The position numbers and the translations under genes were made by a program. A DNA stretch of 64,000 nucleotides from a virus. The notes under the pieces were generated by a model. It saw only the letters and a list, made by a program, of their open reading frames with translations, searched no databases and was not told where the DNA came from. Within the stretch, counting starts at the first letter, position 1. Every line of letters begins with the position of its first letter. The stretch lies in the IMG/VR virus record IMGVR_UViG_3300025133_006719, positions 1-64,000 of that record; one strand, written 5' to 3'. Of the stretch, positions 1-64,000 are shown piece by piece.

Positions 1-2
1 AC

Positions 3-3000
3 CAAAAAGAGATTTCTGCTTCTACTAACTTTGTTGATTATAGAGAGAGGAAGCGATACTTTGACACCGCGTTCAAAGGAGGGGAAAAAGCATATTACCT
101 TGAAAACGCAGGTCATCGAAGACCTTTTGGGTACTCTAACAAAACCAAAAGTATAGGTAGCATCCCTGCGAATGAAGCTATCTACTTTTTAGGTAGACCA
201 ATAGTATACGAAAAAATTACTATAAACGAGTCTAATATAATAAGCGCCAGTTCAGGAGATATAATCTATGTATTTGGCGATGGATCATTAAAGTACGATA
301 AGAAAACAATTTACGCTACAAATCAATACGTTGCCGTATCCAGTAGCTTAAACCCCGCCAACTCTCCTAAGTTGATCCCTGCTGGCGCTATAGATTACGG
401 GACAAAAAAAATAAATACCTTAGGCGATCCTTACGACCTATCCACCACAAGCACGGTTATATCCCCGATCAGGAATGTGTTTGGATATACAGATTTCAGA
501 GCAACTAATAAAGATGAGATGTCCGTAAATGGGGAAATAATTAAAAACGATGGTTATAACGCAACATACGTATACAGAAAACTAAACAGCTCCGAACTCA
601 TTGAAGCTGAAAAGAGGTATTATGTATACGGAATGGGAGATTATGTGGAGTATAATGGTTATAGATATTATCCAAGGGGCTTAGGTAGGGCTGACATAAT
701 AGTAAGCGGAGGGAGTGATGACACTATTACGTATACAGATAGCACTAAAACTATTAATACCGACAGCACAAGTAGCAGCAACGACTTTAGCAGCATTCAA
801 GATGGGGATGTCTTTTGGGCGTCCTATCAAAAAAATTATGGGGGTTTGAACGACTACGGAGAGCAGATAGTCGTACCAGTAAAGGTGTATAGCAAAACCG
901 ATAGTCAGAACATAGTTTTAACTACTGAGTTACCGGAGGGGGTAGATATGACATCTTACGACAATCAGGAGACGACGTTGATTTTAAACCCCTACTTCCA
1001 AATTTCAGTACCAAGGGACCAGCCCAACTATTCTTCAAGGGGAGCGTTGGGCAAGACATCATCCACAGGTAATTTCAATTTTGGCGGCACAGCTAAGACT
1101 TCAAGATACCTAGTTAAGAGAAACATCCTATATAAAAAGGGCGCTAGCTGCTGTATAGAGATTGAGAAGATCGAAGATGACGTCGTAAGGCATTCCTCTA
1201 AGACTTACGCTTCCAAGTATGGCCACTCTTCAAGCCAGAAGATTCCTATAGGGTTTGTCTACGCCGTTAAAGGTAGAGGAGAAATAATATACCCTGTATG
1301 GCAGGGGGATAAGTCTGGAGATAGTAGTTACAGCTTGGTTTACGGTACGGGGGCTACTGCTTGGTATAGTCACGATACCCTGAGCAAAACCTTTAGGGCC
1401 GGATCTGTTTTCTCAGGTATTGAATCCTCTCCCGGGGGAGGAAGTCCGGCTAAATACTATTGGAAGACCAAAGGCACAGAAAGAGTCCATAAGATATCCA
1501 ACAGCTACGCCAAGCTAACAGAAAAAATAAACTCAATGGATCAATTCCTAGACGTTGCCCCTTCCAAATATGGGATCGACTCTGGGGAAGTAAGATACGA
1601 TGGAAGAGAATATGAAGTTCTGTGGATAGGTTCAGATGGGTTAGTGCAAAAAGAAGCTGGCGAAGGAAGCATAGAATACAACGGAAAGACAATTCAAGTC
1701 GGAGAAACTTTTAAGCCCGTAAAGATAGGTGACAAAGTCGTTAGCAAATTCAAGGCATCTGATAAAGGCAAAATCATAGTAAGACCAAAAGAAGGCATCT
1801 TAAATAAAGCCCCAGTTGGAGGTTGGTCAAACGAGTGGTCAATGTTTATAAACACAACCCACCACCATCCTTCTAGGACTTCTATGTGGCACCACGACTA
1901 TTACGGAGACATATTGTCATTCCTTAATAATAGATGCCATATAATGTCAGAAGACTTTAAGTTAAGGAAGTACGGGCACCTTTTAGAGACGTTCTCCTAT
2001 GGCAAGAAGCCTGTTATAAGGTCGGAAGCTCCTCCGGGCTACCAGTTCCTAGAGGGAAGCAATGCTGACGCTGCTTGGTACTGGTTCGGTTTAGACGGGG
2101 CTCAGGCCAATAAATGGTATTATAGTTCGTGTCAGATATACAAACCTGACTACCAGATAAGCTCGACCAAACAAAAGGATATTATAGATATACTACAGGA
2201 TAATAATTTAACATTAGGCTCTGTAACTGATGAGTTTGCTGGGGGAGTTTGTCAAGGAGCTAGCGAGTTTAGTAGTGAATCCGTTCAGAATTCAAGTCAA
2301 TTAGATCAAACTTCATGCGCTCTCAAAGGTGGCCGATGGATAACCTTAAAAGATCAAGTTATAGTCACTTTAGACAGAAGACTACAACACACTGAAAACA
2401 CAGACTGGAATAATAATAGGGGTATAAGTGTTCTCGAGTTTGCTCAAGGATACGGAGAAGCATGTAAAATATTTTGGGACAATATTAAAGACCCTGCAAA
2501 AGATCCGTACAGAACCGATGAGAATGCCCTGTTAGAATATTTAATCAGAGAAAATTACAACACAGGAAAACAAAGAGGGTATTGCAGTGGCGTAACCTCC
2601 GAAAGTGGCGCAATACAAACTGAGGAGCTTTGTCTCTCCAGAGGAGGAGAGTGGGTATCGTCGGGGGTCGAAGACGAAAACGGAAACATCCAAAACGAAA
2701 TAGTAAAACTCCAATGTCCTAAGGCTAGGATAGGTGACGCTGCCCCAGACACTTTTATTTGGCAATTGCCGGATGATCCGTTTGGAGCTTGTGAGCCTAG
2801 ATTCTACTTTAGCAAACACGTTCCGTATGTGTACGATGACGATTCAGTTGACGAACCTTGGGTCAAGACTCCCGTTACGGTAGATCCATTTATCCAAATG
2901 GAAACCTATTTAAGAGGGTTCTGCGGAGGATTTATAGACAAGAAGTCTGACCCCATAGCAGATGAAATTACACAGTATTTAAGCAAGAGCGGGGAGATGA

Positions 3001-5654
3001 AGCTCATCAATCAGACCTGTGCGAAGTCAAAAGACTACGACTACCTCTTTGAGAACTTAGCGTTTCAGTCTCTGGATCAGGCCGGTAACTCCAAGTCGAT
3101 ATTTAAAGATTATGACAAAGTTATTATTGAGAGAGATCAAAATGCTGTAGTTGAAAGAAGGGTGGACGTTTCTGGTTTAAAGACTCGGATGGGCGGCAAA
3201 GGATGGATTATATTCAGAAAATATAATGAAAAAATAGATGGCGAAGAAGAAGGGGCTTATGTTAAACTTGGAAGCTCTCCTTCCTACAAAGGGGTAAGGG
3301 TTGGAGCTCTAGTTAAGTCAGATAGCCTAGATGCATTTGGAAATGCTGGCCCAGAACTTTCTGAGTTTCACGATATTTACACAATTCCGTTAAAATTTGG
3401 GGAAACAATAGGTACAATAGAAAAAAACTACTCAACTGTATACTATACCGTGGAAACTTCCAACTTTTTTGACGGAGATGTAAACGGTACATTTACTATG
3501 AGGGCGGTACTCAGCCCAGAGGGAGACTTATCGGTAATAAAACATTATCAAAATCAAGCTACAATATCATTTACAGCAGATGAGTCCGCTAAATATTATG
3601 CTGTCGAATTTAAAAAAGCGGTATTACCTCATGAAACAGAATGGAAAATATACGGAAACGAGATAGTACCTAGAAAAGCTTATCTAGAACAGAAACAATC
3701 AAACCCCAAAATAACTCCGGCAGATAGACCTCCCGCTAACTACTTTGATTTAGTTGACGTCGACCTGACTGACAACCTTGATGATGATCCAGCTTACGCA
3801 GGATTAAAGAAAGAATATTCATTAAGATTACGCCCATTCTATAAGCAACTTACTGGCGGAGTTTGTAGCGAGACAGGTAAGACGACAAAGATTTCATGCC
3901 TCCGGGCTGGTGGAACTTGGACCCCATTCTCCGCTCATACCTCTGGAAATTTCAAAGAATCAGATAAGACGAGGAAAGTGGATGCTATTATTAAAGGCTA
4001 TCCAAGAAGAATCGAATTCAAAGAAAGCGGAAGCCCGGCGTTAATAATGTCTTCTGAAAATGGCATATTTACATTTAGGATAAAGAACCTATTCCCGGTA
4101 GCTTTTAATACGAAAACAAACTATAACAACATAGAATTAGAGACCATTTATATCAACGGCTCCCCAACCACAGTTAAGAAGTTATATTACGATATAGAAT
4201 ATAAAATAAAATATAGCTATGAGAAAGCCGCGGAAGACGATACAACAAACATAAGAAGAGGAGAATGGCAGAACCTAAAAACTTACCGAGATGTAAAGAA
4301 GGGGCAAGAGATAATATGCGTAGATGATAAAACATACGAATTTGAAACCATTAATTATAGAGTTGTAAAACTTGTATCAAGACCGGGTGGGTCAAGATGG
4401 ATAAGCCCGCTAAACCTTATAGACGAATTAACTAACTATCCTGATGACACAAAAGGCTTTGGCCCTCTGCCTAATATAACCTTAAGAGCTTCAATATTTA
4501 ATCAATTTGCAAATTCAATTAACCTATTAAATGAAGCTAGGGTAGACCTGCCAATCACAGTTAGGTATAGAGACCATGTAAAATTTGTCGCCAAGCCTTG
4601 CAAGACTGCTCCGTATGCAGATATAAGCATAACTAGAGGTGTTGCCCTAGCTGGGCTTAATGTACCTGCGCCCACCTTGGGCACTTGGGCTAGGACTGAG
4701 TTCACCATGCACGGATTCACTGGCGGCGCGGCGATGCACGCGGATAGGTATGAATTCGTCGATATTGACTGGGGAGCTAATACAATTATGCAAGATGGTT
4801 GGGGCCGCGATAGAACCTATGTATCAGAATGGTATGAGTCTTATGGGCACACATATTTTCAAGCAAACAAACACTATGGATTCTTAGGGGAACCGTTCAT
4901 TGGAGGCCAAGGCTTTGTAGCTCCGTCGGGTGCATGGGGTGTTGGGGGACAGACTCAAGACGTTGAAATATCAATAACTGGTAACCAAATAGCCTTCAAG
5001 TACGCTGTTCCGAGAATGTTGAGGAGCCGAATCAAATCTGACAATTTAGTCCTTAATGGCAGAATGGACTATTACAATAAGTGGCATCCGGGGATGAGGC
5101 ATCTGACGACGGAGTATGGAGCTATAGATGGTTTCAGTCCGAGAGTGCCTACTGTTCAGGGCGTCCAAAGCTATAATAGTGAGTTAACAGGGAATGCCGA
5201 ACCCTTAGACCTTCCTTCTTACTGTGGAACAGGTGAAGGGCCTATCAAATGGTATTTCTTAAATATGTCTCAGAGACATGGCGGGGACCGATATGTTATA
5301 TTTGAGGATCAGGCGGAAGAGTACTCTTATTGTTGGGATATGAAGGGCACTTTCATGTTAAAAGCTCCAGAACTTCGTGGCAGCTACTCTGGAATAATCA
5401 CAATCCCAATGGGTATAGAATATCAAGACCACTGCGGGAAGGGCGGTAGCGTCAGTGCTTTAGGTTTTGCTACTAACGCTTCAACTGGGGACAGCAATCT
5501 TAGGGTCGAGATTCCGGTAGTGGATAAGCTACTCTCTCTTGCCCACTGGAAGTACAAAGAAGTGGAAAAAAAGCCAGTAGAAAAGACAAAAACAGCCAAT
5601 AAAGATAATATAATAAAGAAGGACGAGCCAGATGTTGGCCGCGGTTCAGGATAA
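3..5654 (+). CDS. Giant virion-associated protein (5' end outside window)
   Basis: The reading frame is open from the first full codon at base 3 to a TAA at 5652-5654, so at least 1883 residues are encoded and the start lies upstream of the window; a TTG at 372 is only an internal codon. I recognise no named domain. Three similar short Cys/Trp modules, each of the form GxC...C-x4-5-GG-x-W, occur near bases 2240-2341, 2572-2655 and 3856-3921. The rest is rich in Tyr, Gly, Asn and Ser, as in tail fibre or tail-tip proteins, and the C-terminus is a charged Lys-rich tail. Size and composition suggest a structural tail or adhesin protein; that role is inferred. Confidence 0.75.
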   Translation, partial: QKEISASTNFVDYRERKRYFDTAFKGGEKAYYLENAGHRRPFGYSNKTKSIGSIPANEAIYFLGRPIVYEKITINESNIISASSGDIIYVFGDGSLKYDKKTIYATNQYVAVSSSLNPANSPKLIPAGAIDYGTKKINTLGDPYDLSTTSTVISPIRNVFGYTDFRATNKDEMSVNGEIIKNDGYNATYVYRKLNSSELIEAEKRYYVYGMGDYVEYNGYRYYPRGLGRADIIVSGGSDDTITYTDSTKTINTDSTSSSNDFSSIQDGDVFWASYQKNYGGLNDYGEQIVVPVKVYSKTDSQNIVLTTELPEGVDMTSYDNQETTLILNPYFQISVPRDQPNYSSRGALGKTSSTGNFNFGGTAKTSRYLVKRNILYKKGASCCIEIEKIEDDVVRHSSKTYASKYGHSSSQKIPIGFVYAVKGRGEIIYPVWQGDKSGDSSYSLVYGTGATAWYSHDTLSKTFRAGSVFSGIESSPGGGSPAKYYWKTKGTERVHKISNSYAKLTEKINSMDQFLDVAPSKYGIDSGEVRYDGREYEVLWIGSDGLVQKEAGEGSIEYNGKTIQVGETFKPVKIGDKVVSKFKASDKGKIIVRPKEGILNKAPVGGWSNEWSMFINTTHHHPSRTSMWHHDYYGDILSFLNNRCHIMSEDFKLRKYGHLLETFSYGKKPVIRSEAPPGYQFLEGSNADAAWYWFGLDGAQANKWYYSSCQIYKPDYQISSTKQKDIIDILQDNNLTLGSVTDEFAGGVCQGASEFSSESVQNSSQLDQTSCALKGGRWITLKDQVIVTLDRRLQHTENTDWNNNRGISVLEFAQGYGEACKIFWDNIKDPAKDPYRTDENALLEYLIRENYNTGKQRGYCSGVTSESGAIQTEELCLSRGGEWVSSGVEDENGNIQNEIVKLQCPKARIGDAAPDTFIWQLPDDPFGACEPRFYFSKHVPYVYDDDSVDEPWVKTPVTVDPFIQMETYLRGFCGGFIDKKSDPIADEITQYLSKSGEMKLINQTCAKSKDYDYLFENLAFQSLDQAGNSKSIFKDYDKVIIERDQNAVVERRVDVSGLKTRMGGKGWIIFRKYNEKIDGEEEGAYVKLGSSPSYKGVRVGALVKSDSLDAFGNAGPELSEFHDIYTIPLKFGETIGTIEKNYSTVYYTVETSNFFDGDVNGTFTMRAVLSPEGDLSVIKHYQNQATISFTADESAKYYAVEFKKAVLPHETEWKIYGNEIVPRKAYLEQKQSNPKITPADRPPANYFDLVDVDLTDNLDDDPAYAGLKKEYSLRLRPFYKQLTGGVCSETGKTTKISCLRAGGTWTPFSAHTSGNFKESDKTRKVDAIIKGYPRRIEFKESGSPALIMSSENGIFTFRIKNLFPVAFNTKTNYNNIELETIYINGSPTTVKKLYYDIEYKIKYSYEKAAEDDTTNIRRGEWQNLKTYRDVKKGQEIICVDDKTYEFETINYRVVKLVSRPGGSRWISPLNLIDELTNYPDDTKGFGPLPNITLRASIFNQFANSINLLNEARVDLPITVRYRDHVKFVAKPCKTAPYADISITRGVALAGLNVPAPTLGTWARTEFTMHGFTGGAAMHADRYEFVDIDWGANTIMQDGWGRDRTYVSEWYESYGHTYFQANKHYGFLGEPFIGGQGFVAPSGAWGVGGQTQDVEISITGNQIAFKYAVPRMLRSRIKSDNLVLNGRMDYYNKWHPGMRHLTTEYGAIDGFSPRVPTVQGVQSYNSELTGNAEPLDLPSYCGTGEGPIKWYFLNMSQRHGGDRYVIFEDQAEEYSYCWDMKGTFMLKAPELRGSYSGIITIPMGIEYQDHCGKGGSVSALGFATNASTGDSNLRVEIPVVDKLLSLAHWKYKEVEKKPVEKTKTANKDNIIKKDEPDVGRGSG

Positions 5655-5655
5655 C

Positions 5656-5664
5656 GTGTAATTA
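5656..5664 (+). promoter_or_regulatory. GTGTAAT-type putative late promoter
   Basis: GTGTAATTA followed by five bases and the ATG at 5670. Several genes in this window have the same element at the same distance. No Shine-Dalgarno is present, so a transcript starting 6-7 bases after the AT-rich hexamer would be leaderless. Confidence 0.45.
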
Positions 5665-5669
5665 ATACC

Positions 5670-5993
5670 ATGAAATCTATTCTGGTAACTATTATGTTAT
5701 ACGCCCTTAGCTCGTTTGCGGCTTCTGGCTCTGTATCAGACCCAGACATACAAATAAAAGTTGATGGTTTAGTTTGTCCTTCTTGCGGTATTGGTATTAA
5801 GAAGGGGCTTATGAGAACCAAACTAATAAAGGGTCTTAAAATAGATACCCGCACTCAATCTGTTTTCGTTGAATATTGGAAAACTGAAATACATCCAGTT
5901 AAAATAAAACAGATAATAAAAAAAGCAGGTTATGAAGTTCGATCTATCAAATGGTTAAAAAAGAAAAACCCTCAGCGATATAACAAACCGTGA
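5670..5993 (+). CDS. Exported heavy-metal-associated (HMA) domain protein
   Basis: A 107-residue protein. Residues 1-18 form a signal peptide (basic start, hydrophobic core, small residues near 17-19). Residues 27-93 look like a single HMA (MerP/CopZ-like) ferredoxin fold with the metal-binding pair C36 and C39 in VCPSCG and a typical late segment IKKAGYEV. HMA domains bind soft metals such as Cu(I) or Hg(II) through these two cysteines. A short basic tail follows. It sits directly behind the giant virion gene and its GTG-starting neighbour overlaps its stop. The export and fold calls are reasonably firm; metal identity and role in the phage are unknown. Confidence 0.7.
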   Translation: MKSILVTIMLYALSSFAASGSVSDPDIQIKVDGLVCPSCGIGIKKGLMRTKLIKGLKIDTRTQSVFVEYWKTEIHPVKIKQIIKKAGYEVRSIKWLKKKNPQRYNKP

Positions 5994-6388
5994 ACGACAA
6001 AACCCATAAACACACATTTGGCTCAAAGCTCGCCTTTAGGCCGTGGCATATGATGATCGAAAAACAAAGTTTCGACGAGGTAAATAGAGAGCCATCCAAA
6101 CTTAAAGAAGACTTTATTCCGAGAGAAGAGCTAAAGACTAACCATTTTACGTATCCTTCTTATAAGCGAATGGCTAAGAACTTAGGGAAATCTATTTTAA
6201 AGAATACGAAGGCCGCTTTAAAGGGTGAAGTCATAAAGGCAGATAAATCAACAAAGGAAGAAAGACTAGCGACATGTGAGGGATGCATTCACTACCATAC
6301 TCCAGACGATAGGTGTAAAATATGCGGTTGCTTAATGAAAGTTAAAGCGTCCTTGGCGGTTGAGTCTTGCCCTGTAGACAAGTGGTGA
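5990..6388 (+). CDS. Cys-rich phage protein with C-terminal zinc-binding motif
   Basis: This 132-residue protein starts at a GTG that overlaps the upstream stop codon. Its last 40 residues carry CEGCIHY, CKICGC and a final CPVDKW, a C-x2-C...C-x2-C-x-C...C pattern seen in many uncharacterised phage proteins that end in CPxxKW. The pattern suggests a structural zinc site. The N-terminal 90 residues are hydrophilic and unrecognised. It is probably cotranscribed with the HMA protein. Function unknown. Confidence 0.7.
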   Translation: MNDKTHKHTFGSKLAFRPWHMMIEKQSFDEVNREPSKLKEDFIPREELKTNHFTYPSYKRMAKNLGKSILKNTKAALKGEVIKADKSTKEERLATCEGCIHYHTPDDRCKICGCLMKVKASLAVESCPVDKW

Positions 6389-6391
6389 CTT

Positions 6392-6700
6392 ATGAACTTT
6401 TTGATATCAGCGGAAGTAGTAAATCCCCCTACTGAGTCGCTGCCGTTTAGAGATGTTACTAGTGTTGCTAAGTGTGAGCTTCTAATGACCGTGCTAATTG
6501 AAGCTAAGCAAGGCGAAAAAGATATGTATTGGAAATTTATGAGGCCTAGGGGAATGATGGATTACGTTAACTACATAATAACACCAGAAGAAAAAGAAAA
6601 AGGTTTTAGGATGGAGTTAACTGAGATAACTATATTAAATGAAAGAACAATAATATCCACTTTAAGAAAGCATATCGATCCTCCTCGATTATACGTATAG
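6392..6700 (+). CDS. Conserved-looking phage protein of unknown function
   Basis: A 102-residue soluble protein three bases after the preceding stop, last gene of the leftmost plus-strand operon. No motif recognised. Its TAG stop lies inside the stem of the terminator that follows. Confidence 0.6.
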   Translation: MNFLISAEVVNPPTESLPFRDVTSVAKCELLMTVLIEAKQGEKDMYWKFMRPRGMMDYVNYIITPEEKEKGFRMELTEITILNERTIISTLRKHIDPPRLYV

Positions 6701-6717
6701 GATAATTATCCTTTTTT
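6699..6717 (+). terminator. Intrinsic terminator overlapping the stop codon
   Basis: AGGATAATTATCCT is a perfect palindrome at 6699-6712 followed by TTTTT. It includes the last two bases of the upstream TAG. Confidence 0.6.
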
Positions 6718-6818
6718 ATTTACTGCGCTAGAGCCTTATTTAACAAAAAACAAACGCTCATACTACTGGTTGCAGGAGGCTAAAGCCCCTAAAATAATTA
6801 CTACCATCAAGGTGATAT

Positions 6819-6850
6819 AAAACCACCCTTCTTCTATGTTTGGTTTTTTT
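6819..6850. terminator. Terminator between convergent operons
   Basis: AAAACCA (6819-6825) pairs with TGGTTTT (6841-6847), loop 15 bases, with a T-run on the plus strand. It lies between convergent genes and may act in both directions. The remaining 100 bases of this gap (6718-6818) show only a small GGC-TAAA-GCC hairpin near 6780 and no gene. Confidence 0.5.
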
Positions 6851-6856
6851 ATTATT

Positions 6857-7582
6857 CTAGTGAAACATTGTTACTACTTCAACTTCTTCTTCCTCTGCGG
6901 TTGGGGGTAGATGTACTCCTAAAGCTTCTTTACCCCAAGCGTTTACCGCTATAGCTACCCTACATTTATTTACGGGCCTCGATACAACTGGTGATACAAA
7001 ATGAGGATACTCTCCGTCAAGTAAGACGAGTCTATTATATTTAAATGGAACTTTCACCCACTCTGGTCCGTGGGTAGAGATTATCCCCCCTCCGGCTCTC
7101 TCGTAGTCTTCCATGTGCTTTTTACCGTTGGTGTTGGTATTTATAACAATCTCTCCTCCTGTTATATTTTCTCTTGGGCCTATGTAACAAGCTGATGCGT
7201 ATATTGGTGAAGATAGCTCGTCTTTTTCAGCTAGGATTTCGTCTTTATCTAAGTGGTAGTTTAACCCACCCATGCCTCCTGCAAAATTGCTATTGTTAAA
7301 CTCTGTATCTGAGGGGGCTTTGCCTGTCCATATTTCAAAGGCTTTGAATTCTGTTTCTCTTTTTCTTAGGAGTTGTTCTGCTTTCTCGTACCAAATCGTT
7401 TTCGCTATGATTCTAGATAGGTTTTCTATTTCACTATAGCTATCATTTGGTTCTAAGTCTGACGAAAGGATTAGATTGTTCGGGTTGATACCTCCACCTT
7501 CGTTGTTTATTATTTGATACAGCCTGTCAATTGCGCTAGTATCTTCAAACACATTGTCTAGAATGATAATTGAATTATTCAT
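6857..7582 (-). CDS. 2OG-Fe(II) dioxygenase, prolyl-hydroxylase type
   Basis: The 241-residue protein has the double-stranded beta-helix signature of 2-oxoglutarate/Fe(II) oxygenases: H110-x-D112 in NYHLDKD, a GGEI strand near 142, the distal iron ligand H194 in YPHFVSPV and the 2OG-binding R208. Such enzymes hydroxylate amino acids, nucleobases or sugars; the substrate cannot be read here. It is the last gene of a minus-strand operon, overlapping its neighbour by four bases. It is one of five oxygenase-like genes in the window. Confidence 0.8.
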   Translation of the reverse strand: MNNSIIILDNVFEDTSAIDRLYQIINNEGGGINPNNLILSSDLEPNDSYSEIENLSRIIAKTIWYEKAEQLLRKRETEFKAFEIWTGKAPSDTEFNNSNFAGGMGGLNYHLDKDEILAEKDELSSPIYASACYIGPRENITGGEIVINTNTNGKKHMEDYERAGGGIISTHGPEWVKVPFKYNRLVLLDGEYPHFVSPVVSRPVNKCRVAIAVNAWGKEALGVHLPPTAEEEEVEVVTMFH

Positions 7583-7773
7583 CTTGGTCTTAAAATATGG
7601 AATGTAAGCTTTTTAGTCTTAGGTAAAAAGTTTTCGTCGCAGAGATACTTACAGATCAGCTCTCCTTTTTTGGGACTTACCTCTTCTTCATAGTCATATA
7701 TCGTTACCTCTTTATCCAATATGGAAACCTCAACACCTTCGACTAAGAACTTTGAAATTTTTAGCTCGTTCAT
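7579..7773 (-). CDS. Small unknown protein in kinase/oxygenase operon
   Basis: A 64-residue protein overlapping both neighbours by 4 bp, which indicates translational coupling. Alternating hydrophobic and charged residues suggest a small beta-rich domain. No family recognised. Confidence 0.55.
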   Translation of the reverse strand: MNELKISKFLVEGVEVSILDKEVTIYDYEEEVSPKKGELICKYLCDENFLPKTKKLTFHILRPR

Positions 7774-8420
7774 TTTAAGATGAATTTTTCTACAAAAGCT
7801 TGGGCTGCTGGCTTTAAGTACGAAGCTTGAAGGGAAGCGTCTCCTTTACAGTCCGGCCATTCAATACATACGTCAGCTTTCTTCCTGAGTTTTGGGTCAT
7901 TAATCGCTTCTTGTTTGTTCGCGGGTGTTTCGTAGACGTATGTTTGGCTTAGGTTATCGTCGTAATATAGATTCTTTTTTCTCAAATGAACCAGTATCCC
8001 TTCTGTCTTGTTTTTAATCCAGTAACATTCATCTTTCTTGTATTTGTCATACCTAATGTCTGTTACAAAGCATACGGGATTGGGGACTCCATGTACAGCA
8101 CAATTGTCAGAAAGTTCTTTTATTTTGATATCAGCTCTAGATGTCCAATGTTGACCTTGACTGTCTAACCTCTTCACTAATCCGTAAAACACCAAGAAGT
8201 CTCGTATCTTGGATTTTTGTTCTCTGTTACATTTCGTTGGGTCTATGTTAAACAGTTCTAGTGAGGCTTTTTTGCATTCTTCTTTTAATTCGTTTGCTAA
8301 AGCTACTTGGCATGGGTTGAAACCCTTAAGTAGAAGCTCTTTCCGACATAGCTCATAAAACAGATCTTTGCCGGAACCGGCTAATCCAGATATGCCTACA
8401 ACTTTCATTTGATTACTCAT
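7770..8420 (-). CDS. P-loop kinase, deoxynucleoside monophosphate kinase-like
   Basis: This 216-residue protein opens with a Walker A motif, GLAGSGKD, at residues 11-18, in the N-terminal layout of phage dNMP kinases and other small P-loop kinases. A DIRY motif near residue 120 fits the second half of the family. It would phosphorylate dNMPs to dNDPs for phage DNA synthesis, consistent with dCMP deaminase, ThyX, dUTPase and ribonucleotide reductase elsewhere in the window. Its start overlaps the end of the sigma gene by 8 bp. Substrate specificity is inferred. Confidence 0.7.
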   Translation of the reverse strand: MSNQMKVVGISGLAGSGKDLFYELCRKELLLKGFNPCQVALANELKEECKKASLELFNIDPTKCNREQKSKIRDFLVFYGLVKRLDSQGQHWTSRADIKIKELSDNCAVHGVPNPVCFVTDIRYDKYKKDECYWIKNKTEGILVHLRKKNLYYDDNLSQTYVYETPANKQEAINDPKLRKKADVCIEWPDCKGDASLQASYLKPAAQAFVEKFILK

Positions 8421-9036
8421 CCGTTAGGTTTAACAGTATCTCTTTCGCCCTTTTCCTTGCGTAAAACAGTCTGGTACAGACCGTCGGATACGGACAATTT
8501 ATCCTAACTGATATCTCGGAGCAAGAAAGATCTTCGACTTCTCTCATTTTTAAGACTTGTTGATGGCTCTTGGAAAGCATTGATATAGCTTTGGTGAGTT
8601 TGAAGGAGAGTTCTTTTAAGTTTGTTTTTCTATGTGGGTCCGCTGCAACTAACCCAAGTTTTAGGTCTATATCCTTGCCGTTATACCCGTGTTGCTCGGA
8701 ATATTTTGTCTTCATCCCTTCTATCGAGACCTCTTTTCTATGCTTCCTTTTGTGGTCGTAGTAAGCATTGTGGGCTATTCGGTTAATCCAAGAGAGGAAT
8801 TTTGAGTTACCTTTGTACTTGTTTATGTTGTTCCAAGCTTTAATCAAGGCTATCTGCAGAACCTCTTCCGCCGCCGTGGGGTCTTTAAACTTAGCTATTA
8901 GGTAGCATTTGATCTTTTTCATACACCTGCTTGCTAGTTCGTCAAACGCTTTTGTATCTGAGCTTTTTTGACACAGGTCTATGAGTTCCTCCTCTGTATA
9001 AGAGCGATATGCGTTCACCGCGGTATAATCTATCAT
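8413..9036 (-). CDS. ECF-like RNA polymerase sigma factor
   Basis: This protein of about 207 residues has a clear sigma-70 family region 2 (AFDELASR, AAEEVLQIALIKAWNNI, SWINRIAHNAYYDHKR) and region 4 (QQVLKMREVEDLSCSEIS, then a helix-turn-helix ending in ARKRAKEIL). Length and spacing match ECF sigma factors, which redirect host RNA polymerase. I chose the ATG at 9036. A TTG at 9054 would extend it, but that TTG is the -35 of a good promoter, from which a leaderless transcript would begin near the GTG at 9018. The start is therefore open among these three. It shares an operon with the kinase and an oxygenase. Confidence 0.85.
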   Translation of the reverse strand: MIDYTAVNAYRSYTEEELIDLCQKSSDTKAFDELASRCMKKIKCYLIAKFKDPTAAEEVLQIALIKAWNNINKYKGNSKFLSWINRIAHNAYYDHKRKHRKEVSIEGMKTKYSEQHGYNGKDIDLKLGLVAADPHRKTNLKELSFKLTKAISMLSKSHQQVLKMREVEDLSCSEISVRINCPYPTVCTRLFYARKRAKEILLNLTDE

Positions 9037-9054
9037 AGTTTTGATGATTGTCAA
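9027..9054 (-). promoter_or_regulatory. Sigma70-like promoter for the ECF sigma operon
   Basis: On the minus strand TTGACA (9054-9049), a 16 bp spacer, then TAGATT (9032-9027). The GTG at 9018 lies eight bases after the -10, a spacing that would give a nearly leaderless message. Confidence 0.5.
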
Positions 9055-9057
9055 TAA

Positions 9058-9306
9058 CTATTTTTCTTCTATAGTGAATTTGTCTGATTTGTATACTTTT
9101 GATATGGTAATGATATACTTTTCAGCTTGTGTCAGGCCGTGGGGAGTAAGATTAAAAGCTCCATATGTATGGTTGTTTATCTGAGATACGACTAGATAAT
9201 ATTTTTTGCGATGTTTAGACAATCCTTTAAGAATTACACTGATTTGATTGAATGTTGAAATAGACTCATCCGTATATAAGAATAACGGTTCTAGTAAACT
9301 GTTAAT
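9058..9306 (-). CDS. Candidate small gene upstream of sigma factor
   Basis: A minus-strand frame is open from 9306 to a TAG at 9058-9060. The roughly 80 residues read like real protein, with segments KKYYLVVSQINNHTYGA and LTQAEKYIITISKVYK. No ATG is present; a TTG at 9222 would give about 54 residues and a longer form needs an ATT-type start. It would precede the sigma gene and otherwise fill the 284-base gap 9055-9338. No family recognised. Confidence 0.4.
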   Translation of the reverse strand: MNSLLEPLFLYTDESISTFNQISVILKGLSKHRKKYYLVVSQINNHTYGAFNLTPHGLTQAEKYIITISKVYKSDKFTIEEK

Positions 9307-9338
9307 TCAGTGTATTAGGATGTACGTTATATTCACTT

Positions 9339-9701
9339 ATGAAATCATACAATAAACTACATGTTGCTGTTTTGGCAACTTTCGCATTGGTTGTTAGCTC
9401 GGCTAGCACGGTTAACGCTGGTTGGTTTGGTGCCTCTTTTAGCACAGAGCCCAGCGTAACATTGTTTGGTCAAACTTTAACCGTACCTGTCCCTAGTGTC
9501 GTTCTTGGCGCTGCAGCTGGGACGTCGGTAAAGGGGAATGTGTCCTCTGGTGGGGCAAGTCTTGCGCTGCCTTTTATCAAGGTCGGTGTTAGGTCTCCAA
9601 AGTTGACCGTAGGGGTTAAGGACTCAAAGATTAATGTTTCCTCCTCGGGAGTCAAGAAAGCTAGCTCCCCAAAAAAGAAGACTAGAAAAGCGAAGAAATA
9701 A
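9339..9701 (+). CDS. Small secreted protein with basic tail
   Basis: A 120-residue protein with a clear signal peptide: basic N-terminus, hydrophobic residues 9-20, and a probable cleavage after VNA at residue 27. The mature part is rich in Gly, Ser and Val with repeated SVxxG-like turns and ends in a strongly basic Lys/Arg tail. It is a single-gene plus-strand unit inside a minus-strand region, preceded by TTATAT six bases before the ATG and closed by a strong terminator. Function unknown; export to periplasm or outside is likely. Confidence 0.65.
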   Translation: MKSYNKLHVAVLATFALVVSSASTVNAGWFGASFSTEPSVTLFGQTLTVPVPSVVLGAAAGTSVKGNVSSGGASLALPFIKVGVRSPKLTVGVKDSKINVSSSGVKKASSPKKKTRKAKK

Positions 9702-9745
9702 TCCCCCCCATTAAAAGACGTGTGGTATCAACCATCGTAGCGTCT

Positions 9746-9778
9746 CCCCCCTCATGTTCATCATGAGGGGGGTTTTTT
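9746..9778 (+). terminator. Strong intrinsic terminator
   Basis: An 11 bp GC-rich stem, CCCCCCTCATG with CATGAGGGGGG sharing a 5-base loop region, directly followed by TTTTTT. It ends the secreted-protein unit and touches the stop of the convergent minus-strand gene. Confidence 0.9.
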
Positions 9779-9968
9779 AGTAGGTTGGGTTCCTTACGTC
9801 GAAGATACTAACTAAACGAACTACTCCAAAATTGTTTGTTACGGAGAATGTAAATTCGTCTTCTACATCTTTAACTTCTCCAATCCAATGGTTACCGCCT
9901 TTATCTAAGACTTGTACGGTCTTACCTATCATCTTTTTGTTGTAGTCTAACTTTTCTAAATCGGTCAT
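9777..9968 (-). CDS. Small protein, possible SH3/Sm-like barrel
   Basis: A 63-residue protein with alternating strands and turns (KTVQVLDKGGNHWIGEVKD, then VRLVSIFDVRNP) that resemble small beta-barrels of the SH3 or Sm type; this is a weak structural guess. Last gene of the minus-strand operon that begins with dCMP deaminase, overlapping its neighbour by 4 bp. Confidence 0.55.
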   Translation of the reverse strand: MTDLEKLDYNKKMIGKTVQVLDKGGNHWIGEVKDVEDEFTFSVTNNFGVVRLVSIFDVRNPTY

Positions 9969-10282
9969 TCTATTGTCAATGTTGTTTCGTCTTGTTGGGT
10001 GTTTTCATTATGGAAGTTAAAAATGATCTTAGTGGGGTTCCCCAGCTTCTCTTTAATCTTCCCTTGGTCTTCTTTCGTTAAATAGTTGTTTAGCACGTTG
10101 CAGTAAGTTTCGTTTGCTGTATCTTTTTTCTGCCTTTTTTTGCATGAGCATCCAACTGATATAAGGTTTGAGGTTTTTATAATTGCGGATAGAGAAGGTA
10201 TGTTATCAACAAGATCTTGTGCGCCGTTTAAGTAGTTGGTCAAGTCCCTAGGTCCGCTAAATTTTATTACATTATTCTCCAT
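9965..10282 (-). CDS. Unknown phage protein with Cys pair
   Basis: A 105-residue soluble protein with a SVGCSCKKR segment near residue 43 and an amphipathic C-terminal half. It overlaps both neighbours. Not recognised. Confidence 0.5.
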   Translation of the reverse strand: MENNVIKFSGPRDLTNYLNGAQDLVDNIPSLSAIIKTSNLISVGCSCKKRQKKDTANETYCNVLNNYLTKEDQGKIKEKLGNPTKIIFNFHNENTQQDETTLTIE

Positions 10283-10652
10283 TTATTGTTTTGCATAATT
10301 TAAAATACATAAACAAAGAGGCAACGACAGAAGCCGGGAACAAAACCAAGCTATAAGAACCAATAAGCATAACTATGAAAGTTACCCATACAGATAGGCA
10401 TACCGGACATGAAAGAAGCCTTGTAAAAAAGTTATCATTTTCTGACAACAAGAACTCTGGATAGCTTAGGCTGGGTGAAAATTTTTGTGATTCTCGGTAT
10501 TTCAATATTGATTCATTCCTTTCTTTTGTTGCTAGGCTAAACATGAAATCAATTGCTGATACGTATTCCACAAAAGCATTAGTCTCAAGCCATATATATA
10601 GGATCAGAGAGGTAAAAGAAGAAGGTACAATAATATCCCAAAATATTTGCAT
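10272..10652 (-). CDS. DUF1360-like small membrane protein
   Basis: A 126-residue protein with hydrophobic segments near residues 5-22, 86-102 and 104-120. The LLSCPVCLSVWVTF stretch at the start of the second segment matches the CPxCxxxW signature of DUF1360 inner-membrane proteins. Its function in that family is unknown. It lies in the dCMP deaminase operon. Confidence 0.65.
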   Translation of the reverse strand: MQIFWDIIVPSSFTSLILYIWLETNAFVEYVSAIDFMFSLATKERNESILKYRESQKFSPSLSYPEFLLSENDNFFTRLLSCPVCLSVWVTFIVMLIGSYSLVLFPASVVASLFMYFKLCKTINGE

Positions 10653-10681
10653 ATTTAGTCTGCATTCTTAAACGTAACCCA

Positions 10682-11401
10682 TTATGGTCCAACCGTAGTC
10701 GAGTTGATGAATGACACGATAACATATCTGAGTCCTGAGGTTATTGGTCTAGCTCCATGTTTATGTGTTATATTTCCGGGGTGTATACTTACGCCCCCTA
10801 CTTTTCCCTTTACACATAATTTCTGCCTTTTGAAGAAAGTTCCTCCTCCTTCGAACTCGTCATTTAGGGTAACTAAAGATGTGACCAAGCTGTGGTCGTG
10901 ATGAAAAGATAAATGAGCCTGTTGGTCTGGTATATATTTAATGATAAAACTCTCCGCAACCAAGTTTTGCCATACTTTTCCTTCAAGATCCCAAAAGCCT
11001 ATAAACCAAGGGTAGATGTACTCATTAAGCAATGCTTCATAAATTTTGCCCATGCCTAAGGTTTCTACAAGCATGTCCGTTGTGGGGTAAAATTCGTGTC
11101 TTTTATACGTCCAATCGCCGTTAGCATCCGCCGCTTCTATAATTTCCTTACAGAAGTTTTCGTTAAAAAATTGGGTGGCGTAGATGTTAGTGTGGCCTCT
11201 CTCGCCTACTTCGTCAGTTATAAGCCCATATTCTTTGGTTCTCATTACTGGAGAGATGTATTTTTTAATCCACGATTCTTCGTTACCGAAGTAGTCTTTT
11301 ATTGATAGTTCGGTGGTTTCGTGATTTTTGTATCCAAAGTTTTCCTTGGTCGCACCCACTATAGTGGAATCTTTTCCTTCCGTATTCTTGTCTTGCGTCA
11401 T
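10682..11401 (-). CDS. 2OG-Fe(II) dioxygenase, lysyl/prolyl hydroxylase-like
   Basis: A 239-residue protein with a PLOD/P4H-type catalytic core: H167-x-D169 within SFHHDHS, EGGGTFF near 184-190, and HGARPITSG carrying distal H215 with R225 after it. The roughly 75-residue N-terminus before the core is unrecognised. It follows the dCMP deaminase on the minus strand with a 1-base gap. Substrate unknown. Confidence 0.8.
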   Translation of the reverse strand: MTQDKNTEGKDSTIVGATKENFGYKNHETTELSIKDYFGNEESWIKKYISPVMRTKEYGLITDEVGERGHTNIYATQFFNENFCKEIIEAADANGDWTYKRHEFYPTTDMLVETLGMGKIYEALLNEYIYPWFIGFWDLEGKVWQNLVAESFIIKYIPDQQAHLSFHHDHSLVTSLVTLNDEFEGGGTFFKRQKLCVKGKVGGVSIHPGNITHKHGARPITSGLRYVIVSFINSTTVGP

Positions 11402-11402
11402 A

Positions 11403-11807
11403 CTATGAGTATACTAGTTCTATGTCGTAAAATTCAAATATTTTTTCAGCTTCTAGGTCTTTTTCATACTCCTCCCCATAGACAACTTTTTTGATACCGT
11501 AGGAAGCTATTGTTGTAGCACAGTATCTGCAGGGCAATAGGGTTACTGCAAGCATTCTGGCTTCATTCTTGCGAAAGAGGGATAAACAATTAGCTTCGGC
11601 GTGGATCATGTATTTTCTTCTTTCATCTCTATCTTCCCAGAAATTTTGGCCTGCGGTTTTCCCCGGTGCTAACCCGTTGTAGCCAACCCCAATAACCATA
11701 TTGTCGTGACTTAAAGCGCAGGCTCCGACTTTACGGTAGGGGTCTTCGCTTCTAGATGCTGCTGCTCTTGCTATGTTTAATCCGTATTCTTCCCAAGAAG
11801 ATCTCAT
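11403..11807 (-). CDS. dCMP deaminase
   Basis: A zinc-dependent cytidine/deoxycytidylate deaminase with the HAEAN motif and PCRYCATTI, which supply the catalytic Glu and the His-Cys-Cys zinc ligands. It would convert dCMP to dUMP, the substrate of ThyX encoded at 50.4 kb. I start it at the ATG at 11807 (MRSSWEEYG), which matches family N-termini; the frame runs further upstream, but TTGACA-17-TACTAT lies there with its -10 six bases before this ATG. The resulting 134-residue protein is of normal length. Confidence 0.9.
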   Translation of the reverse strand: MRSSWEEYGLNIARAAASRSEDPYRKVGACALSHDNMVIGVGYNGLAPGKTAGQNFWEDRDERRKYMIHAEANCLSLFRKNEARMLAVTLLPCRYCATTIASYGIKKVVYGEEYEKDLEAEKIFEFYDIELVYS

Positions 11808-11813
11808 GCCCCC

Positions 11814-11842
11814 ATAGTAAATAAACATTGGAGAATTGTCAA
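11814..11842 (-). promoter_or_regulatory. Sigma70-like promoter for dCMP deaminase operon
   Basis: On the minus strand TTGACA (11842-11837), 17 bp, TACTAT (11819-11814), then six bases to the ATG at 11807. The start site would fall at or beside the A of the start codon. Confidence 0.65.
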
Positions 11843-11863
11843 GCAAAAAGTTATTATTATGGT

Positions 11864-12265
11864 ATGACTGGATTAGAGGCAACTTCAGAACTTTTTAAAT
11901 TCTTTAGTGAAAATGATTATTTTGAGATGGGGGAGCATTTTAGTAGCGTTATTCTCATCTCTGATAAAAGGGAGATTGAAGAAGCCTGTTTGGATCTGGG
12001 GTTAGCGGAGCTGGGGGAAATGGGAGTCATCTCCAAAATAACAAAAAAGGATAAGGATTATTGGATTCTGAAGAAACCTTTGACGCACTACGATCAGAAG
12101 GTAGAACTTGGTGCAAGTACCGCTATGGGGGTATCAGTTGTTCTTAATGAAATATGTGATCAGTTAGAAAACACTGAAGATAAGTGTGATCCATTGAGTA
12201 TTAGTGATAGAGATATAAACAACCTTGTATCTGTTGCGAGCAAAATGATTGAAAAAAAGGGTTGA
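11864..12265 (+). CDS. Unknown acidic phage protein divergent from dCMP deaminase
   Basis: A 133-residue acidic protein, start placed at the ATG at 11864 (MTGLEATSEL) because an earlier ATG at 11828 would lie inside the divergent promoter; TATTAT stands six bases before 11864. A TxMGVSVVLNEICDQLEN helix and an acidic C-terminal helix are visible. No family recognised. Its TGA stop lies within the -35 of the promoter for the structured RNA. Confidence 0.6.
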   Translation: MTGLEATSELFKFFSENDYFEMGEHFSSVILISDKREIEEACLDLGLAELGEMGVISKITKKDKDYWILKKPLTHYDQKVELGASTAMGVSVVLNEICDQLENTEDKCDPLSISDRDINNLVSVASKMIEKKG

Positions 12266-12290
12266 CAAATTTGCCCCGCGATGAGAGAAA
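12262..12290 (+). promoter_or_regulatory. CCCC-type phage promoter for the structured RNA
   Basis: TTGACA at 12262-12267, spacer of 17 containing GCCCCG at 12273-12278, then a poor -10 (GAGAAA). The spacer motif matches seven other promoters in the window. The -35 overlaps the upstream stop codon. Confidence 0.55.
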
Positions 12291-12668
12291 GGTTTCTGTT
12301 CTTTGAGTAGCGGTAAATAGCGTGTTTAGGGGAAACCTAAACAAAACACATTAGAGACCTCAGGTCCGTAAAAAGACGCCAGACGAATAAGCTTAATAAG
12401 CTTAGAGTTATTTCGGAAAAACGCGGCTTCATAGTCTGGAAAAGCAAGTATACCAATTAGTGAAAGGGGGAAAGCTGACAGTCCTAAAAAAAGTCCTACC
12501 GCTTAAGCAAAGACATACATAGCAATCCTTGGTTGCGAGCTAGGCTGAAAAGAAATGGCCGATGCGCTGGACTGAAGTGGGTAGGGATTGATTACTAATT
12601 AGGGTTAAACTCCCAAGAGGACTGTTGTGCCCAATAGTTCTGGAGGGAAAAGCTTCCAGTCGTTTTCG
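12291..12668 (+). ncRNA. Candidate structured noncoding RNA, about 380 nt
   Basis: No sensible ORF exists from 12266 to 12763, yet the first 400 bases are GC-balanced and full of pairings. Visible helices are 12324-12330 with 12336-12342 (loop GGAAA), CCAGAC 12379-12384 with GTCTGG 12434-12439, a long-range pair ACAGTCCT 12478-12485 with AGGACTGT 12618-12625 extendable by two G-U pairs, and CAATCC 12523-12528 with GGATTG 12585-12590. GGG-TTAAACT-CCC at 12602-12614 resembles a T-arm. A stem at 12640-12659 followed by a T-rich run looks like a terminator. It has a CCCC-type promoter. I could not assign it to tmRNA, RNase P RNA or a group I intron. The AT-rich stretch 12669-12763 holds only the leader of the next gene. 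Confidence 0.6.
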
Positions 12669-12763
12669 TCTCTAGCGCTTCTTCTTCTTTGTATATTCTT
12701 TGTATGTACAATCTTTCGTCATGAATTAGTTCTTATTTAGTTTCGTTTATTATCTAAGGGCAT

Positions 12764-13378
12764 ATGCAAGTCATTGATGATAAACATCTTATAAAGAAAG
12801 TTAAGGAATATTCATGCAGCCCTAGCTTAGTAGAGTTAATCTCTCGTCACTCTGGTATTTGTTATAAAATATTTTCCAAATTCATTAATTCTTTAGAGGA
12901 TAGAGGTAGGGATTACAACGAACTGGTATCAAATAAGGATTATTTTATTTACTTAGCTGTTATGTCTTTTAAAGAAGACAGGAATACATTGTTTTCGACT
13001 TGGCTGGGTAATTACATAAGATATAAATGTTTAGACTTCTTGAATGAAAACAAGCTAAACTATGTCCACCAGATAGACGAGAATCAAAAGAATAATTTTA
13101 TAAATAATAACTCTTCTTTTAAATACAATGAATCCAAAGCATTAAAAGATACCAAAGACTCTCTCTTTGATTTGTTATCACAGTTAAAAGACAGCAGGGT
13201 TAGAAGAGTGTACCATATGAGATATTTTACAAACCACCCCAAAATGACATGGAAAAAGATAGGGGAGAATATGGGTGTTAGCGCTCAAACCGCCATAAAC
13301 CTCCACGAAAAAGGTAAAAAAATAATAGTTTCCAGACTTTACAAAAAAAAGCTTGACGCACCTGCCCCGACGTGTTAA
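12764..13378 (+). CDS. Second sigma-70-like factor
   Basis: A 204-residue protein with a region 2-like segment (YLAVMSFKEDRNTLFSTWLG then IRYKCLDFLNENK) and a region 4-like helix-turn-helix (MTWKKIGENMGVSAQTAINL) near the C-terminus. Layout and length fit a divergent phage sigma factor. It follows the structured RNA, and its stop codon overlaps the -10 of the next promoter. As with T4 gp55 it could direct late transcription, possibly from the GTGTAAT sites; that link is inferred. Confidence 0.75.
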   Translation: MQVIDDKHLIKKVKEYSCSPSLVELISRHSGICYKIFSKFINSLEDRGRDYNELVSNKDYFIYLAVMSFKEDRNTLFSTWLGNYIRYKCLDFLNENKLNYVHQIDENQKNNFINNNSSFKYNESKALKDTKDSLFDLLSQLKDSRVRRVYHMRYFTNHPKMTWKKIGENMGVSAQTAINLHEKGKKIIVSRLYKKKLDAPAPTC

Positions 13379-13381
13379 GTT
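13353..13381 (+). promoter_or_regulatory. CCCC-type phage promoter
   Basis: TTGACG, 17 bp spacer with GCCCCG at 13364-13369, TAAGTT at 13376-13381, then eight bases to the ATG at 13390. It lies over the 3' end of the sigma gene. Confidence 0.7.
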
Positions 13382-13389
13382 CAGATCTT

Positions 13390-13686
13390 ATGAGTCGCGA
13401 CGACAATGTTAGCTCCGAATGGGCTAACCGAGAGATCGGCGCTCTCTGGAAGAGAGTGTCGAAAGGAAGCGGTCAGAAATATCTGGCCGGTCATGTTAAG
13501 ATAGATGAGCTAGGAGTAGAGAAGAAACTCAAGCTTATCGTCTTTCAAAACAAGTACAAAGGAGAGAATGAAAAGGCTCCCGATCTAAGGATCTACTTGA
13601 CACCGGATGACGACGACAACAGCGGCACTACCGCCGCCAAGAAGGAGTCACCCGCTGAAACAGCTCAAGAGTCTGACTTGATTTAA
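13390..13686 (+). CDS. DUF736-like protein
   Basis: A 98-residue protein. The core, EIGALWKRVSKGSGQKYLAG followed by KLIVFQNKYK and APDLRIYL, resembles DUF736, a small beta-rich family common in bacteria and their mobile elements. The C-terminus is Asp/Glu-rich and disordered. I start at the ATG at 13390; an earlier GTG at 13372 overlaps the promoter -10. It is a single-gene unit with its own promoter and terminator. Function unknown. Confidence 0.7.
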   Translation: MSRDDNVSSEWANREIGALWKRVSKGSGQKYLAGHVKIDELGVEKKLKLIVFQNKYKGENEKAPDLRIYLTPDDDDNSGTTAAKKESPAETAQESDLI

Positions 13687-13716
13687 GACAGCTCTTGTTC
13701 ATATGTGCTAGCGCAG

Positions 13717-13741
13717 CCGTCCCTCGGGACGGTTTTTTTTT
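13717..13741 (+). terminator. Intrinsic terminator
   Basis: CCGTCC-CTCG-GGACGG followed by nine T residues. Confidence 0.9.
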
Positions 13742-13768
13742 GAATCTATGAGGTCATAGACATAGTAT
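13740..13768 (+). promoter_or_regulatory. Sigma70-like promoter for glycosyltransferase
   Basis: TTGAAT at 13740-13745, exactly 17 bp, TAGTAT at 13763-13768, then seven bases to the ATG at 13776. The transcript would be leaderless. No CCCC in the spacer. Confidence 0.5.
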
Positions 13769-13775
13769 ATAATAG

Positions 13776-14861
13776 ATGGATTTTGCATTAAATGTCCCCA
13801 TTAACGATGTAAGCTTTGGTCAGGTATCTGTTGCTCTCCTCAGGGAGATGCACGCTAGAGACCTTCAGCCTTGCGTTTTCCCTATAAGCAAAGTTTCCAT
13901 AAACACACAATCTAATCTTTCTGAGGACTTTAAGTCATGGCTAAACTCTTGTATCAGTAAATCTGTACGCTCTCATTCTAGATCTAATCCTATTTTTAAA
14001 CTTTGGCACCTGCAAGACAGCCTAGAATCCCACAGTAAAGAGCAGGTTTTACTTACGTTTTATGAGCTGGATCAACCCACGAAAAACGAAATTAACATAG
14101 CTAAAAACAACAGAACTTGTTTTACATCCGAATATTCTTGTGACATTTATAAAGATGTCGGGGTAGAAACAGGATACATACCACTAGGATTCGACGGTGA
14201 TAATTTTCATAGAACAGACAAGCAGTATTACGACGACGACAGGATTGTATTTAATCTAGTTGGCAAGTTTGAAAAGAGAAAGAACCACCAAAAAGTAATC
14301 GAAACTTGGCTTAAAAAATATGGAAACAACCCCAAATACTTCTTGAATTGCGCTGTATATAACCCGTTCTTTTCAGAAAGCCAGAACAAGTCTATATGGA
14401 ACGCCTTACTAAAAGGTAAAGATTACTTTAATATCAATTTCTTTCAGTATTTTGATAGAAACGATCAGTACAATGACTTCCTAAACTCGGGCCATATATT
14501 AATCGCTGCCTCTGGCGGCGAAGGATGGGGCCTCCCAGAGTTTCAATCTGTTGCTATGGGCAAGCATTCCCTAGTTTTAAAAGCCACAGGATACAAGGGG
14601 TGGGCTAATGATAAAAACTCAGTCTTAATGTACCCAACGTCAAAAGAAGAGGTTTACGATAATCAATTCTTTAGGAAAGGAGCGGACTACAATCAAGGTC
14701 ATGTATTTTGGTTTGACGAAGAAGATTTTATAGAAGGCTGTGAAGAGTCCATAGAAAGATATAATAAGAATCCTATAAATGAAGAGGGATTAAAACTTCA
14801 AGAACAATTTTCCTACTCTAAAACAGTAGATAAAATCATAGAAGAACTAGAAAAAGTGTAA
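13776..14861 (+). CDS. Glycosyltransferase, GT4-like (GT-B fold)
   Basis: A 361-residue protein with the C-terminal GT-B hallmarks of GT4 enzymes: NLVGKFEKRKNHQKVIETW and then ASGGEGWGLPEFQSVAMG, which contains the E-x7-E nucleotide-sugar phosphate-binding motif. The N-terminal domain is shorter and divergent. It would transfer a sugar to an unknown acceptor, either host surface glycan or a virion component. First of many glycosyltransferases in the window. Confidence 0.85.
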   Translation: MDFALNVPINDVSFGQVSVALLREMHARDLQPCVFPISKVSINTQSNLSEDFKSWLNSCISKSVRSHSRSNPIFKLWHLQDSLESHSKEQVLLTFYELDQPTKNEINIAKNNRTCFTSEYSCDIYKDVGVETGYIPLGFDGDNFHRTDKQYYDDDRIVFNLVGKFEKRKNHQKVIETWLKKYGNNPKYFLNCAVYNPFFSESQNKSIWNALLKGKDYFNINFFQYFDRNDQYNDFLNSGHILIAASGGEGWGLPEFQSVAMGKHSLVLKATGYKGWANDKNSVLMYPTSKEEVYDNQFFRKGADYNQGHVFWFDEEDFIEGCEESIERYNKNPINEEGLKLQEQFSYSKTVDKIIEELEKV

Positions 14862-14864
14862 TAA
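14856..14864 (+). promoter_or_regulatory. GTGTAAT-type putative late promoter
   Basis: GTGTAATAA, five bases before the ATG at 14870. It overlaps the stop of the glycosyltransferase gene. Confidence 0.45.
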
Positions 14865-14869
14865 ACATT

Positions 14870-15223
14870 ATGCCAGAATACCTATATAGCGATCCAGAGA
14901 ATCCAGACAAAACAATATCTGTAGTACAAAGAATGTCTGAAGAACATAAATATGAGGCTAACGGAAAGGTTTGGGATAGGCAATTTACAGTACCCAAGGC
15001 AAACATAGATAGCCGTATAGACCCCAACTCCCAGTCAGATTTTGTATCTAAAACCGAAAATAAAAAAGGTACCATGGGAGATCTTTGGGACCGCTCCGCC
15101 GAACTGAGTGCTAAAAGAGCCGAAAAGAATAACGGAGTCGACCCAGTTAAAGAAAAACACTATAAAAAATACTCAGAAAAGAGAAACGGGATCCCGCACC
15201 CAGATAAAATTCCAAAGTTTTGA
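14870..15223 (+). CDS. FmdB-like phage protein lacking Cys ligands
   Basis: A 117-residue protein. Its N-terminus (MPEYLYSDPENPDKTIS, then RMSEEHKYEANGKVWDRQF) follows the layout of FmdB-like phage proteins, which usually start MPxYxY and carry a zinc ribbon, but the cysteines are absent here. The rest is hydrophilic and Lys-rich, ending HPDKIPKF. Probably a virion or assembly protein of unknown role; family assignment is tentative. Confidence 0.55.
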   Translation: MPEYLYSDPENPDKTISVVQRMSEEHKYEANGKVWDRQFTVPKANIDSRIDPNSQSDFVSKTENKKGTMGDLWDRSAELSAKRAEKNNGVDPVKEKHYKKYSEKRNGIPHPDKIPKF

Positions 15224-15837
15224 GCGCAGACACCTTAAAGAATGAAATATTAAAAGAAAGAGGCTTCGACCAATACGACTTAAACTTCATAAAAAGAAGG
15301 ACTGGGCTAAAAGAGGAATCTCAAGCCCTAAGCTTAATAGAAGAAGACGAGGACCTAGGTCTGATTGTAGATGAAATAGCATCTTTCCCTTTAGTTAAAA
15401 GGCAGACGTCCAAGCTTTCCCTGAGGTTCTTAATTCTTCTCTTAATTCATAAATATGATCAAGGCAGCATAAAAAATAAACATAAACTTACAATTTCAAA
15501 AATAGCCAGCATCTATTTTGACATGATCTACAATCAAATGCCTGATAATTGCTCCATAGACTTCAGTAAAAAACCAGACGAGGTATCAGCAAAGTTTTTG
15601 TTTGTGTTGAGCGGCTTCTTTGGAGAATATTTTGCTAGATTTTTTAACCAATACGCGGAATATGAACAAGTCAAAGAGAGTCATATCAAATATATAGAGG
15701 CGGGACTAAAGAAAGAAGGAGCAGATAAATGGGCCTCACAAGGTTTAATAATGTTAGAAAAAATCTCCGAAAGGGGATGGTTATCAAGATTTATGAAAAC
15801 GAAAAAAACAAAAAAGGGAGCAAAAGCTGATGAATAA
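15220..15837 (+). CDS. Unknown phage protein
   Basis: A 205-residue, mainly helical protein starting at TTG within a TTGA overlap with the preceding stop. A hydrophobic LSLRFLILLLIHKYD stretch near residue 67 may be a buried helix. The tail is Lys-rich. No family recognised. Operon with the neighbouring lipoproteins suggests a structural, assembly or lysis role. Confidence 0.6.
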   Translation: MSADTLKNEILKERGFDQYDLNFIKRRTGLKEESQALSLIEEDEDLGLIVDEIASFPLVKRQTSKLSLRFLILLLIHKYDQGSIKNKHKLTISKIASIYFDMIYNQMPDNCSIDFSKKPDEVSAKFLFVLSGFFGEYFARFFNQYAEYEQVKESHIKYIEAGLKKEGADKWASQGLIMLEKISERGWLSRFMKTKKTKKGAKADE

Positions 15838-16609
15838 TCACAAGAAAGATATATTTTATATATTAGCTCTATGCCTTGTGGTTATAGGAGGATGCTCGAC
15901 GCCTCTAGGAAAATTTAACAAACAAAAAAATATCGTAGATAACATACAAAGACAAGAGGATACAAACAAAAGCCAACAAATAGAAAGCGGAAGAACATTT
16001 GTCTACGCAGCTGACCAAGCCCTGCAAAAAGACCCCGCTCCGTCAGCCGAATCCAAGGTAGCAAAACAAATGACAACCAGAGGAGTCACCGCTTTAGGCC
16101 CTCCGCAAATGGAAAATGCCATGAAGTCAGACCAAATGGTAACGGGGCTTCTTTCAACAGACCCCAAAGAAGTAGAAAAAGGTCAGCAAATATTAGCTAC
16201 GATGGATAAAGATTTAGTAGCGTTACAGAACCAGAACAGGGTCTTAAGAGGTCAGCTTGGCGACGCCCAACAGAAATTAGCCATAGTCAACCAGAACAAC
16301 GCCCTACAAGCCACGAAGTATTCTAGCTTAATGGGAAAAGTTTACTGGATAATAGGTATAGTCATCTTCATTGTTGTATTAGTTATTGGATTCAAAATAG
16401 TAACAGCAGTAGCCCCGTTTGCTATGCCAGCAACAGGAGCTACCTCTACATTACTTAAGGTCGTTCAAGGAATACAGAAAGTTAGAGACCAACATATGGG
16501 CGAAAAGCCCGAGATGCTTAAGCAAATTGATGATCACATGAGATCCCACCTAGACAAGAAAGACAGGTGGATGATAGCGCAGGCCAAACAAAAATTACAT
16601 ATGATATGA
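15830..16609 (+). CDS. Lipoprotein with coiled coil and C-terminal TM segment (u-spanin-like topology)
   Basis: A 259-residue protein with a lipoprotein signal ending IGGC22. Residues 120-165 are Gln/Asn-rich and predicted to be coiled coil, and residues 171-198 form one strong transmembrane helix, leaving about 60 charged residues inside. A lipid anchor at one end and a transmembrane segment at the other is the topology of unimolecular spanins, which join outer and inner membranes at lysis. It is twice the length of T1 gp11, so the role is inferred from topology alone. A second lipoprotein gene overlaps its end. Confidence 0.65.
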   Translation: MNNHKKDIFYILALCLVVIGGCSTPLGKFNKQKNIVDNIQRQEDTNKSQQIESGRTFVYAADQALQKDPAPSAESKVAKQMTTRGVTALGPPQMENAMKSDQMVTGLLSTDPKEVEKGQQILATMDKDLVALQNQNRVLRGQLGDAQQKLAIVNQNNALQATKYSSLMGKVYWIIGIVIFIVVLVIGFKIVTAVAPFAMPATGATSTLLKVVQGIQKVRDQHMGEKPEMLKQIDDHMRSHLDKKDRWMIAQAKQKLHMI

Positions 16610-16818
16610 TAAAAGATAATCTAAATAAAAGGGTTTACTGCTGTTTTGTTATAACTATCATAGCCATGTTTTTCCTTTGCGGATGCACCACGACCAAATG
16701 GAAGTGGATGCCTGAAGCGCAAGGTGTCAGCGATTTACACAAACAGAAGCAGTCGCCAAAAGACAGAGAGATTGAGTCAGGCGCCCTGAAAATCAACATA
16801 CTAGAAGTAAAATTTTAG
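16606..16818 (+). CDS. Small lipoprotein
   Basis: Started at the ATG at 16606, overlapping the upstream TGA, which gives 70 residues. Residues 9-27 form a signal peptide with lipobox FLCGC and the mature part starts with the Cys. The mature portion is short and hydrophilic. Size and position next to the coiled-coil lipoprotein resemble an outer-membrane spanin subunit (Rz1-like), but there is no sequence proof. Confidence 0.6.
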   Translation: MIKDNLNKRVYCCFVITIIAMFFLCGCTTTKWKWMPEAQGVSDLHKQKQSPKDREIESGALKINILEVKF

Positions 16819-16845
16819 TAAAAAAAATAGAATAATAACCAATAA

Positions 16846-16854
16846 GTGTATATT
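16846..16854 (+). promoter_or_regulatory. GTGTA-type putative late promoter
   Basis: GTGTATATT, seven bases before the ATG at 16862. No Shine-Dalgarno. Confidence 0.4.
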
Positions 16855-16861
16855 ATAACAC

Positions 16862-17485
16862 ATGGCATCAAGAATAGCTGACCAATTTAAAGGCCTCCCA
16901 ATAGGAGAGCTAATCTCACAACCCCTAATTGCAGCGGCGCAAGCCCAAGGTAAATTAGCAGGCATCACAGAACAATTTATTGAAGAAATAGGTCTTGAAA
17001 GCGGCGTAAGCGGACTACAAGCAAGGCAAGTTAAGTTTAATTACGATACTCCAGTTGAGTATAAAACGGGTGTCGTATCCACAACAGTTACTGGAGCCAA
17101 TGGACAGTACGTAACAACTGAAGAGACACGAACTAAGATTGAGCCCAGAACACTGAACGTGCCTCTATTAGCTATTGTCAATACCCCAAACCTTTCAGTT
17201 AAAGATGTCTCTATCGATTTTGACATGAAGGTCCAGTCAAGTACTGAGCACAACGATTCAGTCACGGCAAATATAAACACAAAAGCTTCTTACAGCGCTT
17301 GGTGGTCCCCAGTTAAATGCTCAATGACGGCGTCAGTCGGAAGCAAGAGTAGCAACACGAGAAAGACTGACAACTCGGCTAGGTATACGGTACATTGCGA
17401 AGCTAGGGACGACGGGGCTCCCGAAGGGCTAATGAAAGTTCTCGATATTCTAGGAGAAGCCATTAAGCCTGTTCCGCCTGCTTAA
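16862..17485 (+). CDS. DUF2589 family protein
   Basis: A 207-residue protein matching the DUF2589 layout: an N-terminal helix (FKGLPIGELISQPLIAAAQA, then FIEEIG), followed by a beta-sandwich with NVPLLAIVNTPNLSVKDVSI and FDMKVQSS. The family has no established function. The next gene repeats the same central motif, so the two may form a heteromer. The leaderless-type promoter suggests late expression and hence a possible virion part. Confidence 0.75.
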   Translation: MASRIADQFKGLPIGELISQPLIAAAQAQGKLAGITEQFIEEIGLESGVSGLQARQVKFNYDTPVEYKTGVVSTTVTGANGQYVTTEETRTKIEPRTLNVPLLAIVNTPNLSVKDVSIDFDMKVQSSTEHNDSVTANINTKASYSAWWSPVKCSMTASVGSKSSNTRKTDNSARYTVHCEARDDGAPEGLMKVLDILGEAIKPVPPA

Positions 17486-17496
17486 GTAAATAATTA

Positions 17497-17997
17497 ATGG
17501 GCTTAACCAACTATTCCCTAAAAAAGACAGGTAAGTTAGAGAGCGAAGAGATTGAAAACTCTAAGCCGGACCTTACCTCCAGTTCTTTAGACAAGCTTGT
17601 AGAGTCTATATATAACTCTGTAGTATACGCTCAAAGAAAGGTTGAAACAGAGCATTTAAGCAGGTTAATGTCGACCTACTTTGACGACGCAGGAAACCCG
17701 ATTACCTTTAAGGTCAATTTACCCGACAATAATGGAGAAGTAAAAGAATCAGCTATACCGCTTCTAACATTAGCGCCGAACTCCCACCTAAGCATATCCG
17801 AACTAGAGATGCAGCTCAAAGTTGACCTAGGTCAGTTCAGCGATGACGATAATGTGAACAATAACAAGTTGAGCGCTAAAATAGGAGCAGGAAAGAAGAC
17901 AAACCTCGCTAAGATTAAAATTAAGATGTCAAGCGCCAACTCTCCAGAGGGCCTAGCAAGGATAAACGATCAATTAGTGAAGATTCTACCGAACTAG
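17497..17997 (+). CDS. DUF2589-like companion protein
   Basis: A 166-residue protein whose central segment, IPLLTLAPNSHLSISELEMQ, parallels the PLLAIVNTPNLSVKDV core of its upstream neighbour, followed by a similar strand series and PEGLARINDQLVKIL near the end, which parallels PEGLMKVLDILGEAI there. It therefore looks like a diverged paralogue. TAAATA stands four bases before the ATG. Function unknown. Confidence 0.65.
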   Translation: MGLTNYSLKKTGKLESEEIENSKPDLTSSSLDKLVESIYNSVVYAQRKVETEHLSRLMSTYFDDAGNPITFKVNLPDNNGEVKESAIPLLTLAPNSHLSISELEMQLKVDLGQFSDDDNVNNNKLSAKIGAGKKTNLAKIKIKMSSANSPEGLARINDQLVKILPN

Positions 17998-18010
17998 TCG
18001 TTATACTAAG

Positions 18011-18784
18011 GTGGCAAAAGATTTAAAAATCTTGTTTTGCTCCTTAATAAGAGACAAGGCGGAGTTCATAGGCGACTGGTATTCTAGAATACGTTCAATC
18101 CAGTCTCTAAGGCCAAGTTGGACTTTTAATATAAGCTTATACGAAAACGACAGCAAAGATGGATCCAAAGAGGATCTAGAAAACTTAGATTGGAGCTTCG
18201 CTAATTGGTTCAACCTTTCCTCAGAAAAGAACGATAAAGAATACTTTATTGGCCTAGAAAGGAAAAGGATAGAAAGGCTTTCTTCCTATAGAAATTTGTG
18301 CATCTACCAGTTTGGCGACTTAGATTCTATAGATAGGATTATTATGAACGATATAGATTGCTCCTATGATCCAAAACACGCGGTAGAGATCATAGAAAAA
18401 AGTCTGGAGTGGGATATATTTTCTTTTGCTAGTAGAGACTCTGGCACAGGAGATGAATTTTACGACAGGTGGGCAACCAGAAGAAGCCCAGTTGACACGT
18501 GGTGGGACGACAAACCCTACAACACAAAAGGAGATAATCAAACTTGGACAACAGGAAACGGCTTTGTCTCCTATAATCCAGAAGGCTTTAAAAGAGGTGC
18601 AACTTTTGGATACGTAAATAAGAGGCTAAAAACTCACGATAGTGAAAATGCGGTAGTGTGCGAAAACTTTAGAGCTTTTGGCTTTAACAAAATCGGTTTT
18701 GACGGCAGGTATAACACTATGCACGTGAGAGATAAGCACTGGCACAATAAAAAAGATGGAAGTACTACTAACAACATTCAATAG
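18011..18784 (+). CDS. Glycosyltransferase, CAP59/mannosyltransferase-like
   Basis: A 257-residue protein starting at GTG. SSYRNLCIYQF, IIMNDIDCSYDP and the late ENFRAFGF fit the pattern of CAP59-type alpha-1,3-mannosyltransferases, with IMNDID as the likely metal/nucleotide-sugar site. It opens a run of eight overlapping sugar genes. Donor and acceptor unknown. Confidence 0.65.
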   Translation: MAKDLKILFCSLIRDKAEFIGDWYSRIRSIQSLRPSWTFNISLYENDSKDGSKEDLENLDWSFANWFNLSSEKNDKEYFIGLERKRIERLSSYRNLCIYQFGDLDSIDRIIMNDIDCSYDPKHAVEIIEKSLEWDIFSFASRDSGTGDEFYDRWATRRSPVDTWWDDKPYNTKGDNQTWTTGNGFVSYNPEGFKRGATFGYVNKRLKTHDSENAVVCENFRAFGFNKIGFDGRYNTMHVRDKHWHNKKDGSTTNNIQ

Positions 18785-19421
18785 ATCTAAGTATCTCAAA
18801 TCGTCTATAAAGTCTCTACTTAATTCTGACTTAGGAGACTCAACTATACATATTTATGACGATTGTAGCGAAGAGCCAAAAACATTAGGCATATTAGAAT
18901 CATTAAAAGATCACCCCCAAATTGAAATAGCAGTCAACGAAAGGAACTTGGGGTGCGATACTAATATAGCCTTAGCAGCCAGAGAAATAATCGAGAAAAC
19001 AGGATGTGAATACATCATTAGCACAGACAGCGATACTATCTACAATAAAGAGTGGTTAAACTTTTTTAAGAGCCAGCTTTCCAAGCCGGGGATTACTGAT
19101 TTTGCAGCTGCTATATCGTTGTTTAACGCTTCAGTTCATCCTGTTATTGGTACTTATGACGATGACCTTAACGTTAAAGAGAGTATGGGAGGGATGACGG
19201 TAGCCGTTAAGAGTTCGTATTTCTTTGATATGGATGAGACTACCGCCACAATAAATAAGCCGTGGTTCTGTTGGGACTGGGAGGTAGTTTATAAATCTCA
19301 AGAAAAAGGGGAACTCTTACTTTGCTCTAAGACCAGCATGGTTAGCCATATAGGTAAATATGGAGTTCATGCTAGAGGTGACGGCAATTGGGATCAGTGC
19401 GAGGATTTTATAGGAGAATAG
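18756..19421 (+). CDS. Glycosyltransferase family 2
   Basis: A 221-residue GT-A enzyme: N-terminal VLLTTFNRSKYLKSSIKSLL, an IYDDCS nucleotide-binding segment and the metal-binding STDSDTIY (DxD-type) near residue 95. The N-terminus overlaps the previous gene by 29 bp. Length is compact for GT2, covering only the catalytic domain. Confidence 0.85.
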   Translation: MEVLLTTFNRSKYLKSSIKSLLNSDLGDSTIHIYDDCSEEPKTLGILESLKDHPQIEIAVNERNLGCDTNIALAAREIIEKTGCEYIISTDSDTIYNKEWLNFFKSQLSKPGITDFAAAISLFNASVHPVIGTYDDDLNVKESMGGMTVAVKSSYFFDMDETTATINKPWFCWDWEVVYKSQEKGELLLCSKTSMVSHIGKYGVHARGDGNWDQCEDFIGE

Positions 19422-19423
19422 AT

Positions 19424-19600
19424 ATGGAAAATATAGAAAAAATAGATGAAGCTTTGGATCTTATAGTATCAATAGACACAGAGCGACTAACAGAAGAAGC
19501 AGCGGGGAATGTAATCTATGACGTTAACGATGCAGCAATATCTCTAGAGAGAATTAAAGACAGTCTTCTGGAAAAAACAAATTATGTTGAGTTTATTTAA
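19424..19600 (+). CDS. Small acidic helical protein
   Basis: A 58-residue acidic, helical protein between two glycosyltransferases. I start at the ATG at 19424 because AGGAG stands about ten bases upstream; this is one of the clearer Shine-Dalgarno sites here. No family recognised. Confidence 0.55.
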   Translation: MENIEKIDEALDLIVSIDTERLTEEAAGNVIYDVNDAAISLERIKDSLLEKTNYVEFI

Positions 19601-20300
19601 GGATATTTACTGTATAAACTTAACCTCCAGAGAAGATAGGTGGCACCAAGTCCAAAAGTCTTTTTCTCAAATAGGCATTAAAGAGAAAGTACAAAGGTTT
19701 CCGGCTGTAAATCCAAGGGGATACGAGTTTGACCCTAAGTTCGACACCAAGGTAGGACCCTACCACATAGTACCTAACGCAGGATGCCTCGGCTCCCACA
19801 GGGCTATAATAAAAAAAGCTAAAGAAGAAGGGATGGAGCAAGTCCTCGTATTTGAAGACGACGTTTCTTTTCTTCATGAAGACATAACGGCGGTGAGACA
19901 CTCTGCAGAAGATCTGCCTAACACGTGGGGGCTATTTTACCTAGGAGCAACGGTTGAGAAAAAAATGAGCATGGTCTCTAATTTTTTATTCCGGACTAAT
20001 TGCGCTAAAGCTACTCACGCAGTAGTATATCACCACACAGTTTACGACGATATATTATCCAAAGTTCCAGAGGATATATCAGATTTGGTAGAGTTCACGG
20101 CGGGATGCGTAGCTGTCGACAACTTCTTAATACAAGAAATTCAGTCAAAGCACGCGACATATATTTGCAATCCCCTTTTCGCCGTCCAAGGTAAAAGCTT
20201 TAGCGATATAGTCCAGAGGAACATAGATTATAGTCACGATCAGATTAGGCTCTTCGATCAAAACAGGCCTGACGAGTGGTTCACGGAAAACTATAAATGA
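19584..20300 (+). CDS. Glycosyltransferase family 25
   Basis: A 238-residue protein with GT25 signatures: IYCINLTSREDRW at the N-terminus, GCLGSHRAII near 68, and VLVFEDDVSF near 90 with the acidic metal site. GT25 enzymes add galactose or related sugars to lipooligosaccharide. It overlaps both neighbours and belongs to the sugar block. Confidence 0.85.
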   Translation: MLSLFKDIYCINLTSREDRWHQVQKSFSQIGIKEKVQRFPAVNPRGYEFDPKFDTKVGPYHIVPNAGCLGSHRAIIKKAKEEGMEQVLVFEDDVSFLHEDITAVRHSAEDLPNTWGLFYLGATVEKKMSMVSNFLFRTNCAKATHAVVYHHTVYDDILSKVPEDISDLVEFTAGCVAVDNFLIQEIQSKHATYICNPLFAVQGKSFSDIVQRNIDYSHDQIRLFDQNRPDEWFTENYK

Positions 20301-21133
20301 TTACCTTTAAAAAGCTTGGGAGATTTGGTGGATTGGGGAATTCCTTATTCCAGTACAGCACCCTAATAGCTGTGGCGGAAAGGTATGGCTACGATATTAA
20401 GATACCTTACAAAAATGAAACTTTCTACGAAGAGTCGTATGAAGCTAATTGTTATTCTATATTTCAAGGGTTTAAAAAAGTTTACGACAACCTAGAGAAA
20501 GAAGACTTAGGGAACATAATGTATGAAGTAAGCGAAGCGGGAATGTCTTACGATCCTAATCTACTAAACGACATAAAAGACAACACAAATCTCCACGGAT
20601 ATTTCCAATGCGAAAAATACTTCAAAGACTACAGGGATAAAATCTTACAAACCTTGATCCCGACGGGTTATACGTATTCGTTTGCGATGAACTTTTTAAA
20701 CAGAAGTTCGGGAGAAGAGATAGACCCATTTGAATGTACATCTGTTCACGTAAGAAGGGGTGATTATTTAAAGAAGTCAGACTACTACAACATATTAGAT
20801 AAAGATTACTACCAAAAATCCATGGAAGAATCTAATACAAAGAAATACATATTCTTTTCAGATGACCCGGAGTGGTGCATGGAAAACTTTAAATCAGACG
20901 ACTACTACTTCAACAAAGAGGAGAACTCGCCATACGCCGACCTTCTTTGCATGTCCCTATGCAAGAACAACATCATAGCAAATAGCAGCTTCAGTTGGTG
21001 GGGAGCTTGGATGAATCAAAAAGAGGATAAGAAAGTCATTGCTCCTAAGGTTTGGTTTAATCCACAAATAAAAGACCGCAATAAAAACTACGAGGACAAG
21101 GATATAGTACCAGAAAGTTGGATAAAAATATGA
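20297..21133 (+). CDS. GT11 glycosyltransferase (fucosyl/colitosyltransferase)
   Basis: A 278-residue GT11 enzyme: GRFGGLGNSLFQY at the start, HVRRGDY in the middle and IIANSSFSWWGAW near the end are the three family motifs. GT11 members transfer L-fucose or, in E. coli O55 WbgN, L-colitose in alpha-1,2 linkage. Because the next three genes fit GDP-colitose synthesis better than GDP-fucose synthesis, colitose is the likelier donor; that step is inference. Confidence 0.85.
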   Translation: MITFKKLGRFGGLGNSLFQYSTLIAVAERYGYDIKIPYKNETFYEESYEANCYSIFQGFKKVYDNLEKEDLGNIMYEVSEAGMSYDPNLLNDIKDNTNLHGYFQCEKYFKDYRDKILQTLIPTGYTYSFAMNFLNRSSGEEIDPFECTSVHVRRGDYLKKSDYYNILDKDYYQKSMEESNTKKYIFFSDDPEWCMENFKSDDYYFNKEENSPYADLLCMSLCKNNIIANSSFSWWGAWMNQKEDKKVIAPKVWFNPQIKDRNKNYEDKDIVPESWIKI

Positions 21134-22026
21134 GCACAGTAATATTTGGAGCTAGAGGTTTCGTAGGCTCAAGCCTAGGACCCGAACTTGACCTAGCCTT
21201 TAAACCCAATAAATCGGTTTGCGACCTGACGAATCTCGATTCAGTTTTAACCTATTTAGACGGAACCAAGCCCGAAGCTATAGTAAATATGGCGGCTAGA
21301 GTTGGAGGCTTTCAATACAACAAAATAAACAACGTAGAGCTATTGAGAAACAACTCTTTAATCGCTTTAAATTTAGCAACGGCGATAAAGAAGCTAAGAT
21401 TAAGTTGTTATTACGTATATGTAAGTAGCGCTTGCGTCTACAAAGACGGCAATAGCCAAGAGGATTCCGTTTTTTTAGATAATCCGAACAATAATAACTT
21501 CGGGTACGGTCACTCTAAAAGGTTGGGCCACAAGGTTATAGATGCCTTAAACATAGACTGCCCAGATCTAATTAAGTCATGCATACTAATTCCAACCAAT
21601 ATGTATGGCCCGCATGATGATTTTGATCCTTTTGTATCTCATGTTATTCCAAATTTAATTAGGCAAATGGTATCAAAAGAAGATACTATAAAAGTATTAG
21701 GTAACCCAAATAACGGAAGAGACTTCATGTATAGCGGGGACTTATGCAACGCCATCTCAGAATGCTTAAGAAAAAAAATCGAAGGAACGTACAACGTTTC
21801 GACCTTCTTAACCGTCACAATTAAAACTCTAGTAGAGACGCTAGTAGAGATAACCGGCTACGAAGGGGTGGTAGAGATGGAAGAACCAGACGAATCTAAA
21901 GAGGCGGAGGTTAGAATATTAAATAATACAAAAATAGTAGAAGCGCTAAATCTATCAGGCGACGCTTTCACAGACTTAAAAGCAGGACTTAAACAAACCG
22001 TAGAATGGTACAAGAGTGGAAATTAA
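21130..22026 (+). CDS. GDP-L-colitose/GDP-L-fucose synthase-like epimerase-reductase
   Basis: A 298-residue extended SDR protein. IFGARGFVGSSL is the NADPH-binding Rossmann motif, followed by NMAARVGGF, SSACVY and the catalytic YGHSK, then PTNMYGPHDDFD; all are typical of Fcl/WcaG and its relative ColC. The enzyme does C-5 (and for fucose C-3) epimerisation and C-4 reduction. Started at the ATG at 21130 in the ATGA overlap. With a ColD-type dehydratase next door, the ColC reaction is the better guess. Confidence 0.8.
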   Translation: MSTVIFGARGFVGSSLGPELDLAFKPNKSVCDLTNLDSVLTYLDGTKPEAIVNMAARVGGFQYNKINNVELLRNNSLIALNLATAIKKLRLSCYYVYVSSACVYKDGNSQEDSVFLDNPNNNNFGYGHSKRLGHKVIDALNIDCPDLIKSCILIPTNMYGPHDDFDPFVSHVIPNLIRQMVSKEDTIKVLGNPNNGRDFMYSGDLCNAISECLRKKIEGTYNVSTFLTVTIKTLVETLVEITGYEGVVEMEEPDESKEAEVRILNNTKIVEALNLSGDAFTDLKAGLKQTVEWYKSGN

Positions 22027-23249
22027 ACGTAGACAACTTTACCCTATTAGACCGCCTCAAGATATGTAAGTTCTTTTTATCAAAAAAGAACAGGTGGACT
22101 CAGGGAAAGTATGTAAGAGAATACGAAAAGGCGTGGGCCGAATACACAGGCTGCAAATACGCCGTTATGTTTTCTAGCGGTTCTACCGCTAACTCTTCCA
22201 TTGCCCAGTATATAAAACACAAAACTGAAGATGGCACCCATAAGTCAATCGGCTCCACAGTGTTGGTACCTTCCGTAACTTGGCAAACGTCTGTTACCCC
22301 TTGGATAAAAGCAGGCTTTAAAGTAAAGTTTATAGATATAACTTATGACGACTTTGGAATGAGCGCCAAAGAGCTGGGGCTATATTTAGAAGAGAATAAA
22401 AATAAGGTTGCCTACGTTTGGCCTACTTCTTTAATTGGGTTTAACCCAGATGTAAAAGGGATTACAGAAGAATGCAGAAAACATAAAGTAGAATATGGAC
22501 TAGATAATTGTGAGAACGCTTTTGGAGAGGTCTTGTCAACAGCAGAAGACGGAGACCTAACGCTCAAAACCCATATTTGTAAGGTAGCAACAAGCTCCAT
22601 CTCTACTTACTTCGGGCACCATACCACCTCAGTAGAGGGAGGCTTTATCCTAACTGATGACGAGAGAGAGTATAAATTCCATTTGATGAACAGGTCGCAT
22701 GGCATGACCAGAAGCCTGACAGAATATGGCATAGACTGTAAACTCTATCAGAACAATTTGGTTGATCCTAGTTTTGATTTTTTCTGCATGGGAAGTAACT
22801 ACAGGGCCACAGACATAGAAGCCTTTATAGGCTTACTAGACTTTAAGAGGATTGAAGACTATATAGAGACTAGGAGAGAATTGTATTCCTACTTCGCGGG
22901 GAAGATTGACCACGAGAAGTTTATACTGCCTAAGTTTGACATACATAACCTAAACGTCCCATTCTGCTTGCCTATAATTTTCAAAAAGAAAACGGCAGAC
23001 TGGAGAGCTAAAGATCTAGTGCTTGACACAAAAGCCTTTTGCGCTAAAAATAAAATAGAGCACAGGCAGATAATAGGAGGAAACATGCTTCGCCAGAGAC
23101 CATACCTCTCACCATTCCCAAAAGGGGAACAGTGGAAGGAATACCCAGTAGCCGAACACCTCCACAATTACGGGCTTTACGTAGGGCTAAACCACAAAGT
23201 CAAAAAAAGCATGATCTCAAACTTAACAGAGTATTTAAACAACTTATGA
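22005..23249 (+). CDS. colD: ColD-like GDP-4-keto-6-deoxymannose 3-dehydratase
   Basis: A 414-residue PLP enzyme of the DegT/DnrJ/EryC1 fold. The PLP Schiff-base lysine of aminotransferases is replaced by His: YFGHHTTSVEGG has H205 six residues before E211, as in ColD (His188) and the CDP-sugar dehydrase E1. FSSGSTANSS, GLDNCENAFG with D167, RSHGMTR, the late GGNML and the GLYVG near the end also line up with ColD. The enzyme removes the C-3 hydroxyl from GDP-4-keto-6-deoxymannose on the way to colitose. It overlaps the SDR gene by 22 bp and GMD by 4 bp. Confidence 0.85.
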   Translation: MVQEWKLNVDNFTLLDRLKICKFFLSKKNRWTQGKYVREYEKAWAEYTGCKYAVMFSSGSTANSSIAQYIKHKTEDGTHKSIGSTVLVPSVTWQTSVTPWIKAGFKVKFIDITYDDFGMSAKELGLYLEENKNKVAYVWPTSLIGFNPDVKGITEECRKHKVEYGLDNCENAFGEVLSTAEDGDLTLKTHICKVATSSISTYFGHHTTSVEGGFILTDDEREYKFHLMNRSHGMTRSLTEYGIDCKLYQNNLVDPSFDFFCMGSNYRATDIEAFIGLLDFKRIEDYIETRRELYSYFAGKIDHEKFILPKFDIHNLNVPFCLPIIFKKKTADWRAKDLVLDTKAFCAKNKIEHRQIIGGNMLRQRPYLSPFPKGEQWKEYPVAEHLHNYGLYVGLNHKVKKSMISNLTEYLNNL

Positions 23250-24286
23250 AAAACGTAATAATAACGGGAGTGACAGGACAGGACGGCTCCAATATGGCTG
23301 ACCACCTCATAAACAACCATGAGGACATCCATGTCTACGGAATGTCTAGGAGGGTTTCGATACCGAATAACAACAACATCAAGCACTTACTGTCCCACCC
23401 CAGATTTACCCTGTTTCATGGCGACCTTACTGATTCAACGAGCATAAACAGCGCCGTAAAGAAGTATTCCCCAGATTATTTTTTAAATTTTGCTGCTAAC
23501 TCTTATGTTGGATGTAGCTGGACAAGCCCCATCCATGTCTGGGAAACCAATACGACTGGTTTACTTAGATGTTTAGAAGCCATTAGGTGCTATGCCCCCA
23601 AATGTCGGTTCTATAGCGCTGGTAGCTCTGAAGAGATGGGGGACGTGGATTACTCACCACAAGACCTTAAACACCCCATTAAACCCAGAAGCCCCTATGG
23701 AGCCTCTAAGGCAGCTTGTAGGCACCTAACTAAGGTTTACAGAGAGTCTTACAACCTTTTCGCTATCCATAGCATTTTATTCAACCACGAAGGATTGAGG
23801 AGAGGTGAGGAATTTGTCACACGTAAAATTACAAAAGGCGTAGCCAAAATTAAGAAAAGCATAAAAAACAATGAAGACATTATTCCCATTCGATTAGGCA
23901 ACGTTAATTCAAGGAGAGACTGGTCTGATTCTGAGGATTTTATGAGGGGTGTTTGGATGATGATGCAGCAAGACGAACCCAAAGAGCATATCCTAGCTAG
24001 CGGAGAGACCCATTCCATTAAAGACTTTGTCGCAACTGCCTTTGCTGCCGCCGGTATCCCCGGTTTATGGAGTGGGGAAGGAATGGACGAAAAGTTTAGG
24101 CTTTTTCAAGAGAACACGGTCTTAGCGGAAATAGATAATGAATTTTATAGGCCAGCGGAAGTCGAGCTTTTGTGGGGAGACTCAACATCAGCTAGAAAAG
24201 AACTAGGATGGGAACCGCAGATTTCGTTTGACAAACTAGTAGAACGTATGGTACACTGTGACCTTGCGTTGAATGACGGACTTTGA
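23246..24286 (+). CDS. gmd: GDP-mannose 4,6-dehydratase
   Basis: A 346-residue SDR enzyme: TGVTGQDGSNMADHL nucleotide-binding motif, GDLTD, SSEEMG and the catalytic tyrosine/lysine in PRSPYGASKAA are all Gmd hallmarks. It makes GDP-4-keto-6-deoxymannose from GDP-mannose, the shared precursor for fucose, perosamine and colitose. Started at the ATG at 23246 in the ATGA overlap; an upstream in-frame ATG at 23132 would lie deep in the previous gene. Last gene of the sugar block. Confidence 0.9.
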   Translation: MKNVIITGVTGQDGSNMADHLINNHEDIHVYGMSRRVSIPNNNNIKHLLSHPRFTLFHGDLTDSTSINSAVKKYSPDYFLNFAANSYVGCSWTSPIHVWETNTTGLLRCLEAIRCYAPKCRFYSAGSSEEMGDVDYSPQDLKHPIKPRSPYGASKAACRHLTKVYRESYNLFAIHSILFNHEGLRRGEEFVTRKITKGVAKIKKSIKNNEDIIPIRLGNVNSRRDWSDSEDFMRGVWMMMQQDEPKEHILASGETHSIKDFVATAFAAAGIPGLWSGEGMDEKFRLFQENTVLAEIDNEFYRPAEVELLWGDSTSARKELGWEPQISFDKLVERMVHCDLALNDGL

Positions 24287-24704
24287 GCTAATAGGAGAAT
24301 CTATCGGAGACACCGGCGAAAAGAAGGCTAAAGCTAAGGCTAAAGCTAAAAAGCCAGCGCCAAAGGATAAGAATCATGCTTTCTATTCCTTCATGGTTTC
24401 TACGTTTTGCTCCGATCCAAAGAAGATAACGTTCATCTTTCAGTACAAGAGGGCCAAAGAGCTTTTCGCTATTATACCTGACAAAAAGTTTTGGAAGTGG
24501 CTGAACGCGGAGGGACACAAGATATACTCCCTAAAAGAGTGGCTGAAACCAGAGAAGACAGAGTGGCTCAAATTTCAAAACAAGAAAAGGAACCTAAACC
24601 TGTCAGACAAGAAGACATACAGCTTAGAAAATAAACCAATCGGAAAAAATAAAAAAGGATTAAAATACCACAAGAACTTAATTGATTTCACAGACGATGA
24701 GTAA
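24273..24704 (+). CDS. Unknown basic protein with KA repeat
   Basis: A 143-residue protein. A short acidic N-terminus is followed by a KKAKAKAKAKK run encoded by a 12 bp tandem repeat at 24324-24347, then a Lys/Trp-rich globular part (KKFWKWLNAEG, LKEWLKPEKTEWLKFQNKK). It may bind nucleic acid. It overlaps Gmd at the front and the RecA-like gene at the back. Confidence 0.6.
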   Translation: MTDFELIGESIGDTGEKKAKAKAKAKKPAPKDKNHAFYSFMVSTFCSDPKKITFIFQYKRAKELFAIIPDKKFWKWLNAEGHKIYSLKEWLKPEKTEWLKFQNKKRNLNLSDKKTYSLENKPIGKNKKGLKYHKNLIDFTDDE

Positions 24705-25761
24705 AGAAAAAATAGCACAACTACTTAATGATAAAAGGTTTAAGGGCCATCACTACAACACCAGCGCCCCCATTGATTGGTGTAGCAGTACCGGGAGCAT
24801 CGCACTAGACATCTTTATGGACGGCGGGCTTACCCCGGGTATATTCAGGGCGTCAGGCGAACCGGAGAGCGGAAAGACCAGCTTCGCTTTAAACTGTGCA
24901 AAAATATTTCAAGAGACAGTAAAGAATTCATTTGTCTTTTATGTTAACGCCGAAGGCAGACTTAATAAGATTCTTCTTGAAAGGAGCGGGATATCCCTCA
25001 AGGAAGACAAGTGGTTTTGTTTAGATAGCAATATGCTTGAGCCAAGCTTAGGCATGATAAAGGAGTTAGTACTAGACAACAAAAATAATTATCAATATTT
25101 ATTTATCTTAGATTCTACAGATGCTCTTTGTAGGGTGGAGGATTTAAACAAAGACTTCTCTCAAGGCCAAAAAGTCGCAGGTTCAGCGGTTACTTTTTCG
25201 TTTGCGGGTAAATCTCTTAGCTTACCTATTACAAGATACGGTCACGCTATGATAGTTTTATCTCAAACCAGAACGAAGATGAACACTACCGGCTATGGCG
25301 CAACTGGCGGATCAACTGTTTCCGGAGGCAAAGCTTTGGGGTTTTATAGTTCAGTTATGGCAGAAATACAGCCCCTATGGACAGACCTTTATATTTGGGA
25401 AAACCCATCAGCAGCTTCAATTAAAGACAAAGGGAAACGTCTCGGCCACTATTGCGTTATGAAGTTCTCGAAGACTCGTAACGAAAAAACCGGGCAGACG
25501 GTGGCTATTCCAGTTAAGTACTCCCAACAAGGAGGGGCCATATGGAGGGAAGTCGAAATTTATATGCTTTTACTACAGTTTGAGTTCCTTAAAAAGTCGG
25601 GGGCATGGTATGTTTTTTCAGACGATTTAGTGGAAGAGGTAGAGTCTCAAAAGATTGAGATTAAACAAAAGTTCCAAGGAGAAAGAAATCTTTGGGCCTA
25701 TTTGGCGGGGAATGATAAGCTTTTAGATTTCCTGTCAAACAAGTTTAAAGAACTCATTTGA
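24697..25761 (+). CDS. RecA/UvsX-like recombinase
   Basis: About 354 residues. Walker A is GEPESGKTSF near residue 56, preceded by the RecA-type STGSIALD and GGLTPG; YLFILDSTDAL is Walker B and IVLSQTRTKM matches the L1/Q-motif region. It would form filaments on ssDNA for recombination-dependent replication. Started at the ATG at 24697, eight bases before the stop of the previous frame. First gene of the replication region. Confidence 0.85.
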   Translation: MSKEKIAQLLNDKRFKGHHYNTSAPIDWCSSTGSIALDIFMDGGLTPGIFRASGEPESGKTSFALNCAKIFQETVKNSFVFYVNAEGRLNKILLERSGISLKEDKWFCLDSNMLEPSLGMIKELVLDNKNNYQYLFILDSTDALCRVEDLNKDFSQGQKVAGSAVTFSFAGKSLSLPITRYGHAMIVLSQTRTKMNTTGYGATGGSTVSGGKALGFYSSVMAEIQPLWTDLYIWENPSAASIKDKGKRLGHYCVMKFSKTRNEKTGQTVAIPVKYSQQGGAIWREVEIYMLLLQFEFLKKSGAWYVFSDDLVEEVESQKIEIKQKFQGERNLWAYLAGNDKLLDFLSNKFKELI

Positions 25762-26171
25762 AACTCTACAACACAAGCGGCAGACTTGTAAACAGAAATG
25801 TTTCAAAATGTTTAATAGACTGGAGCGGCAACTCCAGATCCAAACTTCAATACAAAGTAAAACAGTTCTTAAAAACTTTTTGGGAGCATCATATAGTCTA
25901 CGAAGAGTTCCCAGTCTTTGGAAGTAGAATGAAGGTAGACATAGTTAACATCACTAAATACATAGCGGTAGAAGTAAACGGGCAGCAGCACAGTTCATTT
26001 AATAAGTTTTTCCACAACTCAAGATATGGATATTTCCAGTCTATAAGCAGGGATGTAAAAAAAGAAGATTGGTTAGAAAAGAACGGTTTTGCTTTACTTA
26101 CTATAGAATACAACGAAGTAGACGACTTGTCAGAATCCTTCGTAAAGGAAAAGTTTGATATATCACTCTAA
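25758..26171 (+). CDS. PD-(D/E)XK-type endonuclease
   Basis: A 137-residue protein starting at TTG in a TTGA overlap with the RecA-like gene. MKVDIVN, then YIAVEVNGQQH form the D...ExN catalytic strands, and RDVKKEDWLEKNGFALLTI follows as in DUF559/Vsr-type nucleases. It may process recombination or repair intermediates. Family call is from motif order only. Confidence 0.65.
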   Translation: MKLYNTSGRLVNRNVSKCLIDWSGNSRSKLQYKVKQFLKTFWEHHIVYEEFPVFGSRMKVDIVNITKYIAVEVNGQQHSSFNKFFHNSRYGYFQSISRDVKKEDWLEKNGFALLTIEYNEVDDLSESFVKEKFDISL

Positions 26172-26174
26172 TAT

Positions 26175-26183
26175 GTGTAATAT
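26175..26183 (+). promoter_or_regulatory. GTGTAAT-type putative late promoter
   Basis: GTGTAATAT, five bases before the ATG at 26189. TTGATA stands about 17 bp upstream of TAATAT and could serve as a -35. Confidence 0.45.
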
Positions 26184-26188
26184 AAACT

Positions 26189-26488
26189 ATGGAAAGCAAG
26201 GGGTTCACAATACCTCCGTCTGCATTAAAGCAGTTAAACGAATTCTCCGATGGAGGTTTCGCTCTTTTCCTTTATGACGAGATGGGGAATCCAAACGTTC
26301 ATACCAAATTTGACACGAACAAAGACGCTATGGCCCTTCAGATGTTTATTTCAAATTGGGCAGAAGCTTTAAATAAGATAAGCATAAAATCAACGCTAAA
26401 TTCCCTTTCTGTTGACACAGGAGACGAAGATCCTCTTGACGATTTTGAAATTCCAGAGGATGAGGACGACGAGACGGATTTTATTTGA
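26189..26488 (+). CDS. Small protein with acidic C-terminal tail
   Basis: A 99-residue protein whose last 25 residues are almost all Asp/Glu (PLDDFEIPEDEDDETDFI), as in tails of ssDNA-binding proteins that recruit partners. The body is helical. It sits between RecA and DnaB. Not recognised as SSB by fold motifs. Confidence 0.55.
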   Translation: MESKGFTIPPSALKQLNEFSDGGFALFLYDEMGNPNVHTKFDTNKDAMALQMFISNWAEALNKISIKSTLNSLSVDTGDEDPLDDFEIPEDEDDETDFI

Positions 26489-26513
26489 CACCGAAGCCCC
26501 GTCGAGGTAGGAT
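26485..26513 (+). promoter_or_regulatory. CCCC-type phage promoter for DnaB
   Basis: TTGACA, 17 bp spacer with GCCCCG at 26496-26501, TAGGAT at 26508-26513. The ATG is 23 bases further, so this is the one clear case in the family with a leader. Confidence 0.7.
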
Positions 26514-26536
26514 AACTTCTTGATCTAATTAGATTG

Positions 26537-28039
26537 ATGTCCAATATATATTCTTTACGTATCGAAAAACATGTTTTAGGGGGAATCATTAATCACCCTT
26601 CCGCCTTTCTGGATCTTGATGGATTTGTAACTCATGAAGATTTTTACAGCGAGCTTCATAGCACAATATTTAAAGTTATTAGATCTATAATCCTAGAAGG
26701 AGAGTTTTCAAAAGATAAATTAGACGATGTAATAATTGCTCAAAAGATAGTAAACTTAGGCATAAGGTTTAAAGATGAAATAGATGTATTCAGTTATATC
26801 AAAAGTATATCTTTCGCTCAGATAAACAAGAAGGGAACCATCAACTCCGCCAAAGAGTTAATAAAGCTAACTGTAAGAAGGAACACAGAACTAACAGGAA
26901 GAAACCTTGTCGAGCACGCCAGAAAAGAAGGAGATAATACTCTAACAGATTTCATAGCTAAGGCTGACAACATATACAGTGATAAGATATACGAATACAC
27001 AGGAGAGGCAGAGCCTTCCAATTTGTTCGACAATATGTCTGAACTCATTGAAGACAGGGGAAACAATCCTGAGAGAGACCCCGGCTACCTAACATCTTAC
27101 GAAGAGTTTAACAGGCTTTATGGAGGGCTTCGTCCCGGAAACATTTACGCAATAGCTTCTAGACCGGGACAAGGTAAGACAACTTGGATAAACGATCTTC
27201 TTATGAAAACCGCTAAGAAGAATAAGGTAAAAGCCTTAATCTTGGATACCGAAATGAGCAAGGAGGAAATGCAATTCAGAATGGCGGCGGCAATTTCTGG
27301 AGTTCCTTCTTGGTTTTTGGAAACAGGTAACTGGCGTAAGAATAAAGAAATGATAACAAAGGTGAGAGAAGCTCTTCAAGAAGTAAGGAGCTACGACTAC
27401 ACTCACTTTCATGTCGGCAGTAAAGACATAGATCAAGTTTGCAATATTGTTAAAAGGTGGTACTATAAAACAGTAGGCAGAGGGAACGGCTGTATAATAG
27501 GGTACGACTACGTTAAGCTTACCGGCGAGAAGGTAGACAGAAATTGGGCAGAGCATCAAGCAATAGGTGAAAAGATTGACAAACTAAAAAGACTTTCCGA
27601 AGAATTAAAATGTCCTGTCATAACAGCAATGCAGCTTAACAGGCAAGGCGAGAGCCATAACCGAAATTCAAATACCGTTGTCGACGATAGCTCTGTAATC
27701 GCCCTGTCAGACAGGCTCCAATGGTTTTCCAGTTACGTCGGCATTTTTAGAAGAAAAACTTTAGACGAAATAGCCCTAGACGGAGAAGAGTTCGGTACTC
27801 ATAAGTTAGTGACTATAAAATCCAGATTCCAAGGAAGAGACGCGGCAGGGCATCAAGACCTAGTGAGGAGAGTGGTGGAAGATGGATCTGAAAGATTCAC
27901 GTACAACTACTTAAACTTTTCAGTTGAGAATTTCAATTGCGAAGAGATGGGGTCTCTTGAGACTATAGTGCAAAGACAAAGAGAACAACATACATTAGAA
28001 GACAGACACCCAGAAGATAACGACGACGAACTAATATGA
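26537..28039 (+). CDS. Replicative DNA helicase, DnaB-like
   Basis: About 500 residues. An N-terminal DnaB-type helical domain (EKHVLGGIINHPSAF) precedes a RecA-fold motor with Walker A ASRPGQGKTTW, the DTEMSKEEMQFR H1a-like segment, GYDYVKLTG as Walker B and MQLNRQGE for H3. It unwinds the fork 5' to 3'. Starts at the ATG at 26537 (a TTG precedes it). The HAD-type gene follows with a 4 bp overlap. Confidence 0.9.
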   Translation: MSNIYSLRIEKHVLGGIINHPSAFLDLDGFVTHEDFYSELHSTIFKVIRSIILEGEFSKDKLDDVIIAQKIVNLGIRFKDEIDVFSYIKSISFAQINKKGTINSAKELIKLTVRRNTELTGRNLVEHARKEGDNTLTDFIAKADNIYSDKIYEYTGEAEPSNLFDNMSELIEDRGNNPERDPGYLTSYEEFNRLYGGLRPGNIYAIASRPGQGKTTWINDLLMKTAKKNKVKALILDTEMSKEEMQFRMAAAISGVPSWFLETGNWRKNKEMITKVREALQEVRSYDYTHFHVGSKDIDQVCNIVKRWYYKTVGRGNGCIIGYDYVKLTGEKVDRNWAEHQAIGEKIDKLKRLSEELKCPVITAMQLNRQGESHNRNSNTVVDDSSVIALSDRLQWFSSYVGIFRRKTLDEIALDGEEFGTHKLVTIKSRFQGRDAAGHQDLVRRVVEDGSERFTYNYLNFSVENFNCEEMGSLETIVQRQREQHTLEDRHPEDNDDELI

Positions 28040-28464
28040 AAACCGAAACTAAAGAATCAACAGACAAAACATGGTTTATTGATATAGACGGAACTATCGT
28101 TAAACATAATTCCAACGATAAAATAGATGAAGCTATTGAAGCAAAAGGTCATGATAGCCACCTAATAGAAACACCCATAACACCTAGTATTGAGTTTCTT
28201 AACTCTATACCAGATAACGATACCATAGTTTTAACTACGGCAAGAGATAGCAAACACGCACCACATACTATAAAAATGCTTAAGCATTACGACATAAGGT
28301 ATGATAGAATTATGTTTGACTTAATGGCTGGGCCAAGGGTTCTTGTGAACGATATTAAACCTGTCGGGACTGCCGGTAATAAGGTGCCAATGAAAACAGC
28401 TTTCGCAATTAACACGAACAGAGACGAAGGTATACTAAATGACTATAAAGGAAGTATTATCTGA
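28036..28464 (+). CDS. HAD-family phosphatase
   Basis: A 142-residue protein with HAD motif I FIDIDGTIV (nucleophile Asp), motif II LTTAR and a late VNDIKP that fits motif IV. Compact without an obvious cap. Such phage enzymes remove phosphate from nucleotides, DNA ends or sugars; substrate cannot be read. Located between helicase and primase. Confidence 0.75.
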   Translation: MKTETKESTDKTWFIDIDGTIVKHNSNDKIDEAIEAKGHDSHLIETPITPSIEFLNSIPDNDTIVLTTARDSKHAPHTIKMLKHYDIRYDRIMFDLMAGPRVLVNDIKPVGTAGNKVPMKTAFAINTNRDEGILNDYKGSII

Positions 28465-29329
28465 GCTAGGATACTCCCAAATCCTAGATAACGGTAGAGA
28501 GTACAGGATGAGGCCTCTTTACAGAGAGTCTAGCAATAATAGCTCATTAAGCGTTAAGAAAGATACTGGATACTTCAATGATTGGGGCGTTGGCGAAAAA
28601 GGTTCATTCCAAAGGTTGGTTCAAATTCATTTGAAGGTTACCACGATTGAAGCGTCAAACTGGATAAGGAACAAGGGGTTAAACCAGACCCGCACCAACG
28701 AGGACGACAAACCTAAAGTAAAGGAGGCTAGAAAATTCAACAAGGAATCATTAAAACATATAACCCCAGACCATACCTATTGGGTAAACAGGGGGGTAGC
28801 GGAAGAAACTTTATCTTTGTTCCAAGGGGGCATAGTTGACGCAGGCCAACTCAAAAACAGGTACGTGTTCCCAATTTTCAACAAGCAAAAAGAAGTGATA
28901 GGCTACACGGGTAGAGATATAACCGATAGCAGTAAAATAAAATGGAAACATATGGGAGACAAAAGCCAATGGAAGTACCCACTACAAGTAAATTATAAGG
29001 ATATAAAATCCTGCAATAAGGTAATCCTACTGGAAAGTATCGGAGACATGCTTTCACTTTGGTCCGCTGGAATAAAAAACAGTATGGTTATATTTGGGGT
29101 AGACATAAGTAGCGAAGTTTTTAATCAGCTATTAAGCTTTGACCCAGATAAAATTACAATATCTCTAAATAATGACGAGAGGCAGACCGGAAGCATAGCG
29201 GCACACAAACTAAAAAAGAAACTATTAAAATTTTTTGACCCAAGTCAAGTCGAAGTCATGCTACCTAGACACCATAACGATTTTGGGGATATGTCTACGG
29301 AGGAAGTGAAGGATTTTTTTTATGAGTAA
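28439..29329 (+). CDS. DNA primase (Toprim, DnaG-like) lacking zinc Cys
   Basis: A 296-residue protein. The N-terminal part follows the order of the CHC2 zinc domain (YRMRPLYRESS..SLSVKKD, GYFNDWG) but has no zinc-binding Cys/His set. A catalytic core follows: TYWVNRGVAEETLSLFQ, NRYVFPIF, GYTGRDI, and a Toprim VILLESIGDMLSLWSAGI. It would prime lagging-strand synthesis with the DnaB-like helicase. Overlaps the HAD gene by 26 bp. Confidence 0.8.
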   Translation: MTIKEVLSELGYSQILDNGREYRMRPLYRESSNNSSLSVKKDTGYFNDWGVGEKGSFQRLVQIHLKVTTIEASNWIRNKGLNQTRTNEDDKPKVKEARKFNKESLKHITPDHTYWVNRGVAEETLSLFQGGIVDAGQLKNRYVFPIFNKQKEVIGYTGRDITDSSKIKWKHMGDKSQWKYPLQVNYKDIKSCNKVILLESIGDMLSLWSAGIKNSMVIFGVDISSEVFNQLLSFDPDKITISLNNDERQTGSIAAHKLKKKLLKFFDPSQVEVMLPRHHNDFGDMSTEEVKDFFYE

Positions 29330-29924
29330 CTATGATAGAATATTCGGAATGGAGGAGCAAGAGAAAGACAAAGATCTTTTGAGCTATTACTGGTACGAAG
29401 GCATTCTTACCCCAGCTAAGTGCGAGGAGATGATAAAGATTGGGAAAAGTTACCCCAAACAAACCGCTACAACCTTCGCAAACTCAACTGGAGAGAGTGA
29501 AAGCGAAGTAAGGAATAGCGAAGTAAGATGGGTCCCACTAAACAAAGATACCCAATTCATCTTTGACCTAATAAGGGAATGCTGCGAAGAAGCCAACAAG
29601 AATCTATTCAAAGTTGATATAACCGGCTTTACAGAGGATCTACAATTTACAGAATACGAAGGGGCGGGTAAGCATTACGACTGGCATCCAGACATAGGGC
29701 CGGGAAAGAATAAGAGGAAGCTAACCGTTGTTATTCAATTAAGCGATCCAAAGGATTATACTGGGGGAGATTTAATAGTACAGACAGGCGGCGAAGTTAC
29801 CATGAAGAAAGGCATAGGTAATGTAGTTGTATTCCCTTCATTTTTACTCCACAAGGTTTGCAAAGTTGAGTCCGGCAACAGGTATACTATGATTAGCTGG
29901 GTTAGCGGAAATCCGTGGAGATGA
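29322..29924 (+). CDS. 2OG-Fe(II) dioxygenase, PKHD/PiuC type
   Basis: A 200-residue protein close to the PKHD-hydroxylase pattern: H118-x-D120 in KHYDWHPD, VVIQLSDPKDYTGGDL, VFPSFLLHKV with distal H177, and R187 in GNRYTMISW. In the family these act on iron-limited hosts or unknown peptides. Placed between primase and nuclease genes, so a DNA or protein substrate in replication is possible but unproven. Confidence 0.85.
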   Translation: MSNYDRIFGMEEQEKDKDLLSYYWYEGILTPAKCEEMIKIGKSYPKQTATTFANSTGESESEVRNSEVRWVPLNKDTQFIFDLIRECCEEANKNLFKVDITGFTEDLQFTEYEGAGKHYDWHPDIGPGKNKRKLTVVIQLSDPKDYTGGDLIVQTGGEVTMKKGIGNVVVFPSFLLHKVCKVESGNRYTMISWVSGNPWR

Positions 29925-30901
29925 AAAAAGAAAAAATCTTATCAGCGTCAAGGATCAAGACTTTAGAAAGCTGTTCGTGGTCTTACTATTGTAACTACGA
30001 ACTAAAGATACCCCAGAGACAGAATGAGGGATCTTTGCGCGGAACTATATGCCATTTAGTATTTGAGTTAATTCTAAAAAAGAAACATAATCGACATAAA
30101 GAATTAATCTCAAAAGCTTCCAGCTTAGACGGAAGCCCCTCCATTAAAAGATTAATAATCAAACATTTAAACCAAGACGCGAAAGAGCACGACCTGCCAA
30201 TGAACTCGGAGGAGAATTACGAGTTAATCAATAAGATGATTGTAGTTGGGCTGAGGTATGACTTTTTTGGAGAAGGGGGAAAGGTCACCGACCCAGAAAA
30301 AGAGTTCTTAGTAGTAAGCGAGAAACCAAAATACAAAATACGAGGCTTCATGGATAAGCCTATAATGTACAAAAAAGATAAGACCATCAAAATTGTAGAC
30401 TATAAAAGCAGTAAGCAGAAATTTAGAGGAGAAGAGCTTACCGCAAACATACAAGCGATGTCTTACTCTTTAGCTTCTTTAAAACTTTGGCCAACACTTA
30501 AACCTACTATTGAGTTTCTATTTCTAAGGTTTCCTAAGTCAGCCGCACAACAATGTGTTTATACAGTGGAGGAACTTGAAGGTTTTGAATACTTTTTAGA
30601 GAGTTGTTATAAACAAATAAATTCATTTTCGGAGAAAGATGCGAGAACCAATTACGCCAAAGACGGAAAGTCCTCTTGGATGTGTAAGGCTGGCAAGACT
30701 TGGAGATGCCCATACCTAGACGCTTTTGACTATTACGAGCTACAAGATAAGGATTCTAAATTTATCAGATCAGCGAGAAAAAAAGAAAATTTGAAACAAA
30801 AAAAAGGTGAGAAGATAGTAGAGAAGAGGTATGACGGCTGTCCCGCTCACCCCCACCCAAGCAAGCAAATAGACATAATAGACGACTTGTTTGACTTTTA
30901 A
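29921..30901 (+). CDS. RecB/Cas4-like PD-(D/E)XK nuclease with Fe-S-type cysteines
   Basis: A 326-residue protein (ATG at 29921; GTG at 29915 is possible). Motifs in order: SASRIKTLESCSW, GTICHLVFE, RGFMDKP (D145), IVDYKSSK (D160, K162), and QAMSY (Q178, Y182) of RecB-family nucleases. C18 near the N-terminus plus C255, C263 and C307 near the C-terminus mimic the split 4Fe-4S ligand arrangement of AddB and Cas4. Probably a 5' or 3' exonuclease for recombination. Fe-S binding is inferred from Cys layout. Confidence 0.8.
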   Translation: MKKEKILSASRIKTLESCSWSYYCNYELKIPQRQNEGSLRGTICHLVFELILKKKHNRHKELISKASSLDGSPSIKRLIIKHLNQDAKEHDLPMNSEENYELINKMIVVGLRYDFFGEGGKVTDPEKEFLVVSEKPKYKIRGFMDKPIMYKKDKTIKIVDYKSSKQKFRGEELTANIQAMSYSLASLKLWPTLKPTIEFLFLRFPKSAAQQCVYTVEELEGFEYFLESCYKQINSFSEKDARTNYAKDGKSSWMCKAGKTWRCPYLDAFDYYELQDKDSKFIRSARKKENLKQKKGEKIVEKRYDGCPAHPHPSKQIDIIDDLFDF

Positions 30902-30902
30902 C

Positions 30903-30931
30903 TTGACAAGACATCCCCGGGCAACTATAGT
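30903..30931 (+). promoter_or_regulatory. CCCC-type phage promoter for the PHP/polymerase operon
   Basis: TTGACA, 17 bp spacer with CCCCG at 30915-30919, TATAGT at 30926-30931, then six bases to the ATG at 30938. Leaderless start predicted. Confidence 0.8.
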
Positions 30932-30937
30932 GGAGTC

Positions 30938-31708
30938 ATGGACATCATTCCATTATTCAAGAGTCACTATTCTTTAGGCAGGAGTATACTGACTTTGGCG
31001 TCTGAGTCTGAGCCGAATGGCCCAGATTCGATCCCTCAAATAGCCCAAGAGAACTCCTTGAAGGAGGTCTATCTGGTTGATGATTCTATGGGCGGGTTTC
31101 TTGAAGCTTACTCAAGCTTAGCCAAATTCAAGATTAAGCTTATATTTGGGGTCAGGATTACCGTCTGCCAAGATCTTCATAAAAAGAACGAGGCGTCCAT
31201 TCAGACTTCCTGCAAGTATATTATCTTTTGCAAAAACAAGAACGGGTACAAAAGGTTAATCAAAATCTATAGCCAAGCTGCCATCGAAGGGTTCTATTAT
31301 GAGTCAAGAACTGACTTTGAATCAATAAAGAATAACTGGAGCGACAAAGACCTTTTACTTGCAGTTCCTTTTTATGATTCCTTTATATTTCAGAATAATT
31401 TTAGCAGTCGCGGCTGCGTTCCAGATTTTAGCTTTTGTAAGCCCGTGCTCTTTGTAGAAAACAATAACCTACCATATGATCACATACTAAAAGACTTGGT
31501 TGAAGATTATGCTTCTGCATCTAAGTATGAAAAAGTAAACACTCAAAGCGTCTTTTATAAAAACAAAGAAGACTTTAAAGCCTACTTAACTTTTAGATGC
31601 ATTAACAACAGAAGCACATTAGAAAAACCGCAGCTAAACAACATGTCCTCGGACACTTTTTGCTTCGAGAACTGGACAAATCAAGGTCAGGAGGCAGTCA
31701 ATAAGTGA
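30938..31708 (+). CDS. Separate, degenerate PHP domain of DNA polymerase III alpha
   Basis: A 256-residue protein resembling the first part of DnaE: IPLFKSHYSLGRSILTLA matches the HxxYSLLDG region, IKLIFGVRITVC the GIKPIxGCE strand, and YIIFCKNKNGYKRLIKIYSQ the LLAKNxxGYxNLxKLxS helix, then EGFYYESRTDFE. The TDHG metal motif is replaced by VDDSMGG, so phosphoesterase activity is probably lost. The catalytic remainder of the polymerase is a different gene 1.9 kb downstream. It likely acts as a structural subunit. Confidence 0.8.
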   Translation: MDIIPLFKSHYSLGRSILTLASESEPNGPDSIPQIAQENSLKEVYLVDDSMGGFLEAYSSLAKFKIKLIFGVRITVCQDLHKKNEASIQTSCKYIIFCKNKNGYKRLIKIYSQAAIEGFYYESRTDFESIKNNWSDKDLLLAVPFYDSFIFQNNFSSRGCVPDFSFCKPVLFVENNNLPYDHILKDLVEDYASASKYEKVNTQSVFYKNKEDFKAYLTFRCINNRSTLEKPQLNNMSSDTFCFENWTNQGQEAVNK

Positions 31709-32775
31709 GTACAGGAACCAATAAAACAAAAAAAAGAAACATAGTTGCAGTAAATAGTTACTGCTCTGACCTAGCTAAGGAGTCCGTAATGGTCGAATGT
31801 ATTAGCAGGTTCAAAGAATTCGGGTACGATGTCTTGCATGTATCTGGAGCACCAGTAAGAGATAAGTATCAGAGTCTTTCTGATTATTATTTTCACAATG
31901 CAAAAGGTAATGTATTGTTATCGAGTGACAAGTCTGCCGTAATATGGTATGCTAATAATAAGATATCAATTCACGCTGACCCCCAAAGGCATGGGTTTGC
32001 TTGTGTTAGTAATTTTTCTATGAGTGCTTACATAGCCGAAGGGCTAGGTTATGATAATATTATTTATACCGATTTTGACAACATTATAAGCCATAAGGAT
32101 CTTCACGCTTTAGATAGCCTTGTGTCCTATCTAGACGTTTACGAAGCGGCCTTCTTTACCCCCGCCGACATGTTTCAACACCGAGATGGAACTCCACAAG
32201 ACTGGTTAGAGACTTTGGTAGCCGCAGGCCGCACTTCTTTTTTAAACAAGGCTAAGTTCCCTAAAACCCTAAAAGAATGGCATCAAGACCCCTGCTTCAC
32301 TAGGCCCAATGGGACTTACGTCCCCGCAGAGGAGGGAGTAGCCCTTAAAATAAAAAGCTTTGACGGGAGGGGTTATCCTGTCAAAAAAATAAACAACACT
32401 AACATTAAACATAGGATAGATAGCTTTTTTCCAAACAGTAGAATGGACTGCTGCTCTAGAAACGAGGCCAGCATCGCCTACAATAAAAAATCCCCACATA
32501 ATCCATACTTCTATATAGTAATTCAAAAAGATTCAGATTACAAGGTACACATCAATAGCAGAAAATCTTCCCCGCCCTATACAGAGAAGAAGACCTCAAG
32601 GTCTTTATCGTGGGTGAGGGCCGGACAATTCTTTTCAACAGAATTGGATCTACGGGAAAAAGAGTGGGATGTTAAAGCCACCAAAAATGGTATATTAATT
32701 TTCGATAGAACCATCAGCGTTAAGAACATACAAGAATACAAACACGGCCCTACCGTACAGTTACTCAATGAATAA
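31705..32775 (+). CDS. Putative glycosyltransferase inside the polymerase operon
   Basis: A 356-residue protein starting at GTG. NIIYTDFDNII near residue 122 looks like the DxD metal site of a GT-A enzyme, and the first 230 residues fit that fold in size. The C-terminal 110 residues are of unknown type. Recognition is weak and no GT family is named. Its position between the PHP protein and the DnaQ-like exonuclease is unusual. Confidence 0.5.
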   Translation: MSTGTNKTKKRNIVAVNSYCSDLAKESVMVECISRFKEFGYDVLHVSGAPVRDKYQSLSDYYFHNAKGNVLLSSDKSAVIWYANNKISIHADPQRHGFACVSNFSMSAYIAEGLGYDNIIYTDFDNIISHKDLHALDSLVSYLDVYEAAFFTPADMFQHRDGTPQDWLETLVAAGRTSFLNKAKFPKTLKEWHQDPCFTRPNGTYVPAEEGVALKIKSFDGRGYPVKKINNTNIKHRIDSFFPNSRMDCCSRNEASIAYNKKSPHNPYFYIVIQKDSDYKVHINSRKSSPPYTEKKTSRSLSWVRAGQFFSTELDLREKEWDVKATKNGILIFDRTISVKNIQEYKHGPTVQLLNE

Positions 32776-33424
32776 AGATTTACTTAGATTTAATCAAGAT
32801 AAAGTATATACTTTTTGCGACTTCGAGACGTACAATTTATGCCTGAACTTTTGTCAAAACCGCCCTTGGCAAGCTGGCCTAATAAAATACAAAGGAAACA
32901 AAATTCTCGACTCTCAAGATCTATATATAAAATGGGACACAGACTTAAAGGTCGGAGAGGAAGCGGCTAGAATAACTGGTTACAACGAGAAGAAATTCCT
33001 GTCAAAAGCTATCAGCCCAGAGGAGGCTTTCAAACAAATGTCACCTTGGTTTGATGAATGCGACTATATAGTTGGCCATAATTTTTTAGGATTTGACTTA
33101 TATTTGCTGAAAGGGTATTACGAATTCATGGGAGAGAGCTATAACCACTTAGTAGAAAAGATAATAGATACTAATTGTTTGGCTAGGGGTATCAAGTATG
33201 ACATACCTTTCAGAAATGAAGGAGGAAAACTTAGCAATAGAGAGCTATGTCTTTACCAATACAAAATACTGAACACGAGGAGAAGAAGGGTTAAAAGTAA
33301 CCTAACAGCTCTTGGCAAGGAGTTTGACATAGAACATGATTATGATAAGCTGCATGACGCTATAGTTGACCTACGCTTAAACATAAAAGTCTGGAACAAG
33401 CTAAAAATGCAAATAAACATATAA
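32768..33424 (+). CDS. DnaQ-like 3'-5' exonuclease
   Basis: A 218-residue DEDDh exonuclease: CDFETYN (Exo I, Asp and Glu), VGHNFLGFDLYLL (Exo II Asp) and HDAIVDL (Exo III His and Asp). It would proofread for the split polymerase III, as epsilon does in bacteria. Overlaps the upstream gene by 8 bp; the next ATG overlaps its stop. Confidence 0.85.
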   Translation: MNKDLLRFNQDKVYTFCDFETYNLCLNFCQNRPWQAGLIKYKGNKILDSQDLYIKWDTDLKVGEEAARITGYNEKKFLSKAISPEEAFKQMSPWFDECDYIVGHNFLGFDLYLLKGYYEFMGESYNHLVEKIIDTNCLARGIKYDIPFRNEGGKLSNRELCLYQYKILNTRRRRVKSNLTALGKEFDIEHDYDKLHDAIVDLRLNIKVWNKLKMQINI

Positions 33425-33624
33425 TGCCATCTTTAGATTACTTAGAGGACTTAAAAGATAAACTAGAAAAAGATAACTTAGATTATTTTATGGTAGTTAT
33501 TTCTAGAGGAGAGAAGAAGAATAAAGCTAACGTTTGTTATAAGCTCTCTAAAAAGCATACAATCGATACGCTTAAAAAGGTTCTTCACAGATTAGACATA
33601 GAAGGAGCGATTGAAAATGACTGA
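33424..33624 (+). CDS. Small unknown protein between exonuclease and polymerase
   Basis: A 66-residue, Lys/Asp-rich protein with a beta-strand pair (YFMVVISRGE, KANVCYKLS) and a C-terminal helix. Overlaps both neighbours. In E. coli a small theta subunit binds epsilon, but I see no similarity that would support the same role here. Confidence 0.55.
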   Translation: MPSLDYLEDLKDKLEKDNLDYFMVVISRGEKKNKANVCYKLSKKHTIDTLKKVLHRLDIEGAIEND

Positions 33625-36190
33625 AAAGACTTTTAATAGTAACTTCTCCGACTTGGACTTAGAAATCCACGGAGTCAGACTGCCAAATTTTAAGCCAAAC
33701 AAAAAAGGCGTAAAACTGTCCGGTAACGACAACTTTAGTTTCTTAAAGTCCTTATGTAACGAAGGGATAAAGAGGATTAAAGAGGAAGTGACCCCAGATG
33801 AATACCCCAACTACGTAAACAGGGGCAAGTATGAGTTAAACACTATTCACGAATTAGGATTTACCGACTATATTCTTTTGGTTTGGGACGTGGTTCACTT
33901 TTGTCACAGAAATAACATCCCAGTCGGACAAGGTCGCGGCTCTGCTGCCGGTAGTTTAGTTTTGTATTTAATTGGGGTAACTAAAATAGATCCTGTTAAA
34001 TACGACCTATTTTTCGAAAGGTTTATATCTAAAACCAGAGCAAAAAAACAAGTAGTAGGAGGGATAACATATTTAGACGGAGAGTTAATGTGTGATGTAG
34101 ATATTGACGTTTGTTATTATAAGCGCCAACAGGTCTTAGAGTATTTAGAGAAAAAATTCAAAGGTAAGACAGCAAAGATTTTAACCCTTAATAAACTTAG
34201 CAGTAAGCTCCTTATAAAAGAGTGTGGGAAAATAGCAGGCAGTAAAACCGAGGTTGAAATGAATGTGGTTTCCTCTCTAATACCTAAGGTTTTTGGGAAA
34301 GTAACTGACCTTGAGACAGCAAGAGAAGAAGTTGAACAGCTTGACGAATGGTTTAACGAGAATGAGGAGGTTTATAGAATAGCATTAAAACTAAAAAACC
34401 TAATTAAAAATAAAGGAGTTCACCCTTCCGGAATACTTTTGTCTTATGGTAAACTAGAGGAGTCTTGCCCCTTGGAGTTGTCCTCAGACAAGAACCCTAT
34501 CTCTGGCTTTGATATGAATTGGGTTTCTCTAACCAATACAAAACTTGACATACTGGGGCTAAGGAGCGTCTCGGTTGTAGATAACGCATGTAAGGAGATA
34601 GGGATAGACGTTGAGGATATAGATCTTAACGATAATTTCATTTACCAAAACCTGCAAGAACTCAGAGCTCCACACGGCCTATTTCAAATAGAGGCTGACA
34701 CCAACTTCAGAGTTTGCCAGAAAGTAAAACCTAAAAATCTAGAACAGTTGAGCGCGGTGTTAGCTTTAGGAAGACCGGGGGCACTAGCTTTTGTTGATCA
34801 GTATTCCAACTACTCTAATAACGATGTTTACGATTCCATACATCCTTTCTTTGATGATATTCTAAAAAGCACAGGGGGAGTTTGTCTCTACCAAGAGCAG
34901 ATGATGAAGATGGCTCACAAAATCGGCTTCACATTAGATGAAGCGGAAATTTTGCGTCGTATAGTCGGGAAAAAGAAAGTGGCTCAAGTAAGGGAATGGA
35001 AGGAGAAGATTGCGGATAAGGTGGAGGAAAATAGGCTTACAAGTGAATGGATGGGGGATAAAGGTAATGTTGACGTGGGAGATGTCCTCTGGAGTGTTTT
35101 GGAGGACTCAGCTAACTACTCTTTTAATAAGTCTCATTCTATAGCTTACGCTGCCCTATCAGCTTCTACGATTTATTTAAAATTCAAATATCCAAAAGAG
35201 TTTTTTCTGTCTCTACTTAAAATGACGAGGCATGAACCCGATCCTATTACCGAAATCGCCAAAATAGAAAGGGAGTTAGACCTTTTTGGAATTAAACTTA
35301 TGGCTCCCCACATCTTAAAGTCAGACTTAGATTTCAAAATCGAAGGTGACAATATAAGGTTTGGTTTATTATCTATCAAAGGGATATCGGATAAGTCGGT
35401 GGAGAAGTTAATGAACTTCAGAAAGGAGTACGCAAACAAGTTTGAAATATTCCAAGGGGCAAATGAAGCTGGATTAACGCTGCCTGTATTATGCCCTCTC
35501 ATACAAGCTGGGGCTTTAGAGGGCTTCAAGCAGTCTCGCACAAAAGTAGTCTACGAAGCTCAAGTATGGAGCAAGCTAACGGAAAGGGAAAAGATTGCCA
35601 TAATGCCAATAGCTGAAACGTACAACTATGACCTAACTAAATGCGTCAAAGCTTTAAACGAAGAGTTAAAAGACGAGAAAGGCAGACCTATCATCAAGGA
35701 TAGCCGGATAAATACAATTAGAAAAAATACAGAACTTTATAGATTAATTTATTCTCAGAATATAAAATCAGAAAGTTTCGCTAATTGGTATTATGAAAAT
35801 AGGCTTTTAGGATACAACCACGGAGTCAGCTTAAAAGATATATTTGAAGAAAAAACCGACAACCTAGTCAGCATAAGAGAGGTTGAAAATAGCCCCATAG
35901 GTAGACTATCTACATTCATTGGTACTATTTTCGAAAAGCCACATATAGGTAAAACAAAAAAAGGGAACAGCATGTTGAGGACTTCTATATCCGACGATAC
36001 TGGAATCATGAAGGTTCTAATGTTTAACGAGAAGCTGAATACCTGCAAAAGCTTGAATGGGGATAAGTACCCAGAGGAGGGTAACATCGTAATAATAAAA
36101 GGTAAAAAAGTCGAAGAAGCTGTCTTTGCTGACCTAATAGCAGTACAAGATAGCCACGTTTACACAAAGCTTTCAGAAGTTAGGAACTAA
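33617..36190 (+). CDS. dnaE: DNA polymerase III alpha subunit, catalytic part (DnaE-like, no PHP)
   Basis: A 857-residue protein (ATG at 33617; TTG at 33611 possible) starting where DnaE would be after the PHP domain. GRGSAAGSLVLYLIGVT, CDVDIDV with the two catalytic aspartates near residue 162, and LDILGLRSV with the third near 310 are the C-family palm motifs. VCLYQEQMMKMAHKIGF and ILRRIVGKKK follow, then a helix-hairpin-helix (LLSIKGISDKSVEKLM) and an OB-type beta barrel near the end (RLSTFIGTIFEK). Together with the separate PHP and DnaQ-like proteins this forms a phage replicase. Confidence 0.92.
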   Translation: MTEKTFNSNFSDLDLEIHGVRLPNFKPNKKGVKLSGNDNFSFLKSLCNEGIKRIKEEVTPDEYPNYVNRGKYELNTIHELGFTDYILLVWDVVHFCHRNNIPVGQGRGSAAGSLVLYLIGVTKIDPVKYDLFFERFISKTRAKKQVVGGITYLDGELMCDVDIDVCYYKRQQVLEYLEKKFKGKTAKILTLNKLSSKLLIKECGKIAGSKTEVEMNVVSSLIPKVFGKVTDLETAREEVEQLDEWFNENEEVYRIALKLKNLIKNKGVHPSGILLSYGKLEESCPLELSSDKNPISGFDMNWVSLTNTKLDILGLRSVSVVDNACKEIGIDVEDIDLNDNFIYQNLQELRAPHGLFQIEADTNFRVCQKVKPKNLEQLSAVLALGRPGALAFVDQYSNYSNNDVYDSIHPFFDDILKSTGGVCLYQEQMMKMAHKIGFTLDEAEILRRIVGKKKVAQVREWKEKIADKVEENRLTSEWMGDKGNVDVGDVLWSVLEDSANYSFNKSHSIAYAALSASTIYLKFKYPKEFFLSLLKMTRHEPDPITEIAKIERELDLFGIKLMAPHILKSDLDFKIEGDNIRFGLLSIKGISDKSVEKLMNFRKEYANKFEIFQGANEAGLTLPVLCPLIQAGALEGFKQSRTKVVYEAQVWSKLTEREKIAIMPIAETYNYDLTKCVKALNEELKDEKGRPIIKDSRINTIRKNTELYRLIYSQNIKSESFANWYYENRLLGYNHGVSLKDIFEEKTDNLVSIREVENSPIGRLSTFIGTIFEKPHIGKTKKGNSMLRTSISDDTGIMKVLMFNEKLNTCKSLNGDKYPEEGNIVIIKGKKVEEAVFADLIAVQDSHVYTKLSEVRN

Positions 36191-36227
36191 CTGGAAAAAC
36201 AAATAAATATTAAATATAATAACTAAA

Positions 36228-36818
36228 ATGGCAAGAATACAATTCTATAAACCGAACCCTAAAGGAACAGGCAGCGCATGTTCTTTTTGGAGCAGCGTAA
36301 AAGACGGATCACTTTTTGGTTCGTTCATTAAACAAAGCTCTTGGAACGATAAGACGAAAACAGGTTCGTTCAAAGCTAATAAAGAGAATCCCGCTGCAAG
36401 CACTCAATTTAAATTTAACCGTAATGAGGTGGCGGCAATTTTAGATTGCATAGAATCCGATAGGGAATTTTCAGCTTACCATAGCACCCCGAAGCAGATT
36501 ACTCGCTTCAAATTCACCCCCTATTCGAATGCTAAAGGCAGAGTTGGATTTTCTTACTCCGTAAACAAGGAAGACAAGGAGGACTCAACCAACAAAGCTG
36601 GTTTTATCATAGGCTTAACTTTTGCAGAGGCTAGGCACCTAAAGGAATATTTTATCTACACCCTAGCTTCCATGTTTAAATGGGAGGACGAGCAAGCTGC
36701 TGCGAATGAATCCTCACCAGACTCAGGTACAGAAAAAAAACCTCAGAATAAAAAAGAAACTCCATCCGTCAAAGCTCCTGACATCTCAGATGTTTTAGAG
36801 GATGACGAAAATTGGTAA
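36228..36818 (+). CDS. Putative ssDNA-binding protein
   Basis: A 196-residue protein with an aromatic- and Lys-rich beta domain (MARIQFYKPNPKGTGSACSF, ITRFKFTPYS) and a disordered, Gly/Pro/Lys linker ending in DISDVLEDDENW, the acidic tail typical of phage ssDNA-binding proteins. TATAAT lies seven bases before the ATG. The N-terminal fold could be of the PC4 or OB type; family not certain. The position behind the polymerase supports the role. Confidence 0.6.
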   Translation: MARIQFYKPNPKGTGSACSFWSSVKDGSLFGSFIKQSSWNDKTKTGSFKANKENPAASTQFKFNRNEVAAILDCIESDREFSAYHSTPKQITRFKFTPYSNAKGRVGFSYSVNKEDKEDSTNKAGFIIGLTFAEARHLKEYFIYTLASMFKWEDEQAAANESSPDSGTEKKPQNKKETPSVKAPDISDVLEDDENW

Positions 36819-36866
36819 ACTTGCGAAAACTGACAAAACTTTGTTAACTGTCACAATTAAATAAGT

Positions 36867-38801
36867 GTGAAGAAGAAAAAGCTATTATTCCAAAGCGACT
36901 TTGCTTTAATGAAAACGGGCTTTGGCCGAAATGCCAGAGCTGTTTTGTCTTATTTGTATAAGACTGGTAAATATGAGATACTGCACTACTGCTGCGGTAT
37001 GAACAAAGATAACGTGATGCTTGACAAAACGCCTTGGAAAAGCGTTGGATGCATACCACCTGCTGGCGAGCTACGCGGGAAGAAAGCTAAAGACCCCTCA
37101 ATACAGAGGGATGTAAATTACGGTTCCCTTTTTATTGATGAGGTCGTTAAGGACTTTAAACCTGACGTATATATAGCAGTACAAGATATTTGGGGCGTAG
37201 ATTTCGCAGTTCCTAAACAATGGTTTAGTAAAATCACTTCATGCATATGGACTACGCTTGATTCCTTACCTATTTTGCCATCAGCCGTTAAGACAGCAAA
37301 AAAGGTCAACAACTATTGGATATGGAGCAACTTCGCAACTCAAGAGCTTAGGAGACTTGGGCATGAACATGTTAAAACAGTAAGAGGGGCAGTAGAGTGT
37401 ACGTACTTTAAGAGATTAAAGAATAGGAATGAGCTTAGAAATAAATTTAACCTTAAAGATAATTTTGTCATTGGCTTTGTATTTAGGAATCAATTAAGAA
37501 AATCTGTACCCAACCTCCTAGAAGGGTTTTCCCTCTTTAAGTTGGCTCACCCAAATGCGAAAGCGAAACTGTTGCTACATACAAGCTTCGAAGAAGGCTG
37601 GGGCATTCCTAAGTTAGCAAAAGAATACGATATACCAATCGAGGATATACTAACAACGTATGTCTGCGCCAAATGTAAACACTATGAGGTACAACCATAT
37701 ACAAAAAACGTATTAGACTGTAAAAAGTGTGAGTCGGAGAAAACTGTAAAAACTGTAAATATAGGTACAGCAGCAACCGAGGCTCAATTAAATGAAGTCT
37801 ATAACTTAATGGATGTATATTGCCATCCATTCACCAGCGGTGGTCAAGAGATCCCAATCCAAGAAGCGAAACTAACCGAACTGGTTACGCTAGTTACCAA
37901 CTATAGCTGTGGCGTGGATTCTTGCGTAGAAGAAGCCGCATCTTTACCTTTAGAGTGGTCCGAATACAGAGAGCAAGGCACAGAGTTTAGAAAAGCTTCC
38001 ACCAAGCCAGAGTCAATCCTAGAACAGCTTCGTAAAGTCTATAATATGACTGATGAAGAAAGAACTAAAATGGGCAAGCAGGCCAGAAAATGGGTGTTAT
38101 TGAATTTCGATACTCCTGTTATAGGAAAACAGATATGTGAGTTCGTGGACGATGCCCCCTTTGTAGACGAATCTGTTTTTGGGGAGGGCGAGGAGGAAGA
38201 GATAAACCCCTATATTCCCATAGACAACAGTATCAAGGAGGATAAGCAGTGGCTAACAGAAGCTTATCACAAAATTTTAAGCATGACCCACGTTGACGAA
38301 GACGACGATGGTCACAAATATTGGATGGAGCTTTTAGAGTCAAAGAAAAACAGCAGACAAGATGTTGAGAGTTACTTTAGGCAGACCGCTATAGACAACA
38401 AAAATAAAAAAATACTTAGAATCAGCGATGACAAATTTTCATCTCATCTAGACGAAGACGACGAGGGTAAGCGCATTATAATGGTAATCCCTAAGGACGC
38501 TGGGGATGTATACTTGGCTACCAGCTTGCTTCCAAGCATTAACAGGCTTTACCCCGACTACAATCTCTATTTTGCTTGTGAGGATAAGTTCAAGGATATT
38601 ATCTTAGGGAATCCTCATGTTCATAAGTGGGTTCCTTTTTGTCAGTCTATGGAGCAGGGGGTTTGGCTGGAAGGAAATGGCAATCATAAAGGATGGTTCG
38701 AGGTCGCTTATGTTCCTTTCTTAACAATTCAAGAGAACCTATCTAGCTGGCTTCATAACGATAAAAAAGATAAATTAGATTTAGAGCTATGCACATATTA
38801 G
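36867..38801 (+). CDS. GT4 glycosyltransferase with zinc ribbon, fused to N-terminal half of a GT9 domain
   Basis: A 644-residue protein starting at GTG. Residues 1-400 form a GT4-like GT-B enzyme (GFVFRNQLRKSVPNLLEGF; HPFTSGGQEIPIQEAKL). A zinc ribbon, CAKC...CKKC near 268-292, is inserted. From about residue 545, IIMVIPKDAGDVYLATSLLP, LYFACEDKFKDIILGN and similar segments match the N-terminal Rossmann half of GT9 heptosyltransferases. The matching C-terminal half starts the next gene, overlapping by 13 bp in another frame. Confidence 0.75.
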   Translation: MKKKKLLFQSDFALMKTGFGRNARAVLSYLYKTGKYEILHYCCGMNKDNVMLDKTPWKSVGCIPPAGELRGKKAKDPSIQRDVNYGSLFIDEVVKDFKPDVYIAVQDIWGVDFAVPKQWFSKITSCIWTTLDSLPILPSAVKTAKKVNNYWIWSNFATQELRRLGHEHVKTVRGAVECTYFKRLKNRNELRNKFNLKDNFVIGFVFRNQLRKSVPNLLEGFSLFKLAHPNAKAKLLLHTSFEEGWGIPKLAKEYDIPIEDILTTYVCAKCKHYEVQPYTKNVLDCKKCESEKTVKTVNIGTAATEAQLNEVYNLMDVYCHPFTSGGQEIPIQEAKLTELVTLVTNYSCGVDSCVEEAASLPLEWSEYREQGTEFRKASTKPESILEQLRKVYNMTDEERTKMGKQARKWVLLNFDTPVIGKQICEFVDDAPFVDESVFGEGEEEEINPYIPIDNSIKEDKQWLTEAYHKILSMTHVDEDDDGHKYWMELLESKKNSRQDVESYFRQTAIDNKNKKILRISDDKFSSHLDEDDEGKRIIMVIPKDAGDVYLATSLLPSINRLYPDYNLYFACEDKFKDIILGNPHVHKWVPFCQSMEQGVWLEGNGNHKGWFEVAYVPFLTIQENLSSWLHNDKKDKLDLELCTY

Positions 38802-39985
38802 AAGCCTATGCATCAAATTGTTGCCTTAAAATAGATAAACCTTTTATCTACGAAAAATACTACCCACTTCCGGCTGACAAATACATCACTCTGCACCATC
38901 CGAATAAAACAGACTCAAGGAAATATGACCATTGGGACTCTGTCGTTAGGCTGTTGAAGCCGGTTCTAGATAAAGAGGGTATTAAGATCGTACAGGTGGG
39001 GACTGGGTCAGAAGTGATAGTAAAGAATTGCCATAACTTGCTTGGTCGCACTTCCGTTAATCAGTTGGCCTACGTTATAAGGCGTTCAATGTTGCACCTT
39101 GGAGTTGACAGTCTTCCGATTCACTTAGCCTCTGGATATGGGAAAAAAATAGTAGCACTCTATTCTAATAAATATGCCTGTCACTCTGGCCCCTACTGGT
39201 CAAAAGAAGAGGATGTGATATTGTTAGAGTCTGACAAAGACGGAGACAAACCAACTTACGCACATAATGAAGAACCGAAGACCATAAATACAATAGCTCC
39301 CGAGGATATCACTAAGTCTGTTTGTAAGCTTTTAGGTCTAGATTTCGACTACGAATACGAAACGTTATACACTGGTAAATTCTTCCATATTGGTTTAGTC
39401 GAGTCAGTCCCAGATGAGGTTGTTAAAATATCAAACATGGATGGCCAGACAAGTTACATAAGAGCAGATATAAAAAACACAAACACCACACCCGAAAAAA
39501 TAGACGCACAACTTTCAATCGATGGCAAGTATTCTTTAATGATTGATAAACCTATCGACATAAACATACTAACCAAAAACAAAAAAAGGATTGATACAAT
39601 AATCTACATAATAGACGAGAGATCAAGGGCGTCCTTCTATGACGAAGTTATTTCCGAAGGCTTAAAATGCACACTTGCAACATTCGCCAGCGATGAAGAG
39701 TTCGAGAAAATTAAATTTAAGTTTTTAGACTACCCTAAGGTTACAAGAGTTAAGATAGATAGGGCAGATGAAGTTAAACAGCTAGAAGGAGAAAGTATTA
39801 AAAAGCTTTTTTATCAAACCAATAAGTATACTATTCACAAGTCCAAGTTCTACGCGAGCCAAGCGGCTTTAGAAAACGGAGAGCCAGCATCAAGGATGGA
39901 TCCTTCTGACGTTTATCAAATACCAGATAACCCCAACTTCTTCAAAGACTTGGATCATATTAGGATACTCAAAAAAACTCCTTGA
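38789..39985 (+). CDS. C-terminal half of a GT9 heptosyltransferase-like enzyme plus extra domain
   Basis: A 398-residue protein. Residues 1-150 carry the ADP-heptose-binding half of GT9: HHPNKTDSRKYDHW, KIVQVGTGSE, LGVDSLPIHLASGYGKKIVALYS. The N-terminal half is in the previous gene, so the two products probably pair. Residues 170-398 are unrecognised. ATG start is used within the overlap. A HldE-like kinase and nucleotidyltransferase at 47-49 kb could supply activated heptose. Confidence 0.7.
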   Translation: MHILEAYASNCCLKIDKPFIYEKYYPLPADKYITLHHPNKTDSRKYDHWDSVVRLLKPVLDKEGIKIVQVGTGSEVIVKNCHNLLGRTSVNQLAYVIRRSMLHLGVDSLPIHLASGYGKKIVALYSNKYACHSGPYWSKEEDVILLESDKDGDKPTYAHNEEPKTINTIAPEDITKSVCKLLGLDFDYEYETLYTGKFFHIGLVESVPDEVVKISNMDGQTSYIRADIKNTNTTPEKIDAQLSIDGKYSLMIDKPIDINILTKNKKRIDTIIYIIDERSRASFYDEVISEGLKCTLATFASDEEFEKIKFKFLDYPKVTRVKIDRADEVKQLEGESIKKLFYQTNKYTIHKSKFYASQAALENGEPASRMDPSDVYQIPDNPNFFKDLDHIRILKKTP

Positions 39986-40010
39986 CTTTGTCGCCCCGAC
40001 GAGATAGACT
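39982..40010 (+). promoter_or_regulatory. CCCC-type phage promoter
   Basis: TTGACT, 17 bp spacer with GCCCCG at 39993-39998, TAGACT at 40005-40010, then seven bases to the ATG at 40018. Leaderless start predicted. It overlaps the end of the GT9-half gene. Confidence 0.75.
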
Positions 40011-40017
40011 AAAAAAC

Positions 40018-40746
40018 ATGACAGCGGCGAAGAAGAAACTAACGGCACGAACCGTAAAGAGGGATGACGACGGCTTGATCGAAGGTCTCGACTACACATT
40101 CGAAGATAACGGCTTAATAGATTGGAGAAGGATGGTGAGATCAGAATTTTTGGTCCCCAACAAAGATAGAACTAAAGAGGCGGATATATCCAAGCTCCAA
40201 GACAGGGATTTGATTATTCTTTTAGGAGGCTTGAAAGATCTGTCGCAAAAACGCGGCTATACTAAAGTAGACTATAAAATATACGAGGCCAGAGAAGATT
40301 ACGTTTGCGCTTCATGCAGGATAGAGTGGATTCCCAATTTTGAGACTGAGGGTAGAGCGGTGTCTTTTGAATCTTTAGCTAGTACGACGCTCCACAACAC
40401 GAAGGATTTTGGACAGCTTTATCTGGCAGAAATGGCGGAGAACAGAGCTTTTTGCAGAAGCGTTAGGAATTTCCTAAGAATCAATATTGTTTCTGCTGAT
40501 GAGATGTCAAAGAACTCCACGATGAACCCGTTTACGCCAAACGGGGATTCCGATTCATCTAATTCCTCTAATGACCCTGCTCAAATACTTGCGGCAGCTA
40601 TGAAATCTAAAGGCGTTACATTCGACAACTTAAAGAAAAGGTTAGTAGCAGAAGGCTATACCGATGCAGAAGAACTAAACAGTGTAAACGACATTAGTAA
40701 AACAAAAATATTTGAGCTAATCTCAAGAATTAAAAACAAGAAATGA
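40018..40746 (+). CDS. Unknown DNA-metabolism protein, possible annealing protein
   Basis: A 242-residue protein, started at the ATG that fits the promoter. A conserved-looking core includes LQDRDLIILLGGLKDLSQKR, VSFESLASTTLHNTKDF and MAENRAFCRSVRNFLRI, similar in kind to the ARNRAL-type helix of Rad52/Erf-like annealing proteins. A flexible Ser/Asn linker leads to a C-terminal helical domain. The recombination role is a low-confidence guess from this helix and from gene context. Confidence 0.55.
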   Translation: MTAAKKKLTARTVKRDDDGLIEGLDYTFEDNGLIDWRRMVRSEFLVPNKDRTKEADISKLQDRDLIILLGGLKDLSQKRGYTKVDYKIYEAREDYVCASCRIEWIPNFETEGRAVSFESLASTTLHNTKDFGQLYLAEMAENRAFCRSVRNFLRINIVSADEMSKNSTMNPFTPNGDSDSSNSSNDPAQILAAAMKSKGVTFDNLKKRLVAEGYTDAEELNSVNDISKTKIFELISRIKNKK

Positions 40747-41312
40747 GACAAGTAAACAATTTTTTTGCAGACCCAGACGAGGTAAGAGCAGGAGCAATGA
40801 AGCTCCAAGTTTGGCCTTGTAAGGAGCATCCTACGAATGGGAATTGGCCCGGACTAAGAACTGAATACATATCAGCAGTAAATGAGAAAGCTTTCGAAAT
40901 TTTCTGGAAGTCTTTTTATAAAGTAATGGGATGGCCAGACGGTAAAGATGTCTATTTTGAAACTTTTTACCAATTTTGCAGGGCGAAAGACGGGGATAGT
41001 TGGGTTCACCAAGACGTCATGACCCAAGGCTTTACTCGAGTTGGTGTAGTTTACCTATCCCCAAATCCCCCCGCCAATAGCGGCACAACCATTTACCAAC
41101 CCAAAGAAGGCGAAACCATTGAATCATTGAAAGATGACGAAGGTGATGTCGCAGGCGATGTTTCCCGCTATGACGTAAAGCAAGAATTCGAAAATATCTA
41201 CAACAGCGCGGTATTTTACAAACCTACTGACTTACATAAGTCAACAGGTTATTTTGGCTCCACAAAGGATGATGCCAGATTGACACAGGTATTTTTTGTA
41301 AGAGAGAATTAA
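40743..41312 (+). CDS. DUF6445-like 2OG-Fe(II) oxygenase-fold protein
   Basis: A 189-residue protein. VNNFFADPDEVRAGAM at the start, VHQDVMTQGFTRVGVVYLSP with an HxD pair and a late FYKPTDLHKSTGYFG with the distal His match DUF6445-type oxygenase-fold proteins. Fifth oxygenase-like gene of the window. Substrate unknown. Overlaps its upstream neighbour by 4 bp. Confidence 0.7.
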   Translation: MRQVNNFFADPDEVRAGAMKLQVWPCKEHPTNGNWPGLRTEYISAVNEKAFEIFWKSFYKVMGWPDGKDVYFETFYQFCRAKDGDSWVHQDVMTQGFTRVGVVYLSPNPPANSGTTIYQPKEGETIESLKDDEGDVAGDVSRYDVKQEFENIYNSAVFYKPTDLHKSTGYFGSTKDDARLTQVFFVREN

Positions 41313-41332
41313 TGTCACACTAAGTGTCACAC
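41313..41332 (+). repeat. Direct repeat TGTCACAC, possible operator
   Basis: TGTCACAC at 41313-41320 and 41325-41332 with a 12-bp period, immediately after the stop codon and about 50 bp before the Hsp20 promoter. A dimeric regulator could bind such sites. Confidence 0.4.
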
Positions 41333-41381
41333 CTTTTTAAAAAAATGCGAAAAACCCCTTTAAAAACGAGAAAATTAAACT

Positions 41382-41402
41382 TGGCACGTTGTTTGCTATA
41401 AT
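41382..41402 (+). promoter_or_regulatory. Sigma54-like promoter overlapping a TATAAT box, upstream of Hsp20
   Basis: TGGCACG-TTGT-TTGCT at 41382-41397 matches the -24/-12 consensus TGGCACG-N4-TTGCW. The start site would be near 41408, four bases before the ATG. TATAAT at 41397-41402 overlaps it and could act as a -10 element instead. Confidence 0.45.
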
Positions 41403-41411
41403 AACACCTGT

Positions 41412-41822
41412 ATGACAAAATACGAAAAAGAGTATTATGGAGTAGATGGTTCTATTCAGGACCTCACAAGCGAAGCGGTTAGATTATTCCCATCTTGGGC
41501 AGCTTTATTCGACACCGAGCCAAGAAGAGTAAACTGTTTCTCGGATGACGAGGAAGAGTATAGCCTAGAGTTGGAGTTAGCCGGTTTTGATAAAAAAGAT
41601 ATTACTATGGAAGTGCAGCCCTCAAAGCACCTATCTGGTAAATATCTAATCATTAAAGGATTCAAGGAGGTAAGAGGCAGCAAAAAGAACGTATCAGAAA
41701 GGTTTTTGATGCCAGAAAATTCTGACCCCTCTAAGATTTCTGCAGAACTTAAAAACGGGCTTCTTTCAGTTAAGGTGGAGAAGCTTGAGGATTCAAAGCC
41801 TTTGCAGGTCAAAATAAATTGA
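41412..41822 (+). CDS. Small heat-shock protein, Hsp20/alpha-crystallin
   Basis: A 136-residue protein with the alpha-crystallin domain between about residues 48 and 136: YSLELELAGFDKKDITMEV, then ERFLMPENSDPSKISAEL and the A-x-L-x-NG-x-L signature as AELKNGLLSV. It would hold partly folded proteins. Many phages with large genomes carry one. Single-gene unit with its own promoter and terminator. Confidence 0.9.
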   Translation: MTKYEKEYYGVDGSIQDLTSEAVRLFPSWAALFDTEPRRVNCFSDDEEEYSLELELAGFDKKDITMEVQPSKHLSGKYLIIKGFKEVRGSKKNVSERFLMPENSDPSKISAELKNGLLSVKVEKLEDSKPLQVKIN

Positions 41823-41847
41823 TAAACTAAAACAATATTACCGCATT

Positions 41848-41881
41848 AGCATGGAGTCATAAAGCTCCATGCTATTTTTTT
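41848..41881 (+). terminator. Intrinsic terminator
   Basis: AGCATGGAG pairs with CTCCATGCT around an 8-base loop, followed by ATTTTTTT. Confidence 0.9.
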
Positions 41882-41953
41882 CGGTACATAATACTAAATT
41901 AACTGTAGAATAGATATAGCAATGAACACCAATTAAGACTTGGATTTTAACAA

Positions 41954-43894
41954 ATGAAAAAAAAAGACACCGACACCATACTAACTAACGACTTCTTATC
42001 AAAATATAAAAACAAACAACCGAAATGGGGCTTTAATGGCCTAGGTTATATTGTTTATAAGAGAACATATTCTAGGCCCAAGGAAGATGGAAGCCTTGAA
42101 GAGTGGTCGGAAACCGTAGCTAGATGTATTAAAGGTGCTCAGGAAATAGGAGCAGAATACACAAGGAAAGAGGCTGAAAAACTTTTTGATTTAGTCTTTA
42201 ATCTTAAATGTAATTTTGCTGGGCGTGGGCTCTGGCAGTTAGGGACTTCTACCGTTGATAGATTCGGGGGTAACAGTCTTCTTAACTGTTGGTTCACGGC
42301 CATTAAAAAGCCAGAGGACTTTTGTTTTATATTTGAGAATTTAATGCTGGGCGGCGGAGTTGGTTATTCGATAAGGCGAGAAGATATCCACGAACTTCCA
42401 AGGGTTAAAAGGAATGTCGAAATTTCTGTCAAAAACACAAACGATGCAGACTTTATAGTTCCCGACAGCAGAGAAGGATGGGTTAGGTTATTAAGTAAGG
42501 TCTTAGACGCTCTTTTTGTAACCGGAAAATCCTTCAACTATTCAACCGTTCTCGTTAGAGGCGCAGGGAAACCTATTGGAGGATTTGGAGGAACAGCAAG
42601 TGGGCCGGAAATCTTAGTAGACGGAATAGGGAAAATCATAGGAGTCATTAAGGAACGCGAAGGCAAAAAGCTTCGGAGCATTGACGTTTTAGATGTTGCT
42701 AATATCATTGGCTCTGTTGTCGTCGCTGGGAACGTCAGACGATCTGCAGAAATCGCCCTAGGCGATCCAGACGACTATCTATATATAAAAGCTAAAAGAT
42801 GGGACTTGGGCAATATTCCAAACTGGAGAGCTATGAGCAATAATACCATTTATTGCGACAGCTACGATCATATAGCAGAAGGGGTTTGGGACGGTTACGC
42901 TGGCAATGGAGAGCCTTATGGTTTTTTTAACGTCGCTTTAAGTTCTAAATTTGGAAGGACTGGAGAGAAGGCGAAAGAAAACTGTGAAGGAACAAACCCT
43001 TGCGGGGAAATCTCCTTAGCAGATAAGGAATGTTGCAATCTTGCGGAGCTATACTTAAATAACATAGAATCGAAACAGGAATTGATAGAGTGTTCAAAAC
43101 TTCTCTATAAAACCCAAAAAGCCATATGCGCTTTGCCCTTTATCCATGACGATACAAATAAGATAGTTCATAAAAATTTTAGAATAGGGCAAGGCGTTAC
43201 GGGAATCTGCCAGAGCTTACACGATAAGAAGCTAGAGTGGCTGGGGGATTGCTATGAGGCACTGAAAGCCTACGACAAGGAGTGGAGCAAAAAGCGAGGA
43301 TGGCCGGAAAGCATAAAGCTCACAACAGTTAAGCCTAGTGGCACACTGAGCCTGTTGGCGGGAGCAACACCGGGGGTACATCCATCTTATTCTCAATATT
43401 ATATCCGTCGTGTCAGGATGTCTAGCCAAGATGCCTTAGTCGAGACCTGCAAGGAAATGGGGTACCATATCGAGTTCGTTAAAAACTTTGACGGCTCCCT
43501 TAACCGAGACACTGTGATAGTCGAGTTCCCCTGCGAGTCCGGAAAAGAAGCTGTACTTACAAAAGATATGAAAGCTGTCGATCAATTAGACTTAGTTAAA
43601 AGAATCCAGAAAGAATGGTCTGACAACGCTGTCTCTTGCACTGTCTATTACAAGAAAGAAGAACTACAAGAAATAAAAGATTGGTTGAGAAAGAATTACA
43701 AAAATAATATTAAAAGCGTCTCCTTTTTACTTCACCAAGAGCATGGCTTTGATCAGGCTCCTTACGAAGAAATAGACGAAAAGCGATACAATTCACTTAG
43801 GCTCGGCATCAAGAAGGTATCTGCTGTTAAAGTTGGCAACGGTCACGTTTTAGACGGCCTAGAATGCGATGGCGGAGCTTGCCCCATAAGATAA
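41954..43894 (+). CDS. Class II (B12-dependent) ribonucleoside-triphosphate reductase
   Basis: A 646-residue monomeric adenosylcobalamin-dependent reductase. LLNCWFTAI carries the N-terminal redox Cys, NPCGEISLADKECCN has the thiyl-radical Cys and the Glu of the active site, KPSGTLSLLAGATPGVHP is the phosphate-binding loop, and the C-terminus ends CDGGACPIR with the two shuttle cysteines. It makes dNTPs from NTPs without oxygen dependence. The dUTPase gene follows at once. Confidence 0.93.
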   Translation: MKKKDTDTILTNDFLSKYKNKQPKWGFNGLGYIVYKRTYSRPKEDGSLEEWSETVARCIKGAQEIGAEYTRKEAEKLFDLVFNLKCNFAGRGLWQLGTSTVDRFGGNSLLNCWFTAIKKPEDFCFIFENLMLGGGVGYSIRREDIHELPRVKRNVEISVKNTNDADFIVPDSREGWVRLLSKVLDALFVTGKSFNYSTVLVRGAGKPIGGFGGTASGPEILVDGIGKIIGVIKEREGKKLRSIDVLDVANIIGSVVVAGNVRRSAEIALGDPDDYLYIKAKRWDLGNIPNWRAMSNNTIYCDSYDHIAEGVWDGYAGNGEPYGFFNVALSSKFGRTGEKAKENCEGTNPCGEISLADKECCNLAELYLNNIESKQELIECSKLLYKTQKAICALPFIHDDTNKIVHKNFRIGQGVTGICQSLHDKKLEWLGDCYEALKAYDKEWSKKRGWPESIKLTTVKPSGTLSLLAGATPGVHPSYSQYYIRRVRMSSQDALVETCKEMGYHIEFVKNFDGSLNRDTVIVEFPCESGKEAVLTKDMKAVDQLDLVKRIQKEWSDNAVSCTVYYKKEELQEIKDWLRKNYKNNIKSVSFLLHQEHGFDQAPYEEIDEKRYNSLRLGIKKVSAVKVGNGHVLDGLECDGGACPIR

Positions 43895-43917
43895 TGGAAT
43901 ACAAAGGACTAAAAGCA

Positions 43918-44340
43918 ATGAAAATAAACGCACTAAAACTTCACCCTGACGCAATACTTCCAACTCAAGGAGCGCCGTTTGATGCTGGGTATGATCTAAC
44001 CAGCGTAGAACAGAAGGAAATTCCACCTATGGGAAGAACTGTTGTTCCTACTGGGATATCAATGGAGATTCCAGAAGGGTTCTACGGAAGAGTTGCTCCC
44101 AGAAGTGGACTTGCCGTTAAGAAAGGGATAGACGTTTTGGCAGGTGTAATAGATTCTGGTTACAGGAATGAAATCGGAGTGGTTTTGATTAATTTAGGAG
44201 ACTCATCCGTCACACTTCCCGCAGGAACAAGGATTGCTCAAATTATAATAGAGAAATGTCACGAGGTAGAATGGAACGACGTAGAAGAGCTGGCTGCATC
44301 CAATAGGGGACAAGGGGGCTTTGGAAGTACTGGCGTATGA
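43918..44340 (+). CDS. dut: dUTPase
   Basis: A 140-residue trimeric dUTPase with the five motifs in order: AGYDL, PRSGLAVKKGI, GVIDSGYRNEIGVV, RIAQIII and RGQGGFGSTG. It hydrolyses dUTP to dUMP, fuel for ThyX. I use the ATG at 43918, preceded by AAAGGA; an ATG at 43894 overlapping the reductase stop is the alternative. Confidence 0.93.
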   Translation: MKINALKLHPDAILPTQGAPFDAGYDLTSVEQKEIPPMGRTVVPTGISMEIPEGFYGRVAPRSGLAVKKGIDVLAGVIDSGYRNEIGVVLINLGDSSVTLPAGTRIAQIIIEKCHEVEWNDVEELAASNRGQGGFGSTGV

Positions 44341-44394
44341 AGCTGTATTAATATGTGAAGCTTGTCAGCAGTCCATTCGTCAAACATTAAACCT

Positions 44395-44619
44395 ATGAAG
44401 AATAAGGTAATTATAAGCTGGAATAGCAAGAACGGTGTGGTAATGGGTGTTAAACTTGAAGAAGGCGTGGATATTCAAGCTATTGAAGATGAGCTGAATA
44501 GCGAAAACCCCAAAGACCCAACTAAACTTTTGTCTAAATATATGTCACAGGAAGATTTAGACTTCTTTAACCCCGTGGACGTAGAGACATCTGGATACAG
44601 AATTAAAAGGTTAGACTGA
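44395..44619 (+). CDS. Small unknown protein
   Basis: A 74-residue acidic protein started at the ATG at 44395 (MKNKVIISW); the frame is open from 44362 with TTG. Two beta strands then acidic helix. No family recognised. Confidence 0.5.
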   Translation: MKNKVIISWNSKNGVVMGVKLEEGVDIQAIEDELNSENPKDPTKLLSKYMSQEDLDFFNPVDVETSGYRIKRLD

Positions 44620-44621
44620 TA

Positions 44622-45218
44622 ATGGGAATGTTTGACGACATAATCGTACCGAAGTCCTACCTTAGAGGTATCCTAACGAAACAGCAGGAGAAGTTAATCA
44701 AGAATGACAACTACCAAACCAAGTGTTTAGAGAACTCTCTTTGCATTTACAAAGTTTACAGACATAAGCTTTATAAGAGCGACAAGCACCTTCCTCATAT
44801 CGAGGGGAAAAAGAAGTGGGTTTTTACCCCTCATACTGGCGCGGTTAGTTTTTATGAAAACTTCGAAAACGACAAAGGAGATTCTTACTGGGTTGAATTT
44901 ATCTTTACTTTTGTTGAAGGGGTTGTAGACACAAAACTTTTAGTTAGGTTTGAGGTTTCCAGAACTGCCGAAGAAAAAGAAGAAGCGGATAAAGAATGGA
45001 AAGCTAAAAAGAAGACGAGAGACGCCTTCCGTAAAACACTAAAGTACAAAATATTTAATTTTCTGCAAGGCGTTCTTTTTTATTTGGGTACTTGGGCGAT
45101 GAAACAGACAGTAACCCCAACAAATCAAGAAACTGAGCCGGTAAAGAGACACTTAAAAAAGCATGAGAAAGCTCGGAAAACCGCCCAAAAAAAGAAGCTT
45201 CCCAAGTCAAAAGTATAA
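44622..45218 (+). CDS. MGMFD-type conserved phage protein
   Basis: A 198-residue protein. The N-terminus MGMFDDIIVPKSYL with a later YQTKCLENSLCIYKV is typical of a widespread phage protein group starting MGMFD. A Lys-rich C-terminal tail follows one mildly hydrophobic stretch near residue 150. Function unknown. Confidence 0.65.
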   Translation: MGMFDDIIVPKSYLRGILTKQQEKLIKNDNYQTKCLENSLCIYKVYRHKLYKSDKHLPHIEGKKKWVFTPHTGAVSFYENFENDKGDSYWVEFIFTFVEGVVDTKLLVRFEVSRTAEEKEEADKEWKAKKKTRDAFRKTLKYKIFNFLQGVLFYLGTWAMKQTVTPTNQETEPVKRHLKKHEKARKTAQKKKLPKSKV

Positions 45219-45417
45219 AGAGCTGTACCGAGAATGCCCTCCTATTCCGGGTCCCACCTGCCCTCACATAGACAAAGCGCAGCAGTATCTAGAGGAATTA
45301 AGAGATCAAAATGAAGCCCTGAGAGACGTTGGCAAGTATTGGCGTGAGATAAGCATGGACTTACTTCAAGAGACTTGTGATCTTAATAGATACATAGCTA
45401 CGCTAGAAAAAGAGTAA
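45163..45417 (+). CDS. GPTCPxID-type small coiled-coil phage protein
   Basis: An 84-residue protein overlapping its neighbour by 56 bp in another frame. CPPIPGPTCPHIDKAQQYLE is a short Cys/Pro motif followed by a coiled coil (LEELRDQNEALRDVGKYW). I have seen GPTCPxID paired with MGMFD proteins in other phages, which supports both. Function unknown. Confidence 0.6.
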   Translation: MRKLGKPPKKRSFPSQKYKELYRECPPIPGPTCPHIDKAQQYLEELRDQNEALRDVGKYWREISMDLLQETCDLNRYIATLEKE

Positions 45418-45426
45418 GTGTAATGT
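45418..45426 (+). promoter_or_regulatory. GTGTAAT-type putative late promoter
   Basis: GTGTAATGT, six bases before the ATG at 45433. Confidence 0.45.
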
Positions 45427-45432
45427 TATAGT

Positions 45433-46122
45433 ATGAAAAAGTTAATATTGATACTCTTTACCGTCAGTCTTCACGCTGGGGAGACGAACACATATAACAA
45501 CATAGTGACAAGGAATGCCTTTAACTTAACAAGTAAAGCGCCCACTCCACTTTTGCCACCAGTTAGTGAAATTTTAGCTCCAAGTGTTTTTATGACCGGT
45601 ATTACTAGGTGGAACGGAACCAATAAGGTCCATCTTGTTCTTAGAGGAGTTGGGCAGTCGGACAAATTTGTTTCGCTTGGAGCAAACGAAAGGCAATATA
45701 ATATTGAGGTTAAAAACATACTCAAAGATTCAGCTCTTATTTCATCCAACGGTAACCTCCAGCTACTAAACTTTAAAGCCAACAGACTTCCAAGTATTAT
45801 AACAAAAGCGCCGACAACTAAGAAAACTTCCCTCTCTAGTCGTTATTCACGAGACAGAAAAGAAGAGAGCAAAAGCAACAAAGACAACAAGAATCCCACC
45901 CCTCCTTCCGCTAACGTTGTTAAAGTTCCTTCCCGTAGGCCCGTAGTTGATCCTCGCGTTATAGAAAAAAGCTTAGAGTATTTAGCTAAAACAGAGAATG
46001 ACGACAAGAGAGAGTATGTCTTACAAAGGCTAGAAAGACTTCAAAACGGTCAAGAGAACATAGACAGGAAGATTGACCATAATGAAATGCGTAGGCAGTA
46101 CGACAAACGGAAGGAAAACTAG
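45433..46122 (+). CDS. Exported protein with GspC/PilP-like domain
   Basis: A 229-residue protein with a short signal peptide (residues 1-15, MKKLILILFTVSLHAG). Residues 25-120 look like a GspC/PilP-type small beta domain: TRNAFNL, FMTGITRWNGTNKVHLVLRG, FVSLGANERQYNIEVKNIL. Similar domains in secretion systems hold pilot or secretin partners, and this variant resembles predicted proteins of Verrucomicrobiota. A basic, disordered Ser/Lys/Pro linker and a C-terminal coiled coil follow. It may have been acquired from a host secretion gene; this is inferred. Confidence 0.5.
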   Translation: MKKLILILFTVSLHAGETNTYNNIVTRNAFNLTSKAPTPLLPPVSEILAPSVFMTGITRWNGTNKVHLVLRGVGQSDKFVSLGANERQYNIEVKNILKDSALISSNGNLQLLNFKANRLPSIITKAPTTKKTSLSSRYSRDRKEESKSNKDNKNPTPPSANVVKVPSRRPVVDPRVIEKSLEYLAKTENDDKREYVLQRLERLQNGQENIDRKIDHNEMRRQYDKRKEN

Positions 46123-46292
46123 TGTCCGAATGCTTGGACTGCAAAAAGTCATTTGACGAAATTAGCTTGACTTGGGTGCCCCAACGTGGTAAATTGGTTC
46201 TTCTATGTGATGAATGCAATGATAACCGCGAAAGAGAACGTAAAGATAGTCCAAAAGAGCTGGGGACGAGAAATATGGATGGCCAACAATGA
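46122..46292 (+). CDS. 56-residue zinc-ribbon protein overlapping the cupin gene
   Basis: GTG at 46122-46124 overlaps the preceding TAG. CLDCKKSF and LLCDECND form a C-x2-C...C-x2-C ribbon, followed by a basic tail that runs in a different frame over the first 80 bases of the cupin gene. The four-Cys pattern and perfect coupling to the upstream stop argue for a real gene. A CCCC-type promoter lies inside it. Confidence 0.55.
   Translation: MSECLDCKKSFDEISLTWVPQRGKLVLLCDECNDNRERERKDSPKELGTRNMDGQQ
46167..46195 (+). promoter_or_regulatory. CCCC-type phage promoter for cupin gene
   Basis: TTGACT, 17 bp spacer with GCCCCA at 46178-46183, TAAATT at 46190-46195. The ATG at 46210 is 14 bases further. 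Confidence 0.55.
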
Positions 46293-46581
46293 GAAGGAGA
46301 ACTATTGCGGAAAGATCCTAGAGATATTTCCCGGAAATTCTACTTCCTTACATTTTCACTCTTTAAAGCATGAGACTTTTTATGTCTTAGAGGGTCGCTT
46401 ACAAGTAAATACGGTAGACACACAAACAACCGAAGTTACTGAGAATTATATAGAAGAAGGAGAATCGTTTTCCTTAAATAGGCTTATCCCCCATAAGCTG
46501 ATAGCTGGAGATAACCTTGTTAAGTTCGTGGAGATAAGCACCCACCACAAAGATGAGGATAGCTATAGAGTAATCCGCTAA
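46210..46581 (+). CDS. Cupin, mannose-6-phosphate isomerase type II-like
   Basis: A 123-residue single-domain cupin (MPI2-like). KSWGREIW, CGKILEIFPGNSTSLHFHS and KHETFYVLEGRL fit the C-terminal domain of mannose-6-phosphate isomerases, with HFH and the later Glu/His as metal ligands. It could feed the GDP-mannose needed by Gmd. Started at the ATG at 46210; a later ATG at 46279 would cut off the conserved KSWG. Confidence 0.7.
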   Translation: MNAMITAKENVKIVQKSWGREIWMANNEKENYCGKILEIFPGNSTSLHFHSLKHETFYVLEGRLQVNTVDTQTTEVTENYIEEGESFSLNRLIPHKLIAGDNLVKFVEISTHHKDEDSYRVIR

Positions 46582-46585
46582 TAAA

Positions 46586-47185
46586 ATGAATATAACGAAG
46601 TCTATCAGGCTTAACAACAGTCAGCTAAAAGATTTAGCCCAAGTAGGTAAAAGCAGGCATGAAGCTAAAGATATATCATTTAGAAACGCAAGCAAACACG
46701 GAAGCTTCAAAAAATATAAGACTAACAAAGTAGTCAACTTGTACAACTTAGAGGTAACTGAAAGACACATCCCCCATATAGCTGGCGTTATTGGAGAGTA
46801 TGCTTACGGAAAGTTTATAGGCGAAGATATAGATAGGAAGATATACTCCGTAAGAGATGATGGCGTAGATTTCAAGAACGGAGCAGAAGTTAAGACTTCA
46901 ACATTTTACGGCGGCTCATGGGGAGAGACAGAGCTTAAAATACCCAAAAGGGAGTATCTAGAAAGGAGCCCAAAATTATACATTTTAGCGAGACTAAGCT
47001 CGGAGATTTTAGTAAAGTCTCCCCCTTTCTTAATGGTGGAAATATTAGGTCAAATATCAAGTGGCAAATTTGAGTCTATTAAAGAGGTGAAGCAATACAT
47101 AGGAGGTGGCCCCGTCAATTACGTAGTTGGAGCGAGTCGCCTTGACCCGGTTTCCCCAATAGAAGAACATTGGTATTTTAAGTGA
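46586..47185 (+). CDS. PD-(D/E)XK-like nuclease
   Basis: A 199-residue protein. IGEYAYGKF, RDDGVDFKNGAEVKTSTF and YILARLSSEI fit a restriction-type PD-(D/E)XK core, with Asp-x(n)-Glu-x-Lys as catalytic residues. It may be a DNA-processing or host-DNA-degrading enzyme. Moderately supported. Confidence 0.6.
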   Translation: MNITKSIRLNNSQLKDLAQVGKSRHEAKDISFRNASKHGSFKKYKTNKVVNLYNLEVTERHIPHIAGVIGEYAYGKFIGEDIDRKIYSVRDDGVDFKNGAEVKTSTFYGGSWGETELKIPKREYLERSPKLYILARLSSEILVKSPPFLMVEILGQISSGKFESIKEVKQYIGGGPVNYVVGASRLDPVSPIEEHWYFK

Positions 47186-47661
47186 TGAAATTAGCAATAG
47201 TTAGTGGTGGATTTGATCCCGTCCATGTCGGGCATTTAGAATGTTTCGAAAAGGCTAAAAGCATGGCCGATCATTTGTTTGTGATAGTCAATGATGATAA
47301 GTTCCTAGAACGTAAAAAAGGTAAGGCGTTCATGAATTGGCGGGAGAGATTAACAATAACACAAGCTTTTAAGCCGGTTACAATGGCTCTTCTATCTATC
47401 GACGATGACGATACCGTTTGTAAGACCTTGGAGTGGATCAACAGCGTTTTCAAAGATAGATACGACAAGATAGCGTTCTGCAACGGAGGGGATAGAACTA
47501 TCGACGCCGAAAAGCCAGAGCATAAACTCTGTCTAGATTTAGGGATTAAGCCTATCTACGGCTTAGGAGATAAAATACAAAGCAGCAGTTGGTTAACCTC
47601 GGGGAGCGAACAAGCTCCAGCCCAAGAACGCCAGTCTAATGCGGGGAGCCTATTCTTTTAA
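47182..47661 (+). CDS. HldE-type nucleotidyltransferase domain as a separate protein
   Basis: A 159-residue cytidylyltransferase-fold protein: IVSGGFDPVHVGHLECF contains the HxGH motif, then VIVNDDKFLERKKGKAF and FCNGGDRTID, matching the adenylyltransferase half of HldE/RfaE. The kinase-like half is a separate gene at 48038. Together they could make an activated heptose. Confidence 0.75.
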   Translation: MMKLAIVSGGFDPVHVGHLECFEKAKSMADHLFVIVNDDKFLERKKGKAFMNWRERLTITQAFKPVTMALLSIDDDDTVCKTLEWINSVFKDRYDKIAFCNGGDRTIDAEKPEHKLCLDLGIKPIYGLGDKIQSSSWLTSGSEQAPAQERQSNAGSLFF

Positions 47662-47712
47662 AACAAATTTTATAGGATCGTATTCTATAATTAGTAAAAC
47701 AAAATAAACATT

Positions 47713-47943
47713 ATGAGTGACTTCTTAAGTTATAAATATATGATAACTCCGGGAATCTTAAAGATTCTGAGTTATATCGCTATGGTCGGTTGTGTTATCG
47801 CTGGCATATTTACGGCATTCGTCGAGCCAGTTAGCGGCATCGGTATGATTGTTCTTGGGCCAATATTGGCGCGTATATATACCGAGTTGATGCTGGTTAT
47901 GTTCGAGATACACAATGAGCTTAAAAAACTGAACGACAAGTAA
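47713..47943 (+). CDS. DUF4282-like small membrane protein
   Basis: A 76-residue protein with two transmembrane segments (about 17-35 and 42-58) and the DUF4282 traits KYMITPGILKILSYI and RIYTELMLVMFEIHNEL. Function unknown. TATAAT lies 20 bases before the ATG. Confidence 0.7.
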   Translation: MSDFLSYKYMITPGILKILSYIAMVGCVIAGIFTAFVEPVSGIGMIVLGPILARIYTELMLVMFEIHNELKKLNDK

Positions 47944-47951
47944 AGTGCTCT

Positions 47952-48028
47952 GCCCCGATAGCTCAATTGGACAGAGCATCTGCCTTCTAAGCAGAGGGTT
48001 TCTGGTTCGAGTCCAGATCGGGGTACCA
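47952..48028 (+). tRNA. tRNA-Arg (anticodon UCU)
   Basis: A full cloverleaf: acceptor GCCCCGA with TCGGGGT, D-stem GCTC/GAGC, anticodon stem TCTGC/GCAGA with loop CTTCTAA, T-arm TCTGG-TTCGAGT-CCAGA, encoded CCA. UCU reads AGA/AGG, which are used heavily in the genes around it, so it probably boosts their translation. The first pair is G-U. The CCA overlaps the leader of the kinase-like gene. Confidence 0.95.
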
Positions 48029-48037
48029 TGTATATAA

Positions 48038-48901
48038 ATGATTATGGACCAAACGCCAGAAGATAACAAAGTTCACAATTCTGAAAATTCAGAAGTATTA
48101 GTCGTCGGCGAAAGCTGTAAGGACGTTTTCACCTACGGCTACGCAACGAGGCTCTGCCCAGACGTTCCAGCGCCGGTTTTCAAACCCGTGAGCGACACGG
48201 AAGGGATGGGCATGGCTGGTAACGTTTTTCTAAACCTAGAAGGGTTGGGGATAGAGTGCGACATCCTAACCAACAGGAGAGACTGCCAGAAACATAGGTA
48301 TGTAGACATGAAAACAAACCACACATTACTTAGGGTAGACACCAACGATGATATACCAAGAGTACCTGACCGCTGGCTAAAAGGCTACGACCTCTCCAAA
48401 TACAAAGCTATAGTCGTAGCTGACTACGGCAAAGGGTTCTTAGAGGAAGAGGATATAAAATATTTATGCGATAATCATGACAAAGTCTTTTTAGACACCA
48501 AGAAGGTCTTGGGAGATTATTGCGCCAATGTTAAATTTATTAAAATAAACAAACCAGAGTATGACGCAATTAAAGATAAAATCAACCTAGAAGACTGGGT
48601 AGAGAAGTTAATAGTAACGCTTGGAGACTTTGGATGCACCCACTTAAAGGTAGACTCAAAATCTAAATATTATTTTAAATCTCACCCAATTGAAGACCCA
48701 TCGGACATAATAGACTTATCTGGAGCTGGGGATTCTTTTCAGGCTGGTTTGGTATTTAAATACCTAGAAACGGAAGACATTGATCAGGCGTTAAATTTCG
48801 CTAACATAACAGCCAACGACGCTGTTCGAAAGAAAGGTGTTAGTGTAATTAAGAAAGAAGGAGAAAATAATGAAGAAGTCGACAAAAGGCAAGAAAGTTG
48901 A
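48038..48901 (+). CDS. HldE-type sugar kinase (PfkB fold)
   Basis: A 287-residue PfkB-family kinase: VLVVGESCKDVFTYG, RLCPDVPAPVF, GMAGNVFLNLEGLG, VADYGKGF and DLSGAGDSFQAG (anion hole and catalytic Asp). It lines up with the heptose-7-phosphate kinase half of HldE. The nucleotidyltransferase half lies 0.4 kb upstream beyond a membrane-protein gene and the tRNA. TATATAAAT stands just before the ATG. Confidence 0.8.
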   Translation: MIMDQTPEDNKVHNSENSEVLVVGESCKDVFTYGYATRLCPDVPAPVFKPVSDTEGMGMAGNVFLNLEGLGIECDILTNRRDCQKHRYVDMKTNHTLLRVDTNDDIPRVPDRWLKGYDLSKYKAIVVADYGKGFLEEEDIKYLCDNHDKVFLDTKKVLGDYCANVKFIKINKPEYDAIKDKINLEDWVEKLIVTLGDFGCTHLKVDSKSKYYFKSHPIEDPSDIIDLSGAGDSFQAGLVFKYLETEDIDQALNFANITANDAVRKKGVSVIKKEGENNEEVDKRQES

Positions 48902-49052
48902 TGTTGAGCTTGAGGCTATGAAGCAGGAGATTATCTCCATGATCCAAAACACCACCGATAAAGTCAAGGTAAGTAGAGCTTACGAGTGCCTAACGGGCTA
49001 CGCAACTCAAAGCCACCCAACTAACTCATCTCAAATAAGAGTAATAACATAA
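48870..49052 (+). CDS. Small helical unknown protein
   Basis: A 60-residue, Lys-rich helical protein starting inside the kinase gene, with GGAG eight bases before its ATG. No family recognised. Confidence 0.5.
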   Translation: MKKSTKGKKVDVELEAMKQEIISMIQNTTDKVKVSRAYECLTGYATQSHPTNSSQIRVIT

Positions 49053-49065
49053 ACGACGACATGAC

Positions 49066-49275
49066 ATGGAAGTAAAGAGTAATGAATTAATCCAGTTTGT
49101 TAACTTTATAAACGAATGTTGTGAGGTCATACCAGACGAAGAGGTTGCTGATTGGATACATAAGCCGCACCCAGATTTAAATATGGAGTCGCCCTTTAAC
49201 CTTTTTAAAGAGAACGAGATAGAAAGAGTCTTAAGACTATTGTATTTTATAGAAATGGACGAAGCAGACAAATGA
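49066..49275 (+). CDS. DUF2384-like (Xre/MbcA/ParS toxin-binding) domain protein
   Basis: A 69-residue protein resembling the toxin-binding domain of MbcA/ParS/Xre antitoxins: EEVADWIHKPHPDLNMESPF followed by a helix ending VLRLLYFIEM. No DNA-binding domain and no RES toxin gene is next to it. It might mask or neutralise a host toxin; that is inference. Confidence 0.45.
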   Translation: MEVKSNELIQFVNFINECCEVIPDEEVADWIHKPHPDLNMESPFNLFKENEIERVLRLLYFIEMDEADK

Positions 49276-49814
49276 AAGAAGTATTTCAATTAAGCAGGAA
49301 GGAGGTAATGGCATCAGCCTTATCATTAAATAGCGATTGGGAAGATTCTCCACTAGAAGCGCTCTATGTGGGGGATAGGTCTTTTGCGGTTTTAGACAAA
49401 AGCTGGGTTATAAAAAAAGCCTACCCAGCTTACAAGAAGTGGCTGAATTTCCAAAATATAGATAAATGGAGGAACAATTGGGATTGTGATAATTTCGCCT
49501 ATTCCTTTAAGTCGTTCTTGCAAGTGCTTCACGCCCAGCACAACCCATACACTTTCACAGAAAAGCGTAAAAAGAATGTCGAAAACACGACAGATGCAGA
49601 GTCCGTTGCTGTGAGCGTGATATATTACACTATAAAAAGAAAAGGCAGTAGCTCAATGCATGCTATAAATATGCTCATAGCTACCAATTCCCAAGGGTTC
49701 TTAACGGAAGGTTGTCCCCATCAGTACGGCCCATCTTTTTTTGAGCCAGACGGAGGAGTAGAAGTCAAACTATCAAAAGAAGAGAAAGATTCAATATGTT
49801 ACATAAACTTTTAA
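49272..49814 (+). CDS. Papain-like or transglutaminase-like protein
   Basis: A 180-residue protein with a candidate catalytic set: C72 in NWDCDNFAYSF, H130 in SMHAINMLI and E158 in FFEPDGG, the order of papain-fold peptidases or transglutaminase-like enzymes. AVSVIYYT forms a strand between. Family not certain. It overlaps its upstream neighbour by 4 bp. Confidence 0.5.
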   Translation: MKEVFQLSRKEVMASALSLNSDWEDSPLEALYVGDRSFAVLDKSWVIKKAYPAYKKWLNFQNIDKWRNNWDCDNFAYSFKSFLQVLHAQHNPYTFTEKRKKNVENTTDAESVAVSVIYYTIKRKGSSSMHAINMLIATNSQGFLTEGCPHQYGPSFFEPDGGVEVKLSKEEKDSICYINF

Positions 49815-49819
49815 TTAAA

Positions 49820-49927
49820 ATGTTCGGCCTAAAGGGTAAAGTCGAATCCGAGATAAAGAAAGAGATCTTTATAAAGCCGGAGTATAAATGGATATACAAC
49901 ACTAATAAAACAAACGATGCCAAATAA
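49820..49927 (+). CDS. Possible 35-residue peptide
   Basis: ATG at 49820 to TAA at 49925-49927, Lys-rich and hydrophilic, five bases after the previous stop. It fills the 100-base gap and overlaps the start of the next gene. Nothing recognised. Confidence 0.3.
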   Translation: MFGLKGKVESEIKKEIFIKPEYKWIYNTNKTNDAK

Positions 49928-50195
49928 TGAAACAAAAAGCGGCCAAATCCTCGGTAAAGATTTGGTCAAACGTTCATTCGGTTTTTTTGCCGGTAGTGAG
50001 TCTCTTGTCGGTAATAATTTACTACTTACTGGTTTTAGGCATATCACTGATTGTATTGGTATTCTCAGACAAGCGTATGAGGAGAGCCTTCATAATCTTA
50101 CTATTGTTTACGTTTGTGATTCTCTGGATCTTAAGTTAGGGAATATCAACAAGCGGGTTCCCTTGAGGACGACTTTTGATGTAATATATAAGTAA
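49917..50195 (+). CDS. Unknown soluble phage protein
   Basis: A 92-residue protein with SGQILGKDLVKRSFGFFAGS and LLLTGFRHITDCIGILRQ segments. Codon positions show the RNY bias of real genes. A second frame (49927-50139) encodes a hydrophobic peptide but lacks that bias. A GCCAAATAA repeat lies at its start. Function unknown. Confidence 0.55.
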   Translation: MPNNETKSGQILGKDLVKRSFGFFAGSESLVGNNLLLTGFRHITDCIGILRQAYEESLHNLTIVYVCDSLDLKLGNINKRVPLRTTFDVIYK

Positions 50196-50199
50196 GGAC

Positions 50200-50406
50200 A
50201 TGAATATCTCAGAGTTCGAAAGGACAAAGCCGGTTGAGACGATGCGGGAATTAAACCGCCTAATAAACAAATACACAATCATATCTAAAGATGAATCAGC
50301 GGAGGAAGACGTTAGTTCAAGCGTCCATCTCGTTACCTCACGTTTCTCTGAAGAAGTAAAAGATGATTTAGTTAAGTTTAAGGCGATATTCCATACAGGG
50401 ACTTAA
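50200..50406 (+). CDS. Small unknown protein before ThyX
   Basis: A 68-residue helical protein with an acidic middle. AAGGAC is found just upstream of the ATG. Its stop TAA overlaps the ThyX ATG. No family recognised. Confidence 0.5.
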   Translation: MNISEFERTKPVETMRELNRLINKYTIISKDESAEEDVSSSVHLVTSRFSEEVKDDLVKFKAIFHTGT

Positions 50407-51044
50407 TGAAAGTAAAGCTAGTATCCGTTACCTCCTCTAAAATAGAGGGCATGAATAACGCAGAGGAGATTATTGTCTACTGCGCTAGAGTTAGTAGTCC
50501 TAAAAACCAGTTAAATAAAGAGTCTTCTTCTAAATTATTAAGCTTTTTAATCAAACACGCGCATTGGTCTCCTTTTGAGTTAGCGTCGATGTGTTTAGAA
50601 ATAAAGACTAGTAGAGGTATAGCGGCCCAAATACTGCGCCATAGAAGTTTTAGCTTCCAAGAGTTTAGCCAAAGATATTCTGAAGTCCAAGGGTTGGAGC
50701 CTTTAGAGCTTAGAAAACAGGCCGATAAAAATAGACAATCAAGTTCAGATGCTTTTACAAATGGCTTATTAAATACAAAAGTTAGAGAACATACAGCTAA
50801 AAGCATATCTTTATATAATAGTTTAATTTCAGCCGGAGCAGCGAAGGAAAGCGCAAGGTTCATCCTGCCGCTAACAACAGAAACAACAATGTACATGCAG
50901 GGCTCAGTAAGAAGTTGGATACATTATATAAATTTAAGAGCTCAAGAAAACACACAAAAAGAGCACAGAGATATCGCCGAAGCTTGTAGGCAAATATTTA
51001 TTGAAGAATTCCCAAATATAAGCGTTGCATTAGAATGGAAATAA
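50406..51044 (+). CDS. thyX: Flavin-dependent thymidylate synthase
   Basis: A 212-residue ThyX: the signature RHRSFSFQEFSQRYS (RHR-x7-S) near residue 78, HWSPFELAS before it and a SVRSWIHYINLR segment near the end. It methylates dUMP to dTMP using folate and FAD. Together with dCMP deaminase and dUTPase it completes a dTTP route. Confidence 0.95.
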   Translation: MKVKLVSVTSSKIEGMNNAEEIIVYCARVSSPKNQLNKESSSKLLSFLIKHAHWSPFELASMCLEIKTSRGIAAQILRHRSFSFQEFSQRYSEVQGLEPLELRKQADKNRQSSSDAFTNGLLNTKVREHTAKSISLYNSLISAGAAKESARFILPLTTETTMYMQGSVRSWIHYINLRAQENTQKEHRDIAEACRQIFIEEFPNISVALEWK

Positions 51045-51718
51045 AACAATTAAAAGACTTTGATCTTGGGAGTTTTAAGGGGTCGTATCTTGAGAGCGAG
51101 ATAGAGAGCGGGGTGTACGACCCCGTCAAGGAAATAAAAGAAAATGATATAGTAGTAGATATGGGGGCCAGCACAGGGATTGTATCTTGGCTCGCCAAGG
51201 ATATGAAGCCCAAGCATATTTACATGTACGAGCCGTTTCCGAGCCACATACAAATAATTAAAGAAAACTTCAGCGGCCAAGATAATTGGACTCTTATCGA
51301 GAAAGCGGTTTCTAATGTTAGCGGCCAGCATCAAATAAGCTGGGAGGGAAACCCCATTGTTGAATCTACCACCTTCGCCGAGATTGCAAAACAGCACGAT
51401 AGGATAGATTTCCTAAAGATCGACATAGAAGGCGACGAATACCATGTCTTCACAGAAGAGAACTTAGATTATATAAATAACCACACAGGGATTATAGTTG
51501 TGGAATTCCATATGAGTAAAGTAGGGCTTAATTATACCAACGACAAAGAAAGGTTCCGAAACTTCAGGGATAACATCCTGCCCAAAATAAACAAACAAAT
51601 AACAGTTAACTCTACAGATATGACAGATATCAAATGGGATTTATATAATGAACACTTCATAGAGTATTATACTTGTGTAATATTTACTTTCAGACCTAGT
51701 GCACTACTAGAGAGCTAG
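51035..51718 (+). CDS. FkbM-type methyltransferase 1
   Basis: A 227-residue SAM-dependent methyltransferase: VVDMGASTGIVSWLA (SAM loop), YMYEPFP, and DFLKIDIEGDEYHVF with the FkbM-type D-x-E-G. Such enzymes methylate sugar hydroxyls. It overlaps ThyX by 10 bp. First of four FkbM-like genes in 5.5 kb. Confidence 0.8.
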   Translation: MEIKQLKDFDLGSFKGSYLESEIESGVYDPVKEIKENDIVVDMGASTGIVSWLAKDMKPKHIYMYEPFPSHIQIIKENFSGQDNWTLIEKAVSNVSGQHQISWEGNPIVESTTFAEIAKQHDRIDFLKIDIEGDEYHVFTEENLDYINNHTGIIVVEFHMSKVGLNYTNDKERFRNFRDNILPKINKQITVNSTDMTDIKWDLYNEHFIEYYTCVIFTFRPSALLES

Positions 51719-51720
51719 TC

Positions 51721-51783
51721 ATGTATAACTACGATATACTCCCAGAAGAAACCGAAGAAGAATACTTTGTGTGGGTTTGGTGA
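51721..51783 (+). other. Mini-ORF or displaced 5' end of the next methyltransferase
   Basis: ATG at 51721 encodes 20 residues (MYNYDILPEETEEEYFVWVW) and then meets TGA. It reads like a natural protein N-terminus, and the following frame lacks an ATG, so a one-base indel or frameshift near 51765-51783 may have split one gene. Confidence 0.4.
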
Positions 51784-52501
51784 TGCCGTGACAACGATTA
51801 AATTCCTAAAGAAGCTAAAAGCCCTAGGCTTCAATCCTGCAAACATTTTAGATATAGGAGCACATTGGGGCCGCTTCGGCGAACACTGTATTTCTGTATT
51901 TAAAAAGGCCAACATCATGATGGTCGAACCAATTAAATATAAAGAATTAAAAAAATCTTGCCAATCAAACCAGTTCTCGTGCAGAAACGTCTTATTGGAC
52001 GAGTGCGAGCAAATGCGTGACTGGCATGAAATGAGAGACACAGGAGATTCCATGTACAAAGAAAAGACGAGGTATTATGAGAATTGCGCTATCTACAAAC
52101 GGAAAACGACGACCTTAGATGTTGAGTTTCGTGGGTATTTTTCTTCAGGGCCAGAATTAATTAAAATAGATACACAGGGTGCAGAAATACCGATACTAAA
52201 AGGAGGGAAAGAAACTATTAGAAATAATGAAATAATTATAATGGAGGTACCTCTTGTAGGATCATACAATGAAAATGCTCCTAATTTTTCCGAGTATATT
52301 AGTTACTTAGATGACGCAGGGTACACTCCGCTAGAACTACTCAAACCCGGGGCCTTCTGCTACAGAGAGGTGACTAAGTGTATGACAGATGGTGCCGATT
52401 TCTCTATCCACACGGATATAGCTTTTATTAAAAAGGGGCATAAACTGCTTGATAAACAACAAGCCCAAATCTTAGAATTAGGAAAGCGTACTAATGAATG
52501 A
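51767..52501 (+). CDS. FkbM-type methyltransferase 2
   Basis: A 244-residue methyltransferase with ILDIGAHWGRFGEHC as SAM loop, MMVEPIKY and ELIKIDTQGAEIPIL. Start unclear: TTG at 51767 or GTG at 51785; the mini-ORF at 51721 may be the true N-terminus in another frame. Confidence 0.75.
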   Translation: MCGFGDAVTTIKFLKKLKALGFNPANILDIGAHWGRFGEHCISVFKKANIMMVEPIKYKELKKSCQSNQFSCRNVLLDECEQMRDWHEMRDTGDSMYKEKTRYYENCAIYKRKTTTLDVEFRGYFSSGPELIKIDTQGAEIPILKGGKETIRNNEIIIMEVPLVGSYNENAPNFSEYISYLDDAGYTPLELLKPGAFCYREVTKCMTDGADFSIHTDIAFIKKGHKLLDKQQAQILELGKRTNE

Positions 52502-53220
52502 AAAGCAAGAATTATAGGTGGCACATTGCTCATATAGAAGTTGCCCAAAAATTGTCTTCTTGGGACGAGGATTGCTTGGGGATCCTGCATAAAGGCATCA
52601 ATATTCCACAGTTAGACAAGAGCAAACCTCTTAATGTTATTGATGTAGGTGGTAATACGGGCATGTTTGTTGAATATTTACTTAATCATACTGAATATTC
52701 GCTAGACCGTGTGGTGATGTTCGAGCCAGTACCTCTGTATGCAAGATGGGCTAGTTTTAAATACTCCAAATTATTGTCAAAACCCTTCGTCCAGACTGTA
52801 GAGGCTGGATTGTCAGACGAAACAGGGGACTGCGAGATAGCTGTAAACAAAGATGGCAATCTAGGTTGGAACACGATGGTTCCGGAATGGAAGGAGAATT
52901 ACTTCTGTTCTGACAATATCATAAGAACTCGTGTTTTTAAATTTGATGATATTGTTGATACTTTTGAGTTGGATGGTATTGATTTAGTTAAAATAGATAC
53001 AGAAGGGTGGGAGCTTAATGTTATGAAGGGTATGCTTGAGAGCATAAAGAAATTTAAACCTGTTCTCCTTGTGGAAATAGCGGAAGGCAGTAACCACTTA
53101 AAAATAGATGAGCTAAAGTCTTTCTTGGGAGAGCTTCGGTCAATAGGATATGAATTTACCGAAAATTGGCCGGATAAGACTTTCGACTTAGCCCTTTCCG
53201 CCAATAATTCTACTCCGTAG
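52498..53220 (+). CDS. FkbM-type methyltransferase 3
   Basis: A 240-residue methyltransferase: NVIDVGGNTGMFVEYLL, VVMFEPVPLY and DLVKIDTEGWELNVM. Its ATG overlaps the preceding stop. It converges with the minus-strand gene whose stop begins at 53221, with no gap. Confidence 0.8.
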   Translation: MKSKNYRWHIAHIEVAQKLSSWDEDCLGILHKGINIPQLDKSKPLNVIDVGGNTGMFVEYLLNHTEYSLDRVVMFEPVPLYARWASFKYSKLLSKPFVQTVEAGLSDETGDCEIAVNKDGNLGWNTMVPEWKENYFCSDNIIRTRVFKFDDIVDTFELDGIDLVKIDTEGWELNVMKGMLESIKKFKPVLLVEIAEGSNHLKIDELKSFLGELRSIGYEFTENWPDKTFDLALSANNSTP

Positions 53221-53946
53221 CTATCTCCTACGGTGTTTTATAAAGAAATCTTTTTCTTGAGTTTGTTTGTGCCGTAAGCCCCATTGAGTGGGGTCGGGAA
53301 GAGCTGGAATTCGGAGCGACTTAGTTAATATGCTCCAGATAGCTTGGTCGTGACGATGCTCTATAAAACCTTGGAATTCGTCCTCTTGTGGCTCCGTATC
53401 CATTATAATTTCAGGGTCGCTCCCAAGCTCTAGCCATTTGTTTACAACTTCAAGGGAATAGTCAGTTCTCTTGACGACGGCAAAGCTGGCCATTCTTTGA
53501 TCGGAGTTGTAGATTCCCCGAGCAAATTCGGATTCCGCTGCGGCCCCTAATATTTTATGCGCGGCATTTTTGCGGCAATACTGATGTTCTTTATGATACC
53601 CCGCCATCTCAAAAGCAAACAGATTAAACTCTTCCTGTTTTAATTTTTTGATAATTAAGTCTAGGGGTTTGGGGTTGATAAATCGAGAACCCGCATCCGA
53701 ATAAAAAACTATATCCCCTTCTTGGGCTTCGCGCAAAGTTTTCGCTATAAAATAAGGTTTCCATAGCCAGTATCCAGCTCCTCTTTGCCGAGATAAAATA
53801 AGCTCATTCTTTGTAAGAAATTCTTCGTCTATGTGCTCTTTCTTATACTGAATGACAGCATCAAAGCCCATCTCAATCCCCGAAAGGGAGTTCTGTTTTC
53901 TAGATTCATAAAAAGCAAGATCTGCGTAATTGATCAAATAGTTCAT
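53221..53946 (-). CDS. Putative glycosyltransferase
   Basis: A 241-residue protein. GAGYWLWKPYFIAKTL, DIVFYSDAGSRFI and a late EHRHDQAIWSIL fit a small GT-A-like family in which YSDAG provides the acidic metal site. Family number not assigned. Single minus-strand gene converging on FkbM 3. Confidence 0.6.
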   Translation of the reverse strand: MNYLINYADLAFYESRKQNSLSGIEMGFDAVIQYKKEHIDEEFLTKNELILSRQRGAGYWLWKPYFIAKTLREAQEGDIVFYSDAGSRFINPKPLDLIIKKLKQEEFNLFAFEMAGYHKEHQYCRKNAAHKILGAAAESEFARGIYNSDQRMASFAVVKRTDYSLEVVNKWLELGSDPEIIMDTEPQEDEFQGFIEHRHDQAIWSILTKSLRIPALPDPTQWGLRHKQTQEKDFFIKHRRR

Positions 53947-53952
53947 GTGTAA

Positions 53953-53997
53953 TAAAAAACCCCCGGCGCAGGAAACAGGTAAAAGCGCCGAGGGTTT
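53953..53997 (-). terminator. Intrinsic terminator (minus strand)
   Basis: AACCCCCGGCGC (53958-53969) pairs with GCGCCGAGGGTT (53985-53996) with one mismatch; on the minus strand it is followed by a T-run. It ends the 54016 gene. Confidence 0.8.
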
Positions 53998-54015
53998 AGT
54001 TATGAAGAGATGCCC

Positions 54016-54219
54016 CTAAGCTCTTTGCTTAGTACCAGACATCTTTTTGACCAGCACTCTACCATCAGTAGAGTTAATAAAGCTGACACCGATGTTTCTC
54101 GCCGCCTTCCATTCAGACTTGTGCTGATTTGTCTTCTTCAGGTACTCAACGCGGTTAACCTTGAGCTTGTTATCTGTCGTCTCAGAGACGACTAGCCGAT
54201 ACGTCTTAGGTCTAATCAT
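54016..54219 (-). CDS. Small basic protein
   Basis: A 67-residue, Lys/Arg-rich protein (MIRPKTYRLVVSETTDNKL...). I start it at the ATG at 54219; an upstream ATG at 54279 would add a hydrophobic segment but collides with the divergent gene. A good terminator follows 20 bp downstream. TTATAT precedes the start. Function unknown. Confidence 0.6.
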   Translation of the reverse strand: MIRPKTYRLVVSETTDNKLKVNRVEYLKKTNQHKSEWKAARNIGVSFINSTDGRVLVKKMSGTKQRA

Positions 54220-54263
54220 GACAAATATAAGACCAGACAACAGCCCCAACCATTCAAATAAAA

Positions 54264-54272
54264 GTGTAATTA
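54264..54272 (+). promoter_or_regulatory. GTGTAAT-type putative late promoter
   Basis: GTGTAATTA, five bases before the ATG at 54278, identical to the 5656 site. Confidence 0.5.
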
Positions 54273-54277
54273 TAATC

Positions 54278-54586
54278 ATGGAAGAAGCAGCAAAAGGATT
54301 TATAGGTCAACACGGCTGGGTTTTTATGGCCGGAGTAGTAGCGATTATGTTTAACAGCTTGATTAGCAGCAGCGCTCAGGGGTTTTTACTTTGGTGGAGT
54401 AAGCAGTATCAAGCAGATGATATTGTAGTCATTGGAGGCAGAAGAGCCAGAATAGTCAGGATCGGAATGAGAGAAATGGTGGTATACTACGAGGACAGTT
54501 GTACAAAAGCCACATATCCTAATGAATCAGTCAGAGGTATGGGAATAGAGAAAGAAATAAAATCCATGAATTTCAATAAGAAGTAA
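54278..54586 (+). CDS. MscS-like mini-protein (one TM helix plus beta domain)
   Basis: A 102-residue protein. Residues 12-36 form one transmembrane helix (VFMAGVVAIMFNSLISSSA), followed by ADDIVVIGGRRARIVRIGMREMVVYYED, then YPNESV. That series resembles the MscS middle beta domain (GDxVxIxGxxGxVxxIxxxxTxI ... PN). The family's pore helix and cytoplasmic vestibule are missing. Role unknown; a membrane-anchored SH3-like scaffold is as likely as a channel. Confidence 0.55.
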   Translation: MEEAAKGFIGQHGWVFMAGVVAIMFNSLISSSAQGFLLWWSKQYQADDIVVIGGRRARIVRIGMREMVVYYEDSCTKATYPNESVRGMGIEKEIKSMNFNKK

Positions 54587-54609
54587 AACGTTTACACATA
54601 GAGGTTTAC

Positions 54610-54876
54610 ATGACCAGAGAAGAAGCAAATGCCCTAGAGGGCGATATCGCAAACGATGTTCTGAATAACTTTCCACTATCAGGCTTAGTAGTGCTGGCAA
54701 CAGACGCCGCGAAAAAAAGAGCCCATCAGATAATGGAGGAGAGCACAGATGAGGCCCTAACTGATATGCAAGGGAAGTATGCCGAGGCTAAAGCTAAATT
54801 AGAGGCCGAGAAGGCTAAGCAAGCAGCCACTGGCCACGGCAATGCAGATTCCAATTGCGATATGACCGAGGAATAA
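54610..54876 (+). CDS. Small coiled-coil protein
   Basis: An 88-residue protein with an Ala/Glu/Lys-rich coiled coil (KYAEAKAKLEAEKAKQAA) in its second half. No family recognised. Confidence 0.5.
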   Translation: MTREEANALEGDIANDVLNNFPLSGLVVLATDAAKKRAHQIMEESTDEALTDMQGKYAEAKAKLEAEKAKQAATGHGNADSNCDMTEE

Positions 54877-54878
54877 AA

Positions 54879-55172
54879 GTGACAAACACGGAAGTAAATA
54901 AAGTACATTCCGTTACATTTGATAACACTGTTACCGAGTATCACGAAGTTAACTTTGATTCATTATCTAATTTCCAAGAGCCCGTAATGCCAACAGAAAA
55001 TAATCAAGCATTAAAACTATTAGACCAAATAATAGAAATGGCAGACGAGCAAGACGCTGAGTACAAAAAGAAAATGAACGAATCTCCCTACGTTAAAGAT
55101 TGGGAACAGTCTTTTGGTGAAGGATGGATGCCCTTTCACCTAAAAAAACTAAAAGAACTTCTAACTCAATAA
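54879..55172 (+). CDS. Unknown acidic protein
   Basis: A 97-residue protein started at the GTG at 54879, two bases after the previous stop. The C-terminal half has a helical WEQSFGEGWMPFHLKKLKEL segment. Function unknown. Confidence 0.5.
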   Translation: MTNTEVNKVHSVTFDNTVTEYHEVNFDSLSNFQEPVMPTENNQALKLLDQIIEMADEQDAEYKKKMNESPYVKDWEQSFGEGWMPFHLKKLKELLTQ

Positions 55173-55763
55173 TTGAACGAAAAATTACCAAATAAACCAG
55201 TAATTACAGAGAATTTATTGCCAGATGACCTGTGTCGTTCATTAATCGAAGAATTCCAACATAAATCCGAAGTAGACTATACCAACCATCACAGAGGGTC
55301 AATTAGAGGCGGCATTCCCTCATACGCTCCGGGAGTAGGCAATCTGAGAGGCGACACACACCGCGAAGATTTTAAGTCTAGCTCTTACGTGCTTGTAAAC
55401 GATATTACTGGCCAAACTAAAGAAAAGTTGTTTAAAGTTATGCGAGAGAACAATATGCCATTTTCTTCGAAATCTTCCTGTATGTTTTATAGATGGTCAA
55501 CTTTTTCATATTACCCTACTCATGCGGATATGGGGATGGCCCGACTTGCTTCTATTTATTTAAATGAAGATTATCGCACATGTGACGGTGGGATGTACCT
55601 ATACAAGGACGACGAGAGAAACGAATGGATAGGTATAGAGCCTAGTTTCAATAAGTCTGTCTATTTCGACCAAACTAACCATCCTGAAGGAACTTTGCAC
55701 ATGGTAACCCCTGTAACCAGCAAAAAAGAAAGAATGTCCATTCAGATGTTCGAGGAAATGTGA
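55173..55763 (+). CDS. 2OG-Fe(II) dioxygenase
   Basis: A 196-residue oxygenase with H117-x-D119 in YPTHADMG, a GGMYLY strand near 139, H176 in TLHMVTPV and R187. Starts at TTG right after the upstream stop. Its N-terminus MNEKLPNKPVITEN contains the GCCAAATAA-associated peptide that also occurs in two mini-ORFs downstream. Confidence 0.8.
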   Translation: MNEKLPNKPVITENLLPDDLCRSLIEEFQHKSEVDYTNHHRGSIRGGIPSYAPGVGNLRGDTHREDFKSSSYVLVNDITGQTKEKLFKVMRENNMPFSSKSSCMFYRWSTFSYYPTHADMGMARLASIYLNEDYRTCDGGMYLYKDDERNEWIGIEPSFNKSVYFDQTNHPEGTLHMVTPVTSKKERMSIQMFEEM

Positions 55764-55789
55764 ATACAAAAATGCCAAATAAACCATAG
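55760..55789 (+). other. Mini-ORF MNTKMPNKP
   Basis: GTG at 55760 overlaps the stop of the dioxygenase gene and encodes nine residues that mimic its own N-terminus (NEKLPNKP). It looks like a remnant or a leader. Confidence 0.35.
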
Positions 55790-55792
55790 TAG

Positions 55793-56428
55793 ATGATCAC
55801 TAAGCTAGAAAGCGAGTTCATGCTTGCGGGTAATCGATGGTTTCGCGACGACGGCAACAATACCTTACGTCTAAATTATGATTTAAATTGTGACTCTATT
55901 GTATTTGACATAGGGGGTTATAAAGGAGACTTCGCTGAAGAAATGGTAAGACTATATGATTGCCATGTATATTTATTCGAGCCATCTGTAGAGTTTTTCA
56001 GGATCGCTCAAGCCCGGTTTTCTGCAAATAAAAAAGTAAAGTGCTTTAACTATGGTTTGTCTGATTCAAATTGTAAGATGATGTTGTCGAATGAGGGTAA
56101 CAAATCATCTGTAATGGATGTAAAGTCGCATCAAACAGGTTCCCAAGTTGATATACAAAACTTTAAAGATGTCTTTGATCGTGAAGGTATAGAAGATATT
56201 GATCTTATTAAAATAAATATAGAAGGTGGAGAATACCCCCTTATGCGTCACATAATTAAGGAAGGATTAGCTCCTCGCATTAAGAATTTTCAGGTTCAGT
56301 TTCACATAAAGGATTTCATTCCTAATGTGTCTAGTATGAGAGAAGATATTCAGCACGCACTTTCTGAGACTCACAATTTAGATTGGTGTTATACCTTTAT
56401 TTGGGAAAACTGGTCGTTAAAAGACTAA
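55793..56428 (+). CDS. FkbM-type methyltransferase 4
   Basis: A 211-residue methyltransferase: VFDIGGYKGDFAEEMV, YLFEPSVEF and DLIKINIEGGEYPLM. Most diverged of the four. Not preceded by Shine-Dalgarno. Confidence 0.78.
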   Translation: MITKLESEFMLAGNRWFRDDGNNTLRLNYDLNCDSIVFDIGGYKGDFAEEMVRLYDCHVYLFEPSVEFFRIAQARFSANKKVKCFNYGLSDSNCKMMLSNEGNKSSVMDVKSHQTGSQVDIQNFKDVFDREGIEDIDLIKINIEGGEYPLMRHIIKEGLAPRIKNFQVQFHIKDFIPNVSSMREDIQHALSETHNLDWCYTFIWENWSLKD

Positions 56429-56443
56429 TTGGTATAGATACTA

Positions 56444-56452
56444 GTGTAATAT
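56444..56452 (+). promoter_or_regulatory. GTGTAAT-type putative late promoter
   Basis: GTGTAATAT, 20 bases before the ATG at 56473, with AAGG between, so this copy would give a short leader with a ribosome site. Confidence 0.4.
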
Positions 56453-56472
56453 AACATAGTAAGGTAAATAAA

Positions 56473-56649
56473 ATGACATATTGGATTATATTAATACTAT
56501 CGTTAGCGCTTAATGGCGCTTTGGGGTACTGGATTTACACCCTTAAAAAGGCCGCATTTGCAAACGCAGCAACCGAAATAAAAGAAGCGGCTGAAGCGGT
56601 TAAGGATATTGGATCTAGAGATACAGAAGAAAGCTCCCAGAGAGTTTAA
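56473..56649 (+). CDS. 58-residue membrane protein
   Basis: Residues 3-24 form one transmembrane helix, followed by an Ala/Glu/Lys-rich amphipathic helix (FANAATEIKEAAEAVKDIG). It is too short for most gene finders but has a promoter-like element and AAGG upstream. Function unknown. Confidence 0.55.
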   Translation: MTYWIILILSLALNGALGYWIYTLKKAAFANAATEIKEAAEAVKDIGSRDTEESSQRV

Positions 56650-56657
56650 TCTATCAA

Positions 56658-56861
56658 ATGGGTGGAGTTTCTCAAATAAAAGACGCCCCAGAGGAGGAGC
56701 CAACAGACCCCACACTCCTCTTTCAAGAGAGGACTCTCACCTGTTTGAGGGAGCTTCAAAACGGCCTTTCTAACATGGAGGTGGTCGCAGAGAAAATGCA
56801 AGATTCTATTAACAGGATGAGATTTGATATTCATGGGGAGGATGTTGATGAAATTAGATAA
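56658..56861 (+). CDS. Small helical protein
   Basis: A 67-residue protein with a long helix (LRELQNGLSNMEVVAEKMQ). No family recognised. Confidence 0.5.
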   Translation: MGGVSQIKDAPEEEPTDPTLLFQERTLTCLRELQNGLSNMEVVAEKMQDSINRMRFDIHGEDVDEIR

Positions 56862-56868
56862 TTCAAAT

Positions 56869-56916
56869 ATGAATATAAAGAAGCCAAATAAAGTTATATC
56901 AGAAGAAAGATGTTAA
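56869..56916 (+). other. Mini-ORF MNIKKPNKVISEERC
   Basis: Fifteen codons from 56869 with a repeat copy at their start; the sequence parallels MNEKLPNKPVITEN of the 55173 dioxygenase. Its end overlaps the next ATG. Confidence 0.35.
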
Positions 56917-57317
56917 AAATGTTTAGAAGATTGTTCAGCAGAAAAAGAGAGTGTCCCGAATGTGGTTATCAAGGCTCATCTAGGGACTTTAAGAGAGTAA
57001 CCGTTTCAAATACGAACACAAAAAGGCCAAATAAAGCATCATGTTCCGGAACTTCTGGAACCTCTGGAACCTCTGGAACCTCCGGTGAAGCCCCTACGCA
57101 AACAAGGGCAAAACGGAAAAATAGAAGAGCTTCTACAAGCGGAACAAGCGGAACAAGCGGAACAAGCGGAAGCCCTAGCACCCCGAAGGCGAAAGCAAAA
57201 ACGCCAAATAAGAATACAAAAACGCCAAATAAGAATAGTAGCTCATCTGGCGAAGGAACTACCTCTGGAACCAGCGGAGATGGCGATTCTACCTCTGGCA
57301 GTTCTGGTGTAATTTAA
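56910..57317 (+). CDS. Protein with GTS repeats
   Basis: A 135-residue protein: a basic N-terminus with CPECGYQG (one CxxC pair), then low-complexity arrays of Gly-Thr-Ser (SGTSGTSGTSG) twice, separated by a basic segment, then PNK repeats and a final Gly/Ser/Thr tail. Similar GTS-rich stretches are found in predicted tail or surface proteins of environmental phages; this is from memory, not a search. Confidence 0.6.
   Translation: MLKMFRRLFSRKRECPECGYQGSSRDFKRVTVSNTNTKRPNKASCSGTSGTSGTSGTSGEAPTQTRAKRKNRRASTSGTSGTSGTSGSPSTPKAKAKTPNKNTKTPNKNSSSSGEGTTSGTSGDGDSTSGSSGVI
57048..57170 (+). repeat. Two 9-bp tandem arrays coding GTS repeats with different codons
   Basis: 57048-57083 is four copies of GGAACCTCT (two diverged) and 57135-57170 is four copies of ACAAGCGGA. 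Both give Gly-Thr-Ser but with TCT versus AGC for Ser and ACC versus ACA for Thr. Confidence 0.85.
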
Positions 57318-57329
57318 TAAAATAAGATT

Positions 57330-57542
57330 ATGAGTGATAAAGTAGACCCCCATTATATTCAACATACAACTGGCGAAGAATCAACCTCTGGTACTTCTGG
57401 CGATGGCACTTCTGGTACTTCTGGCGAGCCTCCAGCACCAGCACCAGCACCGACTCCCGATGAGGGAACTTCTGGTGAGGGAACCTCTGGCACTTCTGGC
57501 GATGGTTCATACGGTCAACCAGAGGCGAGCCAAAGAGTCTAA
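57330..57542 (+). CDS. Second GTS-repeat protein
   Basis: A 70-residue protein made almost only of GTSG, EGTSG and Pro/Ala repeats. It must be disordered or fibrous. It shares its repeat type with its upstream neighbour. Confidence 0.55.
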   Translation: MSDKVDPHYIQHTTGEESTSGTSGDGTSGTSGEPPAPAPAPTPDEGTSGEGTSGTSGDGSYGQPEASQRV

Positions 57543-57583
57543 AAAAGAGAGTAGCGACCCTGAATTAAAATCCTTTTTTATTC

Positions 57584-57961
57584 ATGGCCGAAGTTAAATT
57601 ATCTATCAAGGAGAAAAATCTTCTAAAGCTATTAGAAGATAGGGACAGACTCGCAGACCAAGTATCTCTATGCGACAAGGCAATCGGTTTTTGGGAAAGC
57701 CAGATGGAGGCGTTGTTCGTTAAGATAGATGAGAACGATGAACAGTCATGGAGTCCAGATTACGAAGCTAAAGCGGAAAGCTACCTAAAGGATATAGACA
57801 GACTCGTAGGTAGAGGGAAAATCGAGAATGACACAATCAACAAACTAGAACGAGAGAGTGATGACTTGTATTTCAAAATCATCGCCTTCCTTGAGGAAAA
57901 CGCCGATAACAAGAAGATTGTAAGTATTGCCAAAAATCATTTCAAAAAGATTAAAAATTAG
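57584..57961 (+). CDS. Coiled-coil protein upstream of rIIA
   Basis: A 125-residue acidic, helical protein with several heptad-like stretches. Last gene before the rII promoter. Not recognised. Confidence 0.55.
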   Translation: MAEVKLSIKEKNLLKLLEDRDRLADQVSLCDKAIGFWESQMEALFVKIDENDEQSWSPDYEAKAESYLKDIDRLVGRGKIENDTINKLERESDDLYFKIIAFLEENADNKKIVSIAKNHFKKIKN

Positions 57962-57964
57962 GGG

Positions 57965-57993
57965 TTGACAGGGTATCCCCCGTAGGTTAGAGT
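57965..57993 (+). promoter_or_regulatory. CCCC-type phage promoter for rIIA
   Basis: TTGACA, 17 bp spacer with CCCCC at 57977-57981, TAGAGT at 57988-57993, then nine bases to the ATG at 58003. Confidence 0.8.
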
Positions 57994-58002
57994 AATGATG
58001 GT

Positions 58003-60345
58003 ATGATTACTCGACAGAACCAAACAAAACTACAACAATCCCAAGAGTTTGTCTCCCATTCATTCGGAATCAAACAAGAGGGAATCTCCCACATCTTCAA
58101 TGTCTTACGAAACCAACTCTACTCTGATAAGATACTTGCAGTTATCCGCGAATACTCTACGAATGCGATTGATGCTCATGTAGAGGTAGGTAAAGCAACC
58201 CTTCCAATCGAAGTTTCCCTCCCTACCAAACTTAAATTAGAGTTCAAGGTAAGAGATTACGGTAGAGGCTTAACCGACGAACAGATTTCCCAAGTCTACG
58301 CAATGTATGGTGAATCAACCAAGCGCGGCACAAATGAGCAAATTGGCCAATTAGGTTTAGGTTGTAAATCGGCATTTGCTTACGGTGATAATTTCATAAT
58401 CAACTCGTATGTTAAAGGAACAAAGACTTCCTACAACGCCTTCATAGACCCTTCGCAAGTTGGCAGAATCTCGAAACTTTCAGAAGAAAAGAGTAAAGAA
58501 TCATGCGGCATTGAGATTGTCATTCCTGTCAAGATGGATGATGTAGACGAGTTCTATACGAAAGCAGTAAACTTGTTTAAGTATTTCAAAACTTGCCCAA
58601 CCATAAAAGGCGCGTCAGGAAGAAACCTAGAAGATGACTTATCTGAAAAGATTGTCATAGAATCCGACGACAAAAGTTGGCAACTAACAGATGGTGATGC
58701 GGTTGCTATCATGGGTAACATAGCATACGAAATCGACAACTACGCACTAAACTTGTCTTGGTCATCAGATGCTACTGACAGGCTACTCTACGAATTACTT
58801 AATGCAGGAATAAGGTTGCATTGCAAAATTGGTGAGTTGGACATTGCGGCAAGCCGCGAAGCATTACAGTACACCGACCAAACCAAGGGAGTTTTAATTA
58901 ACAGACTTAAAGACTGCATAAAGGAATTACCAGATTTGTTTACAGAAAGGTTCAAAGTCTGCAAAACTCTATGGGAAGCAAAGTTGCTATACAAAGACTT
59001 TTTCAGTCATGGAGGTTTTGGTAGCCATGTTAAAAACATTGTTGAAAAGCGTAAGGGAGTGTTTTGGAATGGTATTGCTGTTACAGACAGTCACTTCACT
59101 TTCACTCACTTCCAAAGCGAAGATGCTAAAGTCATAAGATTCGCCAAAAAGCATGGGTATAAAAGTTATGCCAAAGTTAGAGGCATGGAGGAAGCTAATC
59201 TATCAGTTGATTCTGAATGCCTTGTTATATTTGATGACAGGACTAGCCCAAATGGTAGGTTGAATCGTATAACACCTTTGATAGAGGAGTATGACACTCA
59301 ACCAGACAACCATAAAAAGTATGAGAATGTTTACCTTATCACATTTAGAGATGAGTCTTTCCACAAAGAATGGCTAAAGAAAACAAACTTCGACTTGGAA
59401 TGTAAAAAACTTTCGGAGTACACTCCAGTAAAATTAAGGGAGATTTACCCAAGCAATTCAACAACGGCAAACTCCAGCAAAGTTAAGCCAGCAAAACATC
59501 AAACAAAAGAGTTTACATTTAACAGAGATGCAGACTATGGTAATTACCACACTTGCCGTAGCGACTACTTCGATAGCGTAGCAGTAGACTTACAAAATGA
59601 TAGCGGCGTTTATGTTGAAATTGATGGTTTTTTTATCCATGCTCCTACAGAAATCCATCCTCATGCGTTTAGGAAGAAGTTGAAAGGTCTTGAATCTTTA
59701 GGGTTGGATGTTCCCGAAATCTTTGCCTTCAAACCTCCGAAAGCAGAGAAGATTAAAGATAATGACAACTGGACTTTGTTTGCAGATTGGGCAGAAGAAA
59801 AAATAACAGGCAGTCTATCAAAAGAACAGTTGCAAGAGATGAGAGACAGGGAATATGCCTTGAAACATTTTGAGAGTCAAGAGAGACAATACGATTCAGA
59901 ACCTCTAAAGATTGATGGATGCAGACATGGAGGAGCAGATGATAAGCCAGAGTTAGACTTAAAAAAGTTAATTGTCGATGAAGAATCTTCTTATCTTGAT
60001 TACTATAACAAGTATAAGTCAATGGTTAAGAGCAGAAGTCATAAGAGACTTGACAAAGCTATCGCCGCTACTAGAGTGTTTGGTTTTGGAAGCAGGTTAG
60101 ACGAGATAAAACCTACCCATGACCTTGACAATATGGTAAACAATGTATTGGAAAAATATCCCATGTTACATTATGGTATCCAGCATACAGATTGGCAATG
60201 GAAAGAGCATATAGCAAAAGAATGGGTTAATTATATCAATCTAATAGATGTAACATGGCAAACCGCAAGAAGAAAAAACAGAGTAAAAAAAATTACAAAC
60301 ATATTTGACCCCAATATAGTTTCAAAAGAAGTAATAGTAGCTTGA
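58003..60345 (+). CDS. rIIA: rIIA-like protein (GHKL ATPase fold)
   Basis: A 780-residue protein, slightly longer than T4 rIIA. It has GHKL motifs: N-box REYSTNAIDAH near 48, VRDYGRGL, GQLGLGCKSAFAY near 118, and GELDIAASREALQYTD matching T4 GSLDIAPSREAL. T4 rIIA and rIIB form a membrane-associated complex that shields infection from RexAB exclusion. The C-terminal half is poorly conserved. rIIB follows after its own promoter. Confidence 0.85.
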   Translation: MITRQNQTKLQQSQEFVSHSFGIKQEGISHIFNVLRNQLYSDKILAVIREYSTNAIDAHVEVGKATLPIEVSLPTKLKLEFKVRDYGRGLTDEQISQVYAMYGESTKRGTNEQIGQLGLGCKSAFAYGDNFIINSYVKGTKTSYNAFIDPSQVGRISKLSEEKSKESCGIEIVIPVKMDDVDEFYTKAVNLFKYFKTCPTIKGASGRNLEDDLSEKIVIESDDKSWQLTDGDAVAIMGNIAYEIDNYALNLSWSSDATDRLLYELLNAGIRLHCKIGELDIAASREALQYTDQTKGVLINRLKDCIKELPDLFTERFKVCKTLWEAKLLYKDFFSHGGFGSHVKNIVEKRKGVFWNGIAVTDSHFTFTHFQSEDAKVIRFAKKHGYKSYAKVRGMEEANLSVDSECLVIFDDRTSPNGRLNRITPLIEEYDTQPDNHKKYENVYLITFRDESFHKEWLKKTNFDLECKKLSEYTPVKLREIYPSNSTTANSSKVKPAKHQTKEFTFNRDADYGNYHTCRSDYFDSVAVDLQNDSGVYVEIDGFFIHAPTEIHPHAFRKKLKGLESLGLDVPEIFAFKPPKAEKIKDNDNWTLFADWAEEKITGSLSKEQLQEMRDREYALKHFESQERQYDSEPLKIDGCRHGGADDKPELDLKKLIVDEESSYLDYYNKYKSMVKSRSHKRLDKAIAATRVFGFGSRLDEIKPTHDLDNMVNNVLEKYPMLHYGIQHTDWQWKEHIAKEWVNYINLIDVTWQTARRKNRVKKITNIFDPNIVSKEVIVA

Positions 60346-60369
60346 CAAATTAGCCCGATAAACTAGAAT
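60342..60369 (+). promoter_or_regulatory. CCCC-type phage promoter for rIIB
   Basis: TTGACA, 16 bp spacer with CCCG at 60354-60357, TAGAAT at 60364-60369, then 11 bases to the ATG. It overlaps the rIIA stop codon. Confidence 0.7.
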
Positions 60370-60380
60370 AAAAAGAGATT

Positions 60381-61253
60381 ATGATACCGTACATACTAAC
60401 AGACAAAAGCCTGACTTGCGTAATCAATGGTAAGTCACTCACGATGGAGCAAGACAACCCTTCTTTTAAGGTAGCAGTAAAGACTATCTTGCAAGAAGAA
60501 TGGGACAACCTCGCAGACTTGTTTGATACTTCTAAAGCAGTAGAAAACTTTGCAGAGGGAAATGTTAAAGTTGAAGATGGTGAAGTTTACTACAAGGACG
60601 AGATTGTTCACGGTCATGTAGTTGGCAGAATCCTAGATTTAATGAGCGGCGACAAGCCCTACAAGTCAGTTATCCGCTTTCTCGACAAGCTGATGAATAA
60701 CCCTTCTCGTAGGGCAGTAAACGAGTTGTATGCCTTTTTAGAGCATAAGAGTATGCCACTAACACCAGAGGGCAATTTCCTTGCATACAAGGGAGTGCGT
60801 GAAGATTTTACCGATTGGTATTCTGGCAAATTTACCAATAAGGTTGGTGATGTAAACGAGATGCCTCGCAGGGGAGTTTGCGATGACTATAACATAGGTT
60901 GTTCGTCAGGGTTTCATGCTGGCAGCTTGGAATACGCTAAAGGATACGGCAATGGCGGCAACTTAATGGTTGTCGAGATTGATCCTTCCGATGTTGTTAG
61001 CGTTCCACACGATTGCGACCAACAAAAACTTCGTACTTGCAAGTATAAGGTTGTTGCGCTTTTTGAAAAGAAGCTAGAAGAATCAATTGTCTATCCAAAC
61101 GATGACGGCACGATACACTACGAAGATGACGAGGATGATTACTCTGATGAGGATTCGGATTTAGATATTGCATACAACGAAGGCTATAAAGCGGCCTTGA
61201 AAAAGTTGTCAAAAGAATTTGGTAACGGTGGTTCCGCTACCAATGTTGGGTAG
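60381..61253 (+). CDS. rIIB: rIIB-like protein
   Basis: A 290-residue protein aligning to T4 rIIB from its middle onward: GRILDLMSGDKPYKSVIRFL, NPSRRAVNELYAFL, YKGVREDF, MPRRGV, SGFHAGS and DVVSVPHDCDQQKLRTC. The N-terminal helix-turn-helix of T4 rIIB is absent; instead an 80-residue domain precedes. An acidic C-terminal tail is added. It would work with rIIA. Confidence 0.88.
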   Translation: MIPYILTDKSLTCVINGKSLTMEQDNPSFKVAVKTILQEEWDNLADLFDTSKAVENFAEGNVKVEDGEVYYKDEIVHGHVVGRILDLMSGDKPYKSVIRFLDKLMNNPSRRAVNELYAFLEHKSMPLTPEGNFLAYKGVREDFTDWYSGKFTNKVGDVNEMPRRGVCDDYNIGCSSGFHAGSLEYAKGYGNGGNLMVVEIDPSDVVSVPHDCDQQKLRTCKYKVVALFEKKLEESIVYPNDDGTIHYEDDEDDYSDEDSDLDIAYNEGYKAALKKLSKEFGNGGSATNVG

Positions 61254-61281
61254 CTGACAGTTTCGACTGTCGGTTCCTTTC
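61254..61281 (+). terminator. Terminator after rIIB
   Basis: CTGACAGT-TTCG-ACTGTCGG, a UUCG tetraloop on an 8 bp stem with one G-U, followed by TTCCTTT. It begins right after the stop. The remaining gap to 61405 shows no gene. Confidence 0.65.
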
Positions 61282-61405
61282 TGTTTGTAGTCATAACATG
61301 GCATTATCCAAGCATATAAGTTTTCGTAGTAGTTTCTTATTGTAAGTCTTGGGTAGTGCCTTTTTTGATAAACATTAAATCTCAAAAGAATTAAAAAGAA
61401 TTATT

Positions 61406-62104
61406 ATGCGACAAGCAAGCCAAATCAATACAGGTATAGTAGAGGACTTTTTCGACTCCATTAAGGATAAGGACATTGAATCCTACAATGAGTATTGGGG
61501 AGAGTTAAAGCCTCAATCGTCAAATGCCGCTTTTAAGCGATACTTGTTTGCCTTTATGTCAGTCCATACAACTTGGAAGAATAATTGCAAAGGGTATAAC
61601 GCTATCAAACGATTTAACAGATGGACGCTTGAAAGGGGAGAGCAACTCCAGCTTTGGAATTATGATGCTGATAAGCTATTTAATGCTATCGAAGCTACAA
61701 GAGTAGGAATGCAAAACAACCGTACTAATTATATCGGTACTTTTAACGATAATTTTTGGCATGATACTGACGATTATCTGCATCGTAGCGATAACGAAGG
61801 ATGGACAGAATGGAGGGACAGACTTTCCAAAAAAATTCTTGGACTAGGGAAGGCGAAAACTTCGTTTGCTATTGAGATGCTTTATCCGACAGAAGCAAAA
61901 GTTGTTTGTATGGATACTCATTTGTTTCAAGTTTATGGTTGTGACCAAACCAAGGACGCTAAAAAGTACGAGACTCTTGAAGCGGATTGGATTGCGCGAA
62001 GTGACGCAAGAGGATTAGCACCATACATGGCACGATGCCTTTATTGGGACAAGAACCAGAACCGTAAGAACTCACGCTATTGGAGCAAAGTATTAGAAGC
62101 ATGA
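61406..62104 (+). CDS. HhH-GPD DNA glycosylase-like protein
   Basis: A 232-residue protein. LSKKILGLGKAKTSFAIEML is a helix-hairpin-helix, followed by VVCMDTHLFQVYG, in which the Asp occupies the GPD catalytic position. The N-terminal helices are as in OGG/Nth-like enzymes but divergent; no Fe-S Cys set is visible. It may excise damaged or modified bases. Substrate unknown. Confidence 0.65.
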   Translation: MRQASQINTGIVEDFFDSIKDKDIESYNEYWGELKPQSSNAAFKRYLFAFMSVHTTWKNNCKGYNAIKRFNRWTLERGEQLQLWNYDADKLFNAIEATRVGMQNNRTNYIGTFNDNFWHDTDDYLHRSDNEGWTEWRDRLSKKILGLGKAKTSFAIEMLYPTEAKVVCMDTHLFQVYGCDQTKDAKKYETLEADWIARSDARGLAPYMARCLYWDKNQNRKNSRYWSKVLEA

Positions 62105-62319
62105 AAATCCTTGAGTCTGACAAATTCTCGAAAGAAGATATTGAAGGTATGCGCGATACTCTCGCGGAATCTGAATGGGAAGGATTCAGAGACAGAGATT
62201 TGCGTATGTTGCTTTGGGATGGTTGCGTTGGCTGGAAAAACATACCTGACGAAGAAGTGGTTGAAATGTATCAAAACATTTACGGTGAGACTGATAATGT
62301 TGAAATTATTAAAGAATGA
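62101..62319 (+). CDS. Small acidic protein
   Basis: A 72-residue protein started at the ATG at 62101 in the overlap with the previous TGA. Acidic helices with DRDLRMLLWDGCVGW in the middle. No family recognised. Confidence 0.5.
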   Translation: MKILESDKFSKEDIEGMRDTLAESEWEGFRDRDLRMLLWDGCVGWKNIPDEEVVEMYQNIYGETDNVEIIKE

Positions 62320-62480
62320 TCTACCGAGAAGAAACTAACCGATATTGGATGGTTTATTGTGACGGTGATGAATGTAACGAGTTTTGGATGAGAGAAGATG
62401 TAAAAGAACTACAAGGTTACTGGCACAAGATAAAAGAAACTAAAGAAATTCTCTGCAAAAAATGCTATAACAAAAAATGA
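62316..62480 (+). CDS. 54-residue zinc-finger-like protein
   Basis: Starts in a 4 bp overlap. YCDGDECNEF and LCKKCYNKK form a C-x4-C...C-x2-C set that could bind zinc. Confidence 0.5.
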   Translation: MIYREETNRYWMVYCDGDECNEFWMREDVKELQGYWHKIKETKEILCKKCYNKK

Positions 62481-62641
62481 CTTGGACAATCGAAAAAAGA
62501 AAACAAGGCAATGAGATTTGGGTAACTTCAAATGTTGAACCAGAAGCTATTCTCATTGGTGAATGTTACCATGAGAGAGAAAGAAAAAGAACTCATTACC
62601 TTGCCGCGATAATTGTCAAAGCATTAAACGAAAACGATTAA
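62477..62641 (+). CDS. 54-residue unknown protein
   Basis: Starts in a 4 bp overlap with the zinc-finger ORF; a beta strand then a basic helix (HERERKRTHYLAAIIVKAL). The chain of ATGA overlaps supports both small genes. Confidence 0.45.
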   Translation: MTWTIEKRKQGNEIWVTSNVEPEAILIGECYHERERKRTHYLAAIIVKALNEND

Positions 62642-62649
62642 ACAAAATT

Positions 62650-63396
62650 ATGAAACATACAGCAAAATGGATTCCGTTACCTAGCCAACCTATTTCAGAG
62701 GGGGAAGCGGCAAGCACAAACAAAGTCAGGACTTACTCTATTAGAATTAAATTGGATGCACCTCATCCTTCTCCCAAAACCGCAACAACCAGAAATATAG
62801 ATGGAGAGTTTGTATGGGAAAGATTGGTCACTTGCAAGGGACGATCAGAAGCAGTTGCTCTAGCGGGAAATTGGTTTCAAGGTTTGCGAAGCGATGGTGT
62901 AAGAAAGGGGGGAGTTGGGAAAGTCCTAGCGGGAAAAGAAACTCACGAATGCGTAACCGTCGATGACAATTGGAATGAATGTTTGTATGGTTCTAATTTT
63001 AACCCAAAGAATAGTTGCAACCGTTTACTAGATAAGCAAACTATAGAAAGAGTCATTGAAGAGTCCAAAGGAAACTTAAAAATCGCTGACAGTCCTCTCA
63101 TCAAAGGGCAGGGCTATCCATCACTAGAATGGGCGACTGACAAAAAGATAAACTCGTCTCCTATTAAGGTTGGCTTTTCGACCTATACCGAACCCACAAA
63201 AGGAGGAATGAAAGAGATGCTGACTAAAGCACTAGAGAATTCAAAGAAAAGAAAAGTATCTTGGACAAGGGAACAGCACTTAAAGGAGGCCAGAATTATT
63301 GTGAGAAAGATGAAAGCAAAGAGTCTGATTGAAACCCGCGAACATAAATACGAAGAATTAAGGATTAAATTATCGGGAAAAAAGCAAGCGGCATAA
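62650..63396 (+). CDS. Unknown basic protein
   Basis: A 248-residue protein, basic, with a Cys/Asn-rich middle (NWNECLYGSNFNPKNSCNRLL) and a Lys/Arg-rich C-terminal helix. It may bind nucleic acid. Not recognised. Confidence 0.55.
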   Translation: MKHTAKWIPLPSQPISEGEAASTNKVRTYSIRIKLDAPHPSPKTATTRNIDGEFVWERLVTCKGRSEAVALAGNWFQGLRSDGVRKGGVGKVLAGKETHECVTVDDNWNECLYGSNFNPKNSCNRLLDKQTIERVIEESKGNLKIADSPLIKGQGYPSLEWATDKKINSSPIKVGFSTYTEPTKGGMKEMLTKALENSKKRKVSWTREQHLKEARIIVRKMKAKSLIETREHKYEELRIKLSGKKQAA

Positions 63397-63403
63397 AAAT
63401 TAT

Positions 63404-63607
63404 ATGCTATACGAAGTAAAAATCACAACAACTTACAAGAATGTTACTTACGTTGTAAAAGCAGAAAATGTTTTGAAAGCAGAAACAGAAGCATTGAAGA
63501 AATTAGAGAAAGACGTACCTAAAGAATATATCACCGCTGGACAATACCACATTGACTATATAGAGAATTTGAAGGAACCGCCAGCAACCAAACCAATGGG
63601 GGGATGA
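63404..63607 (+). CDS. Small unknown protein
   Basis: A 67-residue beta-alpha-beta-like protein (MLYEVKITTTYKNVTYVV, then a Lys/Glu helix). No family recognised. Confidence 0.5.
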   Translation: MLYEVKITTTYKNVTYVVKAENVLKAETEALKKLEKDVPKEYITAGQYHIDYIENLKEPPATKPMGG

Positions 63608-63714
63608 AAAAAAGATGGAAAGGAATTACTGCTTGCTTATGTGTGTCGATTCTTGTAGCCTTGTGGTATGTGGCTTTAACAACTTTGAATGAAATTATAT
63701 TATTAGCACGATGA
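63604..63714 (+). CDS. 36-residue membrane peptide
   Basis: MKKRWKGITACLCVSILVAL... has a basic start and one transmembrane helix. It is linked by ATGA overlaps to both neighbours. Confidence 0.45.
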   Translation: MKKRWKGITACLCVSILVALWYVALTTLNEIILLAR

Positions 63715-63938
63715 ACTATTCAGAAGAACAATACTGGAAGCAAGATGATGGAGAAGTAATTGCAGTCGGAGACATGAACGAGCATCACGCTAAAAGTGTT
63801 TTGCGAGAGATGATTAAAAAAAGCAGACAAAGAGGGCAGAATGTTTTAGTGATGAGAGACAAGATAGACCATAAAGAACAGCATATATTTCGCCAAATTA
63901 GCAATACGCTAGGTGATATTAAAAGAGATTTACTATGA
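63711..63938 (+). CDS. Small unknown protein
   Basis: A 75-residue basic helical protein in the same chain of overlapping ORFs. No family recognised. Confidence 0.5.
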   Translation: MNYSEEQYWKQDDGEVIAVGDMNEHHAKSVLREMIKKSRQRGQNVLVMRDKIDHKEQHIFRQISNTLGDIKRDLL

Positions 63939-64000
63939 CAACGACTGAATACAATTATGTCGATTGCACAAGCAAGCGGAGTTTCATTGGCGATATAAAC
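63935..64000 (+). CDS. Partial ORF running out of the window
   Basis: ATG at 63935 overlaps the preceding TGA; 22 codons (MTTTEYNYVDCTSKRS...) are visible before the window ends. Not identifiable. Confidence 0.45.
   Translation, partial: MTTTEYNYVDCTSKRSFIGDIN

Follow-up and report, generated by a model that had tools for sequence, protein, structure and literature searches.

The stretch of DNA analysed here, termed the window, comprises 64,000 nucleotides of an uncultured phage (positions 1 to 64,000 of IMG/VR record IMGVR_UViG_3300025133_006719). Between a small gene ending at 12265 and a sigma-like gene starting at 12764 lie 498 gene-free bases (12266-12763), in which the phage, judging from its sequence, carries a noncoding RNA gene of ~370 bases. 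The locus is arranged as follows, the 5′ end of the RNA being placed by promoter spacing and its 3′ end by a terminator-like stem.

11864-12265, plus strand: upstream small gene, predicted winged helix, adjoining the RNA in nearly all loci of families A and D (see below)
12262-12290, plus strand: putative promoter, with -35 TTGACA at 12262-12267, CCCC in the 17-nt spacer and a weak -10 GAGAAA at 12285-12290
12297-12665, plus strand: predicted RNA
12764-13378, plus strand: downstream sigma-like gene, with 188 relatives in viral contigs

The upstream small protein, conserved in the phage group, matches no Pfam or PHROG family, and its predicted structure (pLDDT 92) gave weak Foldseek matches, mostly to winged-helix proteins. 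Among 50,697 named phage records, nothing convincingly related to the sigma-like gene at 12764-13378 was found (best E=0.1); this gene is one of two different sigma-like genes in the phage, the other lying at 8413-9054 on the minus strand. Elsewhere on the plus strand of the window, an intrinsic terminator of 8 bp with a long T-run (13715-13734) follows a DUF736-like gene, and a 1760-aa ORF (372-5654) has no PHROG match at E<=0.001.

No plus-strand ORF of at least 30 aa occurs within 12297-12626, and all 21 aligned family A members contain 4-12 stops in every plus frame. The gap is thus noncoding, as the sequence-only reading had held. The single-sequence folding energy of the gap is no better than that of shuffles (z -0.31); the evidence for an RNA is comparative. 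The CCCC-type promoter proposed in front of it proved to be a motif that truly recurs in this genome, with TTGAC-N5-7-TGCCCC occurring three times in the window against 0.08 expected, but at the RNA itself a perfect -35 at 12262 is coupled to a poor -10, GAGAAA. Sites of a looser type (TTGAC, CCCC in the spacer, TAnnnT ~17 nt on) are found on the plus strand at 13353, 26485, 30903, 39982, 46167 and 57965. Most family A homologues display TTGAC or TTGC and, after ~17 nt, a TAnnnT-like -10 at a constant distance from GTTCTTTG; the -10 of this sigma-70-like promoter ends ~7 nt before GTTCTTTG, and the RNA is therefore expected to start near 12297.

Family A, to which the RNA of the window belongs, comprises ~25 distinct members (window included) in related uncultured phages. 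Related loci were reached via the DNA polymerase of the phage (76 loci) and through an alignment of the sigma-like protein (a further 80); the window RNA was located in more contigs by iterated nhmmer, and others were added by two core DNA patterns. Matches in homologues found by nhmmer span most of the RNA length. A blastn search of the gap against the DNA-polymerase-derived records revealed one real distant match, in G046; there a homologue of the upstream gene precedes the RNA, and a dNMP kinase gene and then the sigma-like gene come after it. This slot, with the small winged-helix gene before the RNA and the dNMP kinase and sigma-like genes behind it, is shared by nearly all family A members; the pattern scans ignored synteny, and still nearly all their matches with enough flank display the same gene neighbourhood. 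The closest contig, 99.85% identical, was of no use for covariation.

Against named phages blastn returned chance matches only, with no match in 50,697 records, and a pattern scan of bacterial and archaeal genomes yielded six matches, of which none was a convincing homologue when scored with the family A HMM (best E 0.03). The covariance model used was that of the core (106 positions) rather than of the full length; it has a single match in the window's own record (E=1.3e-21), the window having been in the training set. Many related phages have the slot without the RNA, which is thus dispensable for the phage group. In related contigs with an empty slot, the core model found no convincing match elsewhere in the record, although these contigs are fragments and absence is unproven. 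A strict partnership between the RNA and the upstream small gene was rejected: families B and E lack this gene, and many phages have the gene without the RNA.

Alignment A2, of 21 family A sequences, reveals a core of nine helices (51 pairs) with three pseudoknots, whose main elements, together with the flanking conserved motif, are located in the window as follows.

12298-12305, plus strand: 5′ motif GUUCUUUG, conserved in A2
12310-12315, plus strand: 5′ strand of S1, pairing with 12497-12502; 95% paired, two-sided changes in 4 of 6 pairs
12320-12323, plus strand: 5′ strand of S2, a pseudoknot with 12421-12424; 100% paired in A2, two-sided changes in 2 of 4 pairs
12324-12342, plus strand: hairpin GUUUAGG-GGAAA-CCUAAAC, varying among homologues, poorly aligned in A2 and 53% paired as aligned
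12351-12377, plus strand: segment UUAGAGACCUCAGGUCCGUAAAAAGAC of 27 nt, nearly invariant and left unpaired by the model
12379-12439, plus strand: three-way element in which S3 encloses hairpin S4 and S5
12379-12384/12434-12439, plus strand: S3; two-sided changes in 6 of 6 pairs
12388-12392/12400-12404, plus strand: hairpin S4, loop UUAAUAA; two-sided changes in 5 of 5 pairs
12405-12409/12425-12429, plus strand: S5, inside S3
12492-12502, plus strand: pseudoknot junction, the S6 5′ strand AGUCC followed directly by the S1 3′ strand UACCGC
AGUCC with 12569-12573, plus strand: S6; 100% paired, two-sided changes in 2 of 5 pairs
12523-12531, plus strand: 5′ strand of S7, pairing with 12582-12590 and crossing S6 (third pseudoknot); two-sided changes in 8 of 9 pairs
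12543-12560, plus strand: hairpin S8, GGCU/GGCC; 100% paired in A2
12569-12590, plus strand: 3′ strands of S6 (12569-12573) and S7 (12582-12590)

In this topology S6 crosses S1, S5 crosses S2 and S7 crosses S6, and the 5′ strand of S6 abuts the 3′ strand of S1. Pairing in A2 is 91.7% canonical against 27-47% in slid controls, two-sided changes occur in 35 of the 51 pairs and none of 500 shuffles reaches any of five measures, the structure having been read off A2 itself so that these shuffle and slide controls are not blind. A fairer test is provided by four members found after the structure had been derived from A2: aligned without the structure, they alone fit it in 146 of 176 cells (83%). 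All 25 sequences together are 94.5% canonical over the 44 pairs counted. Under an R-scape-like, tree-based null, the seven best column pairs include five that are canonical with two-sided changes, and one of the other two neighbours such a pair; pair 12390/12402 of S4 has an E of 0.017. The stems richest in covariation are S7, S3, S4, S1, S5, S6 and S2. Compensatory base changes, the general mark of a structured RNA, thus lie above controls and point to selection at the RNA level on this core. Covariation had been named as one check; it is strong, though mainly in helices other than those first proposed, the most informative (12310/12502, 12379/12439, 12388/12404, 12492/12573 and 12523/12590) being absent from the earlier list.

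A direct repeat of 13-20 nt, with one copy in the core, midway along the RNA, and one at the 3′ end, characterises the 3′ module.

12467-12483, plus strand: copy 1 of the direct repeat, GGGGAAAGCUGACAGUC
12617-12632, plus strand: U strand, which can pair with copy 1 (-19.3 kcal/mol) or copy 2 (-13.8 kcal/mol)
12640-12661, plus strand: terminator-like stem CUGGAGG-GAAAAG-CUUCCAG, overlapping copy 2 (12645-12661) and followed by the tail UCGUUUUCGU

The repeat sequence varies between lineages and agrees within each RNA, as exemplified by AAAGGATAAGCAGTCA in L224, AAAGGCTGACAGTCAA in L204, GAAAGCTGGGAGTCA in L172 and AAAGGCGATGGCTGT in L315. Own tails score 117 in family A against 68 ± 9 for swapped tails (p<5e-5), 161 against 92 ± 9 when more members are included, and 153 against 109 ± 6 in family D (p<5e-5). 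For the four later-found members alone, four rows including two close relatives, the test is not significant (p=0.08); each carries an exact or near-exact repeat of 13-18 nt. No repeat was seen in L234.

When own and swapped partners of the U strand were compared in family A, pairing was more clearly supported for copy 1 (p=0.0065) than for copy 2 (p=0.043), while the exchange is weak in family D (p=0.023 and 0.12). The 8-bp long-range helix of the sequence-only reading (12478-12485/12618-12625) is the form that pairing of U with copy 1 takes in this phage. It is present in the window, but as a plain fixed helix it is 72% paired, is matched by shuffles and receives no covariation support; it was rejected in favour of flexible pairing of 12617-12632 with 12467-12485, to which the p of 0.0065 applies. 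The U strand and the two repeats would thus constitute a strand-exchange module, with a purpose considered below. The 7-bp terminator-like stem noted at 12640-12659 exists, but as a terminator it is weakly evidenced, with two such sites in the window against 1.4 expected, and its T-run is broken. Terminators are strong in most family D members, family E has one, and most family A members have none that is convincing. A T-arm-like hairpin, GGG-TTAAACT-CCC (12602-12614), turned out to be window-specific, in a region that cannot be aligned among homologues, and ARAGORN found no tmRNA in the window or 18 homologous loci; the suggested tRNA-like 3′ domain is accordingly not supported. Just after copy 2, L199, L198, L232 and their relatives conserve an extended -10-like sequence, GATTGTTAnAATTTAAA, a candidate dNMP kinase promoter.

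A search of Rfam covariance models revealed only one tRNA in the window, outside the gap; within the gap no match at E<=10 was meaningful, nor was any in homologous loci at E<=2-3; the GOLLD, ROOL, OLE, RNase P and group I models gave no match. The noted resemblance to tmRNA and RNase P RNA is one of length only, with no tRNA-like domain, conserved tag frame or model match. In open-licence papers, searched with few terms, there is no description of this RNA, the nearest in kind being GOLLD, ROOL and OLE. GOLLD and ROOL are large, phage-encoded RNAs with several pseudoknots and can adjoin tRNA genes, GOLLD having an elaborate structure and lying near such genes in some cases (PMC12286853). The present RNA shares the general character of GOLLD and ROOL, which is also found in prophages, but at ~370 nt it is shorter than GOLLD (>800 nt, in tRNA islands) and ROOL (~660 nt, often near tRNA islands), and its slot adjoins dNMP kinase and sigma genes. 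OLE is likewise a large, ornate bacterial RNA, but of ~600 nt, mostly in Bacillota chromosomes and with known protein partners. GOLLD is not known to carry lineage-specific direct repeats. Among 18 family A loci, one has a tRNA directly downstream, several have clusters a few kb away and most have none in the stretch covered; the tRNA-Gly gene immediately 3′ of the RNA lies at L204:1938-2013. With homologues noncoding, covariation strong and Rfam silent, none of the computational findings that could have overturned the proposal of an unassigned structured phage RNA with its own promoter was obtained, and the RNA almost certainly represents a genuine class of structured RNA that Rfam lacks. As far as the tools used reach, it is an undescribed class of large phage RNA.

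Other RNAs of ~380 nt (families B/C, D and E) occupy the same slot. Sixteen aligned family D members (for example L222:1275-1650, L161:1604-1984 and L219:297-696) have their own direct repeats, their three best pairs exceed all 60 null sets, and a strong terminator hairpin follows the RNA in most. In L197, L219 and L260, of family D, the next gene is convergent, and L164, L196 and L176 show other gene arrangements; RNA and repeats are kept. The family E RNA ends in a hairpin with a T-rich tail; the family A core model, containing no E sequence, matches E (E-values 4.7e-7 to 3.6e-5), and families A and E are thus homologous. The purine motif ARGGAAAAG is twice repeated in families A-D. Families B/C, at L223:1594-1923 and L138:2521-2825 (minus strand), contain two or more copies of AGGGAAAAG or AAGGGAAGT, and an unclassified RNA-like gap occupies the slot at L185:1832-2301. 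Families A, B/C and D have slot, size and doubled purine motif in common and could possibly share an origin.

An RNA that stands alone and acts in trans is preferred here to a cis-acting leader, and we give this trans-acting mechanism an even chance of being right. Host-type RNA polymerase would transcribe the RNA from its own promoter, and the product would fold compactly and act as a separate molecule. The two repeats would most likely present one binding element twice, to a phage or host partner that evolves fast or to a second molecule of the RNA, with U pairing to copy 1 or copy 2 deciding which repeat stays exposed; family A transcripts may in addition extend into the dNMP kinase and sigma genes. 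The stand-alone reading is preferred because in family D both the RNA and its repeats persist where the next gene is convergent, leaving nothing to lead. For family A, however, a leader of the dNMP kinase/sigma operon is a serious rival, in which the mutually exclusive 3′ pairings would serve as an expression platform sensing a ligand, a protein or the state of RNA polymerase. Wherever the flank is long enough, family A RNAs head dNMP kinase and/or sigma genes, mostly only 30-90 nt away, and most members lack a convincing terminator, which fits a leader equally well; in family D the terminator stands between copy 1 and copy 2, like an attenuator. Against this, the convergent and otherwise rearranged loci retain RNA and repeats, what lies downstream varies (a dNMP kinase or sigma gene or, in L204, tRNA-Gly) and in one A subclade the TGnTAnAAT-like extended -10 after copy 2 may give the kinase its own promoter, so that overall a leader is possible rather than probable.

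As one variant of the trans-acting mechanism, the RNA could swap U/copy pairings between molecules and build homo-oligomers of the GOLLD/ROOL type, possibly a cage or scaffold, as repeats pairing with one strand would permit domain swapping and the RNA is, like GOLLD and ROOL, phage-encoded, large, multiply pseudoknotted and once next to a tRNA gene (PMC12286853). Such an RNA-only assembly is unlikely given the lack of similarity to the GOLLD, ROOL or OLE models, the length of ~370 nt against 659 and over 800, and a usual location outside tRNA islands. A very divergent tmRNA, RNase P RNA or group I-type core is more improbable still. Besides size, the order of S6 and S1 resembles P7/P3 of group I introns, the only likeness to them, and E. 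coli tmRNA also contains CGUAAAAAG; yet the RNA is intergenic, with its own promoter at the 5′ end and no recognisable exons or interrupted gene, and neither Rfam nor ARAGORN recognises it. The tmRNA idea, built on CGUAAAAAG and UAAUAA with an anticodon-like YUAAUAA loop, failed as this loop is GAAA in L313 and L315. Chance structure in a spacer, which ordinary folding energy and a weak terminator might suggest, is refuted by the shuffle and slide controls and has next to no likelihood in view of the covariation, the fit of the later-found members and a core kept between distant phages.

Extending the stand-alone reading beyond family A is less likely than not to be right: a new phage RNA superfamily (A/E, B/C and D), with little sequence similarity, might work as a stand-alone RNA machine that is switched by exchange among three strands and whose repeats evolve in concert, both recognising one fast-changing partner. 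What is new is the RNA class, which has no detectable relative in Rfam or named phages; newness is not claimed for its function, and large structured phage RNAs are already known as a broad kind. Only a few large RNAs with multiple pseudoknots are known, and each of them (RNase P RNA, group I and II introns, tmRNA, GOLLD, ROOL and OLE) has either opened a field or remains an open question. The present RNA occurs in ~25 phages of one group and has a size suited to probing, cryo-EM and genetics, and its 3′ module, in which lineage-specific repeats would compete for one strand, is open to direct test.
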